From Bacteroidales bacterium (GTDB lineage: Bacteria; Bacteroidota; Bacteroidia; Bacteroidales; UBA12077): DNA of 64,000 nucleotides. The stretch is from contig JAEINU010000002.1 in assembly GCA_016342685.1 (NCBI GenBank), forward strand, positions 143,085-207,084, in the 5' to 3' direction. The notes below the pieces were generated by a model that made no database searches, was not told the origin of the DNA, and saw nothing but the letters and a program-made list of their open reading frames with translations. The translations under genes and the position numbers were made by a program. The stretch's first letter is position 1. Every line of letters starts with the position of its first letter. Positions 1 to 64,000 of the stretch are shown here, piece by piece.

Positions 1-329
1 TGAGCACTTCCGTATACAATAAGATCAATATCCTCTGGTTTAAGTCCTGCCTTTTCTATTGCTTTCTGAGCAGCCTTTACCGACATGCTTATATTATCAT
101 CGGTAAATTCTCTAGTTTCGGGATCAATAGCGTAATGATAATATTCAACCTCCAACATCTCATCCATTAGATTTTTCATTCTCCCTAACCACTTCTGGAT
201 TTTTTTTGGTGCTTCGGTAAGCTCCCCCAAATACTTATCTACATTATGAATATTTATAGGTTTTCCTGGTAAATAAGATCCGCTACCCGTTATTTTTACA
301 AATATTTCTGAACTATTATCTGATTTCAT
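1..329 (-). CDS. 3-oxoacyl-ACP synthase III-like protein (partial, N-terminus only)
   Basis: The first 109 codons of a minus-strand gene whose 3' part lies outside the window. The start opens with an I-T-G-S-G-S-Y-L-P-G strand followed by a helix-rich stretch and a K-A-A-Q-K-A-I-E-K-A-G-L segment ahead of D-I-D-L-I-V-Y-G, the usual N-terminal pattern of KAS III (thiolase-fold) condensing enzymes. The family catalyses decarboxylative condensation of an acyl-CoA or acyl-ACP with malonyl-ACP. The catalytic Cys-His-Asn triad is not in the window, so activity cannot be judged. The ATG at 329 is only 2 bp after the stop of the upstream crotonase gene, so this is the fifth gene of a tightly packed operon. 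A longer-than-usual insert at residues 30-65 suggests a specialised branch, not housekeeping FabH. Confidence 0.75.
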   Translation of the reverse strand, partial: MKSDNSSEIFVKITGSGSYLPGKPINIHNVDKYLGELTEAPKKIQKWLGRMKNLMDEMLEVEYYHYAIDPETREFTDDNISMSVKAAQKAIEKAGLKPEDIDLIVYGSA

Positions 330-331
330 TT

Positions 332-982
332 TTAAATAATTTTTAACTCAGGCGAAAAGTTAGCAGACAACTTTTTAGCTACTTCAACTGCCTTGTTTAA
401 AACTTGTTTCGAGGGTACAATTTTTTGAATAATTTCCCATTCAAAAGCCTCTATAGGAGAAAATGTTTTTCCACTTAAAATAATTTCTGTTGCCAAAGCT
501 TTTCCTACAACTCTAGGTAAAACATAGGTACCTGTGCAACCGGGTATTAATCCAAAGGTAGTTTCAGGTAATCCAAGAACTGCTTTCTCTCCGCAAATAA
601 TATAATCGGCACACAATGCCAATTCTAGCGCTGATCCCAAACACACTCCACGTATAGCTGCGATAACTGGAATCTTCAGGTCTTTTAACGAAAAAAATAT
701 TTGACTATTCTTGTTTAAAAATTCGCTAATCTTTTTTATATCATTCGTATCATGATAACTTCTTGCTATAATTCCTAGTAAATCATCTAAAACTGCTCCC
801 GAAGAAAAATGGCGTCCTTTTCCATGGATTATTATAGATCCGATGTCTTCTTTCTCTACGATCTCGGTTCGCCACCAATAGAACTCCTCAAAAAAAGCTG
901 AATCCATTGGATTTGAAGGTGGATTATTTATTTCTAAATAACCTACTTTATCTTCGATATGCCAGTTTAAAACTTTAAACAT
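332..982 (-). CDS. enoyl-CoA hydratase/isomerase family protein (short form)
   Basis: A 216-residue crotonase-fold protein. The first oxyanion-hole segment is R-H-F-S-S-G-A near residue 57. The second is R-G-V-C-L-G-S-A-L-E-L-A near residue 111, containing the first acidic position of enoyl-CoA hydratases. The second catalytic Glu position is present in G-L-P-E-T-T-F-G-L-I-P-G. It could therefore hydrate or dehydrate a thioester-bound acyl chain. Crotonases normally run 245-260 residues; this one stops right after the region that precedes the C-terminal trimerisation helices, and no frameshift extension is visible. It lies 1 bp from the phosphopantetheinyl-transferase-like gene upstream and 2 bp from the KAS III-like gene downstream. 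Substrate unknown. Confidence 0.85.
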   Translation of the reverse strand: MFKVLNWHIEDKVGYLEINNPPSNPMDSAFFEEFYWWRTEIVEKEDIGSIIIHGKGRHFSSGAVLDDLLGIIARSYHDTNDIKKISEFLNKNSQIFFSLKDLKIPVIAAIRGVCLGSALELALCADYIICGEKAVLGLPETTFGLIPGCTGTYVLPRVVGKALATEIILSGKTFSPIEAFEWEIIQKIVPSKQVLNKAVEVAKKLSANFSPELKII

Positions 983-983
983 C

Positions 984-1331
984 TTACTCTATTATCACTA
1001 AGATCGCAATAAAGTTTCTTGAATGAGAAATAGAAATCTCCACATTACTAATTCCTAAATCTTTAATCTTATTTCTTACTCTATTATAAAAAATAATATC
1101 TGGCTTTTCCTGCTCATCGTTTTTAATCTCGATTTCCAAATAGGCATCACCTTGTTCAATATAATCAAGTATTGCTCTTTTAATAAGATATCTGGCACCG
1201 AGACTTTTAATAGCATTTTTATGTTCAACTGATTTTAATTCGTTCGAGCAAAAATAATACTCCTCGGATTGATTCCGCATTAAGGTTTCAACATCTCTTA
1301 CTGATTTGGTAATAGAAATTTCTTTAAACAT
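984..1331 (-). CDS. AcpS-like 4'-phosphopantetheinyl transferase superfamily protein lacking metal-ligand residues
   Basis: 115 residues, the size of AcpS. It aligns along its length with AcpS: A-R-Y-L-I-K-R-A near residues 46-53 corresponds to the R-F-x-x-K-E-A helix, D-E-Q-E-K-P near 72-77 to the conserved D-E-x-x-K-P turn, and S-I-S-H-S near 100-104 to the C-terminal signature. AcpS enzymes bind Mg2+ through an Asp in the N-terminal G-x-D-I-V motif and the Glu of K-E-A. Here the N-terminal Asp is absent and the Glu is replaced by Arg52. The family assignment is good, but holo-ACP synthase activity is doubtful; a structural or acyl-carrier-binding role is possible. It sits between two crotonase genes with 1-bp gaps on both sides. 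Confidence 0.7.
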   Translation of the reverse strand: MFKEISITKSVRDVETLMRNQSEEYYFCSNELKSVEHKNAIKSLGARYLIKRAILDYIEQGDAYLEIEIKNDEQEKPDIIFYNRVRNKIKDLGISNVEISISHSRNFIAILVIIE

Positions 1332-1332
1332 C

Positions 1333-2073
1333 TTATTCTTTTTGGTGAAATTTTACATTAACCGCTAAATTGCAAAACAATTCTGTTTCCAATTTTAAGG
1401 CTTCTTCTCTATTCGAGTTATTAGAATTATTTATTGCTTTCATTGCAGATTGAATAATCTCCAAAGATCTATCTGAAACCATACTTATCATTTTTTGCAT
1501 TGCAAAATGAAAAGTATCTTTAGTTTCTGAAATGTATTCTACAAATCCAAGTTTTTTTGCTTCTGCTGCACAAACCATATCGGCAGTTAATATAAATTCA
1601 TAAGCTCTTTTTCCTAACAGTTGAGTCAATCGATAATTTCCACCCAAACCTGGTATTAAGCCATGATTCGTTTCAGGAAAAGCAAACAAGGCTCTTTCTG
1701 AAGCAATTCGCATATGACAAGCTAATGCAATTTCTAAACCGCCTCCAAAACAAACTCCATTTATAGATGCTACAACAGGAATAGTTAGATCTTCTATAAA
1801 ATTCAGAATCTCTTTCCCTTTGTTCATCTTACCGGACAAATTCGTTTTATCCTCTGCTAATTTTTTCAAATTTTCAATATCTGCTCCAGCTGAAAAATTC
1901 CGTCCAAGTCCTCTAATGATTAAACCTTTAATCTTTTCATCAGAAATCCATTTTTTAAATAAATCAAGATCTAAAAAATCAGGTTCAGTCAAATAATTTT
2001 CCTTCCCGTTGGAAATTGATAAAATTCCAATATCTCCCTTTGTTTCCCAGCTTGTTATATTTGATTGGATCAT
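1333..2073 (-). CDS. enoyl-CoA hydratase/isomerase family protein
   Basis: 246 residues, full length for the crotonase family. The oxyanion-hole motifs are R-N-F-S-A-G-A-D near residue 58 and G-V-C-F-G-G-G-L-E-I-A near residue 106. Both hydratase Glu positions are kept, the first in L-E-I-A and the second in F-P-E-T-N-H-G-L-I-P-G. Unlike its operon partner at 332 it has the full C-terminal helical region. The family hydrates, dehydrates, isomerises or decarboxylates acyl thioesters, and which reaction applies cannot be read from the sequence. Two different crotonases in one operon with a condensing enzyme suggest successive steps on one thioester-bound intermediate. It ends 1 bp before the AcpS-like gene and starts 12 bp after the thioesterase stop. 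Confidence 0.88.
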   Translation of the reverse strand: MIQSNITSWETKGDIGILSISNGKENYLTEPDFLDLDLFKKWISDEKIKGLIIRGLGRNFSAGADIENLKKLAEDKTNLSGKMNKGKEILNFIEDLTIPVVASINGVCFGGGLEIALACHMRIASERALFAFPETNHGLIPGLGGNYRLTQLLGKRAYEFILTADMVCAAEAKKLGFVEYISETKDTFHFAMQKMISMVSDRSLEIIQSAMKAINNSNNSNREEALKLETELFCNLAVNVKFHQKE

Positions 2074-2085
2074 TTGTTATGAAAT

Positions 2086-2472
2086 CTATTTTGCAATTGA
2101 TTTTAGTTCGTTTGGAATATCCTGTGGAATTCTCTCTTTATCTATCAATAAAGTTTTTACAACCGCTTTTGCCGCCTTAGTATTCATTGTTAAGTTTAAA
2201 ACATCGTGATAAAAAATTAAATATGGTGCTTCAAACTTAATTTCAGTATTAATTTCAATTTTATCAAATAGTTTAAGTTCTCTCATGTAGCGAATATTTG
2301 TTTCGGTAACAACAAGCAATAACTCCTTTTCTAAAAATGAATCCAACAATTGTGCATTTTTTAGAATTTCCCATCTGGCTTGTTCCGTATAACTAACATA
2401 CACTGCATTATTTACGTGACCATAAGAATCAAGCTCATAACCTCGTACGTCTGTTTTAAAACTATATTTCAT
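2086..2472 (-). CDS. acyl-CoA/acyl-ACP thioesterase, 4HBT hotdog family
   Basis: A 128-residue single hotdog domain. The N-terminal strand leads into E-L-D-S-Y-G-H-V-N-N-A-V-Y, the characteristic helix start of YbgC/FadM-like thioesterases, followed by the long hotdog helix Y-T-E-Q-A-R-W-E and the strand R-Y-M-R-E-L. These enzymes hydrolyse acyl-CoA or acyl-ACP thioesters and may release the product of this operon. It is the first gene of the leftward operon (2472 down to beyond 1). The start lies 125 bp from a divergent O-methyltransferase, so the gap must hold both promoters, though I found no exact TAnnTTTG box there. Confidence 0.85.
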   Translation of the reverse strand: MKYSFKTDVRGYELDSYGHVNNAVYVSYTEQARWEILKNAQLLDSFLEKELLLVVTETNIRYMRELKLFDKIEINTEIKFEAPYLIFYHDVLNLTMNTKAAKAVVKTLLIDKERIPQDIPNELKSIAK

Positions 2473-2597
2473 GATTTTATTATTGACGGGTAAAAATAAT
2501 CAGAAAAAAGGAGTTATTTTAAACTTTCATCAATTACCCGAGGGTTTTTATCTAAAAAAGTTTTCTATTTTTATAAATTCAATTTTGAAACAATGCT

Positions 2598-3698
2598 ATG
2601 CAAAATAAAATAAAGATCCCAAACTACCCATCTGCCAGTATTCTTAAGGTTTTTGAACGATTTAGATATTTCTTAGTTCGATTCTCTCGAAAATTAACTC
2701 CTGCAAATGTAAGCATTATTGAAATGGTTCAGAATTTCTATGTAGCCCGGGCTATTGGAGTTGCTGCCGAATTAAATCTTGCAGAACATTTGAAAAATTC
2801 AGAAAAATCTGTAGCTGATTTAGCACTCCTAACTTCGGCTCATGAAGAATCACTTTATCGACTTATGAGAATGCTTGCAAGTCAGGATGTATTTGTTGAA
2901 ACAAAAAATCGATCTTTTAAAAACAATCGATTGTCGAGAACTCTTTTAGATGAGCAGGAATCAATGCGACACATGATTATTCATCAGGTAAATGGAATAA
3001 ATTGGAATATGTTCGAAGAGCTTGATCATGTTGTAAAAACAGGCGAGAATGCAGCTCAGAAAGTATTGGGGATGGATGTTTTTGAGTACCTGGAAAAAAA
3101 TCCAGATAAGAATGAGATTTATAATCATGCAATGACTAACTCTTCGTTAATGTTAAGTTATGCTATTCTTTCCGAATACAATTTTGGCAATTACAAAACA
3201 ATAATTGATGTTGGTGGTGGGCAAGGTGTTTTGTTAGCAATGATTTTATATAAACACAAATCCGTAAAGGGAAAAGTATTTGATTTACCACATGTGGCTA
3301 AGGATGTTAAAAAGATTGCAGAACAATATCAGGTTTCTGAACGAATGGATTCAATAAGCGGGAATTTTTTCGAAAGTGTTCCAGAAGGAGGCAATTTGTA
3401 TTTATTAAAAAGCATTATTCATAACCTTTCTGATGAACAATGTGTTCATCTTCTTCAAAAAATAAAAATTGCCCTTCCAAAAAATGGTAAAATTCTAATT
3501 ATTGAACCTATTATTGAAAATAACAATAGATATTCTTTTGCTAAATTATACGATATTCAAATGCTTGTTGGAAGAAATGGTGGTAAAGAAAGAACAAAGG
3601 AAGAATTCAAAACTATTATTAATCAATCGGGTTTATCTCTAAATAAAGTAATACAAACTGCTGCTCCTTTTAATATAATAGAGATACAACATATTTAA
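2598..3698 (+). CDS. SAM-dependent O-methyltransferase (Methyltransf_2 type)
   Basis: 366 residues. The N-terminal third (about 30-110) is the winged-helix dimerisation domain of plant- and PKS-type O-methyltransferases, with a D-L-A-L-L-T-S-A-H-E-E-S-L-Y-R-L-M-R core. The catalytic Rossmann domain begins near residue 195 with the SAM-binding motif I-I-D-V-G-G-G-Q-G. A later S-I-I-H-N-L-S-D-E-Q segment contains the His position used as general base in this family. Members methylate hydroxyls of phenols, polyketides or carotenoids. The gene is divergent from the acyl-chain operon at 1-2472, which suggests a tailoring role for the same product. Another in-window ATG at 2593 is out of frame, so 2598 is the start. 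Confidence 0.85.
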   Translation: MQNKIKIPNYPSASILKVFERFRYFLVRFSRKLTPANVSIIEMVQNFYVARAIGVAAELNLAEHLKNSEKSVADLALLTSAHEESLYRLMRMLASQDVFVETKNRSFKNNRLSRTLLDEQESMRHMIIHQVNGINWNMFEELDHVVKTGENAAQKVLGMDVFEYLEKNPDKNEIYNHAMTNSSLMLSYAILSEYNFGNYKTIIDVGGGQGVLLAMILYKHKSVKGKVFDLPHVAKDVKKIAEQYQVSERMDSISGNFFESVPEGGNLYLLKSIIHNLSDEQCVHLLQKIKIALPKNGKILIIEPIIENNNRYSFAKLYDIQMLVGRNGGKERTKEEFKTIINQSGLSLNKVIQTAAPFNIIEIQHI

Positions 3699-3860
3699 GA
3701 GTATTTTTTATCAAATTTTAATACGAAGAGAAGTAATAATTGACAAATAATTGTTAAATTGTATAGTTTAATTGCATAATTTACAATTTGTTTTATACTC
3801 TTATACCAGATTTTATCTGGCTATATTATAACCGTATAAAAGTTAATAAATTAACTTAAA

Positions 3861-5474
3861 ATGGTTAAAAAAACACCCCAAGAGCTACAAGAAAGAATTG
3901 ACTATTTAGAATCTAAACTTACTCATAAAGAACAAGATGAAAAATATATCAATAAATTAAAGCAATTATTAAAAACTTCATTAGACACTTTTTATAGCCG
4001 AAACCTCAAAACAAATAGATACGACTACATTAGCGATTCGATGATCGATATTTTGGGTTATTCTTCAATTGAATTTTCAAAATTACCTGTCGAAGAAGTT
4101 TTTAAGATTATTCATCCCGAAGACAAAATTCGTGTTCAAGACTTTTTTAATGATTTTTTAAATCACCCTATTGATGAAGATGCTAAATTCAATCTAGAAT
4201 ATAGAATTAAGCATAAAAATGGCGAATATCGATGGGTAAGTGAAAACATATCTATGTTAAGGGATCTAAATGGTATTCCCTCTAATTTAATTGGAAATTT
4301 GAGAGATATTACTAAAAAGAAAAAAGTTGAATTAACACTGCAAGAAAGCGAAGAAAAATTTAGAAAATTCACTCAAAGTTCACCGGTAGGAATTTATACA
4401 ACAGATAAAAATGGAGATTGCACATATGCAAATGAACGGTGGCTTCAAATGACTGGACTAAAAATAGAAGAAGCTTTAGGACAAGGCTGGGTCAGCGCCT
4501 TACATCCAGAAGATAAAATAACGATTTCAGAAAATTGGTATAAAGCTGTTCAATCAAAAGGAAAATGGGGTTATGAATACCGCTTCTTAAACAAAGAAGG
4601 AAAGATTACATGGATATACGGAATGGCTGTTGAATTTAATAATATTGATGGAAATACTATCGGTTATTTAGGAACAAATATTGATATTACAGAAATTAAA
4701 AACACCCAGATTCAACTTAAGAATAGCGAAACAAAATTAAAGGAAATTAATGCTACTAAAGATAAATTCTTTTCAATAATTGCTCACGACTTAAAAACAC
4801 CTTTTGGATCAATAATAGGCTTTAGCGAGCTACTTGTAAAGGAAATTAACAACAATCGCTTCAATAAAATTATAAGCTTCAGTAATATTATATTACAAGA
4901 AGCCAGAAATACACTGGACTTATTAACAAACCTTTTAGAATGGTCGAGATCACAAACTGGGAAAATAAAATTTAAACCAGAATTATTCAACCTAACGGAA
5001 CTTATCATAAACGTTATTGATTTAGTTGAGGTTTCTGCAAAACAGAAAAGTATCCATATTGATTTTGCAATAAATACTAAGGTGATGATATTTGCAGATA
5101 AAAATATGATGTATACAGTTTTTAGAAACTTAATTTCGAATTCCATAAAATTTACCCCAGAAAAAGGTGCTATTTCTGTAAAGTTAGCCAAAACAAAAAA
5201 ATCAGTCCAAGCCTCTGTTCATGATACAGGTATTGGAATTAGTGAATCTAATTTACAAAACCTTTTTAGAATAAGCGATACATACACTTCGTTAGGAACG
5301 AATAATGAAAAAGGATCTGGACTCGGCCTTATTCTTTGTAAAGATTTTATTAATAAACACAAGGGTAAAATTCAAGTGGAAAGTCAACTCGGTAAAGGAT
5401 CAAAATTTATTGTTGAAGTACCTCAAATACAAAATTCTACCGAAGAAATGTTATATTCAAATATTAATAACTAA
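3861..5474 (+). CDS. cytoplasmic PAS-PAS sensor histidine kinase
   Basis: 537 residues without membrane segments. A short coiled coil (1-38) is followed by two PAS folds (about 40-155 and 165-280), each ending in a D-I-T motif, then a helical linker and HisKA. The H-box I-I-A-H-D-L-K-T-P carries His309. HATPase_c has an N-box N-L-I-S-N-S near 424, G1 D-T-G-I-G near 454 and G2 G-S-G-L-G-L near 484, so all ATP-binding boxes are intact. PAS1 has the H-P-E-D and R-I-K-H-K-N-G features of the PAS_3 class, which binds diverse signals. There is no adjacent response regulator; the lone receiver at 23314 is a possible but unproven partner. The gene stands alone between an O-methyltransferase and a convergent osmC-like gene. 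Confidence 0.93.
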   Translation: MVKKTPQELQERIDYLESKLTHKEQDEKYINKLKQLLKTSLDTFYSRNLKTNRYDYISDSMIDILGYSSIEFSKLPVEEVFKIIHPEDKIRVQDFFNDFLNHPIDEDAKFNLEYRIKHKNGEYRWVSENISMLRDLNGIPSNLIGNLRDITKKKKVELTLQESEEKFRKFTQSSPVGIYTTDKNGDCTYANERWLQMTGLKIEEALGQGWVSALHPEDKITISENWYKAVQSKGKWGYEYRFLNKEGKITWIYGMAVEFNNIDGNTIGYLGTNIDITEIKNTQIQLKNSETKLKEINATKDKFFSIIAHDLKTPFGSIIGFSELLVKEINNNRFNKIISFSNIILQEARNTLDLLTNLLEWSRSQTGKIKFKPELFNLTELIINVIDLVEVSAKQKSIHIDFAINTKVMIFADKNMMYTVFRNLISNSIKFTPEKGAISVKLAKTKKSVQASVHDTGIGISESNLQNLFRISDTYTSLGTNNEKGSGLGLILCKDFINKHKGKIQVESQLGKGSKFIVEVPQIQNSTEEMLYSNINN

Positions 5475-5621
5475 TCACCTATTTCTGATACTTTAATTAA
5501 AAAACATATGCAACATCGGTTTTAATTGAAGGATTGGCCTCGACAACTTGAAATGTATACAAATATGAACACTATAGGTAAAAGATATTTTAATTTCAGC
5601 CTCGACGAGTTAATTACAAAA

Positions 5622-5660
5622 TAAAAAAATCCCTTGAATTATCTTCAAGGGATTTTTTTT
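5622..5660. terminator. bidirectional intrinsic terminator
   Basis: A-rich and T-rich runs flank a perfect stem (about 11 bp: AATCCCTTGAA with its complement) around a 5-nt loop. It sits between the histidine kinase and the convergent osmC-like gene and touches the latter's stop codon, so it can serve both strands. Confidence 0.85.
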
Positions 5661-6054
5661 AAACTGTTTTTGTATAAACATCAAATGCAGGAGGTTCTTG
5701 CATATGTCTTTTTACAGCACATAAATTGGCTGAGTTAATTACAGCATCTTTATATTTTTCAGGAAAATCTTCAGGTAATTGAATCTCTAAATCAATCTTA
5801 TCGATTAATCTTGTTCCAGGATTAAAATTCATCTTCTGAATAATTTTAATATTATCTGATGATAAACCACGTTGATCACAAAATCCTTTAACGTAAATCC
5901 CTGCACAAGTACCAATTGATCCTAAAAATAAGTCAAAAGGAGATGGCGCTGTTCCTTCACCGCCACCTTGTATTGGCTGATCAGTTCTAATAACATTACC
6001 ATTTAAATTCGCATTTATTTTCTTATTTCCGTCAAAATAAATTTCCATTTCCAT
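5659..6054 (-). CDS. OsmC family peroxiredoxin-like protein
   Basis: 131 residues, typical for OsmC/YhfA-like proteins. The helix S-P-F-D-L-F-L-G-S-I-G-T-C contains Cys50, and N-L-C-A-V-K-R contains Cys112. These two cysteines are the redox pair with which OsmC enzymes reduce organic hydroperoxides. The protein is cytosolic, with no signal peptide. Two Met codons lie at the start (M-E-M-E), and either could be used. The gene is single, ends in a shared terminator and is followed upstream by a 204-bp gap before the MATE transporter. Substrate range cannot be told from the sequence. Confidence 0.9.
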   Translation of the reverse strand: MEMEIYFDGNKKINANLNGNVIRTDQPIQGGGEGTAPSPFDLFLGSIGTCAGIYVKGFCDQRGLSSDNIKIIQKMNFNPGTRLIDKIDLEIQLPEDFPEKYKDAVINSANLCAVKRHMQEPPAFDVYTKTV

Positions 6055-6258
6055 AATTATTGTTTTTTAAATTTACTTATATACATATTTGGATTCTTGA
6101 ATTGCAAATTACTTGCCAAACAGACAAATTTCCTATTTAATGCCATTATGACTTTAAATAAAACCTATTTATCAAAAATCTGCCAAATTGTTTCAAAAGT
6201 TAATGAGATAATGCCAAAAGATTGCAAAAAATCAGAATTGATTTTTAATTTCAAGACA

Positions 6259-7590
6259 CTAAATTATTTTATTTTGCCAATTCCCAAGTTTCAGGTAAGC
6301 AAACGATAATGCACCAATCAATATTCCATAAAATATTTCGATACTCCACACCAACTCAATACTGGTAGAAGGTAAATTCACAAGTAAATAAGTTCCTAAA
6401 ACATACACTACAATAACAATTACCTCAATAAGGAATGAAATTTTAGTCATTCCAGTTCCCGAAACACCACTAAAAAACACGAATCCAATGGTTAGAAACA
6501 GAGAAGATATGCTAACAACATATAATGTTGGAAGAGAATCCTGAATTAACGATTGATTATTGGTATAGATTGAAATTACCTTTTCGGGGATTATCACATT
6601 TATTAATACTAAAACTACAACCCCACTCAAGCATAGTTTTAATATTTTAATGATTAGAGGAATAACTTCGTGTTGCCTTTTTTGCCCAATAGCTGAACTT
6701 ACCAAGGTATTTGCAGCAGAAGTAAACCCCCATATTGGAATTAACATAACCACATATATACTTCTTATAATATTAGAAATTGCTAAAGAATGCTCACCCA
6801 TTTTTTCAACAAAAAGAAAAAAGAAAAACCATCCCGTAAGTGAGATAAAATTCTGCATCATCATTGGCAAACTCACTGTAAAAATTCTTTTTAATAAACT
6901 AAACTGAAATCTCTCAAATGTGAACAATCCATAATATTTATGATCCGAAAATTTCCAAGTGTAAAAAATAAAAAATATACATGCAACTATTTCCGCAATT
7001 ACAGATGCTATTGCAGCTCCCTCTATTCCATATTCATTAAATCCAAGCTTACCAAAGATCAGAACATAATCAAGAAAAACGTTAGTTAGAGCCATAAAAA
7101 TTGTTGTCCAGGTTATTACTTTCGTTTTTGCAATTCCAATATAGAAAGCCCTAAATCCAAAGTTTATATAGGCGAAAAACAAACCGAAAATTCTGTAGTT
7201 TAAATACCTTTCTGTAGAAACTCTAATCTCATTGGAATCTAGAACCTTACTAAAAATAAAAGGCATGAAATTTCTCATTGAAATTATAAGTAGAACGGCT
7301 AAAACAATCAGAAAATAATGAGAGTGTTCTATAATTTTCCCAATCTCTTTCTGCTTGTTCTCTCCAAACCTACGTGCCACAATAATCTGCGATCCAATAG
7401 AAAAACCAAAACCCAACATAATTAAGGCTAGATAAAACACACCTCCAATAGCAGCTGCACCTAACTCTAATTCTCCTACCCTCCCTAAAAATGCTGTATC
7501 CGTAACACTAATTATATTTTGAACGACACTACCCAAAATTATTGGATAAGCTATCTTCCATATTTCAGTATATTTTATGCTTGTTTTCAT
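6259..7590 (-). CDS. MATE family efflux transporter
   Basis: 443 residues made almost entirely of hydrophobic helices, about 12 in two homologous MatE halves (roughly 13-175 and 240-400). Typical features are A-Y-P-I-I-L-G in helix 1, D-T-A-F-L-G-R at the end of helix 1, and G-F-G-F-S-I-G-S-Q-I-I-V-A-R-R-F-G in helix 2-3. The family exports drugs or metabolites at the inner membrane in exchange for Na+ or H+. It belongs to the NorM/DinF-like bacterial group. It stands alone, and the substrate is unknown. Confidence 0.92.
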   Translation of the reverse strand: MKTSIKYTEIWKIAYPIILGSVVQNIISVTDTAFLGRVGELELGAAAIGGVFYLALIMLGFGFSIGSQIIVARRFGENKQKEIGKIIEHSHYFLIVLAVLLIISMRNFMPFIFSKVLDSNEIRVSTERYLNYRIFGLFFAYINFGFRAFYIGIAKTKVITWTTIFMALTNVFLDYVLIFGKLGFNEYGIEGAAIASVIAEIVACIFFIFYTWKFSDHKYYGLFTFERFQFSLLKRIFTVSLPMMMQNFISLTGWFFFFLFVEKMGEHSLAISNIIRSIYVVMLIPIWGFTSAANTLVSSAIGQKRQHEVIPLIIKILKLCLSGVVVLVLINVIIPEKVISIYTNNQSLIQDSLPTLYVVSISSLFLTIGFVFFSGVSGTGMTKISFLIEVIVIVVYVLGTYLLVNLPSTSIELVWSIEIFYGILIGALSFAYLKLGNWQNKII

Positions 7591-7763
7591 TATTTCCTTT
7601 ACAAATCGATCTGCAAAATTAATCCATTTTAGGGATATAAAAAGATTTTAAATTGGATTAGGATTTTACATATGATAATCATTAGAATGAATGAGTTTAT
7701 CAATAAAATTGTAGTGTAAATAAAAAATAAATTCGAATAGATAAATGCTACTATTAATCTTTG

Positions 7764-7771
7764 TATATTTG
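7764..7771 (+). promoter_or_regulatory. putative -7 promoter box (TATATTTG)
   Basis: An exact match to the Bacteroidota -7 consensus TAnnTTTG, 40 bp ahead of the lipoprotein start at 7812. No clear TTTG -33 element is at the expected spacing. Confidence 0.5.
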
Positions 7772-7811
7772 ATAATTCAATGCCAAATTAAAATTAGAAC
7801 CAAACTATTTC

Positions 7812-8711
7812 ATGTTAAATAAAGTCCATATTAAAGACATATATTTCTATTTTTTATTGGTTATATTAATTTCATGTAATAATATTTCTGACAAAGAAAA
7901 ATTAAGCAATACATATAACAATCAATCACTTGATACTACAACTGTACTCTTAAAATATAACAACACCTTATTTACTCTTCCATCGCCTTATCAGGCTACA
8001 TATACAGTAAAAGATAACAATATTGATTTTAATAAGAAATTACTAAATCCAGCCAATAATGTTTCTAATTATGTTACAAATTTTCAGCAAGCGTTAAATA
8101 TTGGAGTTTATGGTACAGATTTAGGCTATCTTAATATTTACGATCAAATTCCTGATGTAATTTCATATTTTACTGTAATTAAAAAACTAAGCAGAGAATT
8201 AGGATTAGATAATGCACTTCAGGTTGAGATTATTGACCGAATCGAAAATAACATAAACGATAAAGATTCCTTATTAGAATTAATTACTGGAACATACAGA
8301 CAATTCGATTATTATTTAAAAGTAAATAATCGAAAAGAATCAGGAGTTCTAATTCTAACAGGTGGTTGGATAGAAAGTATTTATATCTTATCACAAAATG
8401 CACTAGAAAGTAAAAACCGACAAATTATTGATCGCTTAGGAGAACAAAAACACCCTTTAGACAACCTAATAGAAATTTTATCTCCATTCTATTATAATTC
8501 AAAAGAATATACCGATTTAATTGATTCATTAGTTGATTTAGCTTATGAATTCGACGGGATTATTTACAATTACAATTACCTTGATACAAAGGTTGATGTA
8601 AAAAATAAAATCACAACAATCAATAGCAAATCCATTATCATGATTTCCGAATATCATTTAAAAACAATAACAAACAAAATTTCATCTATCCGAAATAAAA
8701 TAACTTATTAA
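7812..8711 (+). CDS. conserved lipoprotein of unknown function, ABC-transporter operon
   Basis: 299 residues. The N-terminal hydrophobic helix ends in the lipobox L-I-S-C, which predicts an exported lipoprotein. The body is mostly helical, with a G-V-Y-G-T-D-L-G-Y motif near residue 98 followed by D-Q-I-P-D-V-I-S-Y and a charged helix repeat up to the C-terminus. No enzymatic motif is recognised. The stop overlaps the next start by 1 nt (TAATG), so it is translationally coupled to the secreted protein at 8711, and a large ABCG-type transporter follows. A role as a periplasmic accessory of that transporter is inferred from gene order only. Confidence 0.8.
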   Translation: MLNKVHIKDIYFYFLLVILISCNNISDKEKLSNTYNNQSLDTTTVLLKYNNTLFTLPSPYQATYTVKDNNIDFNKKLLNPANNVSNYVTNFQQALNIGVYGTDLGYLNIYDQIPDVISYFTVIKKLSRELGLDNALQVEIIDRIENNINDKDSLLELITGTYRQFDYYLKVNNRKESGVLILTGGWIESIYILSQNALESKNRQIIDRLGEQKHPLDNLIEILSPFYYNSKEYTDLIDSLVDLAYEFDGIIYNYNYLDTKVDVKNKITTINSKSIIMISEYHLKTITNKISSIRNKITY

Positions 8712-9133
8712 TGAAATTGTTCTTATATAAAATAACATTTCTTGCATTTATCATATTTGTAAACATACATGTAAATGCACAAGATAAATCTAACAACAAT
8801 TGTTCAGATCTCTTAAATGAAGGTTATGTTTCCGATGGACAAGAATACATTGCAAAACTTGCCGAAAATAATGTAGCAAAGTTCTATTGTACATTTTATG
8901 GAGGCAGCCAATATAGGATTATAGCATGTACAGACATTACTACATCACCTCTAATTTTAACTGTATACGACACCGAAAAAAATCTACTGTTTTGTAACAA
9001 AGATTACGATTACACTCCTTTCTGGAATTTTATATTTACTTCAACCATAGATTGTATTGTTGAAATTGAATTTGATACCGAAAAATGGATCAAAAAGGAA
9101 GTAAAATTGTTAATAGGTTTTAAAGAAAAATAG
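8711..9133 (+). CDS. small secreted protein of unknown function
   Basis: 140 residues with a clear Sec signal peptide (residues 1-23, ending V-N-A-Q, a typical Bacteroidota signal-peptidase I site). The mature part is beta-rich, has four cysteines and contains I-A-C-T-D-I-T-T-S-P-L-I-L-T-V-Y-D, suggesting a small beta-sandwich. Not recognised as a named family. It is coupled by a 1-nt overlap to the lipoprotein upstream and lies 51 bp before the ABC transporter. Probably periplasmic. Confidence 0.75.
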   Translation: MKLFLYKITFLAFIIFVNIHVNAQDKSNNNCSDLLNEGYVSDGQEYIAKLAENNVAKFYCTFYGGSQYRIIACTDITTSPLILTVYDTEKNLLFCNKDYDYTPFWNFIFTSTIDCIVEIEFDTEKWIKKEVKLLIGFKEK

Positions 9134-9184
9134 TTGTATTTTCGTATATATCAATATAATAACCATTCAAGATAAAGTAAAAAT

Positions 9185-12100
9185 ATGAGTGAGCAAATTT
9201 TGAAAGCTTTAATGCAATTGTTTGCCATTATTGCTCATCCAACAAGTGAAGCAAGTAATCGTCGATCAATTGTTGAATTTTTTTTAAAACGGCAGCTTAA
9301 TCAGGAAACTGTAAAACTATATCTTGAAGTTTTTGATAAATATTATTCTATTCACGAAGAAAAACTAAGCGAAAAAAGCAAACGTAAAAAACGGACTTCG
9401 TCAAGTTCAGTTAGGGTGTTAAAAATTTGCACTCAAATAAATGAAGAATTAACACAAAGACAAAAGCATGTTGTTCTGGTTCAATTGTTGGAATTTGTTA
9501 AATCTGGCAACGAAATAACCGAGCAAGAGATTGAATTCATAACTACTGTAGCCGATAGTTTCTTTATAGAACAAGAAGAATATCAAGAAATTGAAAATTT
9601 TGTATTTTTTGGTTCAGAAAGAGTGCCTGATTCAAGCAGTATTTTATTGATTGATAATGATGAAAACTTCCAACACAATAAGGTTTTTCATCTAACAAAC
9701 CCTTCGTTAAAAGGTCAACTGAGAGTTTTAGAAGTAAAGTCGGCCAATATGTATTACATTAAATATATTGGCAAAAGCGAACTGTACTTGAATGGTCAAT
9801 TATTAGAACAAGAAAAAATTCATGTTCTCAATAACGGGGCTTCAATTAGAAATCCTAAAATAAAACCAATTTATTATGGCGACATTATTAGTCAGTATAA
9901 TGTAGATCGTATTAAATCCAGAATTTTATTTGAAGCAAAAGAAATTGGATATACATTTAAATCCGGAACAGTTGGTTTACAAAAATTGAGTTTCTCTGAG
10001 GAATCAGGTAAACTTATTGGAATTATGGGCGCAAGTGGAGCTGGTAAATCAACTTTATTAAATGTTTTAAATGGAACATCGGCACCTACCCAGGGAAAAG
10101 TATTGATTAATGGCATTAATATACATTTTGAAAAACCTGAAATAGAAGGACTTATTGGACATGTTTCTCAAGATGATTTATTAATTGAAGAGCTTACAGT
10201 TTATCAAAACCTATATTATAACGCCAAATTATGCTTCGATAATTATACAGAGCAAGAACTGCAACAAAGTGTCTTAGATGTATTAGAAAATCTAGGCTTA
10301 TATGACATTAGAGATATCGAAGTTGGAAGTCCTTTAAATAAAAAGATTAGTGGTGGTCAAAGAAAACGTTTAAACATCGCACTCGAACTAATAAGAGAAC
10401 CTGCTGTATTATTTCTTGACGAACCTACTTCTGGTTTATCTTCAAGAGACTCTGAGAATATACTTGACTTATTGAAAGAACTTACTCTTAAGGGTAAGTT
10501 AGTATTTGTTGTAATTCATCAACCATCTTCGGATATTTTTAAAATGTTCGATAAACTTTTAATATTAGATAATGGAGGTTATTTAATTTATAATGGCGAT
10601 CCAATCGATTCAATAATCTATTTTAAATCAAGCATTCAGCAAGCTAACTGGAGCGAAAGCGAATGTCATTGTTGCGGTAATGTAAACCCTGAGCAAATAT
10701 TTAATATTATAGAAACTAAGGTACTCGATGAATATGGAAATTTTACAAACGATCGTAAAATTTCACCAACCGAATGGCGAGAAAATTTCTCTATTGAGAA
10801 AGAAAATGATAGCTCAGAGGTAAATAAAAAAGAAACAATTCATGAACGTAAAGTTCCAGAAATATCATTTAAAACACCCAATAAATTAAAACAGTTTCTT
10901 GTATTTGTTAAACGTGATGTATTATCAAAATTAGCAAATACACAATATTTAGTTATAAACCTTCTTGAGGCTCCTTTTTTAGCATTCTTGCTCGCCTATA
11001 TAATTAAATATTATAATATTAGCAATGATGTAGGGTATAGCTTGAGTGAAAATAGCAATCTACCTGTATATATATTTATGTCGGTAATAGTTGGTTTATT
11101 TATTGGACTAACTGTAAGTGCCGAAGAAATTATCAAGGACAGAAAAATACTTAAACGCGAAAAGTTCCTTAACCTTAGCTGGTCCAGTTACCTTTCATCA
11201 AAAATTGCGGTACAGTTTATTCTTTCAGCAATACAATCATTATTATTTGTTCTTATAGGTAACACTATAATGGAAATAAAAGGAATGTATTTCGAGTATT
11301 GGATCGTTTTATTTTCTGCATGGTGTTTCTCCAATATTTTGGGACTTGTAATATCTGATAGTTTTAAAACAGTAATAACAATTTATATTCTAATACCATT
11401 TCTAATTATTCCGCAGCTAATATTAAGTGGTATAATTGTAAAATTCGAAAAATTAAATCCAAACATTTCAAACCCAAGAAATATTCCTATTTATGGAGAA
11501 ATAATAACTGCTAGATGGGCATATGAAGCTCTTGCGGTTTATCAGTACAAAGAAAACGATTACCAAAAACAGTTTTATCAGTTCGATAAAGCAATGAGTA
11601 TTTCCGATTACAAAAAAAATTATTGGATTCGAACTTTAAACAATAAGGTATCATACATCGAAAGAAATATCGACAATCAAGATAAAAAAGATGAATTGAT
11701 TAAGAGTTTGAAACTACTTGGTAACGAAATAGAGAAAGAACTTGAATCAGAATCAGGTAAAATTGTAAAGTTCAATCATCTGGATAAATTAAATGTGACG
11801 GATATCAACAATCAGATTATTCAAGACACAAAAATTTATTTAAACATTTTAAATAAATACTATATTAAATTATATAATAAAGCGAATGGATTAAAAGACA
11901 GGTTGATTTCCGATCTTCAAAAAACACCTGAAGAAAGAGAATCCTTTATGAAATTGAAAAGAACATACTCAAACGAAAATCTCTCAGAATTACTTCGAAA
12001 CTCAAATGAGATTAATCGTATTATTGAATTTAGGGGCGAACTATTCCAAAAAATAGATCCAATATATCTTGATCCTGAAAGCAACCTAATAAAAGCACAT

Positions 12101-12277
12101 TTTTATGCACCTAGAAAACAGTTTTTAGGTAATTATTTTGATACCTTCTGGGTAAATGTTATAATGATATGGTTTATGGCAATAATGCTTTATATCGTAT
12201 TATATTATCGATTACTAAAAAGAGCTCTTGACTTTTTTGAAGAGAAGAAATTTAAATCTAAAAAATCTTTGCAATAA
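9185..12277 (+). CDS. TerB-FHA-ABCG type ATP-binding/permease protein
   Basis: 1030 residues. Residues 1-140 form a helical TerB-like domain and 150-240 an FHA-like beta domain, followed by an ABC ATPase: Walker A G-A-S-G-A-G-K-S-T near 283, signature S-G-G-Q-R-K-R near 388, Walker B V-L-F-L-D-E-P-T-S-G near 409. A C-H-C-C cluster lies near residue 491. The membrane half starts near 590 with about five helices, then a long charged helical insert (about 800-960) and a last helix near 995. This is the half-transporter order of ABCG exporters (ATPase before permease), so it should act as a dimer in the inner membrane. It is third in an operon with two exported proteins. The FHA-like part may allow control by threonine phosphorylation. 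Substrate unknown. Confidence 0.85.
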   Translation: MSEQILKALMQLFAIIAHPTSEASNRRSIVEFFLKRQLNQETVKLYLEVFDKYYSIHEEKLSEKSKRKKRTSSSSVRVLKICTQINEELTQRQKHVVLVQLLEFVKSGNEITEQEIEFITTVADSFFIEQEEYQEIENFVFFGSERVPDSSSILLIDNDENFQHNKVFHLTNPSLKGQLRVLEVKSANMYYIKYIGKSELYLNGQLLEQEKIHVLNNGASIRNPKIKPIYYGDIISQYNVDRIKSRILFEAKEIGYTFKSGTVGLQKLSFSEESGKLIGIMGASGAGKSTLLNVLNGTSAPTQGKVLINGINIHFEKPEIEGLIGHVSQDDLLIEELTVYQNLYYNAKLCFDNYTEQELQQSVLDVLENLGLYDIRDIEVGSPLNKKISGGQRKRLNIALELIREPAVLFLDEPTSGLSSRDSENILDLLKELTLKGKLVFVVIHQPSSDIFKMFDKLLILDNGGYLIYNGDPIDSIIYFKSSIQQANWSESECHCCGNVNPEQIFNIIETKVLDEYGNFTNDRKISPTEWRENFSIEKENDSSEVNKKETIHERKVPEISFKTPNKLKQFLVFVKRDVLSKLANTQYLVINLLEAPFLAFLLAYIIKYYNISNDVGYSLSENSNLPVYIFMSVIVGLFIGLTVSAEEIIKDRKILKREKFLNLSWSSYLSSKIAVQFILSAIQSLLFVLIGNTIMEIKGMYFEYWIVLFSAWCFSNILGLVISDSFKTVITIYILIPFLIIPQLILSGIIVKFEKLNPNISNPRNIPIYGEIITARWAYEALAVYQYKENDYQKQFYQFDKAMSISDYKKNYWIRTLNNKVSYIERNIDNQDKKDELIKSLKLLGNEIEKELESESGKIVKFNHLDKLNVTDINNQIIQDTKIYLNILNKYYIKLYNKANGLKDRLISDLQKTPEERESFMKLKRTYSNENLSELLRNSNEINRIIEFRGELFQKIDPIYLDPESNLIKAHFYAPRKQFLGNYFDTFWVNVIMIWFMAIMLYIVLYYRLLKRALDFFEEKKFKSKKSLQ

Positions 12278-12280
12278 TAA

Positions 12281-12320
12281 AATAAAAGAGCCAGTTAATA
12301 ATAACCGGCTCTTTTATTTT
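12281..12320 (+). terminator. intrinsic terminator after the ABC transporter operon
   Basis: A stem of AATAAAAGAGCC with its complement, one mismatch, then GTTA/TAAC around a 4-nt loop, followed by a T-rich tract ending at 12320. It starts 4 bp after the ABC gene stop. Confidence 0.8.
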
Positions 12321-12371
12321 GAAGCAAAAAAATCTCACTTCGTAAATCATCATATATTCATAAGGTTCATC

Positions 12372-12752
12372 TTAATCTACAATTTCAATCATCTTAAATG
12401 GTATCCGAATGATAGATTCGTAATCCTCTCCTGCTTCTAACATATCCTCATCATCTTCTTCATAATACCAATTAATAACAACTTCGTTTCGTGCTTTTTT
12501 AATACCTTCAAGCTTCTTAAAAACATCTAATATACACTTTGATGAACTTGTGTTAAAGTATTCCAGTTGAATATTAACAGTAGTTAATTTTTGAGGTCCA
12601 CTAGAGTAATCCTCAAGCCATTCTACAATTGGTCGATAGAATTCTATAGAATTTTCAGGAATTGATCTTCCCTTAATCTCAACTATTCCAGTTCCTGCGT
12701 CAAGACTTACAGTTGGAGTTTTTGGGGTTCCTTCTATTGAAATTGAGTCCAT
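12372..12752 (-). CDS. SiaC family regulatory phosphoprotein (DUF1987)
   Basis: 126 residues. The SiaC/DUF1987 hallmarks are P-E-N-S-I-E-F-Y near 32-39, Y-F-N-T-S-S-S-K at 65-72 and the acidic W-Y-Y-E-E-D-D-E-D-M segment near 95. Thr68 falls at the position known to be phosphorylated in Pseudomonas aeruginosa SiaC, where the kinase SiaB and phosphatase SiaA set SiaC's ability to activate the diguanylate cyclase SiaD. The gene follows a SiaB-like kinase gene by 31 bp on the same strand, so kinase and substrate are encoded together. No SiaA or SiaD homologue is in the window. A second SiaC is at 17559. Confidence 0.88.
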   Translation of the reverse strand: MDSISIEGTPKTPTVSLDAGTGIVEIKGRSIPENSIEFYRPIVEWLEDYSSGPQKLTTVNIQLEYFNTSSSKCILDVFKKLEGIKKARNEVVINWYYEEDDEDMLEAGEDYESIIRIPFKMIEIVD

Positions 12753-12783
12753 TTTGTTAATTTATTTTGTTTGTATTTTTAAT

Positions 12784-13326
12784 TCAAATAGTAACGTTCA
12801 TTCTAAAGAATGAATAATTAGAGTCATATTCATTAAATATATAGTCAACTCGACCATCTGTTCGCCTAGCTATATCAATTAGTCCTAGGCCTCCACCTCC
12901 CTTATCAGAAAACATCTGGTTATTTAAAACAAATTTATATAATTCTTTTAATTCCTCTTTTGACAATGATTTAATTTTTTCAAATCTTTCTTTTAACTTT
13001 TTAATTTTATCATTCTTAATAAAATTACCAGTTCTAATGTTGTATTCCTCGCCATCTTTGGCAATTACAAAAATTCCAAAATGAACATCCATGCTATTTG
13101 TAGAATCAGGCAAGTCGTCAACGTGATGATATAGATTTTGTAGACTCTCAACAAGTATATTATATATTTTTTTCTTTGTACTAGACTTATCAATAACATG
13201 ATTGAGCTTTGTTTCAACAACACCAAGCACATTAGTAATTAGTTCAGCCGTAATGCTTCCTTTATATGCAAGAAGCACTTCACCTGTTTTCATCTCTTTA
13301 AAAAGCTCTTCAATATTAAAGCTCAT
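12784..13326 (-). CDS. SiaB family protein kinase
   Basis: 180 residues with a GHKL-type fold: an N-box-like helix I-L-V-E-S-L-Q-N-L-Y-H-H near residues 56-67 and a glycine-rich D-K-G-G-G-G-L-G-L-I-D-I-A-R-R near 140-154. This matches the SiaB/DUF6272 family, threonine kinases that phosphorylate SiaC. The directly following siaC-like gene is the obvious substrate. The product is cytosolic. The upstream 258 bp have no gene and no exact TAnnTTTG box. The wider family also includes anti-sigma-like kinases, but the SiaC neighbour makes the assignment firm. Confidence 0.85.
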   Translation of the reverse strand: MSFNIEELFKEMKTGEVLLAYKGSITAELITNVLGVVETKLNHVIDKSSTKKKIYNILVESLQNLYHHVDDLPDSTNSMDVHFGIFVIAKDGEEYNIRTGNFIKNDKIKKLKERFEKIKSLSKEELKELYKFVLNNQMFSDKGGGGLGLIDIARRTDGRVDYIFNEYDSNYSFFRMNVTI

Positions 13327-13584
13327 TTGGGCTTTACGATTTATATCTTATCAAGTTGTATAAATTTAAACCTTTTTTATACTTAAAACAAATATTATTA
13401 AAAATTGGTTCAATTTTTAATAATCCTGTTTTATTGGTACTTGATAGACTTGTTAAATTAAATTTTTATTAAATATTTTGCTATTAAAAATAAGCAAGTA
13501 AAAGCTTGAAACAAAATTTTTTCTTTAATCGTATGTATTTTGTTAATGAATATATGTTTTTATTATGTTAACCGTTATTTCAGG

Positions 13585-14757
13585 TTATTGATTTTTCTCT
13601 TTTTTACTTCCTTCGTATATTTGATACTCCAGAAATTTACATTCAAGAGGACCATTAAAAAGTGTCATTTTTTGTGTTGGATGTAAACCAACATTTTTTA
13701 TGGCATCAAGATTATTGCTTATCATCCAAATTGAATATCCTTGGAATGATTTCTTAAATCTATCGCCTAATACTTTATAAAAATTATTTATTTCATTCTT
13801 TTTAATTCTTTCTCCATATGGAGGATTTGTTACAACAACACCATTCTCTGATTGCGGTGGATTGTACCCCTCAATTGGTTTAATTAGAATGTTAATCTTT
13901 TTTGATAAGGATGCATTCTCGATATTTTGTTTTGCAATTCGGATTGCTATTTCAGAAACATCTGACCCTAAAACATTTACTTCAACAGCTTCAGTTCCCA
14001 ATTCCTCTTCTTGAATATCTTCAAATAAATCGGCATCAAAATCTTTCCAATTTTCAAATCCAAACTTTTCACGATAAATTCCTGGAGGTATTCCATTTGC
14101 CATCATTGCCGCCTCAATAAGTATGGTACCTGAACCGCACATTGGATCAATAAATGTACTTTTCTTATCCCATCCCGAATTTAGAATCATTCCTGCAGCA
14201 AGCACCTCGTTTAGTGGAGCTTTAGTCGCTTTAGTTCTATAACCTCTTTTATGAAGAGAATCTCCTGAGCTATCCATTAAAATAGTACAATCGTCATGGG
14301 AGATATGTACATGTAACCTTATATCTGAATCTTCAGTCTCAACAAATGGTCGTTTATCATATTTTTCTCTAAATTGATCAACAATTGCATCTTTAACTTT
14401 CAAGGCAACATATTTTGAATGCGAAAAGGACTCAGAATTTACTACACTATCAATTGCAAATGTTTGTTTAAGTGAAAATATTTCGTCCCACTCAATTGTT
14501 TGAACAGACTTATATAATTCATGTTCATCTTTTACCTTAAATTCCCCAATTGGCTTTAAAACTCGCAATGCCGTTCTTAGGTGAAAATTAGCTTTATACA
14601 TTAACGCCTTATCACCATAAAATTCAACCATTCGATTATTAATTTGAATTTTTGAAGCTCCTAAATCTTCTAGTTCTTTTGCTAAAACTTCTTCTAATCC
14701 CTTAAAAGTTTTAGCTACCATCAAAAAGTTATTATTCTCGTCCACCTTATTTATCAT
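13585..14757 (-). CDS. THUMP-domain class I SAM-dependent RNA methyltransferase (RlmL/YpsC-like)
   Basis: 390 residues. The N-terminal ferredoxin-like plus THUMP region (about 10-160) includes K-G-L-E-E-V-L-A-K-E-L and R-L-H-V-H-I-S. The catalytic domain has the SAM motif F-I-D-P-M-C-G-S-G-T near residue 203 and N-P-P-Y-G-E-R near 311-317, the signature of base N-methyltransferases. The order and length match the single-domain RlmL-type enzymes that make N2-methylguanosine in 23S rRNA (position 2445 in E. coli); the exact target here is inferred. It overlaps the NadR-like kinase gene upstream by 11 bp, so it is probably translated from the pnuC-nadR transcript. Confidence 0.9.
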   Translation of the reverse strand: MINKVDENNNFLMVAKTFKGLEEVLAKELEDLGASKIQINNRMVEFYGDKALMYKANFHLRTALRVLKPIGEFKVKDEHELYKSVQTIEWDEIFSLKQTFAIDSVVNSESFSHSKYVALKVKDAIVDQFREKYDKRPFVETEDSDIRLHVHISHDDCTILMDSSGDSLHKRGYRTKATKAPLNEVLAAGMILNSGWDKKSTFIDPMCGSGTILIEAAMMANGIPPGIYREKFGFENWKDFDADLFEDIQEEELGTEAVEVNVLGSDVSEIAIRIAKQNIENASLSKKINILIKPIEGYNPPQSENGVVVTNPPYGERIKKNEINNFYKVLGDRFKKSFQGYSIWMISNNLDAIKNVGLHPTQKMTLFNGPLECKFLEYQIYEGSKKEKNQ

Positions 14758-15289
14758 TTAAAAAGTCCTTTACAATTTTTAATGCATTATCGAATCTTAA
14801 AGTTCCTTTACCAGCAATTACTTTGTAATTAAAACCATAATTTTCTAATTCATTTCTATATATATCAAATAATTGTTCTCTCATTTCTCCTCCATTTTCC
14901 CTAACCTTATCCTTTATCCAAGGAATATCAGTATTGCATAATAAAAATAAATCGATGTTACTTTCTTTTATTTTTTCATCAATCCAATCGGGAGTTTTCT
15001 TAAAAACAACTTGAAACCATACTTTTGTTATAATAAGAAAGGTATCGTAAAAAAGCACCCCATTTGCCTTTTCTTCGAATTGTCTTTCCAACTCAATTTG
15101 CTTTTTTGCAATTAGCTCAACATCAGTATAAGTATATTCACGACCTAATTGTTCAATATAATTTCTTGCGTATTCGGGAATAACAACAGTATTAAATTCG
15201 CTAGCTAGTTGCGAAGCCAATTCTGTTTTTCCTGTAGATTCAGGTCCAATTAAAACAATTCGCTTTATGTTCTTAGTTTCCTTCTCCAT
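14747..15289 (-). CDS. NadR-like ribosylnicotinamide kinase / AAA ATPase
   Basis: 180 residues. The P-loop G-P-E-S-T-G-K-T lies at 15-22, then I-P-E-Y-A-R-N-Y-I near 37, a lid-like region and L-L-C-N-T-D-I-P-W near 135, the pattern of the C-terminal kinase domain of NadR. It stands alone, without the nicotinamide-mononucleotide adenylyltransferase or the helix-turn-helix domain of enterobacterial NadR. It overlaps pnuC by 25 bp, so imported nicotinamide riboside would be phosphorylated to NMN on entry, as in the known PnuC-NadR salvage route. The cytosolic kinase role is supported mainly by the P-loop subtype and this pairing. Confidence 0.85.
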   Translation of the reverse strand: MEKETKNIKRIVLIGPESTGKTELASQLASEFNTVVIPEYARNYIEQLGREYTYTDVELIAKKQIELERQFEEKANGVLFYDTFLIITKVWFQVVFKKTPDWIDEKIKESNIDLFLLCNTDIPWIKDKVRENGGEMREQLFDIYRNELENYGFNYKVIAGKGTLRFDNALKIVKDFLNDK

Positions 15290-15858
15290 TCAATATAGCC
15301 CAAAATAGCTAACACAGTATAAACACCAAATAAGATAACTGTTGGATACAATCCTTTAAATAAGTATAATCCCAATGAAATAGCATCTACTATTATCCAA
15401 ATAATCCAGTGCTCGATGATTTTACGAGCCAGCATCCAAGTTGCAACAAAACTTGCTGCTGTAGTAAACGAATCCCAATAGGGTACGGTAGAGTCTGTAA
15501 AATTCACCAAAACATAAGCTATAATAACAAACAGCACTGCTGTTACTAACATTAATATTATTGCTGTTTTCAGATTTATTCCAGAAATCTTTAGATCGTC
15601 TTGTTTTTTGCTCTTTGCTCCAAATTTCCAATGGTACCATCCATATAAACTAACAAATACATAATATACTTGCAGCCCCATATCGGCGTAAAACTTTGAC
15701 CCAAAAAAAACATAAACATATAAAGCGGAGGTTATTAATCCTGCCGGCCAACACCATATATTTTGTTTTATTGATAAAAGTATATAGAATAATCCAAATA
15801 CCGTAGCTAACAATTCGATGTAATTACCTGATATCCAAACTAAAATCTGTTGCAGCAT
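15265..15858 (-). CDS. pnuC: nicotinamide riboside transporter PnuC
   Basis: 197 residues, about seven hydrophobic helices. The W-P-A-G-L-I-T-S-A-L-Y motif near residues 33-43 and the Y-G-W-Y-H-W segment near 72-77 are PnuC signatures, the latter lining the substrate site. PnuC passes nicotinamide riboside across the inner membrane down its gradient, with trapping by phosphorylation. The overlapping NadR-like kinase supports this substrate. Bacteroidota also use PnuC relatives for thiamine (PnuT), normally beside a thiamine pyrophosphokinase or under a TPP riboswitch; neither is seen in the 55 bp upstream. The ATG at 15858 gives the normal N-terminus. Confidence 0.9.
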   Translation of the reverse strand: MLQQILVWISGNYIELLATVFGLFYILLSIKQNIWCWPAGLITSALYVYVFFGSKFYADMGLQVYYVFVSLYGWYHWKFGAKSKKQDDLKISGINLKTAIILMLVTAVLFVIIAYVLVNFTDSTVPYWDSFTTAASFVATWMLARKIIEHWIIWIIVDAISLGLYLFKGLYPTVILFGVYTVLAILGYIEWRRKLRT

Positions 15859-15913
15859 TTATGTTTTTTTTAAACGCTGCAAAGATATTGCTTTAATTAA
15901 AATAAACTAGGCA

Positions 15914-17518
15914 TTATTCTGATTTTAGAACTTCATTTTCGTAAAAATCCCAATCTTTAATTATCTCAATTGCTTTATTAAAACCTTTATCGCGAATATT
16001 TACAATTTGAAAATACTCACTCATATCCCACAAATCTCTTGCGACTAAAGCTTTAACAAGTAATCTTAGATCTTTTTTTGATTTTTCAATTTCTTCGTCC
16101 GATGCTGTCACTTTATTTTTTTCTGCATACTTGATAAGCTCATCAAACATTTTTTCAGATACTACAAAATCTGAATTAAATCGATCAAAATCAGAATACG
16201 TTGATTGTAGTTTTTTTCTATTATTATCGATATAATCTAAAACAAAAGAATTTAAAACTCCTTGTCTAATAATATTTCCATAATAGTTTGTCACAGATGT
16301 TGTATCCAATGGAACAAATATGTCTGGCATAATTCCTCCGCCACCATAAACAACTCTTTTGTTTTTAAGAGTAAAATATCTTAAAGAATCTGGAAAATCA
16401 ATACTGTCTTGATTTAAAAATTCTCCGTGTTCGTATCTTGTTAAAAGTTCTTTTGCGTATTCCTCTGAACCTTCATCGTATGGTTTTTGAATCAATCTTC
16501 CTGTTGGTGTATAATATCGTGCTATTGTCAATCGAATCATTGAGCCATCGGGTAAAAACATTGGTTTTTGCACGAGTCCTTTTCCAAATGATCTTCTGCC
16601 AATAATAATTCCCCTATCCCAATCCTGAATTGCTCCTGAAACTATTTCACTTGCTGATGCAGATCCTTCGTCAATAAGTACTATTAGCTTACCGTCTTTA
16701 CAAGCACCTTCGCCAGTTGCAAAATTTTGTGTTTTAGGCATTTGCAATCCTTTTGTAAAAACAATGGACTGTCCCTTTTCCAAAAATTCATCGGCCAAAT
16801 CTATAGCTTTATCTAAGTATCCACCACCGTTTCCACGTAAATCAATAATGATAGATTTTGCACCTTCTTGCTTTAAAATACTTAACTTTTCGTTAAACTC
16901 ATCAACCGTAGTTAAAGCAAATCTATTTATTCTAATATAGGCTATATCATTATTAACTAAATACGCTGCATCGACACTGTAAATAGGTATTTTATCACGA
17001 GTTATTGAAAAATATAATAAATCTTTTACACCTTTTCTTTTAATTCCAACATTTACTTTTGTCCCCTTTTCTCCTAATAATCGATCTCGAACACCTTTAG
17101 TAGATATTTCAATACCTGCAACTACTTCATCATTTATTTTAACTATTCGATCGCCTGCTCGTAAACCAACTTTCTCAGATGGACCACCGGATATAGGCGA
17201 AATAACATAAATTGTATCTTTTAGAACATTAAATTGTATTCCAATACCTTCGAAATTACCTTCTAAAGGCTCATTCATTGCCTTTACCTCATCTGCTGGA
17301 ATATAAGTAGAATGCGGATCTAACTCTTTAAGTATATTAATTATAGCATCATCAACTATTTGCTTAGAATCTACCGAATCTACATAATAGGATGAAATAT
17401 AACCTAAGGCCCTGCTAAATTTGAAAATATCTTCGGTTAAATACTGTGAAAATGACTTAACAGGAAGAATAAGAATAAACAATAAAACAATTACAGTATT
17501 TACATTTTTTTTGATCAT
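15914..17518 (-). CDS. S41 family carboxyl-terminal processing protease (CtpA/Prc type)
   Basis: 534 residues. An N-terminal signal or anchor helix ends near S-F-S-Q, followed by a short helical region, a PDZ domain (about 85-165, with G-L-R-A-G-D-R-I-V) and the S41 core. The core carries G-S-A-S-A-S-E-I, which holds the nucleophilic Ser, and S-F-G-K-G, which holds the catalytic Lys, so the dyad is complete. These enzymes trim or degrade periplasmic proteins from their C-termini. The extra C-terminal helical domain is common in Bacteroidota members. It lies 40 bp downstream of a SiaC-like gene on the same strand, perhaps an operon; the functional link is unclear. Confidence 0.92.
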   Translation of the reverse strand: MIKKNVNTVIVLLFILILPVKSFSQYLTEDIFKFSRALGYISSYYVDSVDSKQIVDDAIINILKELDPHSTYIPADEVKAMNEPLEGNFEGIGIQFNVLKDTIYVISPISGGPSEKVGLRAGDRIVKINDEVVAGIEISTKGVRDRLLGEKGTKVNVGIKRKGVKDLLYFSITRDKIPIYSVDAAYLVNNDIAYIRINRFALTTVDEFNEKLSILKQEGAKSIIIDLRGNGGGYLDKAIDLADEFLEKGQSIVFTKGLQMPKTQNFATGEGACKDGKLIVLIDEGSASASEIVSGAIQDWDRGIIIGRRSFGKGLVQKPMFLPDGSMIRLTIARYYTPTGRLIQKPYDEGSEEYAKELLTRYEHGEFLNQDSIDFPDSLRYFTLKNKRVVYGGGGIMPDIFVPLDTTSVTNYYGNIIRQGVLNSFVLDYIDNNRKKLQSTYSDFDRFNSDFVVSEKMFDELIKYAEKNKVTASDEEIEKSKKDLRLLVKALVARDLWDMSEYFQIVNIRDKGFNKAIEIIKDWDFYENEVLKSE

Positions 17519-17558
17519 AACAAATAGTTTTTATTGGTATAACAATTTTTAAACCAAT

Positions 17559-17957
17559 TTAACTTCTAGAAATTAAATTAAAAGGCATATTAATTACATC
17601 AGAAAGATCTTCTCCATCTTCAAATATCTGATCATCAACATCATCATAATACCAATCGATATTAATTTTAGCCTCTTTGTTATATAGTTTTTTAAAATAA
17701 TCTAAAATTTGAAGAATATATTTTGAAGAAGCTGAATTCATATATGTTAAATCGAATTTTAACTGAAAATTTACGATTGAGACATCTCCATTTTGAATTG
17801 TTTTGGTAACGTATTTATCTAATTTATATATAAGAGTTTCATAAAAAGCTATTACATCTTCAGGTCTCGAAATACCAATTAATTCAAATTTTTTCTTATT
17901 AAAATCCAGATTAACTTTTGGACTAAATTCTGTTGATTCGATATAAAGATTTTCCAT
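17559..17957 (-). CDS. SiaC-like protein (DUF1987), second copy, Ser at the phosphosite
   Basis: 132 residues, clearly related to the SiaC protein at 12372. Shared features are R-P-E-D-V-I-A-F-Y, Y-M-N-S-A-S-S-K at 72-79, W-Y-Y-D-D-V-D-D and the ending I-N-M-P-F. The phosphoacceptor Thr of the canonical Y-x-N-T-S-S motif is Ser75 here. A short basic insert (residues 50-60) also differs. A serine could still be phosphorylated by the SiaB-like kinase at 12784 or by another one, so the two copies may answer differently. There is no SiaB gene beside it, and the next gene downstream is the CtpA-type protease. Confidence 0.82.
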   Translation of the reverse strand: MENLYIESTEFSPKVNLDFNKKKFELIGISRPEDVIAFYETLIYKLDKYVTKTIQNGDVSIVNFQLKFDLTYMNSASSKYILQILDYFKKLYNKEAKINIDWYYDDVDDQIFEDGEDLSDVINMPFNLISRS

Positions 17958-18079
17958 TTTTTATAAACCGACTATTAATAGGGTTAATCAATAATTAATG
18001 TGTGTAATATAACAATTAATTATTATAAGTTTAAATGAATAAAAGATTTTATTGGCATACGATTTTGCTTAAGAAGCAA

Positions 18080-18110
18080 AAAAAAGCTGCCTTTTCCAGC
18101 AGCTTTTATA
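18080..18110 (-). terminator. intrinsic terminator after guaA
   Basis: An AAAGCTGC/GCAGCTTT stem with an 8-nt loop. On the minus strand the stem is followed by a run of eight T. It lies 13 bp beyond the guaA stop. Confidence 0.8.
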
Positions 18111-18122
18111 TTTCTAGTAGTT

Positions 18123-19652
18123 TTATTCCCACTCAATAGTTGCAGGTGGTTTAGAGCTGATATCGTATACAACTCTATTAATCCCCCTTACATTATTAAT
18201 AATTTTATTTGAAATATCGGCCAAAAACTCATATGGTAAATGCGACCAATCTGCTGTCATTCCATCAGTTGAAGAAACAGCTCTTAAAGCAACTGCATTT
18301 TCATAGGTTCTTTCATCTCCCATTACTCCAACGGATTGAACTGGAAGTAAAATAACACCTGCTTGCCATACTTTATCGTATAGTCCTGCATCTTTGAGTC
18401 CTTCGATATAAATATCGTCAACATCCTGTAATATTTGAACCTTTTCTGGCGTAATATCGCCTAAAATTCGAATTGCCAATCCAGGGCCTGGAAATGGATG
18501 TCGTTGTAAAAGTTCATTTTTAATTCCAATTGATGCTCCTACTCTTCTTACTTCGTCTTTAAACAAAAGATTTAGTGGTTCAACAATCTTTAAATTCATT
18601 TTATCGGGTAATCCCCCAACGTTATGGTGAGATTTAATTGTTGCAGATGGTCCATTAACAGAAATAGACTCTATAACGTCAGGATAAATGGTACCTTGAG
18701 CCAACCATTTAACATCTTGTATCTTATGCGCTTCTTGATCAAAAATTTCAATAAAAACTCTTCCTATTACTTTTCGTTTACCTTCAGGATCTGAAATTCC
18801 AGCTAATTGACTTAAAAATTGCTCTTTCGCATTAACTCCAATAACATTTAAACCCATATGCTTATATGATTCCAAAACTTTTTCAAATTCATTCTTTCTA
18901 AGCAAACCGTTATCAACAAAAATGCAGGTTAAATTTTCCCCTATTGCTTTATGCAACAATACTGCAGCAACAGATGAATCAACTCCTCCAGACAAACCTA
19001 AAACAACCTTATCGTTTCCAAGTTTTTCTTTTAAACCAGCAATTGAATCGTCAGCAAAAGCCGAAGGTGTCCAATCTTGCTTACAACCGCAAATATGAAC
19101 CAAGAAATTTTCTAACAGTTTCTTTCCTTGAGCCGTATGATAAACTTCTGGATGAAATTGAATACCATAAGTCTCTTCTCCATCTATCCTAAAACCACCA
19201 TATTTTACATCGCTTGTACTAGCAGTTATTTTATATGTGTTAGGTATCTTTGTAATTGTATCGCCATGTGACATCCACACTTGAGTGTTTAATTCAAGTC
19301 CATTCATCAATTTATCATCAGTATCGATATAGTTTAAACGTGCACGACCGTACTCACGATGCTTTGAAGGCAACACTTCTCCACCATAGTTATTTGCTAG
19401 AAACTGAGCTCCATAACAAACTCCAAGAAGAGGAAATTTTGCTTTTATCTCCGACAAATCAGGAACTGGAGCATTTTTATCTCTAACCGAAAACGGACTA
19501 CCAGATAAAATTACACCTTTAAAATCCTCGTTAAGCTCAGGAACTCTATTAAACGGATGAATCTCACAATATACATTCAACTCCCGCACTCTCCTAGCTA
19601 TCAATTGAGTATACTGAGAACCAAAATCAAGAATCAATATTTTTTCGTGCAT
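18123..19652 (-). CDS. guaA: GMP synthase (glutamine-hydrolysing)
   Basis: 509 residues, standard length. The glutamine amidotransferase domain (1-190) has the nucleophile motif G-V-C-Y-G-A-Q and F-H-P-E-V-Y. The ATP-pyrophosphatase domain has L-S-G-G-V-D-S-S-V near 217-225, and the C-terminal dimerisation domain ends in the invariant P-P-A-T-I-E-W-E. It converts XMP to GMP with ATP and glutamine in the cytosol. A TATCTTTG promoter box lies 37 bp upstream. The gene has its own terminator and appears monocistronic. Confidence 0.98.
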
Positions 19653-19689
19653 ACTTTATTATTTTATGGAATACAAATTAATAATTTTG

Positions 19690-19697
19690 CAAAGATA
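19690..19697 (-). promoter_or_regulatory. putative guaA -7 promoter box (TATCTTTG)
   Basis: An exact TAnnTTTG match on the minus strand, 37 bp ahead of the guaA start. No TTTG is at the usual -33 spacing. Confidence 0.5.
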
Positions 19698-19781
19698 ATA
19701 TTATAAAACTAATTATTAGAAAAGTAGCAAAAACAAATAAAAAAAGTGATCCCAAAAGAATACTTTTCTATCAGGCTTAGA

Positions 19782-20708
19782 TTACATTCTTTCTAACTCA
19801 ACAGAATGCCTTTCTCCATCTTCGGCAGAAAATGTGTTCGGGAATATCTCCTTTGATTCTTCAACCAAAGGCTTCACATTAGTGTATCGAGCTGAAAAAT
19901 GACCAATCACTAATTTTTTCACATTGGATTTATTAGCAATATTAGCTGCATCAACAGTTGTTGAATGAAGTGTTTGTTTGGCTTGTTTTTTCAAGCTTTT
20001 ATCAAGTGTTGCTTCGTGAAAAAGCAAATCGACATCTTTAATAATTGGGATTAACTTCTCATAGTAAGCCGTATCTGTACAATAGGCATAGGATCTTTGC
20101 TTGTATGGAGAATAAGTTAATTTGATGTTGTTAATTATATCTCCATCATCATTAATAAAATCTTCTCCCTCTTGAATACTTCGAATCTTACTTATAGGAA
20201 TATCAAATGCTGCAACTACATCCTTTTTTAAATTTCTCAAATGCGGTTTTTCTTTAAATAAAAATCCACAAGTAGGAATTCGATGCTTTAATGGAATTGT
20301 TTCAACAGTTATTCTAGCATCTTCATAAATCACCTTATTCAATTTTGGATTTACATGATGATAAATAATATTGTACGAAAGTGTTCTTTCAAAATACTCT
20401 ATATGTCGTTTTAATATATTTTCAAGTTCGGGATGTGCATATATGTTTAAGTCTTTTTCTCTGTGCAGCAGATTAAACGTAGATATTAATCCAAAAAGAC
20501 CAAATATATGATCGCCATGTAAATGACTTATAAATATATGATCTATTTTTCCGAATCGTATTTTATTCTTACGCAATTGCAGTTGCGTTCCTTCGCCACA
20601 ATCGATTAAAAAAAACCGCTCATGTACATTAAGTACATGAGCGGTTAAGTTTCTTTTCGAAGTTGGTACAGCTGAACTGCTGCCTAATATTGTTAACTCA
20701 AAAGTCAC
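19782..20708 (-). CDS. rnz: ribonuclease Z
   Basis: 308 residues, the short tRNase Z form. The metallo-beta-lactamase motif is S-H-L-H-G-D-H at 61-67 (His62, His64, Asp66, His67), and later metal ligands lie in Y-C-T-D-T, F-H-E-A-T and G-H-F-S-A-R-Y. It cleaves the 3' trailer of tRNA precursors. This is relevant here because neither tRNA-Asp in the window encodes CCA. The start follows the STAS gene stop by 8 bp in an rpsA-STAS-rnz run. Codons 21-32 form a perfect inverted repeat followed by T residues on the coding strand (see the terminator-like feature at 20608). Confidence 0.95.
   Translation of the reverse strand: MTFELTILGSSSAVPTSKRNLTAHVLNVHERFFLIDCGEGTQLQLRKNKIRFGKIDHIFISHLHGDHIFGLFGLISTFNLLHREKDLNIYAHPELENILKRHIEYFERTLSYNIIYHHVNPKLNKVIYEDARITVETIPLKHRIPTCGFLFKEKPHLRNLKKDVVAAFDIPISKIRSIQEGEDFINDDGDIINNIKLTYSPYKQRSYAYCTDTAYYEKLIPIIKDVDLLFHEATLDKSLKKQAKQTLHSTTVDAANIANKSNVKKLVIGHFSARYTNVKPLVEESKEIFPNTFSAEDGERHSVELERM
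20608..20646 (-). terminator. terminator-like hairpin inside the rnz coding region
   Basis: Perfect 14-bp arms (20614-20627 and 20633-20646) with a 5-nt loop. In the direction of rnz transcription the stem is followed by six further T. It lies at codons 21-34 of rnz, so it could stop part of the transcripts arriving from rpsA and the STAS gene. Function is inferred from shape only. Confidence 0.5.
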
Positions 20709-20716
20709 ACTTTAAA

Positions 20717-21082
20717 TTATTTGTTCGTGCGTTCTTCTTCCTCAGTAGCAACAATATCAACAGCTTCTTCAGTTGAATAAGCAATATTCAACACTGTATC
20801 CAATTGCGATATAGTAATTAATCTGTCAACAGCATCGTTAAGACCTGTTAAAACAAATGTTCCATTAGCATTTTTACAAAGTCGATTGGCAACAAGAATA
20901 GCACTAAGTCCTGACGAATCACAATATCGACAGTTACTTAAATCAAGAATGATATTTTTTTCTCCTTTTCCGGAAATTAATACCAACTCGGATTTTAAAC
21001 TTGGCGCAACATTTGTGTCAAGCTTCTCCTCCATTACTTGAATTAAAGTGTACTTTTCTAGTTTTTCAATCTTAAATTCCAT
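20717..21082 (-). CDS. STAS domain protein, anti-sigma factor antagonist type
   Basis: 121 residues, a single STAS fold like SpoIIAA/RsbV. The segment I-L-D-L-S-N-C-R-Y-C-D-S-S-G-L-S (45-60) holds the D-S-S-G motif, in which Ser57 is the likely phosphoacceptor. In this family, phosphorylation by an anti-sigma kinase toggles binding to that kinase. The C-terminus adds a short acidic tail (E-E-E-E-R). It lies between rpsA (30 bp upstream) and rnz (8 bp downstream) in the same direction. No dedicated anti-sigma kinase is adjacent; the SiaB-like kinase 7 kb away is a candidate only by class. Confidence 0.9.
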   Translation of the reverse strand: MEFKIEKLEKYTLIQVMEEKLDTNVAPSLKSELVLISGKGEKNIILDLSNCRYCDSSGLSAILVANRLCKNANGTFVLTGLNDAVDRLITISQLDTVLNIAYSTEEAVDIVATEEEERTNK

Positions 21083-21112
21083 AAAAATTAATTTTTAAGT
21101 TAAACTAAATAG

Positions 21113-23140
21113 CTATTCTGCTTTCGCTTCTTCGCTATCGTCAGCTTTTTCTACCTTCTTAGCTTCAGTTTTAGTTTTCTTTTCGTCTTTCTCAGCTTCT
21201 TTAGCATCCATCTCAGCTTTCTTTTCAGCTATCTCTTTCTGCTGCTCTTTTTCCATTTCATTCTTAAGCGAAGCAAGTTCTGTGATATCTCCTAAAGTAG
21301 TTTTTTCTAAATTAGTTTTAATTTTCTTAACAGCTTTCTTAGCTACAGCACTTCTCTGTTTCTTTTCTGCTGTGTCAGAATCTTTCTTTTCATCTTCGAA
21401 AATTCTACTATGCGACAAGATAATCTTTTTTGATGACTTAGAAAACTCTATGATCTTAAATTCTAATTTTTCATCAACTTTTGCTTGGCTTCCGTCTTCT
21501 TTAACAAGATGTTTTGGAGTTACAAAACCTTCAACACCATATGGTAAAGCAATAACAGCACCTTTTTCGAAAATATCAACAATAGTTCCTTCGTGAATAG
21601 AACCAACTACAAATACAGATTCGAATACATCCCAAGGGTTTTCTTCAAGTTGTTTGTGTCCTAAGCTTAATCTTCTATTTTCTTTATCGATTTCTAAAAC
21701 CACAACTTCTATAGCTTCTGCAATTGCAGTAAATTCTGCTGGATGTTTAATTTTCTTAGTCCAAGAAAGGTCTGAAATATGAATTAATCCATCAACACCT
21801 TCTTCGATTTCAACAAAAACACCAAAATTAGTAAAGTTACGTACAGTTGCAGAATGTTTGCTACCTGTAGTATATTTTTCGTCGATGTTACTCCAAGGAT
21901 CAGTCTTAAGTTGCTTAATACCTAACGACATTTTTCTTTCTTCTCTATCAAGAGTTAAGATCTGAGCTTCAACTTCATCACCTACATTTAAGAATTCTTG
22001 TGCACTACGTAAGTGTTGTGACCAAGACATTTCAGAAACATGAATTAATCCTTCTACACCAGGTTGAATTTCAACAAATGCACCGTAATCAGCTAGAACA
22101 ACAACTTTTCCTTTAACAGAATCACCAACCTTAAGTTCGGTATTTAATGCATCCCATGGATGTGGAGTTAATTGTTTTAATCCTAATGCAATACGTTTCT
22201 TATCATCATCAAAATCAAGAATTACAACATTTAATTTCTGATCTAATTCTACGATTTCTTCTGGATGATTTACACGACCCCAAGATAAATCTGTAATGTG
22301 AATTAATCCATCAACACCACCTAAGTCGATAAATACACCGTAAGAAGTAATATTTTTAACAGTTCCTTCAAGAACTTGTCCTTTTTCTAGCTTAGCTATA
22401 ATTTCTTTCTTTTGTTGTTCTAATTCCTCTTCAATAAGAGCTTTATGAGAAACAACAACATTTTTAAATTCATGGTTAATTTTCACAACCTTGAATTCCA
22501 TAGTTTTTTCTACGTAAATATCGTAGTCACGGATAGGTTTAACATCAATTTGAGAACCTGGTAAGAATGCTTCGATTCCGAATACATCAACGATCATACC
22601 ACCTTTAGTTCTACACTTAATGAAACCTTTAATAATTTCGTCTTTTTCAAGAGCTTCGTTAACACGATCCCAAGATCTTAGTGCTCTTGCTTTTTTATGA
22701 GAAAGTAATAATTGACCATCTTTGTCTTCTTGACTTTCTACATAAACTTCAACTTTATCGCCAACAGCTAATTCCGCATTATATCGGAATTCGTTTAAAC
22801 TAACAACACCTTCAGATTTGTAACCAATATTGATTACAACTTCGCGTTTGTTTAATGATACAACAGAACCATCAATTACCTCATTCTCAGTAATTGTAGA
22901 TAATGTTTCGTTGTACATTTTTTCAAATTCTTCTCTTTCATTTGAATGTGCGGGTACTTTTTCATTTGAAATGTTATCCCAATCAAAATCATCGCTAGGA
23001 GTAGCAAAATTTAAGATAGATTTTTCATCTTTTTTCTCAGCTTTTGCTTTAGCTTTTGGAGTTTCTTCCACTTTCACTTCTTCTTGCTGCTCAACATTCT
23101 CTACTTGCTCAACAGGCTTATTCGTTTCTTGTTCAGTCAT
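21113..23140 (-). CDS. rpsA: 30S ribosomal protein S1
   Basis: 675 residues with about six S1 (OB-fold) repeats from about 75 to 590. Repeats carry the pattern G-x-F-V-E-I-x-x-G-V-x-G-L-I-H-x-S, for example F-G-V-F-V-E-I-E-E-G-V-D-G-L-I-H-I-S-D-L-S-W. It binds mRNA at the 30S subunit for initiation; in Bacteroidota, where Shine-Dalgarno signals are weak, S1 is expected to matter greatly. Both ends are extended: about 55 acidic residues at the N-terminus and about 85 Lys/Glu-rich residues at the C-terminus (A-E-K-K-A-E-M-D-A-K type), likely a long helix. A TACTTTTG promoter box is 60 bp upstream. Confidence 0.97.
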   Translation of the reverse strand: MTEQETNKPVEQVENVEQQEEVKVEETPKAKAKAEKKDEKSILNFATPSDDFDWDNISNEKVPAHSNEREEFEKMYNETLSTITENEVIDGSVVSLNKREVVINIGYKSEGVVSLNEFRYNAELAVGDKVEVYVESQEDKDGQLLLSHKKARALRSWDRVNEALEKDEIIKGFIKCRTKGGMIVDVFGIEAFLPGSQIDVKPIRDYDIYVEKTMEFKVVKINHEFKNVVVSHKALIEEELEQQKKEIIAKLEKGQVLEGTVKNITSYGVFIDLGGVDGLIHITDLSWGRVNHPEEIVELDQKLNVVILDFDDDKKRIALGLKQLTPHPWDALNTELKVGDSVKGKVVVLADYGAFVEIQPGVEGLIHVSEMSWSQHLRSAQEFLNVGDEVEAQILTLDREERKMSLGIKQLKTDPWSNIDEKYTTGSKHSATVRNFTNFGVFVEIEEGVDGLIHISDLSWTKKIKHPAEFTAIAEAIEVVVLEIDKENRRLSLGHKQLEENPWDVFESVFVVGSIHEGTIVDIFEKGAVIALPYGVEGFVTPKHLVKEDGSQAKVDEKLEFKIIEFSKSSKKIILSHSRIFEDEKKDSDTAEKKQRSAVAKKAVKKIKTNLEKTTLGDITELASLKNEMEKEQQKEIAEKKAEMDAKEAEKDEKKTKTEAKKVEKADDSEEAKAE

Positions 23141-23200
23141 TTAATTTTAATAATTTAATTTAATAAGTTAGACATTATATTTATATACTATATGAAGGTG

Positions 23201-23208
23201 CAAAAGTA
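23201..23208 (-). promoter_or_regulatory. putative rpsA -7 promoter box (TACTTTTG)
   Basis: An exact TAnnTTTG match on the minus strand, leaving a leader of roughly 55 nt before the rpsA start at 23140. Confidence 0.5.
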
Positions 23209-23313
23209 TAATTTTTATTTAATTAATTAAAAATAAAGACACTAAAAAAACTAATAATCTTTAATTATTGACTTTTTACTATAAGTTTCTTCAAATATTT
23301 GTATTCTATTAGG

Positions 23314-23676
23314 TTATAATAAACAATCAATTTCTTGCTTTAGATAAAAGCGCTCAATTGGCTTAACAAAATATTTACTCACTCCCATCTCTACTATATC
23401 AGACTTTATTTGTTCATCATCAAATCCAGAAATTACAATTACTGACGTATTCAGTCCGTTAATTTTAGACATTAATAATTTTATAAACTCCAACCCCTTA
23501 ACGTCTAGTAGGTTTAGGTCGGCTATAATTAAATCTGGAACTAAAACTCTATTTATTATTTCTATTGCATTTGTACTATTTTCTGTACAAGTTACATCGT
23601 AATCGGAACCAAGTATTTTTTTTAATATACTACAGTATATATGATCATCATCTATTACTAATATCCTTTTTCTCAT
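23314..23676 (-). CDS. single-domain response regulator (receiver only)
   Basis: 120 residues, only a CheY-like receiver. The acidic pocket is D9-D10-D11 in V-I-D-D-D-H, the phosphoacceptor is Asp53 in I-I-A-D-L-N, the switch residue is Ser83 in V-I-S-G-F-D, and Lys105 is in V-K-P-I. All key residues are present. There is no output domain and no adjacent kinase, so it likely works by protein contact or in a phosphorelay. It lies 173 bp upstream of rpsA on the same strand. The PAS histidine kinase at 3861, which lacks a partner, is one possible source of phosphate. Confidence 0.92.
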   Translation of the reverse strand: MRKRILVIDDDHIYCSILKKILGSDYDVTCTENSTNAIEIINRVLVPDLIIADLNLLDVKGLEFIKLLMSKINGLNTSVIVISGFDDEQIKSDIVEMGVSKYFVKPIERFYLKQEIDCLL

Positions 23677-23870
23677 TTAAAAGCTAAGTTTATAATAAAA
23701 ATATCACTTTTTTTAATATAAAATTGAATATTATAGATTTTAATAAAAACCTTTCCAAAAATTGGTGAAAAAATACAGATTAAAAAAATTTCTTATTAAG
23801 TTCGTAAACTATTATAAACGTAGTTAAGTTACTATATTAATGTAACAGCTTTTTATTATATTTACTTATT

Positions 23871-24806
23871 ATGAAAAAAATACTAATTACAGGTGGAGCA
23901 GGATTTATTGGGTCACACTTATGTGAAAGACTACTTAATGAAGGGAATGAAGTAATTTGTTTAGATAACTACTTTACTGGAGCTAAAAGCAACATTGTTC
24001 ATTTATTAGACAATCCTTATTTTGAATTGGTTAGACATGATGTTACCATGCCTTATTTTGTTGAGGTTGATGAAATATATAATTTGGCTTGCCCTGCATC
24101 TCCTATTCATTATCAATATAACCCAATAAAAACAATAAAAACATCTGTAATGGGTGCAATAAATATGTTGGGATTAGCAAAACGAATAAAAGCAAAAATT
24201 CTTCAGGCATCAACCAGTGAAGTTTATGGTGATCCTTTAATTCATCCACAAACAGAAGATTATTGGGGCAATGTAAATCCTATTGGATCAAGATCGTGCT
24301 ATGATGAAGGAAAACGTTGTGCTGAATCGTTATTCATGAATTATCATCAAAAAAATGAGGTGAAAATTAAAATTGCTCGTATTTTTAATACATACGGTCC
24401 GAGAATGAATGCGAATGATGGTAGGGTTGTTTCAAATTTTATTGTTCAAGCTTTAAAAGGTGAAGATATTACTATATACGGTGATGGAACTCAAACCAGA
24501 AGTTTCCAGTATGTAGATGATCTTATTGAGGGATTTATTCGTCTGATGAATTCCGATGATTCAGTAATTGGGCCTGTTAACATAGGAAATCCTGGAGAAT
24601 TTACTATGTTAGAGTTAGCCGAGAATGTACTAAAACTAACCAATTCTAAATCTAAACTTACTTTTCTTCCATTACCAGAGGATGATCCATTACAAAGACA
24701 ACCAGACATTCGTTTAGCAAAAAAATTGTTAAATAACTGGGAGCCAAATACAAATCTTAACGAAGGATTAAAACGCACAATTAATTACTTTAAAGAAACA
24801 ATATAA
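23871..24806 (+). CDS. UDP-glucuronate decarboxylase (UDP-xylose synthase) type SDR epimerase
   Basis: 311 residues. The NAD-binding [10 protein letters not shown] is at 7-16 and the active-site segment [10 protein letters not shown] at about 143-152 has the catalytic Y-x3-K. C-P-A-S-P-I-H-Y and T-S-E-V-Y-G-D-P are also typical of UXS, which oxidises and decarboxylates UDP-glucuronate to UDP-xylose. RmlB (dTDP-glucose 4,6-dehydratase) would be longer and show Y-S-A-S-K-A-G instead. It is first in the sugar-nucleotide operon; its stop overlaps the rfbA start by 1 nt. The function fits polysaccharide or lipopolysaccharide building blocks. Confidence 0.9.
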
Positions 24807-25675
24807 TGAAAGGTATTATTTTAGCTGGAGGTGCTGGAACTCGCTTATATCCTATAACAAAAAGTATTTCGAAGCAGATTATTCCAATATATGACAAACC
24901 GATGATTTATTATCCTTTATCGGTTTTAATGCTTGCAGGAATAAGAGACATATTAATAATATCGACACCAAAGGACATTCATTTATACGAAGATCTTTTA
25001 GGAGATGGCACCCAATTTGGAATAAAAATTTCTTATGAGATACAACCTTCTCCAGATGGATTAGCCCAAGCTTTTATTATTGGAGAAAAATTTATTGGAA
25101 ACGATAATGTTTGCCTAATTTTAGGTGATAATATTTATTATGGCTACGGATTTACAAAGGTACTTAAGCATGCATCTAAAATAAATGATGGAGCTGTTGT
25201 ATTTGGTTATTATGTTAATGATCCTAATAGATATGGTGTAGTTGAATTTGATCAAGACGGAAGCGTTAAAAGCATTGAAGAAAAGCCTGAAATTCCAAAA
25301 TCCAATTACGCCATAACCGGCTTATACTTTTACTCCAATGATGTTGTTGAAAAAGCAAAAAATCTAAAACCAAGTAACCGCGGGGAATTAGAAATTACCG
25401 ATTTAAATAAATTATTCTTAAATGAAAACAGGCTTAAAGTTGAACTACTAGGAAGAGGATATGCATGGCTTGATACAGGAACACACGACAGTTTGTTACA
25501 AGCATCAAACTATGTTGCCACAATTGAAGAACGACAGGGATTAAAAATAGCTTGTATTGAAGAAATTGCTTATAAAAAGGGTTTTATTTCAAGAGATCAA
25601 CTTTTAAGTTTAGGAAATGAATTAAAAAACAATCAATACGGACAGTATTTATTAAAAATCGCAAAAGAAGTATAA
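24806..25675 (+). CDS. rfbA: glucose-1-phosphate thymidylyltransferase
   Basis: 289 residues, standard for RmlA. The N-terminal nucleotide-binding loop is [11 protein letters not shown] at 6-16. The D-K-P-M-I-Y-Y-P segment, L-G-D-N-I-Y-Y-G and [13 protein letters not shown] are signatures of the family. It joins dTTP and glucose-1-phosphate to dTDP-glucose, the first step of dTDP-L-rhamnose synthesis. The start overlaps the UXS-type gene by 1 nt and rfbC starts 1 bp after its stop. Glucose-1-phosphate may be supplied by the phosphohexomutase at 27171. Confidence 0.97.
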
Positions 25676-25676
25676 A

Positions 25677-26231
25677 ATGGAGATCATAAAAACAGATTTT
25701 CAAGATTTAAGAATTATTAAACCTCAGGTTTTTAAAGATCCAAGAGGCTACTTTTTTGAAAGTTATAATAAAAACAAATTAAAGGACTCAATTGGCGCTG
25801 TTGAATTTGTACAGGATAATCAATCCAAATCAACAGTAGGTACTATTAGAGGACTCCACTACCAATTAGCACCGTTTGCACAGGCAAAGTTGATAAGAGT
25901 ATTAATTGGAGAAATTTATGATGTTGTAGTTGATTTACGAAAACATTCTCCTACTTACGGGAACTTTTTTGGTATAGAATTAACTGAAGAAAATAACACT
26001 CAATTATATATTCCAAAAGGATTTGCACATGGCTTTTCTGTTTTAAGTGAAACTGCAATTGTTTCATATAAAACAGATAATTTTTATCACCATGAATCAG
26101 AGCGAGGAATAAACTTTAACGATCCTAAATTAAATATCGACTGGAAAGTTGATACAAATTCATCCGTGATTTCTTCTAAAGATAAAGTACTGCCATCGTT
26201 TAAAGAAGCCGAGAAAAATTTCAATTTTTAA
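25677..26231 (+). CDS. rfbC: dTDP-4-dehydrorhamnose 3,5-epimerase
   Basis: 184 residues, a cupin of the RmlC family. D-P-R-G-Y-F-F-E-S-Y near 22-31, D-N-Q-S-K-S, the catalytic His in R-G-L-H-Y-Q near 60, D-L-R-K-H-S-P-T-Y-G and P-K-G-F-A-H-G-F are all present. It epimerises C3 and C5 of dTDP-4-dehydro-6-deoxyglucose. The gene has 1-bp spacing on both sides to rfbA and rfbD. Its substrate must come from RmlB, which is not encoded in this operon or elsewhere in the window. Confidence 0.97.
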   Translation: MEIIKTDFQDLRIIKPQVFKDPRGYFFESYNKNKLKDSIGAVEFVQDNQSKSTVGTIRGLHYQLAPFAQAKLIRVLIGEIYDVVVDLRKHSPTYGNFFGIELTEENNTQLYIPKGFAHGFSVLSETAIVSYKTDNFYHHESERGINFNDPKLNIDWKVDTNSSVISSKDKVLPSFKEAEKNFNF

Positions 26232-26232
26232 T

Positions 26233-27111
26233 ATGAAAAAAGCACTTGTAACAGGAGCAAATGGACAGCTTGGAAGTGAGCTAAAAGCACTATTTGATCA
26301 TAACTATTTAAATATCTGTGAAACTACAAATATTATTTTCACAGATATTGACACTTTAAATTTATCTGAGCCTTCTGAGGTAGAAAGCTATTTACAAAAC
26401 AATAAATTTGATTATATTATTAACTGTGCTGCATATACTAATGTTGATAAAGCTGAATCTGAAAAAAACTTAGCTTTTAAAATCAATTCTGAAGCGGTTA
26501 AGAATATACTTCTATCACTCGATAGAAGTACTAAGTTTATTCATATTTCGACCGATTATGTTTTTGATGGAAATAATAATTTCCCATATACAGAGGATAT
26601 GTCACCAAACCCCACATCTGTATACGGAGAATCAAAGATGGAAGGCGAAACGCACGCTCAAGAGCACAAAAACTCAATTATTATAAGAACATCGTGGTTG
26701 TATTCCAGCTTTGGAAATAATTTTGCAAAATCAATGTTAAAATATAGTCAAGAGCGTGAAGAACTTAAGGTTGTTTTTGATCAGATTGGAACCCCTACTC
26801 TCGCTAAAAATTTAGCCGAAGCTATATTGCAAATAATATCACAATCGATTAACAAGGAATATTTCGTTCCCGGGATATACCATTATTCGAACGAAGGTGT
26901 TTGCAGTTGGTATGATTTTGCAAAAGCAATTGTGGATAAATCAAACACAAAATGTAAAGTTAATCCTATTGAATCTAAAGATTATCCTACCCCGGTTAAA
27001 AGACCTTTTTATAGTGTACTTAACAAACACAAAATAAAATCGACATACAATATTGAAATTCCGCATTGGACAGATTCACTAAATATATTCTTTAACGATT
27101 TACAGAAATAG
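26233..27111 (+). CDS. rfbD: dTDP-4-dehydrorhamnose reductase
   Basis: 292 residues, an SDR of the RmlD family. NADPH-binding V-T-G-A-N-G-Q-L-G-S-E is at 6-16, N-C-A-A-Y-T-N-V-D-K-A-E is the family signature, and S-T-D-Y-V-F-D-G with Y-G-E-S-K holds the catalytic Thr-Tyr-Lys set. It makes dTDP-L-rhamnose. It is the last gene of the operon. Its last five codons and stop lie inside the stem of a strong hairpin followed by T residues (27095-27133), so transcription is probably terminated at the very end of the gene. Confidence 0.97.
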   Translation: MKKALVTGANGQLGSELKALFDHNYLNICETTNIIFTDIDTLNLSEPSEVESYLQNNKFDYIINCAAYTNVDKAESEKNLAFKINSEAVKNILLSLDRSTKFIHISTDYVFDGNNNFPYTEDMSPNPTSVYGESKMEGETHAQEHKNSIIIRTSWLYSSFGNNFAKSMLKYSQEREELKVVFDQIGTPTLAKNLAEAILQIISQSINKEYFVPGIYHYSNEGVCSWYDFAKAIVDKSNTKCKVNPIESKDYPTPVKRPFYSVLNKHKIKSTYNIEIPHWTDSLNIFFNDLQK

Positions 27112-27133
27112 TTTATTTCTGTAAATCGTTTTT
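27095..27133 (+). terminator. intrinsic terminator overlapping the rfbD stop codon
   Basis: A perfect 16-bp inverted repeat (27095-27110 and 27114-27129) with a 3-nt loop, followed by TTTT. The stop codon TAG spans the stem-loop border. It separates the sugar-nucleotide operon from the phosphohexomutase gene. Confidence 0.85.
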
Positions 27134-27170
27134 GAGTCATCAAATATTCAATATCCCAAAAATAAATATT

Positions 27171-28913
27171 ATGGCAAATCAGGATTTATTACAAGAGGTG
27201 CAGCAAAAAGCTAAAAATTGGCTTGAATCTGATATCGACTTAAAATCAAAAAAAGAAATCGAAAATCTTTTAGAAGGCGATGATTCAGACTTAATTGAAT
27301 CATTTTATAAAAATCTTGAATTTGGAACTGGTGGATTACGCGGTATAATGGGAGTTGGAACCAACAGAATGAATACCTATACGGTTGGAATGGCTACTCA
27401 AGGCTTGAGTAATTATTTAATTCAACAATTCCCAAACAACTCAAAAATCAAGGTTGCTATTGCATTTGATTCAAGAAACAATAGTAAATACTTTGCCGAA
27501 AAAACCGCAAGCGTATTTTCCGCTAATGGAATACAGGTTTTTTTATTTAATGATTTAAGACCAACACCCGAACTTTCGTTTGCAATACGAGAGTTAAAAT
27601 GTCAAAGTGGAATTGTTATTACAGCATCGCATAATCCAAAGGAATATAATGGATATAAAGTATACTGGGAAGATGGTGGACAAATAATTAATCCCCACGA
27701 TAAAAATATTATAGAAGAAGTGCGCAAAATCAATAATATAAATGAAGTTAAATTTGATACAGACTTAAAGAACGTTCACCTAATAGGAGAAGAAATTGAC
27801 AATAAATACATTAAAGAATTAACAAAACTGTCTTTAAATCCTAAAAGCAATCAAAAACAAAAAGATTTAAAAATAGTATACACTCCTATTCATGGAACTG
27901 GCGTTGATTTAGTTCCTAAAGTCCTTAAAGCTTTTGGCTTTGAAAACGTTCATGTTGTTGATGAACAAAAAGAACCCGATGGTAATTTCCCTACAGTAAA
28001 ATCGCCGAATCCTGAAGAACCTGCTGCACTGGCATTAGCTCTTAAAAAAGCAGAAGAAATTGATGCCGATATTGTTATGGCAACAGATCCTGACGCCGAT
28101 AGAGTTGGAATAGCAGTAAAAGATAATAATAACAAATTTATTCTTTTGAATGGGAATCAGGCTGCAATTTTATTGATTGATTATTTAATTAGCCAATGGA
28201 AAGAAACCGGCAAACTAAAAGGTAAAGAGTACATTGTTAAAACAATTGTAACCACAGAATTATTAAAAGAAATTGCAGATAAATATAAGGTAGAATGCTT
28301 TGACGTTCTTACTGGGTTTAAATACATTGCCGAGATTATTAATAAAAACTATGGCAAAAAGAAATTTATTGGAGGTGGCGAAGAAAGTTATGGATACTTA
28401 GCTGGCGAATTTGTTCGTGATAAAGACGCTGTTATGTCTTGTTCATTATTAGCCGAAGCTGCTGCTTTTTCGAAGAATCAAAATATTTCTTTATACAATA
28501 AGTTAATTAATATATATACCGAATACGGGCTTTACAAAGAAAAACTTGTTTCGGTGGTAAAAAAAGGTAAAACAGGATCTGAAGAGATTCAGAAAATGAT
28601 GGATACTTTCAGAAATAATCCGCCAAATTCTATAAACAATTCAAATGTTATGTTAATTCATGATTTTGAAAAACAAAAAACATTCGATCAAATTAGCCAT
28701 TTGCGATATGATATTAATTTACCCAAATCAAATGTGCTACAGTTCATTTTACAGGATGGATCAAAAATATCAATTCGTCCATCGGGAACAGAACCTAAAA
28801 TCAAGTTTTATTTTAGTGTTAACAATGAGTTAAACAAACCCGAAGATTTTGAAAACATGAATCTATTGTTAGATCAAAAAATTGATCAAATCATTAAATC
28901 ACTCAATTTATAA
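27171..28913 (+). CDS. phospho-sugar mutase (phosphoglucomutase/phosphomannomutase family)
   Basis: 580 residues from the ATG at 27171. An in-frame TTG at 27132 would add 13 residues but falls inside the upstream terminator, so the ATG is preferred. The catalytic phosphoserine loop T-A-S-H-N-P-K-E-Y-N-G-Y is near residue 145. The metal loop D-P-D-A-D-R is near 307, the sugar-binding G-G-G-E-E-S-Y-G near 402, and the phosphate-binding S-I-R-P-S-G-T-E-P-K is at the C-terminus. It interconverts hexose 6- and 1-phosphates; this long group usually acts on glucose or mannose. Its position after rfbACD fits glucose-1-phosphate supply. Confidence 0.93.
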   Translation: MANQDLLQEVQQKAKNWLESDIDLKSKKEIENLLEGDDSDLIESFYKNLEFGTGGLRGIMGVGTNRMNTYTVGMATQGLSNYLIQQFPNNSKIKVAIAFDSRNNSKYFAEKTASVFSANGIQVFLFNDLRPTPELSFAIRELKCQSGIVITASHNPKEYNGYKVYWEDGGQIINPHDKNIIEEVRKINNINEVKFDTDLKNVHLIGEEIDNKYIKELTKLSLNPKSNQKQKDLKIVYTPIHGTGVDLVPKVLKAFGFENVHVVDEQKEPDGNFPTVKSPNPEEPAALALALKKAEEIDADIVMATDPDADRVGIAVKDNNNKFILLNGNQAAILLIDYLISQWKETGKLKGKEYIVKTIVTTELLKEIADKYKVECFDVLTGFKYIAEIINKNYGKKKFIGGGEESYGYLAGEFVRDKDAVMSCSLLAEAAAFSKNQNISLYNKLINIYTEYGLYKEKLVSVVKKGKTGSEEIQKMMDTFRNNPPNSINNSNVMLIHDFEKQKTFDQISHLRYDINLPKSNVLQFILQDGSKISIRPSGTEPKIKFYFSVNNELNKPEDFENMNLLLDQKIDQIIKSLNL

Positions 28914-28949
28914 TACACAAAAACTCTATACTACTAACCAAAAAAAACG

Positions 28950-29366
28950 ATGAAATCTTACCGTAAAGAAATTTGGATAAATACCAATCGAAGAAGAGAA
29001 TTAATAAATATAACTCCACTTGTTCAAGAGGAATTGTCTAAAAGTGGAATTAAAGAGGGATTAATATTGGTAAATGCAATGCACATTACTGCGAGTGTAT
29101 TTATTAATGATGATGAATCGGGATTACACGACGATTTTGAAAAATGGCTCGAAGGATTAGCTCCTGAAAAACCTTATTCGCAATACAAACACAATTACGC
29201 CGAAGATAACGCCGATGCTCATTTAAAAAGGACTATAATGGGACGCGAAGTTGTGGTAGCTGTTACAGAAGGTAAATTAGATTTTGGCCCGTGGGAGCAA
29301 ATTTTTTACGGCGAATTTGATGGAAAAAGACGTAAACGAATTTTAATAAAAATAATTGGAGAATAA
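28950..29366 (+). CDS. YjbQ family protein (UPF0047)
   Basis: 138 residues. The family signature is [20 protein letters not shown] near 41-60, with a second conserved block around [18 protein letters not shown]. YjbQ proteins form trimers, and some show weak thiamine-phosphate synthase activity; their real role is unsettled. Length and motifs are complete. The gene stands between the phosphohexomutase (36 bp upstream) and the convergent selD. The stop lies in a 13-bp inverted repeat. Confidence 0.9.
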
Positions 29367-29383
29367 TTTAATTCTCCAATTAT
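29352..29383. terminator. hairpin between yjbQ-like gene and selD
   Basis: A perfect 13-bp stem (29352-29364 and 29371-29383) with a 6-nt loop overlapping the YjbQ-family stop. The following tract is AT-rich but without a strong T run, so it is a weaker terminator candidate for two convergent genes. Confidence 0.5.
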
Positions 29384-29403
29384 CTATTTATATTTAAATT
29401 ATA

Positions 29404-30432
29404 TTAAGAAACCTTAATTAGAGTTTCATTCTGTTCGGTTAAATATCCGATCGAATTTGTAGATAAATTGTGTTGTTTCAATATTTTTTCGACTTCGTCT
29501 TTCGCACTTTTTTCAACCGCAATTAACAATCCCCCACTTGTTTGAGGATCACAAAGTACAGGCTTCATATCATCCTGAATAGATATTTTTTCGCCATAAC
29601 TATCCCAATTTCGCATTGTACCTCCCGGAATACATTTTTCTGACACATAAAATTCTAACATATCGAGTTTTGGCACTTCTGAATATTTTATAAATGCAGA
29701 CAGCTTACTTCCTTCACACATTTCAGCTAAATGACCAAGTAAACCAAAGCCAGTAACATCAGTTATTGCCTTTACACCATCAATCAAAGCTAATTCAGTT
29801 CCAATAGCATTTAGAGTTGTCATAGCTTCTTCTGCCAACGATAAATGTTCCTCTTTCAAAATACCTTTCTTTTGTGCAGTTGTTAAAATACCAACACCTA
29901 AAGGTTTCGTTAAATATAAAGAGCAGTCGGAGGTTGCTGTATCGTTTCTCTTTAAATTTCTAATATCAACAGAACCAGTTACAGCCAATCCAAAAATAGG
30001 CTCAGGACTATCGATACTATGACCACCGGCAAGCATTATTCCAGCATCCTTGCACGCTTGTCTTCCTCCATCAACTACTTGTTGGGCAATTTCTTCAGGT
30101 ATTTTATTAATTGGCCATCCCAAAATAGCAATTGCCATTAAAGGTTTTCCACCCATAGCATATATATCGCTTATAGCATTTGTTGCAGCAATACGTCCAA
30201 AAGTAAAAGGATCATCAACAATAGGCATAAAGAAATCTGTTGTACTAATTATTGCAGTTCCATTTCCCATATCATATACAGCAGCATCGTCTCTACTATC
30301 ATTACCTACAAGTAAATTTTTATCAACGAAAGGAGTAATATTCGATTCTAAAATAGTACTTAATACTTTAGGTGATATTTTACATCCACATCCTGCCCCA
30401 TGACTATATTGTGTGAGTTTTATTGTATTCAT
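29404..30432 (-). CDS. selD: selenide, water dikinase
   Basis: 342 residues, standard length. The N-terminal catalytic loop G-A-G-C-G-C-K is at 12-18: Cys15 is the position of the essential Cys (or selenocysteine) and Lys18 the essential Lys of E. coli SelD. D-D-A-A-V-Y is the first ATP/metal motif and [10 protein letters not shown] a later family signature. It makes selenophosphate from selenide and ATP for selenocysteine or 2-selenouridine in tRNA. No selA, selB or ybbB is in the window, so the use of selenophosphate cannot be decided here. Confidence 0.97.
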
Positions 30433-30531
30433 ATATTATTATTGATTTTATAAATTCCACAAAAGAACTATTTTTATTTTTATTTGTTGTCCTAATATCG
30501 TTTAATCTTAAATAAGAATTAAAATAGTTCT

Positions 30532-31425
30532 ATGTCACACGGCCATCATCATACAGAACCCAATAAAAAGAAACTTTTATTTAGTGTTTTGTTAAATGCA
30601 ATAATAACATTGGCAGAATTCGTTGGAGGAATTCTTTCGAATAGTTTAGCCTTGCTTTCTGATGCAGTGCACAATTTGAGCGATACACTCGCTATTTTAA
30701 TTAGTTATATTGCCATGATTATTGGTAAAAAAGATTCTACTCCAAAGAATACATTTGGTTTTAAGCGAATAGAAATTCTTGCCGCACTTTTTAATGCAGT
30801 TGTTTTAATTGCTATATCAATATACTTATTTTATGAGGCTTACCAACGATTTTTAAATCCTGAACCAATCAAAGGAAAACTTATGTTTATTGTGGCAACA
30901 ATTGGTTTTCTTGGAAATATTATTTCAGTTATTCTATTGCATAAAGATTCATCCCACAATTTAAATGTTAGATCGGCATACATGCATTTAATTGGCGATA
31001 CTTTTTCTTCTGTTGGTGTGATTATTGGTTCCATTCTTATCTACTTTTGGAATATTACCTGGATTGATCCATTACTTACCATTATTATTGGCATAGTAAT
31101 TATTAAAGCAACCTGGGGAATTATTAAAGAAACGTTAGAAATACTTATGCAAGCTAGTCCTGAGAATTTAAATCTTGAAAAAATAAAGGTAGAGCTAGAA
31201 AAACATCCAGAAATAAATAACATACATCATATACATGCTTGGAGTTTATCAGACAACATTACTCATTTTCAATGCCATGCCGATTTAAAGGATAACAAAA
31301 CCATAAAAGAAGTAGACATTATAAGAAATGAACTGGAAAAAATATTATACGAAAAATTTAAAATTAATCACATAACCATTCAAATGGAGCATTACTCTTG
31401 CAATCCTAATTTAAAAACCTTTTAG
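30532..31425 (+). CDS. cation diffusion facilitator, CzcD/ZitB-like zinc exporter
   Basis: 297 residues. The His-rich N-terminus (H-G-H-H-H) precedes six membrane helices. The metal site motifs are S-D-A-V-H-N-L-S-D near 43-51 in helix 2 and H-L-I-G-D in helix 5 (near 147), the H-x3-D arrangement of Zn2+-transporting CDFs. A cytoplasmic ferredoxin-like domain (about 215-290) has the typical H-H-I-H-A-W strand. It exports Zn2+, Cd2+ or Co2+ in exchange for protons. The stop overlaps the convergent helicase gene by 4 bp. No metal-responsive regulator is adjacent. Confidence 0.94.
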   Translation: MSHGHHHTEPNKKKLLFSVLLNAIITLAEFVGGILSNSLALLSDAVHNLSDTLAILISYIAMIIGKKDSTPKNTFGFKRIEILAALFNAVVLIAISIYLFYEAYQRFLNPEPIKGKLMFIVATIGFLGNIISVILLHKDSSHNLNVRSAYMHLIGDTFSSVGVIIGSILIYFWNITWIDPLLTIIIGIVIIKATWGIIKETLEILMQASPENLNLEKIKVELEKHPEINNIHHIHAWSLSDNITHFQCHADLKDNKTIKEVDIIRNELEKILYEKFKINHITIQMEHYSCNPNLKTF

Positions 31426-32849
31426 ATCTCTTCTGTCGATTCAAAAAATTTCTTATTAAAATTAACCAAATAAAGTTTCTTAATAGGTCTAGTGAATGCC
31501 GTATATAACCAACGCAGGTATTCTTTATCCATCATTTCGTCGGTAAGATAACCATGATCAATAAAAACATTTTTCCATTGCCCACCTTGTGCTTTATGAC
31601 AAGTAATTGCATACGAGAATTTTACCTGCAAGGCATTAAAAAACTCATCACTCTTAACACCTTCATATTGTTTTTTCTTGGTTTTCTCGCCCTTATAATC
31701 CTCTAGAACACTATAATACAATTTCTTATTATCGTCGCTACTTAAGGCTGCCGAATTAATATTTAAAGTATCAAGAATAATTTTACAATCAATTTCGAGA
31801 TCAAAATCAGTAAGATTCAAAGTTACATCGGCAAATCGAAATCCATATTGCTCATGATATTTTTTAATTCGTATAATTTCTGCAATATCGCCATTTGCTA
31901 TAAAATCCACCTTATCGTTATCACCTAACCAAAAATAATTATTCTTAACGACCATTATAAAATCACCAACTGCAATTTCTTCTTCTCTCCATAAAATCTG
32001 ACTTCGTATTCCATTATTATACTGATTTGCTCTTTTATTCGATCGTGTAATAATGATGGTATCTTCAAATCCATATTTATCGTAAGAATCGCTGATTGTT
32101 TCAATTAAATCTTCACCAGATATCTTTTCAATATCTAAAATTGAATCAACATCTAACTTTGGAAATTCAAATTTTTCACTAACAAGCTGATTTCTAATAC
32201 TTGTTGCATTTAACAATATACCTGAATCGCTTGACTGCCTGACAACCTCGGTTAAAATATATTCCTCAACATCTAAACCGAAACTTTTTAGTTCTTTAGC
32301 ACTCAAAGCAGGACTCATATTTATCCCAACCGGTGGCAACTGGGCAGTATCTCCAATTAAAATCAACTTACAAGCTTTATCGTTGTACACATATTTTATT
32401 AAATCATCTAATAAACGACCTGTTCCAAAAACAGAAATATCATTGGATTGATTAGATATCATTGAAGATTCGTCGACAATAAAAAAAGTATTGGAATGTA
32501 AATTTGAATCTATTACAAATACTCCAAAACCGTCTTTTGAAGATTTTTGTCGATATATTTTTTTATGAATGGTATAAGCATTTGCTTTCGAATAAGAAGC
32601 CAGAACTTTTGCAGCACGACCTGTTGGAGCCAATAATACCGATTTTATTTTTAATTTACGAAAAGCATTTACCAATGCGCTTACAACAGTGGTTTTTCCG
32701 GTTCCGGCATATCCCTTAATAAGGAACACTTTCTTCGGATTATTATCCATTATAAAGCTAGACAAACCACTAATCAAGTCGCTTTGATCGTTTGTTGGTT
32801 TCAATTTTAATTTTTCGAGAATGATGTTTTTTATGTGGTCTGCTAACAT
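31422..32849 (-). CDS. RecD-like superfamily 1 DNA helicase (AAA_30 / UvrD_C_2)
   Basis: 475 residues. Walker A G-Y-A-G-T-G-K-T-T is at 46-54, Walker B F-F-I-V-D-E-S-S-M near 124, motif III L-I-G-D-T-A-Q-L-P-P, and at the C-terminus motif V T-C-H-K-A-Q-G-G-Q-W and motif VI Y-T-A-F-T-R-P. This matches compact RecD/Dda-like 5'-3' helicases that occur without RecB and RecC; compared with RecD2 it lacks the long N-terminal helix-hairpin-helix region. It is likely used in recombination or replication-fork rescue. Monocistronic, with a tail-to-tail 4-bp overlap with the zinc exporter. Confidence 0.92.
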   Translation of the reverse strand: MLADHIKNIILEKLKLKPTNDQSDLISGLSSFIMDNNPKKVFLIKGYAGTGKTTVVSALVNAFRKLKIKSVLLAPTGRAAKVLASYSKANAYTIHKKIYRQKSSKDGFGVFVIDSNLHSNTFFIVDESSMISNQSNDISVFGTGRLLDDLIKYVYNDKACKLILIGDTAQLPPVGINMSPALSAKELKSFGLDVEEYILTEVVRQSSDSGILLNATSIRNQLVSEKFEFPKLDVDSILDIEKISGEDLIETISDSYDKYGFEDTIIITRSNKRANQYNNGIRSQILWREEEIAVGDFIMVVKNNYFWLGDNDKVDFIANGDIAEIIRIKKYHEQYGFRFADVTLNLTDFDLEIDCKIILDTLNINSAALSSDDNKKLYYSVLEDYKGEKTKKKQYEGVKSDEFFNALQVKFSYAITCHKAQGGQWKNVFIDHGYLTDEMMDKEYLRWLYTAFTRPIKKLYLVNFNKKFFESTEEI

Positions 32850-32897
32850 TTTAGTTAAATAATATGGAATATAAATTTAAAATTTAATTTTTTCTTA

Positions 32898-32905
32898 TAA
32901 ATTTG
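32898..32905 (+). promoter_or_regulatory. putative -7 promoter box (TAAATTTG)
   Basis: An exact TAnnTTTG match 31 bp upstream of the ATG at 32937, the first gene of the 32937-34960 run. Confidence 0.5.
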
Positions 32906-32936
32906 CAAGCAAACATATAAAATTAAATTAAGCAAA

Positions 32937-33563
32937 ATGAAAAAAGTAATTCAAATCGTATTGGCAATTTTAATTGTTGTTTTAGGTTATCTTATTTGGG
33001 ATAGTATACAAACTCCAATTCGTTTTAATAAAGAAAAAGATACAAGATATACTGCAACTGTTCAGCGTCTAATGGATATTAGAACTGCTCAACTAGCGTA
33101 TAAAGATGAGTATGGCAAATTTACTGCTAGCTTTGATACATTAATCAATTTTGTAAAAACTGATTCTATGAAGTTAATAAAAGCGGTAGGATCAATTCCT
33201 GATGAATTATTAGCTCAAGGTTGGACTGAAGAAATTGCCGTTCAAGAAGGATTAATAACTCGTGATACAATTAAGTTTGCAATTATTGATACATTATTTG
33301 CTGCTGGATTTAATGCTGATCTATTATGGAAAGTTCCATTTACACAAATGGATTCATTCGAAATGGCAACAGCAGATCTTAACGTTTCTAAATTAAATGT
33401 TAACGTATTTGAAGCTAAAGTTCATAACGATATTCTTTTATTCGATTTAGACAGACAATTAGTTGTTAACTTAAACGATAAAATGAAAAATATGAACAAC
33501 TACCCAGGAGTAAAAGTTGGTGACGTTGTAGAGCCTAATAATAATGCAGGTAACTGGGAATAA
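32937..33563 (+). CDS. conserved membrane-anchored protein of unknown function
   Basis: 208 residues. One N-terminal membrane helix (5-23) is followed by a soluble part with R-Y-T-A-T-V-Q-R-L-M-D-I-R-T-A-Q-L-A-Y and K-D-E-Y-G-K-F-T, a helix-then-turn pattern reminiscent of pilin-like N-terminal regions, though no prepilin cleavage site (G-F-x-x-x-E) is present. The rest is polar, with a D-L-D-R-Q-L-V-V-N-L-N-D strand near the end. Its domain probably faces the periplasm. It is first in a three-gene run with DUF3822 (12 bp) and rsmD. The family appears conserved in Bacteroidota, but I know no function. Confidence 0.8.
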   Translation: MKKVIQIVLAILIVVLGYLIWDSIQTPIRFNKEKDTRYTATVQRLMDIRTAQLAYKDEYGKFTASFDTLINFVKTDSMKLIKAVGSIPDELLAQGWTEEIAVQEGLITRDTIKFAIIDTLFAAGFNADLLWKVPFTQMDSFEMATADLNVSKLNVNVFEAKVHNDILLFDLDRQLVVNLNDKMKNMNNYPGVKVGDVVEPNNNAGNWE

Positions 33564-33575
33564 GATTAACCTAAT

Positions 33576-34424
33576 ATGCAAAGCTTTGCTTATATTGATG
33601 AAACTTTAGATATAAATTTAACCCAATCATATGAACTGTCCATTCAGCTTAGTCTGAATGGACTTTCTTTTTGTTTGTTAGATACAGTTAGAAATAAATT
33701 TATAGTTCTTAAACACATCCAATTTCAAGCTTATTCAGCTTTTGATGATTATTTAGATATAATCGAAAAAGCAATAGAGTCAAACGATCTATTAAATCAT
33801 GAATACAGAAAAGTTAAACTAGTTTGGATTTCGAATAAAAACACACTTATTCCTTCAAGCTTATTTAATATAGATAACTTGAAAACATATTTTGAATTTA
33901 ATCAAAAACTGAACGATTTAGATGAGATTCATTATACGGAACTAAAATATGCCAATGCATATAGTGTTTTCACCATACCTAATCAGATTGCTACAATCTT
34001 TACAAGAGTGTATTCCAATATTATATTTTACAACCAGCAAACCCCCGAAATTGAAAATGCCTTATTCAGATATAACTCAAATGAGTTTAAGGTATTAATA
34101 CATGTCGAGAATGATTTTTTTGATTTAATCATTACTCAAAAGGGAAAACTGTTATTATATAATAATTTTGTTTACAAAAATGAGATTGATATGCTATACT
34201 ACATTATGTATAGTTTTGAACAATTAAAAATTAATCCTGAATCGATTGATTTAATACTAAGTGGAATTCTGACTAAAAACTCTAAAGAACATTTAAAACT
34301 TAAAGAATTTATTCGACATATAAGATTTGAAAAACATTCCGAAGAAAATTCTTTTAGCTATACTTTTAATAAAATAGCACATCATCATTATACAAACCTT
34401 TTTAACTTAAACATTTGCGAATAG
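33576..34424 (+). CDS. DUF3822 family protein
   Basis: 282 residues, no signal peptide or membrane helix. The pattern S-I-Q-L-S-L-N-G-L-S-F-C-L-L-D near 22-36 and the later D-L-I-L-S-G-I-L suggest the repeated strand-loop elements of an actin-like ATPase fold, as described for DUF3822; this is inference. Members are typically encoded right before rsmD in Bacteroidota, as here, where the rsmD start overlaps this stop by 10 bp. A link with 16S rRNA methylation or ribosome assembly is suggested by the coupling alone. Confidence 0.85.
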   Translation: MQSFAYIDETLDINLTQSYELSIQLSLNGLSFCLLDTVRNKFIVLKHIQFQAYSAFDDYLDIIEKAIESNDLLNHEYRKVKLVWISNKNTLIPSSLFNIDNLKTYFEFNQKLNDLDEIHYTELKYANAYSVFTIPNQIATIFTRVYSNIIFYNQQTPEIENALFRYNSNEFKVLIHVENDFFDLIITQKGKLLLYNNFVYKNEIDMLYYIMYSFEQLKINPESIDLILSGILTKNSKEHLKLKEFIRHIRFEKHSEENSFSYTFNKIAHHHYTNLFNLNICE

Positions 34425-34960
34425 TTAGCGGAAAATATAAAGGAAGGGTAATTCACCCCCCTAAAAACTTTAAGGCTCGGCCTACAACAGATTTTGCTAA
34501 AGAAAACCTGTTTAATATCTTAAATAACAATTTTGATTTTTCTGAACTCAAAGTTTTAGATTTATTTTCGGGTACCGGCAGTATTTCTTTCGAATTTGCT
34601 TCGAGAGAATGTATATCTGTAACATCTATAGAATCTAATTTTAGGCATCATGCTTTTATAAAAAAAGCGATTGAGGAACTTGGGGTTGAAACTATAAAAG
34701 CAATTAAATCAGATGCATTTAGATACGTTAAAAGTTGCAAAGAAAAATTTGATATTGTTTTTGCAGATCCTCCTTATGCTTTAAAAGAAATTGACACTAT
34801 TCCTGATTATATTTTTGATCAAGAAATTTTAAATCCGGGTGCGTGGTTAATTGTTGAACATGGAGATAAAACAATCTTTGGCAGACATCCTGCCTTTATT
34901 GAGTTAAGAAAATACGGTGGTGTAAATTTCAGTATTTTTGAGAATTCTAAAACGAGTTAA
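34415..34960 (+). CDS. rsmD: 16S rRNA (guanine(966)-N2)-methyltransferase
   Basis: 181 residues. The start is the TTG at 34415, because the conserved RsmD beginning M-R-I-V-S-G-K-Y-K-G-R starts exactly there and no upstream ATG is in frame. The SAM motif L-D-L-F-S-G-T-G-S is near 47-55 and the catalytic D-P-P-Y is at about 118-121 (in F-A-D-P-P-Y-A-L). It methylates G966 of 16S rRNA. The start overlaps DUF3822 by 10 bp, so translation is probably coupled, which would explain the weak start codon. Confidence 0.94.
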   Translation: MRIVSGKYKGRVIHPPKNFKARPTTDFAKENLFNILNNNFDFSELKVLDLFSGTGSISFEFASRECISVTSIESNFRHHAFIKKAIEELGVETIKAIKSDAFRYVKSCKEKFDIVFADPPYALKEIDTIPDYIFDQEILNPGAWLIVEHGDKTIFGRHPAFIELRKYGGVNFSIFENSKTS

Positions 34961-34997
34961 AAAAAATCATTTTTTTTTGTATTTTTCCTTTAAAATC

Positions 34998-35028
34998 TTT
35001 GGAGGATAAAAATATTAATCTATTTTTG
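34998..35028 (+). promoter_or_regulatory. promoter of the first tRNA-Asp gene
   Basis: TTTG at 34998-35001, 19 bp, then TATTTTTG at 35021-35028: a complete Bacteroidota housekeeping promoter. The expected start of transcription is about 7 bp before the tRNA. Confidence 0.85.
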
Positions 35029-35041
35029 CATCTCAATTAAC

Positions 35042-35115
35042 GGTTTGGTAGTTCAGTTGGTTAGAATACATGCCTGTCACGCATGGGGTCGCGAGTTCGA
35101 GTCTCGTCCAGACCG
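35042..35115 (+). tRNA. tRNA-Asp (anticodon GTC), copy 1
   Basis: A 74-nt cloverleaf. The 7-bp acceptor stem GGTTTGG/CCAGACC includes one U-G pair. The D arm has AGTTGGTTAGA, and the anticodon stem CATGC/GCATG encloses the loop CTGTCAC with anticodon GTC. The T arm is TCGCG-AGTTCGA-GTCTCG type, with discriminator G. The 3' CCA is not encoded (the next bases are CAA), so it must be trimmed and CCA-added. Confidence 0.95.
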
Positions 35116-35116
35116 C

Positions 35117-35146
35117 AAAAAAGGAAGCTAAATAGCTTCCTTTTTT
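35117..35146 (+). terminator. intrinsic terminator after tRNA-Asp copy 1
   Basis: A GGAAGCTA/TAGCTTCC stem with a 2-nt loop, flanked by six A and six T. It starts two bases after the tRNA. Confidence 0.9.
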
Positions 35147-35260
35147 CATTTATAAAATCTTCCCTAATTCTTTTTTAAGGAATCTATATTAATTATTCTT
35201 AATACAAATCTAGAACTTTGAAAATTGTTAATAAAATAGCGAAAAAACTTCCTGTTTTAT

Positions 35261-35290
35261 TTGATAGATAGAAATAAAAAACTATTTTTG
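35261..35290 (+). promoter_or_regulatory. promoter of the second tRNA-Asp gene
   Basis: TTTG at 35261-35264, 18 bp, then TATTTTTG at 35283-35290. The -7 box and the next 10 bases (CATCTCAATT) are identical to those of copy 1, while the -33 region differs in sequence. Confidence 0.85.
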
Positions 35291-35303
35291 CATCTCAATT
35301 ACT

Positions 35304-35377
35304 GGTTTGGTAGTTCAGTTGGTTAGAATACATGCCTGTCACGCATGGGGTCGCGAGTTCGAGTCTCGTCCAGACCG
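35304..35377 (+). tRNA. tRNA-Asp (anticodon GTC), copy 2
   Basis: 74 nt, identical to copy 1 at 35042 and exactly 262 bp downstream of it. Same GTC anticodon, same discriminator G and no encoded CCA. Its own promoter and terminator make it an independent unit. Confidence 0.95.
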
Positions 35378-35378
35378 C

Positions 35379-35408
35379 AAAAAAGGAAGCTATTTAGCTT
35401 CCTTTTTT
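35379..35408 (+). terminator. intrinsic terminator after tRNA-Asp copy 2
   Basis: The same GGAAGCTA/TAGCTTCC hairpin with A and T flanks as after copy 1, differing only in the loop bases. Confidence 0.9.
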
Positions 35409-35432
35409 CGTTTATATATTTTAACTAATAAT

Positions 35433-35630
35433 CTATATGTAATCAAGTTTGAGTTGCAACACTTCATTAATAACATCTTTATGCATATCATAAAATTTAT
35501 CTATAACCCATTTCTTTAATTCTCTTAGCTCTAGTGCATTCAGCCATTTATATGACTTTATTAATTCCTTTCTAAACAAACCTTTGTCGCTGCTTACTCC
35601 ACTTAATACCTTCTTTTGTAGCTCTAACAT
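35433..35630 (-). CDS. small hypothetical protein (65 aa)
   Basis: A charged, helical 65-residue product with L-F-R-K-E-L-I-K-S-Y-K-W-L and L-R-E-L-K-K-W-V-I-D-K-F followed by H-K-D-V-I-N-E-V-L. The amphipathic periodicity and the absence of low-complexity repeats make a real gene plausible. It has no signal peptide, no close neighbour on its strand and no clear promoter box. It may instead be a chance reading frame in the otherwise empty DNA after the tRNAs. No function is proposed. Confidence 0.4.
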   Translation of the reverse strand: MLELQKKVLSGVSSDKGLFRKELIKSYKWLNALELRELKKWVIDKFYDMHKDVINEVLQLKLDYI

Positions 35631-36011
35631 AACCTTATATATTTTTATAGTATTAAAATTAAATTTGGTTGTTTTAGCTGTTAAACCTCATTACAACCTA
35701 TATTATAAACATGCTTCTTTATCATTTTATTATGTTTCAAAACTTGTACCAAATAATAAAGAAACAAACACTACATAGTTCTAATTATTGATTACCAGTA
35801 CCTAAACCCCACTTTACTCTTAATTATTTTAACATTTTTTAAATATTCATGCCAATTAAGTTGTTTGAGTATTTTTAAATCAAGCCATTATGACACATAG
35901 AATACATCGCGTATTTTAAACGTATAAACAATATCGGTTTAGTAAATTCCAATTGTAATCTTTTTAATAAAAATGTTTATTGCTATCACAAATAAATAGA
36001 AATATAATATT
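35631..36011. other. intergenic stretch without a recognised feature
   Basis: About 380 bp of AT-rich DNA between the small reverse gene and the promoter box at 36012. A short plus-strand reading frame of about 64 codons runs through its first part but has tyrosine/lysine-rich composition and no family resemblance. I see no tRNA, hairpin terminator or repeat here. Confidence 0.5.
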
Positions 36012-36019
36012 TATATTTG
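36012..36019 (+). promoter_or_regulatory. putative -7 promoter box (TATATTTG)
   Basis: An exact TAnnTTTG match 22 bp ahead of the small membrane protein gene at 36042. Confidence 0.55.
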
Positions 36020-36041
36020 CACATATTTAGATGTGTAAATT

Positions 36042-36290
36042 ATGGAGTTTAAAAAATTAGAGATAAAACAAGACGGTAGTTGGTTTAAAAGATTAATTAC
36101 TTCGGCGCATTTCAAAAAATCAATACTATTTATACTAATTGGTGCAACTGCTGGTTTTATATTCACTTATTTTTCGGAAGGAAAAGAATTCTCACAAATA
36201 GCTTCAAAGGATATTTATACGAATATGTTTACAGGTGCTTTTGTTGGATTCTTTTTAACCAATAGTCCTTGTGCTCGAGGAAAATGCTAA
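36042..36290 (+). CDS. small membrane protein with C-terminal cysteine pair
   Basis: 82 residues. A soluble N-terminus (1-25) precedes two hydrophobic helices (about 28-46 and 65-76), and the C-terminus is N-S-P-C-A-R-G-K-C. The glycine-rich first helix (L-I-G-A-T-A-G-F-I-F) and the terminal C-x4-C suggest an inner-membrane protein with a possible metal or redox site, but I do not recognise a characterised family. A good promoter box lies 22 bp upstream. The stop overlaps the convergent LytTR regulator gene by 4 bp. It is monocistronic. Confidence 0.75.
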   Translation: MEFKKLEIKQDGSWFKRLITSAHFKKSILFILIGATAGFIFTYFSEGKEFSQIASKDIYTNMFTGAFVGFFLTNSPCARGKC

Positions 36291-37000
36291 ATAAAACGTT
36301 TACCTAAGAATTCCTGGAACTTCTCTTTATATTGTTCGCTTACTGGAATGTAAGTTTTATCGAAAATTATGCGGCTGCGTTCAATGGTTTGTACTTCGTT
36401 TAGATTTACAATAAAGGAACGATGCACACGCATAAATCTTTCTGAGGGCAGTTTTTCTTCTAATGACTTTAGACTCATCAAGCTCAATACCTGTTTTTCT
36501 TCTTTTAGAACTATTTTAACGTACTCACGCAATCCTTCTATATAAAGAATCTCATTTAAATCTATACGGCGAATCTTGTACTCCGATTTTACAAATAAGT
36601 AATCATCCTTAGATTCACCTTTTGAACCCGAGTTTTGAATTAATTCGAAGTGTGTTTTTGCTTTATTTGCAGATTTTAGGAACTCATCGTAACCAAAAGG
36701 TTTTAATATATAGTCTAGCGCATCAACTTTAAAACCCTCCAAAGCATATTCCTGATAAGCTGTTGTAAATATTATTTTCTGTTCTTTATTTAATGATTTT
36801 ACAAAATCAATTCCTGTAAGGTCGGGCATTTGAATATCAACAAACATCAAATCTACCTTTTCTTTAGATAAAACCTCCATTGCTTCGAAAGCACTTTTAC
36901 ACGAAGCAACTAGCTCCAAAAAGGGAGTTTTTTCAACAAAACTTGATACTTGTTTTAATGCCAGAGGCTCATCGTCGATTGTTATACATCTAATTATCAT
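36287..37000 (-). CDS. LytTR family response regulator
   Basis: 237 residues. The receiver domain (1-120) has Asp9-Asp10, the phosphoacceptor Asp55 in M-F-V-D-I-Q-M-P and Lys102 in L-K-P-F. The C-terminal LytTR DNA-binding domain (about 135-235) has I-L-Y-I-E-G-L-R-E-Y-V-K and F-M-R-V-H-R-S-F-I-V-N-L. It is co-encoded with the sensor kinase upstream (11-bp overlap), a standard LytS/AlgR-type pair. The CotH/VTC/DUF4956 genes follow upstream on the same strand and are candidate targets. No LytTR operator was identified. Confidence 0.94.
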   Translation of the reverse strand: MIIRCITIDDEPLALKQVSSFVEKTPFLELVASCKSAFEAMEVLSKEKVDLMFVDIQMPDLTGIDFVKSLNKEQKIIFTTAYQEYALEGFKVDALDYILKPFGYDEFLKSANKAKTHFELIQNSGSKGESKDDYLFVKSEYKIRRIDLNEILYIEGLREYVKIVLKEEKQVLSLMSLKSLEEKLPSERFMRVHRSFIVNLNEVQTIERSRIIFDKTYIPVSEQYKEKFQEFLGKRFI

Positions 37001-38138
37001 CGGTAGGAATTTTAAGGTAAACTTTAAACTCAGAATCTAACTCAATAATATCTAACTTATAATTATCATTATATAAAAGATTTAGTCGTTTCTTAATATT
37101 CTCTAATCCAACACCTGAATATGGGTTTGTGATTTTATTCTGAACCGATAATGAATTATTGCACCTAAACTCAATATAATTAGCTCTTTGATCTAAATCA
37201 ATTTGGATAAATGATTTCTGGTTATAACTTATTCCGTGTTTAAATGCATTTTCGACAAAGGAAATAAAAAGAAAAGGATGCAATTTAACATCTACACTAT
37301 CTACCTGAATATTAAGATTGATATCTACACTTTCATCAACCCGCAATTTCATCAGTTTAACATAACTCTGCAAGAATTCCATTTCTTTATTGAGAGTTGT
37401 TTCCCCTCTATCTGATTCATAAAGTAAATAACGCATCATTTTCGATAAGGTAACAATTGATGCTTGAGCATCTTTTGAATCAATATCAATTTGTGCGTGT
37501 ATATTATTTAAGGTATTCATAAAAAAATGCGGACTAATCTGATTTTGAAGAAATGCTAATTCCGATTTTAAATGTTCCTTTTCTAATTCTCGTTTAGTTT
37601 GTTCGTCTTTAAACCACTTATTGGTTACTTTTATTGCCACGTTAAACCCAACAACTAACCACGCAATAATCATCTGATTAAAAATACTTAAAATGCGATT
37701 TCTAGGCATAGGATCTTGTTGATCTGGTCCTAATGGGCGAGGTCTTATACCTTGAGCTTGTTGTCCTGGACGAAATGGTCTTTGACCTTGGGAAAAAGGT
37801 CTTCGATCAATTATTTCTGATGATTGATTTCCCTCAATAAAATCCCGAAGTAACGGGAAGACAAATTCCCAAATGTAGACTAATAACAAACTAATTATTA
37901 CAACTGAAAACAAATACGTTGCAGTTTTTCCTTTAAAAAGAAACTCAGGAAGCAACCACACTGTATTTATAACAAAGATAATAACAAAAGGAACCATTCT
38001 CCCCCAACCTAAAAATATTTGCTTATCGAACCTACCTGTATTTGAAGTTGAAACAAGAACAGGAATAATAAAGATCACTAACCACACAATAAGATATATA
38101 GCAAATTCAGGAACCTTTTGACTAGTTTTTATATTCAT
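36990..38138 (-). CDS. LytS-type sensor histidine kinase (His_kinase family) with Arg/Pro/Gln-rich loop
   Basis: 382 residues. There are four predicted membrane helices (about 12-30, 48-66, 74-96, 150-172) and a His_kinase domain with Q-I-S-P-H-F-F-M-N-T-L-N-N, in which His204 is the phosphorylated residue. A C-terminal HATPase carries F-V-E-N-A-F-K-H-G and G-V-G-L-E-N-I-K-K-R-L. Between helices 3 and 4, residues 108-148 are rich in Arg, Pro, Gln and Gly. With an even number of helices this loop should face the periplasm, against the positive-inside rule, and may be the sensing part. It overlaps the LytTR regulator gene by 11 bp. Confidence 0.92.
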   Translation of the reverse strand: MNIKTSQKVPEFAIYLIVWLVIFIIPVLVSTSNTGRFDKQIFLGWGRMVPFVIIFVINTVWLLPEFLFKGKTATYLFSVVIISLLLVYIWEFVFPLLRDFIEGNQSSEIIDRRPFSQGQRPFRPGQQAQGIRPRPLGPDQQDPMPRNRILSIFNQMIIAWLVVGFNVAIKVTNKWFKDEQTKRELEKEHLKSELAFLQNQISPHFFMNTLNNIHAQIDIDSKDAQASIVTLSKMMRYLLYESDRGETTLNKEMEFLQSYVKLMKLRVDESVDINLNIQVDSVDVKLHPFLFISFVENAFKHGISYNQKSFIQIDLDQRANYIEFRCNNSLSVQNKITNPYSGVGLENIKKRLNLLYNDNYKLDIIELDSEFKVYLKIPTDDN

Positions 38139-38245
38139 ATTTATTGATAATAATTATTTGAGTTTGTTATAAAGATAAATCATTTTCACTAAATGATATT
38201 TAATAGATTTTTAAGCTCTTTCTATAAATTTATTATACTTAGACA

Positions 38246-38310
38246 CCTTTCGACAAGCTAAGGATGACAATATTTTGAAAGAGAAATGTCATGCTCAGCC
38301 TGTCGAAGTA
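38246..38310. repeat. short intergenic inverted repeat (GTCATGCTCAGCCTGTCGAAG type)
   Basis: Arms at 38247-38269 and 38287-38308 match with a few differences and a 17-nt centre. The right arm resembles a motif I associate with dispersed intergenic repeats in many Bacteroidota genomes. It lies between the histidine kinase and the small exported protein, both on the minus strand. Confidence 0.6.
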
Positions 38311-38317
38311 TGTTATT

Positions 38318-38716
38318 CTAATTTTGTTTTGGAGGTCTTTGTCCTTGGTCGTTCCTTCTTTTTTGAGGTTGTGGTCTTAATCGACATGAGATTTTTAAAT
38401 ATTCCTCGTATTGATCTTCTGATAATGCGGCTTTAATTTTCTGATCTCGTTCGTTTTCATAAGTATCTATTACAGATTTATCAGGACAATAACCTTCAAT
38501 TCTTTCGTTTTCGACTTGAGTAAAAAACTCGCTAAATGCATCTTCAATTACCACTTTTTGAAAATCGTTTATATCAATTTTTTTCTCAATCGTTAAAATA
38601 ACTTTAGTTAATCGTTCTTCATTTGTTGCTTGCTTTCTATTTCCTTGTTGTGCGAAAGCACCTGTTGCTATTAGCATAATTACTAGTACTAGTAAATTCT
38701 TAATCTTTGTTTTCAT
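38318..38716 (-). CDS. small periplasmic protein with Arg/Gln/Pro-rich tail
   Basis: 132 residues. The signal peptide (1-22) is cleaved after G-A-F-A. The mature part is helical (E-E-R-L-T-K-V-I-L-T-I-E-K-K and A-L-S-E-D-Q-Y-E-E-Y-L), somewhat like the LTXXQ/Spy-type helical periplasmic proteins, with two cysteines. The C-terminal 22 residues (R-P-Q-P-Q-K-R-R type) are basic and proline-rich and resemble the periplasmic loop of the neighbouring sensor kinase. It lies 11 bp after the CotH gene on the same strand. Function unknown; membership of the CotH/VTC group is inferred. Confidence 0.8.
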   Translation of the reverse strand: MKTKIKNLLVLVIMLIATGAFAQQGNRKQATNEERLTKVILTIEKKIDINDFQKVVIEDAFSEFFTQVENERIEGYCPDKSVIDTYENERDQKIKAALSEDQYEEYLKISCRLRPQPQKRRNDQGQRPPKQN

Positions 38717-38727
38717 ATTCTTACTTT

Positions 38728-40206
38728 TTATTTTTTTGATAAATAGTTTATTACCGCATCGTGTCGTTCATCAACATGATTATTTAATTCTGATAAAGAA
38801 TTTGTAAAATCGGATGATGATCTTAAAAATGAATAACCAGGTTGTTCCGCTTCTGATCCAACCACATAATCAGAAATCAAATTATGATAGTACGAATAGG
38901 TTTCTTTTATCTTAGATGATTCAAAGGCGTCATTTATTACACTTTCCAAATAATTTTCGTACAAAGTTTCATATTCCGGAATATCTATTAAATATCTAAT
39001 TAATGGCCAACTGCTTGTAACCTCATTCATTGAAAAAGACAATGGTTCTCTTTTACCACCGTAAAGAGCTTCATTATTATCCCAGGGAATCCATACTATT
39101 TTGCTTGTATATGGATTCGTATATAAATAGTAATTATGACTCATAACTCCATAAGTATCCCAATTCTGAATAACTGTATTTGTAGCCAGCCATTTTAAGA
39201 AATTATCTACATCAAGAATAGCTTCTAATTCTGTTTTCCATTGTTCAAGATCTGTTGTTCTCAAACTAGAATGTAAACTATTATATAAAGATTCAACATC
39301 GCTATAATCGGCAATATCTTCATTTGTTTTTAAATCGAAATCGGAAGTATTGAAAGTTCCATAAGCAAATGTAGCAGCTTCATTTTCGGGTTTATAACAG
39401 TTTCCTGCATTACTACCAAATTGTTCTTTGAGCATAGCATCTTCAACTATTTCGGTGGCAGTGTATAATCCAAAATAAATTGGACCATCTCCATAATCAA
39501 CAAAAATCTGATAATAAGCAGTCTGCGGAGCTTTTAATCCTGCATCTCTGAAAATATCGGCTGCAACTTTCTCATGCATAAATGACTGATCGTCGTAATT
39601 ATTCGAAAATGCCATTTTCTGAAAGCCATAAAATCTTTGATTTTTAATTTCAGGATAATCATCTTCAAACTCATCGAAATCGAATCGAAAAGCAAGTTTC
39701 ATACATCCACTTTGCCATGTTGAACGTAAACTTGAATTACCCTTAAATCGGACTCCCACATTATACCATTCAATATTATTAAAGAATACAGATGAAGCAG
39801 AAAAAATTGGAGTAAAATCTGTTTCGCCAGCCCCACCTCCACCAGGGCCAGGAGGTACAAAATCATCGTTAAAATTTGCAAATATTGGTGGTGCAGGATT
39901 TTCACCACCAGCACCAAATTCACCAATATTATCGCTTAGATCTTGAAGCATTGCATCCCAATCTTCCGAAGTGAATACAATATCAATTCTATTCACTTTA
40001 TCTTGTGGATAAACTACATTATAGTTCGGATAAATATCATCTGAATGTGTTTCTGATGTCCAATCGTCTAATCCTGTTCCTGGAACAATTGTATCTTCAT
40101 CCGCCTTTTCAACTTCGACTTCTTTATAACACGAGGTATTTATAAAAAGTACCGAAATTATAATAAGTAATAACCCATTCATCTTTTTTTTATTTTTAGA
40201 AATCAT
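38728..40206 (-). CDS. CotH kinase family lipoprotein
   Basis: 492 residues. The N-terminal helix ends with I-N-T-S-C, a lipobox placing the protein at a membrane outside the cytoplasm. The CotH domain (about 70-480) shows V-R-F-K-G-N-S-S-L-R, the catalytic-loop-like W-D-T-Y-G-V-M-S-H-N-Y-Y-L-Y near 352 and the metal-binding W-I-P-W-D-N-N-E near 373. CotH proteins are secreted atypical kinases; the Bacillus spore protein phosphorylates coat proteins. Residues 95-135 hold a glycine/proline-rich insert. It is encoded 18 bp after a DUF2490 gene, with the VTC and DUF4956 genes next upstream. Confidence 0.93.
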   Translation of the reverse strand: MISKNKKKMNGLLLIIISVLFINTSCYKEVEVEKADEDTIVPGTGLDDWTSETHSDDIYPNYNVVYPQDKVNRIDIVFTSEDWDAMLQDLSDNIGEFGAGGENPAPPIFANFNDDFVPPGPGGGGAGETDFTPIFSASSVFFNNIEWYNVGVRFKGNSSLRSTWQSGCMKLAFRFDFDEFEDDYPEIKNQRFYGFQKMAFSNNYDDQSFMHEKVAADIFRDAGLKAPQTAYYQIFVDYGDGPIYFGLYTATEIVEDAMLKEQFGSNAGNCYKPENEAATFAYGTFNTSDFDLKTNEDIADYSDVESLYNSLHSSLRTTDLEQWKTELEAILDVDNFLKWLATNTVIQNWDTYGVMSHNYYLYTNPYTSKIVWIPWDNNEALYGGKREPLSFSMNEVTSSWPLIRYLIDIPEYETLYENYLESVINDAFESSKIKETYSYYHNLISDYVVGSEAEQPGYSFLRSSSDFTNSLSELNNHVDERHDAVINYLSKK

Positions 40207-40224
40207 ATTAATAGTATTTAAATA

Positions 40225-40917
40225 TTAAAACGAGAATTTATATCCAACACCTAAAATATAAGTGTCCTTATTGTAAGATTGATTTAACTCATTATCGATC
40301 CTATAAAAAAGTTCTATATCGCCGTAGTTTTTCATTGAGTATTCTAATCCTAATGTCCAGCGGAGTTTGCTAAGTTCAGTAGTATTTATGTCGTCTATTT
40401 GACGATATAATTCAACATCGAAAAAGGGATCGATTTTAAAACTCTTGATATTGTAATCAACCGAAAACTTATTACGCAGATTATATAAATTGCTGTTCGA
40501 TTGACTTGTTAGAAAATCTTCGCCTTTATTTTGAAATCGGATTCGATACGCCAAAGTAAATCGATTAATTTTATGTTTGTATTGCAGATCGGTATTCCAC
40601 CTGAACTGCGTTTGAAAATTACCTTCTGAATCTTTATTCTGATAAAAACGATAATTGGCTCCTACAGTAAAATGCTTATTTATTTTATAATCAAGCCCAA
40701 GATCAGCAAGATAAACATCAAACTGCGAGATATCTTTTGAGAAGCGTATTTCTTGATCCAAAGTTATCTTCCAATGCTTATTTATTTTTTTTGATATTCC
40801 AATACTTGACCACTGTTCTATATCTCCAGTTACTTTTGTTACTTGCGCATTGGATTTAACTATAATACAGTTGGTTAATAAGATAATTGCAAAAATATTT
40901 CGAATTTTATATTTCAT
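40225..40917 (-). CDS. DUF2490 family outer-membrane protein
   Basis: 230 residues. The signal peptide (about 1-24, ending S-N-A-Q) is followed by alternating amphipathic strands such as W-K-I-T-L-D-Q-E-I-R-F, A-Y-R-I-R-F-Q-N-K-G and L-G-L-E-Y-S-M-K. The last residue is Phe after Y-K-F-S, the usual end of an outer-membrane beta barrel. Roughly ten to twelve strands are expected. DUF2490 proteins have no assigned reaction. It is located 18 bp upstream of cotH on the same strand, which suggests it handles or anchors material for that locus at the outer membrane. Confidence 0.85.
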   Translation of the reverse strand: MKYKIRNIFAIILLTNCIIVKSNAQVTKVTGDIEQWSSIGISKKINKHWKITLDQEIRFSKDISQFDVYLADLGLDYKINKHFTVGANYRFYQNKDSEGNFQTQFRWNTDLQYKHKINRFTLAYRIRFQNKGEDFLTSQSNSNLYNLRNKFSVDYNIKSFKIDPFFDVELYRQIDDINTTELSKLRWTLGLEYSMKNYGDIELFYRIDNELNQSYNKDTYILGVGYKFSF

Positions 40918-40969
40918 AGTAAGCTGGCTTTTAGATATTGGTTGTTAACTATTAGCTTTTGGCTCTTAG

Positions 40970-41092
40970 TGTCAAGTCAAGCTTTAAATTTCGGGTTGAC
41001 CTGACAGCGTTTTTTAAAACCTGTCAGAGTCTGGAAGTAAAACTCTACCAGATCATACTGATTCTGTCAGGATTTCAACTCTTGACTTGACA
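40970..41092. repeat. MITE-like inverted repeat element
   Basis: Perfect 12-bp terminal inverted repeats TGTCAAGTCAAG (40970-40981) and its complement (41081-41092) enclose about 99 bp. Inside are nested CCTGACAG/CTGTCAGG and TCTGG/CCAGA repeats. It occupies most of the 200-bp gap between the DUF4956 and DUF2490 genes, and may place a hairpin in a shared transcript. Confidence 0.65.
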
Positions 41093-41117
41093 TTAGCTAT
41101 TAGCTGTTAAAATTATT

Positions 41118-41825
41118 TTAAATCATATCTTGTTCATATGAATCATCTTCTTCGTGAATTCCTGTTCCGTTATAATAATAGATTTTAACTTCGGCAGTGT
41201 CTCTTAAAAAGTTAATCTTCCCTACTTCTACTCTATTAATGAGTAGCCCTGTGCGATCTTCAAGATCTTTCATTAACAAACTATAATTCTCTGGTTTAAT
41301 TAAATCAATCTTTTCAAGAATAATTTTTTTGCTGGTTTCATTTTTTAATAGCCATAATCTTTCTAAACCCCAAACAATAGCAATTATCGCCATATTTGTG
41401 AATAGCAATTCGGCATAACTAACTTTTTTATTAGATAATGCATTAATTACCGATAAGCCAATTATTATAAAAAGGTATGTCATTTCTTTAATTGGAATGG
41501 TAGTGGTTCGATAACGAATAATACCAAAAACAGCAAACAAGCCTAATGCAAACCCCAATTCAAGTTTTACGCTCTCTAATAGAAAACAAAGCAAGAATAC
41601 GGTTGTACTAATGAGAATGTAGGTAAAAAGGTAATCTTTGCGTTTTGTGGCATTGTAATAAAGCACTCTTACAATTACCAAACAAACAATTAGATTTAAT
41701 CCAAAACGCGATACCAGTTCAATAAAATCTTCAACATCAATAATTTTTATATTAAATAGCTTAAGTTCGGATAAACCAATATCCATTAACGGAATAGCTG
41801 ATAATAATGAATTTAACATTTCCAT
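41118..41825 (-). CDS. DUF4956 family membrane protein
   Basis: 235 residues. About four to five membrane helices lie between residues 40 and 155, with the DUF4956 signature G-L-F-A-V-F-G-I-I-R-Y-R-T-T-T-I-P-I-K-E near 95-114. A cytosolic C-terminal domain of about 75 residues follows, ending in a very acidic tail (H-E-E-D-D-S-Y-E-Q-D). DUF4956 genes are known to travel with VTC-domain polyphosphate polymerases and CotH, as they do here (11 bp after the VTC gene). A role as the membrane partner or channel for the VTC protein is inferred. Confidence 0.9.
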   Translation of the reverse strand: MEMLNSLLSAIPLMDIGLSELKLFNIKIIDVEDFIELVSRFGLNLIVCLVIVRVLYYNATKRKDYLFTYILISTTVFLLCFLLESVKLELGFALGLFAVFGIIRYRTTTIPIKEMTYLFIIIGLSVINALSNKKVSYAELLFTNMAIIAIVWGLERLWLLKNETSKKIILEKIDLIKPENYSLLMKDLEDRTGLLINRVEVGKINFLRDTAEVKIYYYNGTGIHEEDDSYEQDMI

Positions 41826-41836
41826 AGTTTTTTAGT

Positions 41837-42583
41837 TTATGCAGATAGTTTATTAATTAATAAGATTTTAGATTTAAATCGATTTGATTTTAAATGAGGA
41901 TAAATCATTGATGTTCCAATACAATATTTACTGAAACTATTTGAGCGAACTTTATGCTTTCTTAGAACCTGAATTACATCAGAGTTAATAGAATATTTAT
42001 CTTGTTTTACTTCTATTATAGCAAGTAAAGGCAATGTCCCAATGCCACCATTCCCGTCCTCAAATTTCAATTTGAAATCTATCGTTACTCTTTCGGTTTG
42101 ATTGCATAAAGTAATTCTCTGAAAAGTATTAATAAGTTTTATTTGGAGTTCTTCTGATGAGAATGGTGATTTATAATCTAAAAAATCAATTTCCTTATTT
42201 GTAAACCAATTAAAACTTTCGGTTTTTACAATTCTTGATTTTAGTGTCCTCCTTTTGTTATTTTTAAACTTAACCTCTAAGAAATTTAAATCAGAATTAA
42301 TGTATTCTCGCTCGCGAACTTTATACCTGTTCAATTTTCCATTCTGATGCTCAAGAAACATTCTAAAATCGAATGTATCGTAATATTTTGTTCGGTACGA
42401 CATAAGTCGTTGATCATTAATTTCAAGAACTTTATAAAACTTTAAAAGGTCGTTCAAAACATCTTTTAGTTTAAAAATTGAGCAAATGAATTTTGTGTCA
42501 ACTCGATTTAAAAGCTTTACGTTATCCATTTCTTTTAAAGAAGTGGTATTAAACTGATTGATTATATTCTCGATTGCTTTCAT
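41837..42583 (-). CDS. VTC domain polyphosphate polymerase family protein
   Basis: 248 residues. This is the VTC tunnel fold: M-S-Y-R-T-K-Y-Y-D-T near 62-71 and N-R-Y-K-V-R-E-R-E-Y near 85-94 supply the basic residues that hold phosphate chains. F-L-E-V-K-F-K near 100 and A-I-I-E-V-K-Q-D-K-Y near 196-205 supply the acidic metal ligands and further lysines. Yeast Vtc4 uses this fold to make polyphosphate from ATP. The bacterial protein is soluble and probably docks with the DUF4956 membrane protein encoded 11 bp downstream. It is the first gene of the VTC-DUF4956-DUF2490-CotH group. Confidence 0.9.
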   Translation of the reverse strand: MKAIENIINQFNTTSLKEMDNVKLLNRVDTKFICSIFKLKDVLNDLLKFYKVLEINDQRLMSYRTKYYDTFDFRMFLEHQNGKLNRYKVREREYINSDLNFLEVKFKNNKRRTLKSRIVKTESFNWFTNKEIDFLDYKSPFSSEELQIKLINTFQRITLCNQTERVTIDFKLKFEDGNGGIGTLPLLAIIEVKQDKYSINSDVIQVLRKHKVRSNSFSKYCIGTSMIYPHLKSNRFKSKILLINKLSA

Positions 42584-42785
42584 ATATCATAGCCTTTCTT
42601 TCTAAAGCAATAATACGCCCATGACGGACTGTATGAAAATCAAATCAATATTTGGAGATATTTAATCTACAGAAAGGAATATTTTATCTATGAAAAGAAT
42701 TAAAATATTTTGTTATTTATTAGAACAACTAACAAGATAGATATTTGTAACGTACGTAAAAATAAGCTATAGGTGTAGTTTTATA

Positions 42786-43034
42786 TTAATCTTGAATCAA
42801 CTTAATATATAATCGTTCCACCTTGTCTCTTGCCCATGGTGTTTTCCTTAAAAACTTAAGACTGGATTTAATAGAAGGGTCGTAGTTGAAGCATCGAATA
42901 TTAATTATCAAGCCAAGATCTTCCCATCCGTATTCATCCACTAATCGCTCTAATATATCTGCCAACTTTACTCCATGTAATGGATTATTTGGTTGTTCCT
43001 TAGTATGTTCGTTCTTGTCGTTCATTGCTATCAA
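42786..43034 (-). CDS. VF530 family DNA-binding protein (DUF2132)
   Basis: 82 residues. The conserved [18 protein letters not shown] opening, then [23 protein letters not shown], is the VF530/DUF2132 signature. The Vibrio member has a double-stranded-DNA-binding helical fold; the physiological role is not known. The protein is cytosolic. It stands alone, with about 200 bp to the VTC gene downstream and 88 bp to the DUF6515 gene upstream. Confidence 0.88.
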
Positions 43035-43076
43035 ATATAATAAAAACTATCTTAAAATTTGTGGGATTTTGTCATT

Positions 43077-43102
43077 AAAAAACCAGAGTAGAACTACTCT
43101 GG
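43077..43102 (-). terminator. intrinsic terminator after the DUF6515 gene
   Basis: CCAGAGTA/TACTCTGG stem (8 bp) with a GAAC loop. On the minus strand it is followed by six T. It lies 21 bp beyond the stop at 43123. Confidence 0.85.
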
Positions 43103-43122
43103 CGCACTATAGTATTCAATAG

Positions 43123-43689
43123 CTACATTTTTCCTACTACTTCAAATAATTCTTCATCACTTTCATTAACAATAGATTTATAATAGATTCCTTCGAATTT
43201 ATAATATTCATCACCATCTTTTGTCACTTTCTTATAACCATCTGGCAGAGCATCAATTTTAGCTCCTTTGGGTGGATCAACAGAAATAAATTCATTGGAT
43301 TTTTCTGATTTAACATAAAATGTTCCATAATAATAAAAGTACCTTTTCCCATTAACAACACACCTAATTCTGGCTTTTGGTAAAGTGCGAACTCTTACTC
43401 CAACAGGAGCTTTTACAATGATATAATTCCCTCTTTCTTTTTTATAATATATACCTGAATGATAATGATATTTTATTCCTGAATGTGAAATTACAAATGC
43501 TTTTTTGGGAACAACTTTATATGAATAACCCCATCGTGGTAATTTTGAATATCTGTAATGTGGTACGTGTTTGTGTTTCCTATATTGTCTTTTTTGTGCT
43601 TGTGCAGATACAAATGAAACACTTAAGATAGTAATAAGAAGAATTTTAAATACAAGTTTCGTTCGATTCAGATTTTGATTTGTTTTCAT
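43123..43689 (-). CDS. exported DUF6515-like protein
   Basis: 188 residues. The signal peptide (about 1-32) ends F-V-S-A-Q-A-Q. The mature protein has repeats of a short strand motif built on Tyr and Gly: K-Y-H-Y-H-S-G-I-Y-Y, Y-F-Y-Y-Y-G-T-F-Y and Y-K-F-E-G-I-Y-Y, each followed by a P-x-G-x-x-x-x-x-L-P turn (for example A-P-V-G-V-R-V-R-T-L-P). This is the layout of DUF6515/SH3-like wall-associated proteins. It probably resides in the periplasm or at the outer membrane. It has its own terminator and no obvious partner. Confidence 0.75.
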   Translation of the reverse strand: MKTNQNLNRTKLVFKILLITILSVSFVSAQAQKRQYRKHKHVPHYRYSKLPRWGYSYKVVPKKAFVISHSGIKYHYHSGIYYKKERGNYIIVKAPVGVRVRTLPKARIRCVVNGKRYFYYYGTFYVKSEKSNEFISVDPPKGAKIDALPDGYKKVTKDGDEYYKFEGIYYKSIVNESDEELFEVVGKM

Positions 43690-43769
43690 AGTTCAAATAT
43701 TTAAAGTTTGTTTTGAAACAAATTAACCATTATATCATGAAGCAAAAATGAAGATTGCAAAAAAACAAA

Positions 43770-43797
43770 TAAAAAAGCCGGGCTTAAACCCGGCTCC
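43770..43797 (-). terminator. intrinsic terminator of the sigma/FecR/TonB operon
   Basis: AGCCGGG/CCCGGCT stem with a 6-nt loop, followed on the minus strand by six T. It lies 55 bp beyond the last FecR gene. Confidence 0.85.
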
Positions 43798-43851
43798 ACT
43801 AACCAAAACTATATTGAATATGAATCAATACAATTTACTTAACCTAAATCT

Positions 43852-44751
43852 TTATTTATTAGCTCTTATTCTAACTATTGAATCATCATTCAAGGAATAT
43901 CTTAAATTCATTGGGATACAAACTAAATCAAGCGCTTCTTTTAAACTATTCTTTTTAAAACTCCCTGTATAATATCTCTTAGATAAATTTTGTGTAATTA
44001 TTCTAACTTTAAACTGTCTCTCAATTTCGTTAAAAACTTTTCTTAAATCTTCATTTGTAAAATAGAACACTCCATTTTTCCAACTACCTACTTTTTTAGT
44101 ATCAAAACTTGCTGGTGTTTTTAAAATACCTGAGGCTGTTTTATTTGTTTCTTTGCCCCGTGTTAGTAGTATCGGAGTATCGTTTTCGAATAATTTTACT
44201 AAAACCTTGCCCGTAAAACAAGAAACTTTTAATTCCTTTCCTCTAGTAAATACATTAAAACTCGTACCCAGCACATTTACATTTCCTTGATCTGTAGTTA
44301 CACTAAATAGATTTCCTTTTTTCACATTAAAGATAGCCTCTCCCGATAAATAAACTTCGCGCGAACGATTCCAGAAATTTCTTTTATAAATAATTTTTGA
44401 ATCAGCATTTAGTATGACCTGAGACTCATCAGGAAGAGAAAATTCACTAATTTGACCATGTTGTGTTGTATAACTTACAGTTTTGGACAAACTGTATATA
44501 AAAAATGTACCAAGTAACAATAATATAGATGCCGCAGCAGCTATTTGATACTTAAAAGTGAAATTGATTTTTGAAAAATGAGATGCCTTTTTTATATTTT
44601 GTCTTTCCAGACGTTTTAAAAGATTTTTCCAGATTTCCTTGCTCGAAGTTTTATGAGGAACACGGACTTGAATTCGTTTATTTAAAAACATATCCAAGAA
44701 TTCTTTCTGACAATCTATATCATCTTTCTTATTAAAATTGTATTTCTGCAT
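43852..44751 (-). CDS. FecR family anti-sigma factor (second copy, distal)
   Basis: 299 residues. The cytosolic N-terminal part (1-75) holds W-K-N-L-L-K-R-L. One membrane helix is near 77-98, then the periplasmic FecR domain (Q-V-I-L-N-A-D-S-K-I-I-Y and V-N-V-L-G-T-S-F-N-V-F) and a C-terminal DUF4974/STN-like part (F-T-N-E-D-L-R-K-V-F-N-E-I-E-R-Q-F-K-V). FecR proteins relay substrate binding at a TonB receptor to an ECF sigma factor. This copy lies after the receptor, 102 bp downstream, instead of between sigma and receptor, and has no sigma gene of its own. It is clearly paralogous to the copy at 47441. Confidence 0.9.
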   Translation of the reverse strand: MQKYNFNKKDDIDCQKEFLDMFLNKRIQVRVPHKTSSKEIWKNLLKRLERQNIKKASHFSKINFTFKYQIAAAASILLLLGTFFIYSLSKTVSYTTQHGQISEFSLPDESQVILNADSKIIYKRNFWNRSREVYLSGEAIFNVKKGNLFSVTTDQGNVNVLGTSFNVFTRGKELKVSCFTGKVLVKLFENDTPILLTRGKETNKTASGILKTPASFDTKKVGSWKNGVFYFTNEDLRKVFNEIERQFKVRIITQNLSKRYYTGSFKKNSLKEALDLVCIPMNLRYSLNDDSIVRIRANK

Positions 44752-44853
44752 TTTAAATTTACCTATAATGATTTTCTTAATACCATTACAAATAAATATG
44801 AAAATACCCTACTTTATAAAACTTGTGGTTTCTGAATAAACAACCTTGAACCT

Positions 44854-47463
44854 CTAAAATTTAATATTAAAGAATGCACTTATTGCTCTTCCCGAAAGAT
44901 CAATCGAGATTAAATCGTAATATGTATTATTATCATCGACATAAGGAACAGATTCTTTTAATCGTTTATTTTTTCGATTGTACAAATTTAAAACTGAAAC
45001 GCCAACACTTCCTTTAAATACAGAAAGATTATAACTATAAGTGCAACTTAAATCTAATTTATGATAATCGGGTTGCCTTACATCTTGCTCAAAATTATTT
45101 TTAGCATCAACTGAATAATACGGATCTGAATATAAAAATCCTGAACCATAAATCCACGATAAGGCTAGTTTAAAATTCTTGATTGACTTGATTCCTGCAA
45201 CTTTAAACTCGTGCCTTTGGTCGTTTATGGAATGAAAATCATTTCCTTTATGTAAGTTTTCGTATTTAATGTTATTCCTACTCAAAGTATAACTAATCCA
45301 GCCATTAAACTTCCCAAAATCTTTACTAATCAGCACATCAATTCCGTTTATATCAGATTCTCCACTAAAAAAAGAAGCTCCCTGATTATAAATATCTATC
45401 TCAGAATCGAAATCGTTTATTCCACTAAAATCATATATATACTTAACAAGCCCCTCAATATCCTTATTAAAATACTCTATATCGACAACAAAATTATTTT
45501 TGCGATACTGAATACCTGCAATATATTGCTTAGATTTCCCAACGGGTATTTGTATGTCATCAGATGTAAACCATAAGCTTTTTGAGGTTGAAAATTCATT
45601 GCCGGTAAATACTTTCGCCAAATATTGATGATATTTTCCGTATGCTGCTTTTAATGAAAGTCCGTCAAATAATCTATATGAGATATTTATCCGGGGTTCA
45701 AAGTAAAATTCATCGGTTTGATCATAATAATTTCCTCTAACGCCAATTGTAAGACCAAAACGATTCATATTTTTTATTCTAGTTTGAAGATAAGCCGAAT
45801 GAATTTCTCCTTCATTCTTAATGTTCTCACCCGTTTCTTCAAAATCATCATACGAATATTTTAAGGTATAATTAATCTGTTGCTTTACCAACTCATAACC
45901 AAAATCCAAGTTTATATTTTTAGAAAATTTGTATTCTGAGTTTAATTTATAGGTATTCTCTTTTAATTTATTTGTATTTTGAATTTTAAAAGTAATGCTC
46001 TTACCGGGTTCAAACTCAAAATCCTCAAGACTTACAAAGTCATTTAGAAATTCTGATTTACTAACTAACAACTTAGTATAAAATTTCTCGTTCCATTGCC
46101 TACCCCATCGAAAACTTAATCCTTTGCTTTTTAAAACATCATTGTTTGTAAAGAAACTTCCAAATATTGATTCGTCTCTAATTAAGTTGTCCATGCTTTT
46201 AAAGTAACTAATTGAGATATTATCCTTTTCTGTTAAATTATATGTCAATTTTGAATTGATATCATAAAAATAAAAATCCGGATCCTTTTTGTTCTGCTGA
46301 CTATCTAACGTATCAGCAAATGAGTATATTTCCAACTCTGCGTTTTCAACACTTTCAAACATTTGATTAAACAATGGAGTTTGAATAAAATCAGTATAAG
46401 ATCTTCTTCCTGCTATAAAAAAAGCGCCTTTTTTTAAAATTGGGAATTCAATTGCTAGATTAGCACTTAGCATATTTAATCCAAAATCAACCGATGGCTT
46501 TACATTGTTTCCTGATTTACCTACAATATTTACCACACTATTCATTCGCCCACCATAACGAGCATCAAAACCTCCTTTATATACCTGAATATGTTTTATT
46601 GCTTTTGGATTAAGCGAACTCACCATTCCATAAAAATGATCTACGTGATACAAAGAGAAATCATCGAATAAAATAAGATTTTGATCCATTGTTCCTCCTC
46701 GAATTATAAGATCTGCCGATGACTCATTGCTACTTTTTATTCCTGGCATCATTTGAATTAAGCGCAAAGCATCATTTTCACCCATGCTGGGGAAACTTGT
46801 TATACTCTTTGTATTCAAAGTAGTTAATCCGATTTGCTCATTGACCTGAAATGAACTTTCATCCTTATTTTCTGCTTTTATTATTACCTCCTCTATTTCA
46901 TGCTTTTGAGATAAGATGTAAAAAACCTTTAAATTATTTATCTCTGATAATTTAAAGTTAAACTCACTCTGATTGTATCCTACATAACTAATTATTATAC
47001 TTAAAGAATCTCCATCCAGTTTCATTATCGAAAAATATCCATCTTGATTTGTTATACAAAAAATATCATTTATGGGATCTAAAACATGGGCAAAGGGTAA
47101 GGTTTCACCCGTATCTTTATCCTTTACTACACCAACTATATTCCGAACAATTTTTTCCTTTATTACCGGAATAATAATGTAAATACCATTTTTAAGCTGA
47201 CACTCTAAATTACACGGTTTTAGTATCTTCTTTAGGGAAGTCTCAACATCAGAAAATTTTACTTTTTGATTAATAAAATAAGTGCTTATTAATTCGTTAT
47301 CGTATGCAAATGTACAGTTGTGTTCGTTTGAAAATTCCAGCAAAACTGAATCGAGTCGCATATTCTCAAACAATACATTTTGGGCAATCAGTTTTGTATT
47401 ACAAGCAAAAAAGAAACCAAGAATAAAGATTAAGAGCAATTTATTTAAGTGACTTATTTTCAT
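44854..47463 (-). CDS. TonB-dependent receptor with N-terminal STN signalling domain
   Basis: 869 residues. The signal sequence (1-28) is followed by an STN domain (about 30-95), which in transducer receptors contacts FecR. A carboxypeptidase-regulatory-like beta domain (about 112-195) and the plug (about 210-320, with D-L-I-I-R-G-G-T-M-D-Q-N-L and A-R-Y-G-G-R-M-N-S-V-V-N) come next. A large barrel ends in A-F-F-N-I-K-F. It imports a bulky ligand through the outer membrane using TonB. No SusD gene accompanies it, and with sigma/FecR genes upstream and a PepSY protein nearby an iron or haem ligand is likelier than a glycan; this is inference. It overlaps the upstream FecR gene by 23 bp. Confidence 0.92.
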   Translation of the reverse strand: MKISHLNKLLLIFILGFFFACNTKLIAQNVLFENMRLDSVLLEFSNEHNCTFAYDNELISTYFINQKVKFSDVETSLKKILKPCNLECQLKNGIYIIIPVIKEKIVRNIVGVVKDKDTGETLPFAHVLDPINDIFCITNQDGYFSIMKLDGDSLSIIISYVGYNQSEFNFKLSEINNLKVFYILSQKHEIEEVIIKAENKDESSFQVNEQIGLTTLNTKSITSFPSMGENDALRLIQMMPGIKSSNESSADLIIRGGTMDQNLILFDDFSLYHVDHFYGMVSSLNPKAIKHIQVYKGGFDARYGGRMNSVVNIVGKSGNNVKPSVDFGLNMLSANLAIEFPILKKGAFFIAGRRSYTDFIQTPLFNQMFESVENAELEIYSFADTLDSQQNKKDPDFYFYDINSKLTYNLTEKDNISISYFKSMDNLIRDESIFGSFFTNNDVLKSKGLSFRWGRQWNEKFYTKLLVSKSEFLNDFVSLEDFEFEPGKSITFKIQNTNKLKENTYKLNSEYKFSKNINLDFGYELVKQQINYTLKYSYDDFEETGENIKNEGEIHSAYLQTRIKNMNRFGLTIGVRGNYYDQTDEFYFEPRINISYRLFDGLSLKAAYGKYHQYLAKVFTGNEFSTSKSLWFTSDDIQIPVGKSKQYIAGIQYRKNNFVVDIEYFNKDIEGLVKYIYDFSGINDFDSEIDIYNQGASFFSGESDINGIDVLISKDFGKFNGWISYTLSRNNIKYENLHKGNDFHSINDQRHEFKVAGIKSIKNFKLALSWIYGSGFLYSDPYYSVDAKNNFEQDVRQPDYHKLDLSCTYSYNLSVFKGSVGVSVLNLYNRKNKRLKESVPYVDDNNTYYDLISIDLSGRAISAFFNIKF

Positions 47464-48289
47464 CAGTTACAGTTACTGTATTCTCATTGATTTTAAAAGA
47501 GAGTTGCATTGGTAAACATATTCCTATTAGTGCATCTTCCAATGATTGATTAGAAAAATAGCCAGTATAAATCCTATATTTAATATTTTGTGAAAGCACA
47601 AGCTTAACGTTATATTGACGTTCCAATTCTTTAAAAACATATACCAGATTCTTATTTATAAAATAGAATTCTCCATTTCTCCAGTCTTTTTTATTGATGC
47701 TATCGAAACTAAATTGGTTGCTTCTATTCTGTTTTTTATCTACCGAATATGCTTTGCCTTTAGTTAAAAGCACCTTGTGATGTTCGTGTAATACCTGAAC
47801 CTTGCCTGAATAACACTTTGTCTCATAAAAATTATCTCTCGAAAATATATTAAACTCGGTTCCCAATACCCGAACTTCAGCAATTGGCGAAACAACTTTA
47901 AATCTACTACCTGATGTTACAGAAAAATAAGCTTCACCGTTCAATTCAATATTTCTATTAAAATTCCACATTAACTTCGAGTATGAAAGATGTGAATCGC
48001 TATTTAAAGTGATCTCAGAATTATCGGGTAAAACAATAACTTTACTTTCACCTTTTATTGTAGTAATGTTCTGATATGAATTCGAAATTAAAAACCATGA
48101 AAGTGCAATTATCCCAATAAAACTAGCAGCAAACTTTAGTAGATTTTTATTTAAAATTCTGGTTTTATTTATTTTAGGTATATTTTCAACACTTTCTATA
48201 ATATCGCTCCAAACCTGTTCCTTTGTTTTATTAAATGGAGCTTTATACGATGCAACAATTTTTTCTATATCCTTTTCTATCTTGCTCAT
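47441..48289 (-). CDS. FecR family anti-sigma factor (proximal)
   Basis: 282 residues. The N-terminal cytosolic segment (1-48, with K-E-Q-V-W-S-D-I-I) is followed by a membrane helix near 48-68, the FecR domain (I-T-L-N-S-D-S-H-L-S-Y, V-R-V-L-G-T-E-F-N-I-F) and a DUF4974/STN-like C-terminus (F-I-N-K-N-L-V-Y-V-F-K-E-L-E-R-Q-Y-N-V). It is encoded directly after the ECF sigma gene (10 bp) and overlaps the receptor gene by 23 bp: the standard position. It should hold or activate the sigma factor according to receptor occupancy. Confidence 0.93.
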   Translation of the reverse strand: MSKIEKDIEKIVASYKAPFNKTKEQVWSDIIESVENIPKINKTRILNKNLLKFAASFIGIIALSWFLISNSYQNITTIKGESKVIVLPDNSEITLNSDSHLSYSKLMWNFNRNIELNGEAYFSVTSGSRFKVVSPIAEVRVLGTEFNIFSRDNFYETKCYSGKVQVLHEHHKVLLTKGKAYSVDKKQNRSNQFSFDSINKKDWRNGEFYFINKNLVYVFKELERQYNVKLVLSQNIKYRIYTGYFSNQSLEDALIGICLPMQLSFKINENTVTVTDENKSLK

Positions 48290-48299
48290 AATAGATATA

Positions 48300-48821
48300 T
48301 TACACTTTAATTTTAGTTAAAGAACGTATTATTTCCAAAGCCTTTTTCATTCTTTTCTCAACTGCTTTCACGCTAATATTTAGTCTGTCTGCTACTTCAG
48401 CATAAGTTAGTTTATCAATTCTATTCATTAGAAAAACTTCTCTGCTTTTTTCGGGTATGTCGGATAATGTTTTTTGCAATTGGATATCGAACTCTTTAAA
48501 TTCCATAATAAATTCAGGCGATTCATTATCAAAATCTTCAAGTGTAGATATAAATTTAAATTCAATCTTTTTTCTATTGTAATGATTTTTAAATAAGTTA
48601 CTTGCAATAGTATATAAATACGACCTTACGCTTTCCGGTTTTATTGAATCCATTCTCTCCCAAAGTTTAACAAAGACTTCCTGAGACAAATCCTCCGATA
48701 ATTCTATATCTGAGCATTTATAATAAATAAAATTCCGAATATCATCGAAATACTCATCAAAATACTTCTTGAAGATATCAACATTATTTTCTTTACTCTC
48801 TGATTTCAAGCTTATTTTCAA
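48300..48821 (-). CDS. ECF RNA polymerase sigma-70 factor
   Basis: 173 residues. The sigma-2 region (about 18-85) has E-D-L-S-Q-E-V-F-V-K-L-W, and the sigma-4 region (about 110-165) has Y-A-E-V-A-D-R-L-N-I-S-V-K-A-V-E-K-R-M-K-K-A. This places it with the FecI-like ECF factors abundant in Bacteroidota. It is first in the operon sigma-FecR-receptor-FecR and should direct transcription of the receptor. It starts 156 bp from the divergent PepSY gene, so the gap carries both promoters; I found no exact TAnnTTTG box in it. Confidence 0.94.
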   Translation of the reverse strand: MKISLKSESKENNVDIFKKYFDEYFDDIRNFIYYKCSDIELSEDLSQEVFVKLWERMDSIKPESVRSYLYTIASNLFKNHYNRKKIEFKFISTLEDFDNESPEFIMEFKEFDIQLQKTLSDIPEKSREVFLMNRIDKLTYAEVADRLNISVKAVEKRMKKALEIIRSLTKIKV

Positions 48822-48977
48822 TTAATTATAATTTCATAAAACCACAAAAAAGTGTTGCAAGATAATTTTTTTAAAGCAAATCTCATACCTTAAATTGATA
48901 GTCTTTTAAAATATTTTATTTGGTAATCTCGTACTTTATTCCTTGTTTTGGTGATTCTTTTATATTAATTCAATTTT

Positions 48978-50528
48978 TTGATGAACAAAAAAGCGACTAA
49001 AACAAAACGATTGAAAAAATATCACAAATGGCCAGGTTTAATCCTTTCCTTTTTTTTGATTTATTATGCTGTTTCGGGAATTCTGATGAATCACCGCGAA
49101 CTAATATCAGAAATTGATATTAATAGGAGCTCATTACCAAAAGAATACAGCTATAATAATTGGAATTTGGCAGCCCTAAAAGGAAATCAGATTCTATTCG
49201 AAGACAGTATTTTGGTTTATGGGAATATTGGCGTTTGGCTTACCGATTCAAGCTTTCAGGAATACGCTGATTTTAACTCTGGTTTTCCAAAAGGAATAGA
49301 CAACCGTAAAATATTTGATATTCATTTAACTCCAAAAAACAATTTATATGCAGCTACTTTATTTGGTTTATATTCATATAGTTTTGAATTAAATAAATGG
49401 CAACAGATACATCTAGATACTCAAATTAAAAGATTTGTATCAGTCATAAGTAAAGGAGATTCAATTATTGCAATGAACAGATCTTATTTATTTTCAGGTC
49501 TTGACAAAGGAATAAACACAAAATTTACAAAAGCTCAAATACAAGCCCCTGAAAACCACGAAAACAAGGTGAGCTTATTCAAAACTGTTTGGCAAATACA
49601 TTCAGGTGAAATTTTTGGTTTAACAGGCAAGCTCTTTGTTGATTTTATGGGTTTACTTTTCATCGCACTTTCACTCACTGGAATAATATACTTTTTCTTT
49701 CCAAAGCTTATTAAACGCAGAAAGAAAAAAGAAAAATCAACACAAAATCTTGTAAATACAAATAAATGGTCGTTAAAATGGCATAATAAAATTGGAGCGT
49801 GGTTTCTTGGTTTCTTGATTATTACAACTCTTACAGGAATATTTTTACGACCACCTCTACTGTTAACAATAGCAAGAACTGATATTCCTGCAATTAAATT
49901 CACTCATTTAGACCAAGCAAATCCCTGGTACGATAATTTACGAGATCTAACGTATAACAATGAAAAGGATGAGTTTATATTAGCTGGGCACGATGGCTTG
50001 TATAAATTAAAAACATTACAAAGCACACCTAAACTATTCAATTCGCAACCACCTATAAGTGTTATGGGAATTAATGTTTTTGAAAGATTTGATAAAGATT
50101 CTTACCTGATTGGATCGTTTAGTGGATTATTCTTGTGGAATCCTAATCACGATGTTGTTTTTGATTTCATATCGGGAAAACCATATAAAGGTTCATCAAT
50201 GGAACGACCATTTGGTTCATATGCTATAAGTGGATTGATTAAGGATTACCAGAATAAAATGCATATTGTAGATTACAGTAATGGAATTTTAATGGGGAAG
50301 GGATCAATAAATTTTCCCAAAATGCCAGAAAATATACTATCGAAAGCTCCAATGTCTTTATGGAACTTATGTCTAGAAATTCACACCGGTCGAATATTTC
50401 ATTTTCTATTAAGTGATTTTTATATCTTGATAGTTCCACTTTCTGGAATTATTGCACTGGTTGTTATTCTTAGTGGTTATTTAATTTATAAAAGGAGAAA
50501 GAGAATTAAAATGAAAAACCAAATCTGA
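48978..50528 (+). CDS. PepSY-associated membrane protein
   Basis: 516 residues. The basic N-terminus K-R-L-K-K-Y-H-K-W-P-G leads into helix 1 (about 18-38), helices 2 and 3 are near 215-240 and 272-292, and a last helix is near 478-505. This is the PepSY_TM layout (W-H-x-x-x-G in helix regions, H-S-G-E-I-F-G before helix 2, H-T-G-R-I-F before the last). The His residues at helix ends (K-W-H-N-K-I-G-A-W) could bind haem, as in related inner-membrane ferric reductases. It is divergent from the sigma/TonB operon and probably part of the same uptake function. The 3' end overlaps a convergent gene by 23 bp. Confidence 0.88.
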   Translation: MMNKKATKTKRLKKYHKWPGLILSFFLIYYAVSGILMNHRELISEIDINRSSLPKEYSYNNWNLAALKGNQILFEDSILVYGNIGVWLTDSSFQEYADFNSGFPKGIDNRKIFDIHLTPKNNLYAATLFGLYSYSFELNKWQQIHLDTQIKRFVSVISKGDSIIAMNRSYLFSGLDKGINTKFTKAQIQAPENHENKVSLFKTVWQIHSGEIFGLTGKLFVDFMGLLFIALSLTGIIYFFFPKLIKRRKKKEKSTQNLVNTNKWSLKWHNKIGAWFLGFLIITTLTGIFLRPPLLLTIARTDIPAIKFTHLDQANPWYDNLRDLTYNNEKDEFILAGHDGLYKLKTLQSTPKLFNSQPPISVMGINVFERFDKDSYLIGSFSGLFLWNPNHDVVFDFISGKPYKGSSMERPFGSYAISGLIKDYQNKMHIVDYSNGILMGKGSINFPKMPENILSKAPMSLWNLCLEIHTGRIFHFLLSDFYILIVPLSGIIALVVILSGYLIYKRRKRIKMKNQI

Positions 50529-51042
50529 GTCCACCGAATAAACTAAACGTAAAAACATCATCATAATATAAAGGCCCTACTCCCGCATTAACATCCCAAT
50601 ACCAGACCTTGCCAATCGCTCTTTGAAATCCAATCATAGGGCCTAATTCAATATATGTTTGTTTATAATCTAGAACTCTGCCAAATTCAAACTTAAAGGA
50701 CCCATACCCTCCTGAAAATCGATCTGTACGATATCCTCTTTCTTTTCTATTTTTATAACTAATATAATCTCTAAATTCTACTGATATAAAACCTAAAAAT
50801 TGTATACTATTATTACCGCCGGTAAAATAATAATCAGCCTCCTTTCTCATAAACTTATACGCTAGACCTACCGTATAATTTAATGAGTAACATTTTTGTT
50901 TACTTAATAATATTTCACCAGAAACTCCTGGATAAATGATATTTATCTTTTGTATGTATTTCTTGTTCTTAAGAGAATCACTTTCCTGTGAATAAACAAT
51001 AGATGTTAAACACACAAAAACTATCATTAATAAATTTTTCAT
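50506..51042 (-). CDS. hypothetical outer-membrane protein
   Basis: 178 residues. The signal peptide (1-18) ends I-V-Y-S-Q. The mature sequence alternates polar and aromatic residues in strands (Y-S-L-N-Y-T-V-G-L-A-Y, Y-I-E-L-G-P-M-I-G-F, F-S-L-F-G-G-L-R-F-G) and ends G-F-S-F, as expected of a small eight-stranded barrel. No named family is recognised. It lies 2 bp after the PorP-like gene on the same strand, third in a small operon with that gene and a PKD lipoprotein. The 3' end overlaps the PepSY gene by 23 bp. Confidence 0.75.
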   Translation of the reverse strand: MKNLLMIVFVCLTSIVYSQESDSLKNKKYIQKINIIYPGVSGEILLSKQKCYSLNYTVGLAYKFMRKEADYYFTGGNNSIQFLGFISVEFRDYISYKNRKERGYRTDRFSGGYGSFKFEFGRVLDYKQTYIELGPMIGFQRAIGKVWYWDVNAGVGPLYYDDVFTFSLFGGLRFGFSF

Positions 51043-51044
51043 AA

Positions 51045-51962
51045 CTAAATATTAACAGTAAATAAACATTCAAAACCTGGATGAATCCTTTTTGTTGGAT
51101 TTCGAAAACTTTTGTTACTTTCAAATTCATAAAATCTATCAATAAACATGATATTGTAACGATCTTTAAGATTAAATCCCATCACAAATCCTAAATTTAA
51201 CTCCTTTTTAAGATAATTGAAATAATCCCAGGTAACTCCAAATGAAAAGGTATTATTTAAACTAAATATATTATTGATGGATATTTCTTGCCTCTCGTGC
51301 AAGTACATTATATCATATAAGAATAAATTATTTTTCATTTTTAACCTATCACTAATCTTTAGTTCATGATTAATCATTAAATTAAATTCTGGCTCATATT
51401 TATAAATATTCACCGCCTTATATGAATGGTAATAATATCTACCAATGTGCTCTGGTGAATTTATATGATTATAACTTAATCCGATTCCTAAATTATTATT
51501 TTGAAACCATATACCTACATCAAAATTAAATTTATCAGATTTAAAATCTCCCTCAATTAAATAATTTGAAATAAGAATACTATAAGCTTTTCTAAGTCTA
51601 TATAACGATGCCTTTACTCCAATAGCCAAATAACTTTTCTCAGAAAAAAGATAGGAATATGAATATGACAAATTATATTTTACATCATTAAGTTCATTAT
51701 CATAGTAACCATAATATTCTGCACTTAATCCAATGCGTGATTGAATTTTTCTAATAGGAACTATTGCACGTATAAATCCATCTTCAAAATTATATCCATA
51801 AGCTTTTAGAGTTAATTGATAATTATTTATTGTCGACAAACCCGCTGGGTTATTCTCTGCAAAATCATTCAATAAATACGAATATAACTCTTGACTTTTT
51901 GATAAACTTGAAGTTGTTAAGAATAAAATTAGGATAAGATATTTTAAGATTTTCATTATCAA
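51045..51962 (-). CDS. PorP/SprF family outer-membrane protein
   Basis: 305 residues. The signal peptide is about 1-23, and the mature N-terminus has N-D-F-A-E-N-N-P-A-G, the characteristic N-P-A of PorP/SprF proteins. It continues with strands of a barrel: L-T-L-K-A-Y-G-Y, R-I-G-L-S-A-E-Y-Y-G-Y-Y and L-G-F-V-M-G-F-N-L. PorP/SprF proteins work with the type IX secretion machinery and surface adhesins in Bacteroidota. Here the upstream neighbour is a PKD-like lipoprotein (4-bp overlap), not a large adhesin with a gliding-type C-terminal signal. Its exact role is unclear. Confidence 0.8.
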   Translation of the reverse strand: MIMKILKYLILILFLTTSSLSKSQELYSYLLNDFAENNPAGLSTINNYQLTLKAYGYNFEDGFIRAIVPIRKIQSRIGLSAEYYGYYDNELNDVKYNLSYSYSYLFSEKSYLAIGVKASLYRLRKAYSILISNYLIEGDFKSDKFNFDVGIWFQNNNLGIGLSYNHINSPEHIGRYYYHSYKAVNIYKYEPEFNLMINHELKISDRLKMKNNLFLYDIMYLHERQEISINNIFSLNNTFSFGVTWDYFNYLKKELNLGFVMGFNLKDRYNIMFIDRFYEFESNKSFRNPTKRIHPGFECLFTVNI

Positions 51963-53368
51963 TTCAATTTTGAATAATTTATAGGATTCCCTTCATTATC
52001 AATTTCAATAAGTAAAAGATCTGTTTTACATTCTATATTTTCATCTTGTGTTTTGTTAATTGCGGTCTGTTTGGTTCCGAGTATTACATAATTTCCCTGA
52101 TCATTTATTACCGCATCATTAAAATAGTCATAATCATTTCCAAACCTTAAATCATTATTTAAATCTCTAATTCCAAATTGCATATTTGAATATATAGCCT
52201 TATTTCCAATTAATAAAAAAGAAGCGCTTAAATGAGATTTTGAATAAGAACTAAATAGATTATATCTGTAATCTCGATCATATGTATATGAACTTTCATA
52301 ATTAGAATACACAAAAAAATTAACGGTACTAATAAAATTTGATGCTATATATCTCCCAATAACATAATTGAAACCATCAATCTCAAACACATTTTCTATT
52401 TGATTAATATCTACAACATTATCATTAAATTCATTATAGTAACCTTCGCTATCTACTTGAAATAGTCTGTAGTAGTATCCAAATGAACACAGAACCATGT
52501 AACCTCCTGATTTAAGTGGCTCAATATCTATAATTTTAGAATCAGAATTATCAAATTCAATTATGTTAGATTCTTTTATTTTAAATTCTGAATCAAGTAT
52601 ATCTATTCGTATATTTCCATTCTCAGCAATAACAGCAGAATATCCTTCTAAATATTTTATTACAGAAAAGTAATTCTTCAACTTTTGCTTCTTACAAATA
52701 AGTACACCACTCAAGGTATATTCATAGAAATTGTTATTTGTAATAACAACAATGTTCCCATCAGTATTTTTAAATGATTTCAACACGGAATCAGATGGTT
52801 CAAAATCAAGCTTTGTATTTGAAACTTCATTTAAATTATTATCAATCTTTTTCAAATACAACTCAATGTTTTTTAAAGCTAAAACTTTAGAATAAAATAT
52901 ACTATAATTTAAATCACTTGCATAAATAAAATGCCCCACCTCATTTGATTCATCTTTCCCATAAATTTTTGGATAATTGGTAACTTTAAAATGAAAATCA
53001 TCAGCTTTGTTGAAAGGATATTCATTAGCTGAACCATTCCTACCATAGCTTACCTTAACTTCTCCACATTTCAATGTAAGCTCAGGATTATATGTCCCAT
53101 TTTTATTATATGTATGCAAAAAACTACGTTCGTTAGAAATATCTCCATCATCCAAATCCCATTCTAAATTCAAGTATGGAAATTCTTTTAATGTATCCCT
53201 TAATTCACATCTAAATTCAAGAGGAATACTATTAAAAACTACTCTACCGTATACATTATGGTATTTTATATCCACATCTATTTGCACATCCTGATAATGA
53301 TCTTCATCATTTTCACATGCGAAAAAAAACAATAACAATACAAAAAATATGAATTGTAATTTTCTCAT
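51959..53368 (-). CDS. PKD-domain lipoprotein of unknown function
   Basis: 469 residues. Lipobox F-F-F-A-C is at 14-18. A PKD-like fold (about 40-125) is marked by L-E-W-D-L-D-D-G-D and F-L-H-T-Y-N-K-N-G-T-Y. The rest is beta-rich with repeats that look like a propeller of short strands ending G-N-Y-V-I-L-G-T-K and G-G-Y-M-V-L-C-S-F. It is likely attached to the outer membrane. It is first in the operon with the PorP-like gene (4-bp overlap) and the small barrel protein. No type IX C-terminal signal is visible. Function unknown; binding of a surface ligand is a guess. Confidence 0.78.
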   Translation of the reverse strand: MRKLQFIFFVLLLFFFACENDEDHYQDVQIDVDIKYHNVYGRVVFNSIPLEFRCELRDTLKEFPYLNLEWDLDDGDISNERSFLHTYNKNGTYNPELTLKCGEVKVSYGRNGSANEYPFNKADDFHFKVTNYPKIYGKDESNEVGHFIYASDLNYSIFYSKVLALKNIELYLKKIDNNLNEVSNTKLDFEPSDSVLKSFKNTDGNIVVITNNNFYEYTLSGVLICKKQKLKNYFSVIKYLEGYSAVIAENGNIRIDILDSEFKIKESNIIEFDNSDSKIIDIEPLKSGGYMVLCSFGYYYRLFQVDSEGYYNEFNDNVVDINQIENVFEIDGFNYVIGRYIASNFISTVNFFVYSNYESSYTYDRDYRYNLFSSYSKSHLSASFLLIGNKAIYSNMQFGIRDLNNDLRFGNDYDYFNDAVINDQGNYVILGTKQTAINKTQDENIECKTDLLLIEIDNEGNPINYSKLN

Positions 53369-53575
53369 TTTCTTAGGTTTTTTTAAAGGCTAACCAAAAT
53401 TAATGGAATTTTAAACTTTTGCAAATCAATACCCAATAATTTTGTTCATCTTTTGAGGCTTATGAAGCCTCATCCATAAAATTATCATCATGCATTTATC
53501 AAGAATCTTTCCTTTTGATTTTTTTAGAATATTTTTTTAATTAATTTTAAAACACCAATTAATAAATACTACAAA

Positions 53576-55504
53576 ATGAGAAAAATTAGCCTTCTGAAGA
53601 GTCTACTCTTCGTATTTACCTTATTTGCTTTAACACCAAATTTGTATAGCCAAAAACATCCTATGAAATTTGGAAAAATCGACATTAAAGACTTGGAAAT
53701 GACCGTTTACGACAAGGACACTACTGCTGAGGCAGTTATATTATGTGATTACGGTGTGTTTAATGAAAGTCGCATGGAATATACCAGACATTGCCGAATT
53801 AAAATCTTAAAGAAAGATGGTGTAAGGTGGGCCAATGAACGCGTTCGATCATCTCGAAACATTCTATTAAAAGCAAGAACCTATAACCTAGAGAATGGAG
53901 AAATTGTAATAACAAAAATGAAAGCTGAATCTAAATTCGAAGAAAAAGTGAACAGCTATTTATATGCAACTCGATTTTCTTTACCTAATGTAAAAGTTGG
54001 ATCGGTAATTGAATACCAATACACTATTCCATGGATTCCTTATGAGTGGAGATTTCAGCAACAAATACCTGTTATTTGGAGTGAATTTAGAATGCAACAA
54101 AATCAATATGTTAAAGTTCAGAAAAACTTCTTTGGTTATATCCCTTTAACAATTATTGAAGATGGACGTTGGGTTGCAAAAGATATGCCTGCTTTTAGAA
54201 CAGAAGCATATATGAACTCATATACAAACTTTATTACAAAATTTGAATTTGATATTCGAAAAATTGAATACCCACCCAAATACGAAGAGTATTATTATTA
54301 TACCATTTCATACAATGGTGTTTATGAAGATTTCACATCAACATGGGAAGAGGTAAGTGAGGCACTTGTTCATAACAAATTATTTGGAGGTAAACTAGAA
54401 ACAATGTTATTTCTAAATAAGGAAGCTGAAAAAATTAACGAGCTTAACTTATCTGATATTGATAAAGCTAAATATATTTTTGAATTAATTAAAACAAAGT
54501 TTACGTGGAACGAATCTGAAAGAAAATATGCTTATTCGAACCTTAGTTATTTATATAAAGATGAACATGTTGGAAATAGTGCAGAAATAAATCTAATTCT
54601 TATTGCTCTTTTAGAAAAGGTTGGTTTAAATGTAAAACCTGTTGCATTGAGTACTCGTAATAATGGTTTATTATCGCCCGTTTTTCCAACCTTAAGTAAA
54701 CTTAACTATACAATAGCTCAATTAATTATTGATAATAAACAATATTTATTAGATGCAACTGATAAATTAGCCCCTTTTGGACTATTACCCAAACGATGCA
54801 TTAATGGAAATGCAATTACTGTAGATGAAAATATCTCAAGCTGGATTGATTTAAAGGCAACTAATAATTCTGCTGAGGTTATATATTCAAAGCTAAATTT
54901 AAAAAGTGATGGTGAAGTTAATGGAGATATTTCATTTAAGTTCTCAAATTATGCTGCGTATGATTTTAGAAAAGAACTAGAAACTTACACCTCACAAGAA
55001 GAATATATTGAAGATTTAGAAGTTCACCATAAGGGATTGCAAATTAATGATTATGAAATAAATAACATAAATGATGTTTATCGACCCGTAACCACCAAAT
55101 ATGATGTGTCATTTCTAAATAATGCAAATGTTATAGGCGATAATATATATATCAATCCAATGCTTTTCGAGAAAATGGATAACAATCCATTTAAAATTGA
55201 AGAAAGGAAATACCCTGTTGATTATATTCATCCGATTGAGAAAACATATATTTTAAATTTGAGTATACCTGATGGATATTTAGTTGAACAATGTCCTAAA
55301 TCTGTAAAAGTAGCACTCCCTGATAATAAGGGAAGTTTTATATACTCAATTAAGAATTTAGGAAAGAGCATACAACTCACCTATAAATTTAGCATTAAAG
55401 ATGTAGTAATATTACCTACAGAATATGGCTATTTAAAAGAATTCTATAATCAAATAATTAATAAGCATTCCGAAATGATTGTTTTAAAAAAATCTGATGT
55501 ATAG
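53576..55504 (+). CDS. DUF3857 / transglutaminase-fold protein, catalytic residues lost
   Basis: 642 residues. The signal peptide is about 1-25. The N-terminal DUF3857 domain (about 45-230) has G-S-V-I-E-Y-Q-Y-T-I-P, and the transglutaminase-like domain (about 265-405) is followed by a beta-rich C-terminal region. The position equivalent to the catalytic Cys of the neighbour gene (G-D-C-K-A) reads G-N-S-A-E with Ser335. The catalytic His position is Y-T-I-A-Q, with no His. The domain is therefore probably a binding module. It lies 2 bp before a paralogue that keeps these residues, so the pair may form a complex. Exported; function unknown. Confidence 0.88.
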   Translation: MRKISLLKSLLFVFTLFALTPNLYSQKHPMKFGKIDIKDLEMTVYDKDTTAEAVILCDYGVFNESRMEYTRHCRIKILKKDGVRWANERVRSSRNILLKARTYNLENGEIVITKMKAESKFEEKVNSYLYATRFSLPNVKVGSVIEYQYTIPWIPYEWRFQQQIPVIWSEFRMQQNQYVKVQKNFFGYIPLTIIEDGRWVAKDMPAFRTEAYMNSYTNFITKFEFDIRKIEYPPKYEEYYYYTISYNGVYEDFTSTWEEVSEALVHNKLFGGKLETMLFLNKEAEKINELNLSDIDKAKYIFELIKTKFTWNESERKYAYSNLSYLYKDEHVGNSAEINLILIALLEKVGLNVKPVALSTRNNGLLSPVFPTLSKLNYTIAQLIIDNKQYLLDATDKLAPFGLLPKRCINGNAITVDENISSWIDLKATNNSAEVIYSKLNLKSDGEVNGDISFKFSNYAAYDFRKELETYTSQEEYIEDLEVHHKGLQINDYEINNINDVYRPVTTKYDVSFLNNANVIGDNIYINPMLFEKMDNNPFKIEERKYPVDYIHPIEKTYILNLSIPDGYLVEQCPKSVKVALPDNKGSFIYSIKNLGKSIQLTYKFSIKDVVILPTEYGYLKEFYNQIINKHSEMIVLKKSDV

Positions 55505-55506
55505 CT

Positions 55507-57411
55507 ATGAATAAAATATTATTAATACTATTTGGGATTGCTTTAAGTATATCCAAATTGGGAGCCGAAAATAAATATCCAGTAAGTGATATTCCCAGTG
55601 AACTTACTAAAAATGCAAAAGTGGTTATACGCGAAAGCATCATGAATTTCACCATACAATCAACTGATAATGGGAAACTTGAAGTTAAAGAAGTTATAAC
55701 AATAATGAATAAATCGGGTTTGCGTTATGCTATGTTTATTGAATTGTATAATAAGTTCCATCAGGTTAAAAACATTAAAGGAACTTATTACGATAAATTT
55801 GGGAATGTAATTAAGAAGTTAAGACGAGATGATTTAATTAATTATCCTGCAATTGCTGGCTACTCTTTATTTGACGATAACCGAATAATGTTTTACAATC
55901 CTGAAATAGATGCATTTCCTTTTACCGTTGAGTACTCTTACACTATTGATTATGATGGATTTCTATCCTATCCAAGATGGGGCATGTATGATGATTATAA
56001 CATCTCTTGTCAAAGAAAGGAATTGACAGTTACAACATCAAAAGGAATTAAATTTAGAGAACACTATCAAAACCTTGATATTAAGCCTACGATAACAAAC
56101 CTGCCAAATTCTAATACTTCGCACTCTTGGATTCTCTCAAATATTCCAGCAATTAAGGAAGAACCATTTAGTCCTGATTTATATAGCTTTTCTCCTTCTT
56201 TAATTCTCGCTCCAACAAATTTTAGGATGCAAGGTTACGACGGAAATATGGAATCTTGGAAAGATTTTGGAAATTGGATCTACTCCCTTAATAAAGACCG
56301 AGAGGCTCTTCCTGATGAAACCATTATTAAAATCCTAAATCTTACAAAAAATGCTAAAACAGATAAAGAAAAAATAGAAATTCTGTATAAATACATGCAA
56401 GATAAAACACGTTATGTAAATGTTAGCATTGGAATTGGAGGATGGCAACCTTTCGAAGCAGAAACTGTAGATCGCCTTTCCTATGGAGATTGTAAGGCAT
56501 TAACAAATTATATGAAATCTCTGCTTGATCATGTTGGAATTCAATCTTATTATACTATTGTTGAAGCTGGCAGTGATGCTCCTAATATTATTTCAGATTT
56601 TTCTATGAATCAGTTTAATCATGCCTTTTTATGTGTTCCACAAGAAAATGACACAATCTGGCTAGAATGTACAAATCAGAAAATTCCTGCAGGATATACT
56701 GGAGATTTTACCGATGATAGAGATGTATTAATTATTAAAGAAAATAATTCTGAACTAGTTCACACAAAGATTTATAGCATTGAAGAAAATACTCAAAAGC
56801 GATGTATCCAATTTACCTTGAATGAATTCGGTGAAGGAATAGCTGATATCAAAACTAAATATATCGGTTTAGGAACTGAAAATGTATACTATTTAATTGA
56901 TGCACCTCACGAAGATGTTAAAAGATATCATTACAAGCATATTAACATTCCTGATTTCACAATTGAAAGTTTTAATTATACTGTTGATCGTAAAAGGATT
57001 CCGATAATTAACGAAACAATGAAACTCGAAGTTAAGAATTTCGCATCAGCTATGGGAAATCATTTAATTGTTCCGATTAATCTAATTAGTAAAATAGAAA
57101 AATTGCCTCGAAGTATAAAAGATCGGAATTCAGAAATATTGATAAAAAGATCAAATTGTAAAATCGACAGTATTAACTTTATGATCCCTGAGGGCTACGT
57201 AATAGAAAATATTCCAGAAACTACAGTCATTTCTACAAAATATGGAGAGTATAAAACAGAAATTGTAAAAAAAGAACATTCTATAAATTACAAAAGAACA
57301 TTATCAATGTTTAAAGGAAATTATCCCCCTGAAGAATATATTGATTTCAGAGATTTTTTGTCGCAAATCTCAAAAGCAGATAATGCGAAGTTTGTGTTGG
57401 TAAAGAATTAG
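55507..57411 (+). CDS. DUF3857 / transglutaminase-like protein, catalytic residues kept
   Basis: 634 residues. The signal peptide is about 1-20. DUF3857 (about 40-235) has I-D-A-F-P-F-T-V-E-Y-S-Y-T, and the transglutaminase-like domain (about 265-400) has Y-G-D-C-K-A-L with Cys329, F-N-H-A-F-L with His372 and an I-W-L-E-C-T segment in the place of the acidic third residue. This domain could cleave or crosslink amide bonds in the periplasm or at the surface. It is directly downstream of its paralogue at 53576, and the MITE-like element at 57438 follows. The substrate is not known for this Bacteroidota family. Confidence 0.9.
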   Translation: MNKILLILFGIALSISKLGAENKYPVSDIPSELTKNAKVVIRESIMNFTIQSTDNGKLEVKEVITIMNKSGLRYAMFIELYNKFHQVKNIKGTYYDKFGNVIKKLRRDDLINYPAIAGYSLFDDNRIMFYNPEIDAFPFTVEYSYTIDYDGFLSYPRWGMYDDYNISCQRKELTVTTSKGIKFREHYQNLDIKPTITNLPNSNTSHSWILSNIPAIKEEPFSPDLYSFSPSLILAPTNFRMQGYDGNMESWKDFGNWIYSLNKDREALPDETIIKILNLTKNAKTDKEKIEILYKYMQDKTRYVNVSIGIGGWQPFEAETVDRLSYGDCKALTNYMKSLLDHVGIQSYYTIVEAGSDAPNIISDFSMNQFNHAFLCVPQENDTIWLECTNQKIPAGYTGDFTDDRDVLIIKENNSELVHTKIYSIEENTQKRCIQFTLNEFGEGIADIKTKYIGLGTENVYYLIDAPHEDVKRYHYKHINIPDFTIESFNYTVDRKRIPIINETMKLEVKNFASAMGNHLIVPINLISKIEKLPRSIKDRNSEILIKRSNCKIDSINFMIPEGYVIENIPETTVISTKYGEYKTEIVKKEHSINYKRTLSMFKGNYPPEEYIDFRDFLSQISKADNAKFVLVKN

Positions 57412-57437
57412 TAGTAATAAAAATCTTATTAATTAGC

Positions 57438-57589
57438 GGAGCTGTCCAAAAAGTCCTAAACCTGTCATTCCCTTGAACTTCTCTCATGAGCGAAGTAAGT
57501 AAAAAGGGGATCTTATAACAGTAAACATGACTGTTATAAGATCCCCAATCAAGTTGGGGATGACAAAGTAAGACTTTTTGTACAGCCCC
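57438..57589. mobile_element. MITE-like element with terminal inverted repeats and central palindrome
   Basis: Imperfect terminal inverted repeats of about 34 bp (57438-57472 and 57556-57589; GGAGCTGTCCAAAAAGTC against GGGGCTGTACAAAAAGTC) surround a perfect 17-bp palindrome (57506-57522 with 57530-57546, 7-nt loop). It contains no coding sequence. The ends look like those of insertion sequences, so it may be a non-autonomous derivative. No clear target duplication is seen. Confidence 0.7.
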
Positions 57590-57645
57590 ATTTTATTTAA
57601 TTTATTGAGTAATAAAACAACAATAACAAACCACGCTAATCTATA

Positions 57646-57846
57646 TTATCTTGAAATAGAAGATCTTATTAAATCAACAAGGACAGATTTATCTTTTTTA
57701 ATTAGAGAAAGAATCATATTAATTACCCCTGTTTTATTAATACCCAAATCTTTTTCGAGATCTTCTAAAAGTTGATAATTCTTTTTAGTTAACCTGAATC
57801 CAGTATGAATTTTTAATTCTGCACTATCCTTATTCTTATCTGACAT
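57646..57846 (-). CDS. small ribbon-helix-helix-like protein
   Basis: 66 residues. The strand T-G-F-R-L-T-K-K, then helices N-Y-Q-L-L-E-D-L-E-K-D-L-G and N-K-T-G-V-I-N-M-I-L-S-L-I, make an RHH (Arc/CopG-like) fold, usually a dimeric DNA-binding repressor. Its start overlaps the end of the J-domain gene by 11 bp, so the two are translated from one message, with this protein second. RHH proteins paired with a small gene often serve as self-regulating antitoxin-like repressors, but the partner here is a J-domain protein, not a known toxin. Confidence 0.65.
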   Translation of the reverse strand: MSDKNKDSAELKIHTGFRLTKKNYQLLEDLEKDLGINKTGVINMILSLIKKDKSVLVDLIRSSISR

Positions 57847-58177
57847 ATGCTTTTATTTTAAAATCAAACAAACCATATCCAGTATTTTTGGCAAAAATAG
57901 CAACTCTTCCTGTATTAAAAGATTTTGCATAAAACAATTTACTTTCAACTTTAAAAACAATACAAATTGAATTATTTACAAATACAAAATTGCCAACCTT
58001 AACATTTCTAAGATCCGTTGGAAAAATGCCAAATGTATTTTTTAGCATATTATACTCTTCATTAATGGCTTGCATTTTTTTCAATTCTCCGCCCTTATCG
58101 GGATGATATGCCAGAGATAATTTTCTATACCTAGATTTCAAATCTGACTTTTCTTTTACGTCTAAAAAATATGTCAT
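57836..58177 (-). CDS. J-domain protein with C-terminal beta domain
   Basis: 113 residues from the ATG at 58177. A longer frame from 58228 exists, but an exact TACATTTG promoter box (58195-58202) lies inside that extension, and the J-domain begins directly at the later Met. Residues 1-50 form a minimal J-domain with Y-R-K-L-S-L-A-Y-H-P-D-K-G-G; the H-P-D loop at 25-27 is what stimulates Hsp70 ATPase. The remaining 60 residues are beta-rich (V-G-N-F-V-F-V, S-I-C-I-V-F-K-V) and unrecognised. It could target DnaK to a specific client. It is first in a two-gene operon with the RHH-like gene. Confidence 0.8.
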   Translation of the reverse strand: MTYFLDVKEKSDLKSRYRKLSLAYHPDKGGELKKMQAINEEYNMLKNTFGIFPTDLRNVKVGNFVFVNNSICIVFKVESKLFYAKSFNTGRVAIFAKNTGYGLFDFKIKAYVR

Positions 58178-58194
58178 AGTTAAAAAGTTTTTTT

Positions 58195-58202
58195 CAAATG
58201 TA
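58195..58202 (-). promoter_or_regulatory. putative -7 promoter box (TACATTTG) deciding the J-domain gene start
   Basis: An exact TAnnTTTG match on the minus strand, 17 bp before the ATG at 58177. It argues against the upstream in-frame ATG at 58228. Confidence 0.55.
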
Positions 58203-58393
58203 CAACATTGTTTTACATTGGTCAACATTTTAAATATTTTTTTACAATTAATTATAGCATAGCTTTTAACTCTTAATAAATTATAATGACAGCCCCTCCC
58301 TTTCTTTGATGATCATCAAGATAATAAAAATACTTCCTGCTTTTAGTCGATAGTAATTAGAATTATTATCTTTAAAGCCTAAAATTAAAATCT

Positions 58394-59872
58394 ATGAAAA
58401 AGATATTATCAATATTAATGGGAGCTAGCATCTTATTTGCTTGCACTCAGGTTCAAACTGAACAAACAAAGCATGCTTCAGAAAAAATAGAAATTGTTAA
58501 TGTTGTAAATAATGGCAATGTTAATTTTAATGATTTCTTTGAAAACAAAACCATGCGTTTAGATTATTTCCACAATGGAAATTCAGAGACGGAAAATTTT
58601 GCTGTAGATAAAATATTATCGGACGGTGATTGGTATGGAAGTACAAAGACTTTAATTGATGAGCTGGAACTTGGCCTTTACTTTTATGAGGTAATCGATC
58701 AAGAATCAAAAACCTTAATTTATTCGCGTGGTTATGCAAGCATTTTTGGCGAATGGCAATGGACACCAGAAGCTAAAGAAGAATGGGGAACATTTCACGA
58801 ATCAATTCGTTTTCCATGGCCGTTAAATCCAGTTACCATCATCTTAAAAAAACGCGATGGACAGAATAATTTCCACACAATCTGGACAAGAAATATTGAT
58901 CCAAAATCACGCCAAGTAAATCCTGCTAACATTGCTCATACCGAAAAGGTAGATATCATTCATAAAAGTGGTGCTCCTCAAGAAAAATTAGACATTGTTA
59001 TTCTAGGTGATGGATATTCAACCGAAGAAATGGATAAGTTTATTGCAGATGCTCAACGTTTATCGAAAGTAATGTTGGAAGCTGAGCCGTTTAATACTCG
59101 TAAAAATGATATCAATATTTGGGCTGTAGAAACTCCTGCACAAGAATCGGGAGTATCAAAACCACATCCGGGAGTATTTAAACGAACTCCACTTTCTGCT
59201 CACTACAGTAGTTTTGATTCTGAACGTTATGTTTTAAGTTATGATAATAAAAGCTTACGAAATGTTGCATCGGCAGTTCCTTATGAGTTTATGGTAATTC
59301 TGATAAACGAGAAAACCTACGGTGGCGGAGGTATTTATAATCTTTATACCACTGTTGCAGTTGATAATAAATTTTCTGAGTATATTATGATTCATGAAAT
59401 GGGTCATCATATGGCAGGATTAGCCGATGAATATTATTCTTCGTCAACATCATATGAAGCACCATCAATTGAAATCGAACCTTGGGAAACAAACATTACT
59501 GCTTTATTAGATAAAGATAACTTGAAATGGAAAGATCTGGTTGAAGAAGGAACGCCAATTCCTACAACTTGGAATAAAAAAGAGTTTGATGCTCATGGAT
59601 TAGAAGTTCAGAAAGAAAGAAATGCTTTAAGAGCTGCTAAAGTTCCAGAATCGCAAGTTGAAGCTTTATTTGTTCGTGAGTACACTACACAAAATGAGTT
59701 TTACGCTCAAGAAGAATACAAAGATAAAGTTGGTGCTTTTGAAGGAGCTGGATATAATCAGTATGGTTTATATCGTCCGCAATTAGACTGTATTATGTTT
59801 ACGCGCCACAATGTTTTTTGCAAAGTTTGCCAGAGAAGTTTAAATACTGTAATAGATCAATATTCGAAATAA
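58394..59872 (+). CDS. M64 family metallopeptidase lipoprotein (IgA peptidase M64 type)
   Basis: 492 residues. Lipobox L-F-A-C is at 14-17. An N-terminal M64 domain (about 30-170) precedes the peptidase domain (about 190-490). The zinc site H-E-M-G-H is at 334-338, with the nearby A-D-E-Y-Y typical of M64. I-L-G-D-G-Y-S near 208 is another family landmark. The founding member cleaves human IgA, but most Bacteroidota homologues are environmental and their substrates are unknown. As a lipoprotein it is probably surface or periplasm facing. It is monocistronic with its own terminator. Confidence 0.93.
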   Translation: MKKILSILMGASILFACTQVQTEQTKHASEKIEIVNVVNNGNVNFNDFFENKTMRLDYFHNGNSETENFAVDKILSDGDWYGSTKTLIDELELGLYFYEVIDQESKTLIYSRGYASIFGEWQWTPEAKEEWGTFHESIRFPWPLNPVTIILKKRDGQNNFHTIWTRNIDPKSRQVNPANIAHTEKVDIIHKSGAPQEKLDIVILGDGYSTEEMDKFIADAQRLSKVMLEAEPFNTRKNDINIWAVETPAQESGVSKPHPGVFKRTPLSAHYSSFDSERYVLSYDNKSLRNVASAVPYEFMVILINEKTYGGGGIYNLYTTVAVDNKFSEYIMIHEMGHHMAGLADEYYSSSTSYEAPSIEIEPWETNITALLDKDNLKWKDLVEEGTPIPTTWNKKEFDAHGLEVQKERNALRAAKVPESQVEALFVREYTTQNEFYAQEEYKDKVGAFEGAGYNQYGLYRPQLDCIMFTRHNVFCKVCQRSLNTVIDQYSK

Positions 59873-59895
59873 GAAAAATACTATAAAGATTTAAT

Positions 59896-59933
59896 GTAAA
59901 TCCGGTTCCCTAAAGGGATACCGGATTTTTTTT
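59896..59933 (+). terminator. intrinsic terminator after the M64 peptidase gene
   Basis: An AATCCGG...TCCC stem with the matching GGGA...CCGGATT and a TAAA loop, followed by eight T. It lies 26 bp past the stop. Confidence 0.85.
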
Positions 59934-59945
59934 ATATAAACCTAT

Positions 59946-62090
59946 TTACTTAGTACTAGTCTCTTCTATCTTTACTGAAACTGTTGCCATTTCTGATTCC
60001 CCACCACTTGATGTCATTACAACAATTCCGTATTCAGTTTTTCCTTGCCTTACGCTATTATCCATAAATTCTACTATATTACTTTCTAAAGCTTTGTATT
60101 CCTTAAATATTCCATCTTCTTTAGCTTTGTACACAACATACCAAAAACGCTCTTTAGCTTCGGGCTTATAAGTCCAGTTCAATATTACAGTATTATTGTT
60201 TTGATTGTAACTTGCTACTAGGTTTTCAACAGATTTTCTTTTACCTGAATCGTAAGGTCGTGCTTTAACAGGAAATGCCGGATCTGATTTTAATCCTGCT
60301 TCATCAACCGTAACTATTGTATATTCGTAAACTGTTCGAGATTCAACATCATAATCAATATAAGATGACTCTTTATTATCAAGCGTATCAATTGCATTCC
60401 AATCCTCTTGATCCATTTTCTTTCGCATTAGAATCTGTATTTGGACATCTTCACTTGTGCTTGCATACCATTTTATTGCAACACTTGTATCTGTCACAAA
60501 AACATCTGAAAATACTGCTTCTACAGGAGCTACTACATCAGGTCTTTTTAATACCAAAATCTCTGACATTTCTGAATGCTGATATCTATCGTTAACTGCA
60601 GCAATTCGATAATACACCTTTTTAGTTAGTGTTTGTAAGCTAATACTATCTGTAAACACGGTATCTTGATGAACTTGCCCTGTTAACTGAATAAAATGAT
60701 GTGTTGGATCATTTGCCCTTAATACTCTATATCCTTTTAAATTTATTTCTTTTCCTTTATTCCAGCTTAAAGTTACTACTCCTGATTTACTTATTATACC
60801 TTGTAATCCTAATGGAGTAGATGGTGCAACACCATCAATTCTTATTGCCATAACCGGCAAAGAAAAAGCCATATTTCCTGCGGTATCAACAGCAGCAATT
60901 GTATAGTATGCTTCGTATGCTCCCGCCATATCATCAATAAAACTAAAAGTTGTTTTTGGTAATGGATCGATGGTGAGCAATCGATAATTATGTAAGGAAT
61001 TGTTACTTCTTGAAACTATAAAACCTTGAATATCATCCGGAGTATTTTCCATCTTCCAACTTAACTTTATTTGTGTTGTTGATATTTGTTCTGGCTTATT
61101 CACCAAAGGTGCATTCGGTGCATTTAAATCTTTCGAAAAAGCTTTTATTTCTGCTGCTTCGCTTAATTCAGCAAAAGGACTCATTCCTTTAATCTGATAA
61201 ATATAGCTTTTGTAATTCTGAGTTAGTGTATCTAAGAAACTTGGTTTAGCCAAAGTATTTGCATTGGTAGGTGTAATCGTTACAATTGGCATATTATTCA
61301 TTTTCTGAAACGATTTACCCTTATCTTCTGATCTAAACACATAATATCCCGAATAACTTAGCTCAGCTTTATCTTCCCAAATTAATTTAATATTTCCATC
61401 GCCACTTTCAAACTTTACACCTGCTGGTGGAATTAATTTCTGATAAGGTTTAGCATCCACAACCAAGTAAGTAGTATCAAAAGCATATTGATCTGTTTTC
61501 TCGGCAAGATAAATTCGATATGCATATTTTGATCCTGCTTCAATATCCTTATCAACAATCCTTAAACCCAAAGCATCTGCTGTAAATGCATCATTATCTG
61601 CCGCAAATAAAGAGAACGAATATCTATTAGAGAGCTCGTCTGCAGCATTCTTAAGCACATTCATGTTATCGGCATTAAGTGGTTGCGGATTAAATAACTT
61701 TCCATACAAAGCCTGCGCTGCAATAGCAGAAAACATATTTCTTTCATCTGCTTTTTGTTTCCAATCATCCAGACTTAAAGGTTTAATTATATTGTTATTT
61801 AATCTCTTGTAATCCGTTTTCTCAATTGGCTTATTTGGATCGAGCTTAGCTCGTTCTAAAATGTATCCTATTTGATTTGCAACAACCCAACCACCGGATT
61901 TTGATGGCGCCCAGCGAAGCACAATTGAATCTGCATCAGCTCTTACAATTAGGTTTATTTCGGCAATTCGGGGATTTACATTTTGTGCATTTGTTTCTAA
62001 TCCCATAAAAACTATTACAGTTAAGGTAGCTATTGAAATCAACCTTATATAGTTTTTTAAATCGTTTGATATTCTGAATAACAAGCTCAT
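59946..62090 (-). CDS. exported protein with several fibronectin type III domains
   Basis: 714 residues. The signal peptide (about 1-36) ends T-N-A-Q. An N-terminal region of about 200 residues has an I-V-L-R-W-A-P-S-K-S strand and a helical insert. Further FN3-like repeats follow, recognisable by strands such as I-K-L-I-W-E-D, I-K-L-S-W-K-M, V-T-L-S-W-N-K-G and V-I-L-N-W-T-Y at regular spacing (roughly 230, 345, 440, 640), each followed by a Y-x-V-x-R-x strand. No enzymatic domain or type IX C-terminal signal is recognised. It is encoded 20 bp after the barrel protein gene, so the two may form an outer-membrane anchor and surface partner. Function unknown. Confidence 0.82.
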   Translation of the reverse strand: MSLLFRISNDLKNYIRLISIATLTVIVFMGLETNAQNVNPRIAEINLIVRADADSIVLRWAPSKSGGWVVANQIGYILERAKLDPNKPIEKTDYKRLNNNIIKPLSLDDWKQKADERNMFSAIAAQALYGKLFNPQPLNADNMNVLKNAADELSNRYSFSLFAADNDAFTADALGLRIVDKDIEAGSKYAYRIYLAEKTDQYAFDTTYLVVDAKPYQKLIPPAGVKFESGDGNIKLIWEDKAELSYSGYYVFRSEDKGKSFQKMNNMPIVTITPTNANTLAKPSFLDTLTQNYKSYIYQIKGMSPFAELSEAAEIKAFSKDLNAPNAPLVNKPEQISTTQIKLSWKMENTPDDIQGFIVSRSNNSLHNYRLLTIDPLPKTTFSFIDDMAGAYEAYYTIAAVDTAGNMAFSLPVMAIRIDGVAPSTPLGLQGIISKSGVVTLSWNKGKEINLKGYRVLRANDPTHHFIQLTGQVHQDTVFTDSISLQTLTKKVYYRIAAVNDRYQHSEMSEILVLKRPDVVAPVEAVFSDVFVTDTSVAIKWYASTSEDVQIQILMRKKMDQEDWNAIDTLDNKESSYIDYDVESRTVYEYTIVTVDEAGLKSDPAFPVKARPYDSGKRKSVENLVASYNQNNNTVILNWTYKPEAKERFWYVVYKAKEDGIFKEYKALESNIVEFMDNSVRQGKTEYGIVVMTSSGGESEMATVSVKIEETSTK

Positions 62091-62110
62091 ATTATATGAT
62101 TTATTTATTT

Positions 62111-63784
62111 CTAAAAATTAATATTGTACTGTATACTACCATAAATTTCGTTGTAATTCTGCGCTAGCACCCCATTACCATTATAGGTATTGTTTGAAAT
62201 ATTAAAGCTTAAACTCCCCATTTTTCCTACATTATAACTTGCATTTACCCGAAAAACAAATTGTTTATTACTTTCGGTTACTTTAATAAAATTAGCACCC
62301 ACACTCGCTGATGCGCTTAATTTATTATTAAAAAAACGCCTGCTTATTGTTTCACTTACATGATAAATTCGTGATGTTATGGTGGGCAACTCCGTGCTAT
62401 TGTATAATGCAGTTGTTGCAAATGATAATGAACTTACATACGAAAGCGAGTGTACCAAGTAAACCGAATTGGTATGGTTATTTGAAATGGATTGTGTATA
62501 AACATTTTTATCGGAAACATCCTGATAAGAATAAGTTGCGATAAGATTATTTGTACCACCAAAGCCCTGAAAAAACAATCGTGGTGAAATAGAAAACGAA
62601 TTAAAAACATTCGATAACCTTAATGTATCATATTTATGTCCCGATTCAATTTGATTTTTATTGTAATTCACATCGATTCCAAAGGTTTTATTTACTTGAT
62701 AATTCGCCGCAATAAATCCTGTAAATCGACTTGTTGTCGATAATTTTTGATCTTGCAAGTTATTATACCGAATACCTACTTTCGATCGAATATTCAATTT
62801 ATTCTTTATTAATCGCAAACTTGGAGCTACATTGAACTCCACTAAATCGTTTGGCAAAAGTGCGTAACCCAATGTTCTATACCCCGGTCCTATCCATCGT
62901 GATGATAAATTTACAGACCAAAACTTTGATGGTTTTATATTGATATTCACTTTTGCTGCGGCATCAACTTTAGTTGAAAAGTTTGGAGTAAATAAGTACG
63001 AAGAAATAGAAATATCATCGACTTCTTGCGCTCCCATATCACTCGAAAATGCCGACATTCCAAGTTCGCCCCTTACATTTAAGGCTTTTCCTAACCGAAC
63101 TCCAAAATCAATTGACCCAACTAGATTTTCATTTGGAGCAACCAATACAGAATCGCTTTTTATAGATGCTGAATCATCTTTTGCATGAAAAACATTTAGA
63201 TTAAAAAAGCTCTTCGACATGTTTCCATATCCTAAGGAAACACCATAAACATTTTGTTTATAAACTTCAGGAGCAAAACTGACTTTGTTTGGCTCCACTG
63301 CTTGACGAGATCGACCATAAAAAGCTTTTAATCGAAAATCACCTGGTGTTAATTCTATTCCACCACCTAAAACTCTTAGATCTCCAAAAGTAAAATCAGA
63401 AATTCGAGTTGAAAAATACCCCCCATGCAAGGTTAGCCAATCTGTTAAACGCGGACTTATACCAAACTGATTGAAAGGTTGCTGAAAAGCAGTTTGTTGC
63501 GTGGAATAATAAAACTCAAAAGGTAAATCGACTTGATTAAACAAACTGATGTTTGCTCTAAAGATTCCTGTAAAAAGATTCCCCGGTTGTCTAGGATCTA
63601 TTCCACTTGATGAATAAAAATTATCGGACAAATTAGCTGAGCCATTAAACGTAATGTTTTGATTATTTTCTTGTGCAAACAAAGTGTGTACAAAAGCAGT
63701 CGACAAAATTGTAATCAAAAGTAAAAGCCTTAAACTAGCCTTTACTCCTGATTCTTGTTTGTATAATCTGTTATCAAAAACCAT
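62111..63784 (-). CDS. outer-membrane beta-barrel protein of unknown function
   Basis: 557 residues. The signal peptide (about 15-38) follows a basic start and ends H-T-L-F-A-Q. The mature protein is a chain of amphipathic strands: S-L-G-Y-G-N-M-S-K-S-F-F-N-L-N-V-F, W-S-V-N-L-S-S-R-W and G-I-D-V-N-Y-N-K. It ends in Q-Y-N-I-N-F, the expected aromatic end of a barrel, with about 18-24 strands. It is preceded by a purine-rich A-A-G-G-A-A-G tract 4 bp before the ATG, an unusually good Shine-Dalgarno-like signal for this window. Next to it are a partial gene upstream (15 bp) and an FN3 protein downstream. Confidence 0.8.
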   Translation of the reverse strand: MVFDNRLYKQESGVKASLRLLLLITILSTAFVHTLFAQENNQNITFNGSANLSDNFYSSSGIDPRQPGNLFTGIFRANISLFNQVDLPFEFYYSTQQTAFQQPFNQFGISPRLTDWLTLHGGYFSTRISDFTFGDLRVLGGGIELTPGDFRLKAFYGRSRQAVEPNKVSFAPEVYKQNVYGVSLGYGNMSKSFFNLNVFHAKDDSASIKSDSVLVAPNENLVGSIDFGVRLGKALNVRGELGMSAFSSDMGAQEVDDISISSYLFTPNFSTKVDAAAKVNINIKPSKFWSVNLSSRWIGPGYRTLGYALLPNDLVEFNVAPSLRLIKNKLNIRSKVGIRYNNLQDQKLSTTSRFTGFIAANYQVNKTFGIDVNYNKNQIESGHKYDTLRLSNVFNSFSISPRLFFQGFGGTNNLIATYSYQDVSDKNVYTQSISNNHTNSVYLVHSLSYVSSLSFATTALYNSTELPTITSRIYHVSETISRRFFNNKLSASASVGANFIKVTESNKQFVFRVNASYNVGKMGSLSFNISNNTYNGNGVLAQNYNEIYGSIQYNINF

Positions 63785-63799
63785 TTTACTTCCTTTTAA

Positions 63800-64000
63800 T
63801 TAGTAAATAAATGTTTTATTGATAATTGTATTATTTTCATCTACTCCTAAACATCCCCTATAATTATAGTAGAATTTTAAAGGATAATTGCCTCTAAGCA
63901 TCGGAACATAATCGGTATGAATTATGGAGTTTAACCTGCCAGATTCGTAATCTGATTTTGAAATATACCACCTCGACAATATATATGCTGCCTTATTCCT
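63800..64000 (-). CDS. C-terminal end of an unidentified protein (partial)
   Basis: An open frame runs on the minus strand from the window edge to a TAA at 63800-63802. It gives about 66 residues, including S-R-W-Y-I-S-K-S-D-Y, P-M-L-R-G-N-Y-P-L-K-F-Y-Y and the end N-K-T-F-I-Y. The 5' part lies outside the window. The aromatic-rich strands suit an exported protein. It ends 15 bp before the start of the barrel protein gene and is probably the upstream member of that operon. No family is recognised from this fragment. Confidence 0.65.
   Translation of the reverse strand, partial: RNKAAYILSRWYISKSDYESGRLNSIIHTDYVPMLRGNYPLKFYYNYRGCLGVDENNTIINKTFIY

Follow-up and report, generated by a model that had tools for sequence, protein, structure and literature searches.

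A LytS/LytTR pair linked to VTC-DUF4956-CotH operons of Bacteroidota and a likely three-repeat operator before their first gene

CotH-family proteins phosphorylate exported proteins, and VTC-family proteins, together with DUF4956 in the membrane, carry out polyphosphate synthesis. Similar gene groups are described from Gram-positive Pel clusters, whose accessory genes encode CotH, a polyphosphate polymerase, DUF4956 and DUF4832 (PMC7112168). A separate class of systems, LytS/LytTR (AgrA, YpdA/YpdB, BtsS/BtsR), is built from a PF06580 sensor and a LytTR regulator. Their operators are direct repeats with a period of about 21 bp just upstream of the promoter (PMC4847170, PMC4227749), typically two repeats of 9 to 11 nt with 11 to 13 nt between them (PMC4847170). 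We analyzed a 64,000-nucleotide stretch of a Bacteroidales genome, the window, in which both kinds of system meet in one gene group. All of its genes lie on the minus strand, in the order VTC-DUF4956-DUF2490-CotH-Spy-like-LytS-LytTR:

41837-42583, minus strand: VTC-domain protein, predicted polyphosphate polymerase (PF09359, 3.7e-18; conserved charged residues)
41118-41825, minus strand: DUF4956 membrane protein (PF16316, 1.4e-53)
40225-40917, minus strand: DUF2490 predicted outer-membrane barrel (PF10677, 7.7e-25)
38728-40206, minus strand: CotH kinase-family lipoprotein (PF08757, 3e-63)
38318-38716, minus strand: small exported four-helix protein, Spy/CpxP-like, with an Arg/Pro/Gln-rich tail (DUF4890/LTXXQ matches of relatives; structure model; travels with the kinase)
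36990-38138, minus strand: LytS-type histidine kinase with four membrane helices and a Pro-rich disordered extracytoplasmic loop (PF06580, 1.3e-23; model; tree)
36287-37000, minus strand: LytTR response regulator (PF00072, Response_reg, 3.1e-21; PF04397, LytTR, 8.4e-23)

The open reading frames lie on the minus strand at the positions given in a preliminary description of this DNA, and Pfam matches back the families named there; its span, 36990-42583, just misses the LytTR gene. The VTC domain scores 66.4 bits against a gathering score of 23 and, as in yeast Vtc4, extends over nearly the whole profile. The window's predicted polymerase differs from Vtc4 in being bacterial, in having a single domain and in having its membrane partner, DUF4956, as a protein of its own. 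The CotH match scores 214.7 bits against a gathering score of 23.8. A search of PDB sequences with the VTC profile gave no match, and neither did a plasmid search. Gaps of 200 bp between DUF4956 and DUF2490 and of 179 bp between the exported protein and the kinase leave room for internal promoters. The grouping of CotH, polyphosphate polymerase and DUF4956 resembles that in the Pel clusters, but the window's operon has a DUF2490 barrel, a Spy-like protein and its own LytS/LytTR pair, and no Pel or DUF4832 gene was seen beside it. DUF2490 had been considered a less usual addition; we rejected this, since it lies within three genes at 135 of 189 loci and is thus a common partner.

The other proposed addition, a dedicated regulator pair, is supported: the pair recurs in VTC/DUF4956 operons of the window's genus and of several other families. 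One could argue that it is a mere chance neighbor or passenger of the VTC genes, given that about nine in ten VTC-DUF4956 loci have no adjacent pair. However, kinase/regulator pairs account for 18 of 588 same-strand genes at positions 1 to 6 downstream of DUF4956; the counts elsewhere are 1 of 421 for opposite-strand genes, 4 of 688 for upstream genes and 0 of 758 for more distant ones. This bias in strand and position, together with clustering in a kinase clade and a common promoter element, makes chance neighborhood very improbable, and we rejected it. In the kinase tree, the window's protein falls in a clade of 18 kinases (support 100/99), of which 12 are VTC-linked, over several families; the VTC label changes 8 times on the tree against 18.1 when shuffled, and none of 500 shuffles was as low. 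The window's kinase has the His_kinase domain PF06580, and its conserved PHF histidine, H204, does not vary among 16 aligned kinases; the receiver (PF00072) and DNA-binding (PF04397) domains of the regulator are both above cut-off. The regulator scores 134.7 bits with the BtsR model NF008677, below its cut-off of 246, which sets it apart from BtsR. Judged by gene neighborhoods, then, the LytS/LytTR pair is a recurrent member of VTC/DUF4956 operons.

A candidate operator, overlooked in the preliminary description, is seen in the sequence 66 bp upstream of VTC and 19 nt ahead of a Bacteroidota -7 box:

42661-42690, minus strand: half-sites R1 TAGATAAAA (42690-42682) and R2 TAGATTAAA (42669-42661) of the predicted LytTR operator (sequence; periodicity shuffles; spacing control)
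42635-42649, minus strand: conserved box ATTGATTTGATTTTC, which contains half-site R3 TTGATTTGA (42648-42640) and ends at the -33 region (conserved in the genus, at L058, L200 and L231, and at held-out loci)
42608-42615, minus strand: -7 box TATTATTG, 19 nt past the conserved box (equal spacing in 9 of 9 training sites; matches the Bacteroidota consensus)

The Bacteroidota -7 consensus is TAnnTTTG (PMC9723704). The element comprises three direct 9-bp half-sites, TWGATNAAA, with an exact period of 21 bp, and half-sites at both 21 and 42 bp arose in 0 of 2000 shuffles. Its 9-nt repeats and 12-nt spacers fall within the range of LytTR sites, so the spacing fits LytTR binding, and the repeats likewise stand just before the promoter. 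There are three half-sites where two are typical. On this geometry, the three-repeat element is likely a LytTR operator.

A motif model was built from nine training sites, from the window's genus and loci L058, L200 and L231. Held-out clade loci carry the element at -77 of VTC (L315), at -69 of the first gene (L129 and L128, the latter with a weak score), at -67 (L360), at -63 (L362) or, far out, at -148 of the kinase (L363). At L359 (-65) and L361 (-67) it precedes the gene that opens the VTC operon. It was not found at two clade loci, L173 (genome G538) and L174 (genome G403), or in VTC operons whose kinases fall outside the clade. A scan of 4.03 Mb gave 16 held-out promoter hits at spacing 21 against 0 to 3 at spacings of 17 to 20 and 22 to 25; 16 more held-out hits at equal threshold lay away from promoters, and 2.4% of random positions fall in the promoter windows used. 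In the window's genome, the consensus is matched perfectly at the VTC promoter alone. A site with one mismatch stands 67 bp upstream of a distal gene for an Lcl_C lipoprotein; we examined the surroundings of this gene over 3 kb. An initial motif test, run on the regions upstream of all VTC genes, gave no separation between linked and unlinked loci (p = 0.22), because several operons begin further upstream and non-clade kinases lack the box. Operon-start scanning and the upstream half-sites were added after this result, and the weight of the argument therefore rests on the held-out and spacing controls.

Another regulator, either a LytTR protein acting in trans or an unrelated factor, might bind the element while the linked pair controls something else. 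The element does occur before some VTC operons that have no kinase gene next to them (L252, L301, L305, L052), and weaker matches precede other LytS-type kinases. However, the spacing equals that of LytTR sites, the element follows the kinase clade into operons without VTC (L129, L128, L362, L363), and in 19 genomes of the genus perfect matches occur in 7 of the 9 with a clade kinase and in 0 of the 10 without. We consider a different regulator improbable.

The small exported protein, too, travels with the kinase rather than with VTC as far as operon content tells, accompanying it in operons without VTC (L128, L129). The window's protein gave no match to LTXXQ, DUF4890 or Metal_resist in Pfam, and its profile gave none against PDB sequences. 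Among 22 relatives, 8 match LTXXQ, 9 DUF4890 and 3 Metal_resist. With Foldseek and VIA-align, Spy, CnrX and NccX turn up for the structure model but not above noise; Z for Spy and CnrX is about 5 to 5.7, no higher than for unrelated helical bundles. The protein looks Spy/CpxP-like. The arrangement recalls ZraPSR and CpxP-CpxAR, where a sensor kinase and its regulator are likewise accompanied by a small exported helical protein of LTXXQ type, but the window's pair is of the unrelated LytS/LytTR class and the window's exported protein is itself without a Pfam LTXXQ match.

What does the kinase sense? The preliminary description suggested polyphosphate or another polyanion, contacted by a basic periplasmic loop (residues 108-148) and by the tail of the exported protein. 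An AlphaFold2 model of modest confidence (mean pLDDT 68) has helices at 5-34, 37-67, 72-103 and 146-199, with residues 104-144 below pLDDT 50, and the count of four helices places the loop outside the cytoplasm, as proposed. The tail is Arg/Pro/Gln-rich as described; the loop is 49% R/P/Q, but its basicity is modest, net +3 over 51 residues. Three points favor polyanion sensing: across the genus, loop and tail are rich in R/P/Q; the operon includes VTC; and many loci link the pair to VTC. Against it, loop net charge ranges from -4 to +6 among VTC-linked kinases, with acidic loops at L111 and L294, and does not differ from that of close kinases without VTC (p = 0.26, a conservative test, since L043, which shares a contig with L054, was scored unlinked). 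Loops equally P/R/Q-rich occur in kinases without VTC (L128, L129, L170, L172, L185), similar loops and the exported protein are present in operons without VTC, and VTC is predicted to act in the cytoplasm or the membrane. We therefore rejected loop basicity as a conserved VTC-linked trait. What the VTC-linked loops share is length and proline; they are Pro-rich and disordered. The neighborhood survey proposed earlier thus found the pair retained beside VTC but basicity unreliable in orthologues. Polyphosphate sensing by a basic loop is not supported by these comparisons, and we regard it as quite unlikely.

We propose instead that this is probably an autoregulated envelope operon, which the LytS/LytTR pair activates through the three-repeat element. 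The kinase would read the envelope state via its membrane domain of four helices and its long extracytoplasmic loop, which is disordered and rich in proline, and would phosphorylate the adjacent regulator. Phosphorylated regulator would bind the half-sites and recruit RNA polymerase, and would thereby switch on the operon that encodes it as well as at least one distal target, the Lcl_C lipoprotein gene. The Spy-like protein may assist the kinase or act on it in feedback, a part played by CpxP and ZraP in unrelated systems. Such a sensor, and a VTC/CotH envelope operon as target, would distinguish the pair from described LytS/LytTR systems. The chances seem roughly even that a Bacteroidota-wide regulon exists, in which this LytS clade, with its disordered loop and Spy-like partner, controls CotH/VTC/DUF4956/DUF2490 and Lcl_C genes via operators of three half-sites with a 21-bp period. 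Polyphosphate synthesis, surface-protein phosphorylation and surface lipoproteins would then be switched together.

Gene groups with VTC, DUF4956 and CotH occur widely among bacteria, but our literature search turned up no paper describing a regulator specific to them. With its dedicated regulator and a short, well-defined candidate operator, the system becomes testable: the prediction specifies the co-regulated genes, including the distal Lcl_C lipoprotein gene, the promoter position, and the kinase clade to disrupt. This would offer a route to learning when these bacteria synthesize the predicted polyphosphate and when they phosphorylate proteins of the cell surface.

The predicted genes, all read from the minus strand, lie at the positions given in the preliminary description. 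Six of the seven proteins pass a curated Pfam cut-off, and the exported protein has no Pfam match above it:

42583-41837, minus strand: VTC (Pfam over cut-off)
41825-41118, minus strand: DUF4956 (Pfam over cut-off)
40917-40225, minus strand: DUF2490 (Pfam over cut-off)
40206-38728, minus strand: CotH (Pfam over cut-off)
38716-38318, minus strand: exported protein, 132 aa (ORF without Pfam match over cut-off)
38138-36990, minus strand: LytS-type kinase (Pfam over cut-off)
37000-36287, minus strand: LytTR regulator (Pfam over cut-off)

The reading frames of kinase and regulator share 11 bp. Enzymatic roles are assigned to VTC and CotH from what is known of their families. The exported-protein gene is separated from the kinase gene by a spacer (38140-38317) holding an inverted repeat, CTTCGACAGGCTGAGCATGAC ... 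GTCATCCTTAGCTTGTCGAAAG, perhaps a terminator or a mobile repeat; the DUF4956-DUF2490 spacer (40918-41117) contains several CTGACAG/CTGTCAG words in a stretch resembling a repeat. Each of these occurs once within the window.

We surveyed strong DUF4956 matches in 80 loci from public genomes and in samples taken across the order and the phylum (120 regions), leaving 189 loci (L-numbers) after identical ones were removed. VTC adjoins DUF4956 in 166 of the 189 and CotH lies within four genes in 55. DUF2490, previously taken for a less usual addition, is within three genes in 135/189 and is therefore a standard partner. The grouping of CotH, polyphosphate polymerase and DUF4956 is shared with Gram-positive Pel clusters, where it was already known (PMC7112168); a search of open-licence literature turned up no publication describing a regulator for CotH/VTC/DUF4956 operons. 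In 20 loci a LytS-LytTR pair lies close to DUF4956 and on its strand, and one further pair is oppositely oriented. Counted per gene, pairs number 18/588 among same-strand genes one to six positions downstream, 1/421 on the opposite strand, 4/688 among same-strand upstream genes and 0/758 among genes further off. Five of the 20 loci belong to the window's genus, in which pair and VTC operon are found together in every case where the assembly allows a view, and the remainder mostly have differing family codes; two (L119, L267) carry a kinase of a different subfamily. The proposed regulator pair is retained with VTC genes in relatives.

The window's genome has a second, genus-typical VTC-DUF4956 pair (G000:C38:383249-383845; L021, L135), near which neither a kinase pair nor a strong promoter element was seen. 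In relatives, the LytTR gene is followed by small, mutually similar genes (L050 17169-17582, L051 12684-13079, L053 17395-17820, L131 4458-4868) beginning MNxLKIEATTFTPEI..., which we take to be perhaps of DUF1987/SiaC type; the window lacks such a gene at that position. Downstream of Carboxylicivirga-type DUF4956 genes that lack VTC (L077, L085, L098, L101, L106) lies a LytTR gene in convergent orientation, without an adjacent kinase.

In a tree of 86 kinase domains, the window's kinase belongs to an 18-member clade (support 100/99): 12 VTC-linked kinases from several families, plus six others. On this tree the VTC label changes 8 times versus 18.1 with shuffled labels (0/500 shuffles as low), a clustering inflated by near-copies, though the clade crosses families. 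Among the six others, L128 and L129 share their operons with genes for an Lcl_C-type lipoprotein, a metallophosphatase and a Spy-like protein; L170 (found in L201 and L362) is in an operon that has Lcl_C and CotH genes, and L172 (L199, L363) precedes a DUF2490 gene. L360 joins both operon kinds: Lcl_C, LTXXQ protein, Lcl_C, metallophosphatase, DUF2490, CotH, VTC, DUF4956, kinase, regulator.

Members of the genus have in common, upstream of VTC, a block that ends in ATTGATTTGATTTTC, 19 nt ahead of a TAnTATTG box, and L058, L200 and L231 have the same block at identical spacing; the flavobacterial sigma-A -7 box is TAnnTTTG (PMC9723704). A motif model trained on these nine sites (genus plus L058, L200 and L231) gave, as best or second-best site in held-out clade loci, positions -77 of VTC (L315), -69 (L129, L128), -67 (L360) and -63 (L362) of the first operon gene, and -148 of the kinase (L363). 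Aligning the sites revealed two more half-sites exactly 21 and 42 bp upstream, with values reached in 0/2000 shuffles. LytTR regulators typically bind two repeats of 9-11 nt, 11-13 nt apart (PMC4847170). The window sequence reads:

42690-42682, minus strand: half-site TAGATAAAA
42669-42661, minus strand: half-site TAGATTAAA
42648-42640, minus strand: half-site TTGATTTGA

Across 4.03 Mb, the three-repeat model also found first genes of VTC operons in L359 (-65) and L361 (-67). In a control that varied the half-site spacing, held-out promoter matches numbered 16 at a spacing of 21 bp versus 0-3 at 17-20 or 22-25 bp, and dropped to 1-4 when the -7 box was shifted; promoter windows cover 2.4% of random positions. 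The same threshold yielded another 16 held-out matches away from promoters, so lone weak matches are untrustworthy. Outside the clade (L187, L184, L179, L352, L207), weaker three-repeat matches stand in front of LytS-type kinases or of genes next to them, which suggests that other Bacteroidota LytTR regulators share the half-site type. At L315 (3503, minus) and L231 (12549, plus), a second, divergent element is paired with the VTC promoter element and precedes the neighbouring opposite-strand gene, for an exported protein or lipoprotein.

Within the window's genome (4.77 Mb), the single perfect consensus match is the VTC promoter. One of two one-mismatch matches sits 67 bp ahead of an Lcl_C lipoprotein gene, the family heading the L129, L360 and L362 operons. 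Across the genus (19 genomes), 7/9 genomes with a clade kinase have perfect matches, against 0/10 without; six of the seven sites had belonged to the training set. The element also precedes some VTC operons without an adjacent kinase (L252, L301, L305, L052), perhaps served in trans.

An AlphaFold2 model of the kinase, of modest confidence, has four membrane helices, and residues 104-144, which connect helices three and four, are disordered; counting the helices, the loop is predicted to be extracytoplasmic. We compared the stretch between the last two helices in VTC-linked, close unlinked and kinase-domain-only picks: median length is 48.5, 30.5 and 21 aa, and proline content 19%, 12% and 4%, respectively. 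Basicity had been proposed as a loop trait suited to polyphosphate. Net charge in VTC-linked kinases spans -4 to +6 (median +2.5), with no difference from close unlinked kinases (p = 0.26); the common feature is proline-rich length, not basicity. Polyanion contact is therefore undercut as the loops' general mechanism, though it may still apply to the window's loop.

Orthologues of the exported protein accompany the kinase in the genus and also, where VTC is missing, in L128 and L129. Its profile describes a broad family in the class (94/295 genomes); among 22 aligned members, there are matches to DUF4890 (9), LTXXQ (8) and Metal_resist (3), none of which the window's protein matches. In its model the helical core is confident and the tails are disordered, and fold matches include Spy and CnrX at Z ~5-5.7, inside helical-bundle noise. 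The protein is Spy/CpxP-like, its membership unproven. The promoter element also precedes two of its relatives elsewhere (L101, -96; L207, -75).

The gene order, the clade, the linkage and the element were all obtained by computation. The kinase would respond to a signal, and the linked LytTR regulator would bind the candidate element and activate its own operon, with the Spy-like protein as a putative accessory. The findings are best explained by a LytS/LytTR operon that serves envelope functions and regulates itself.
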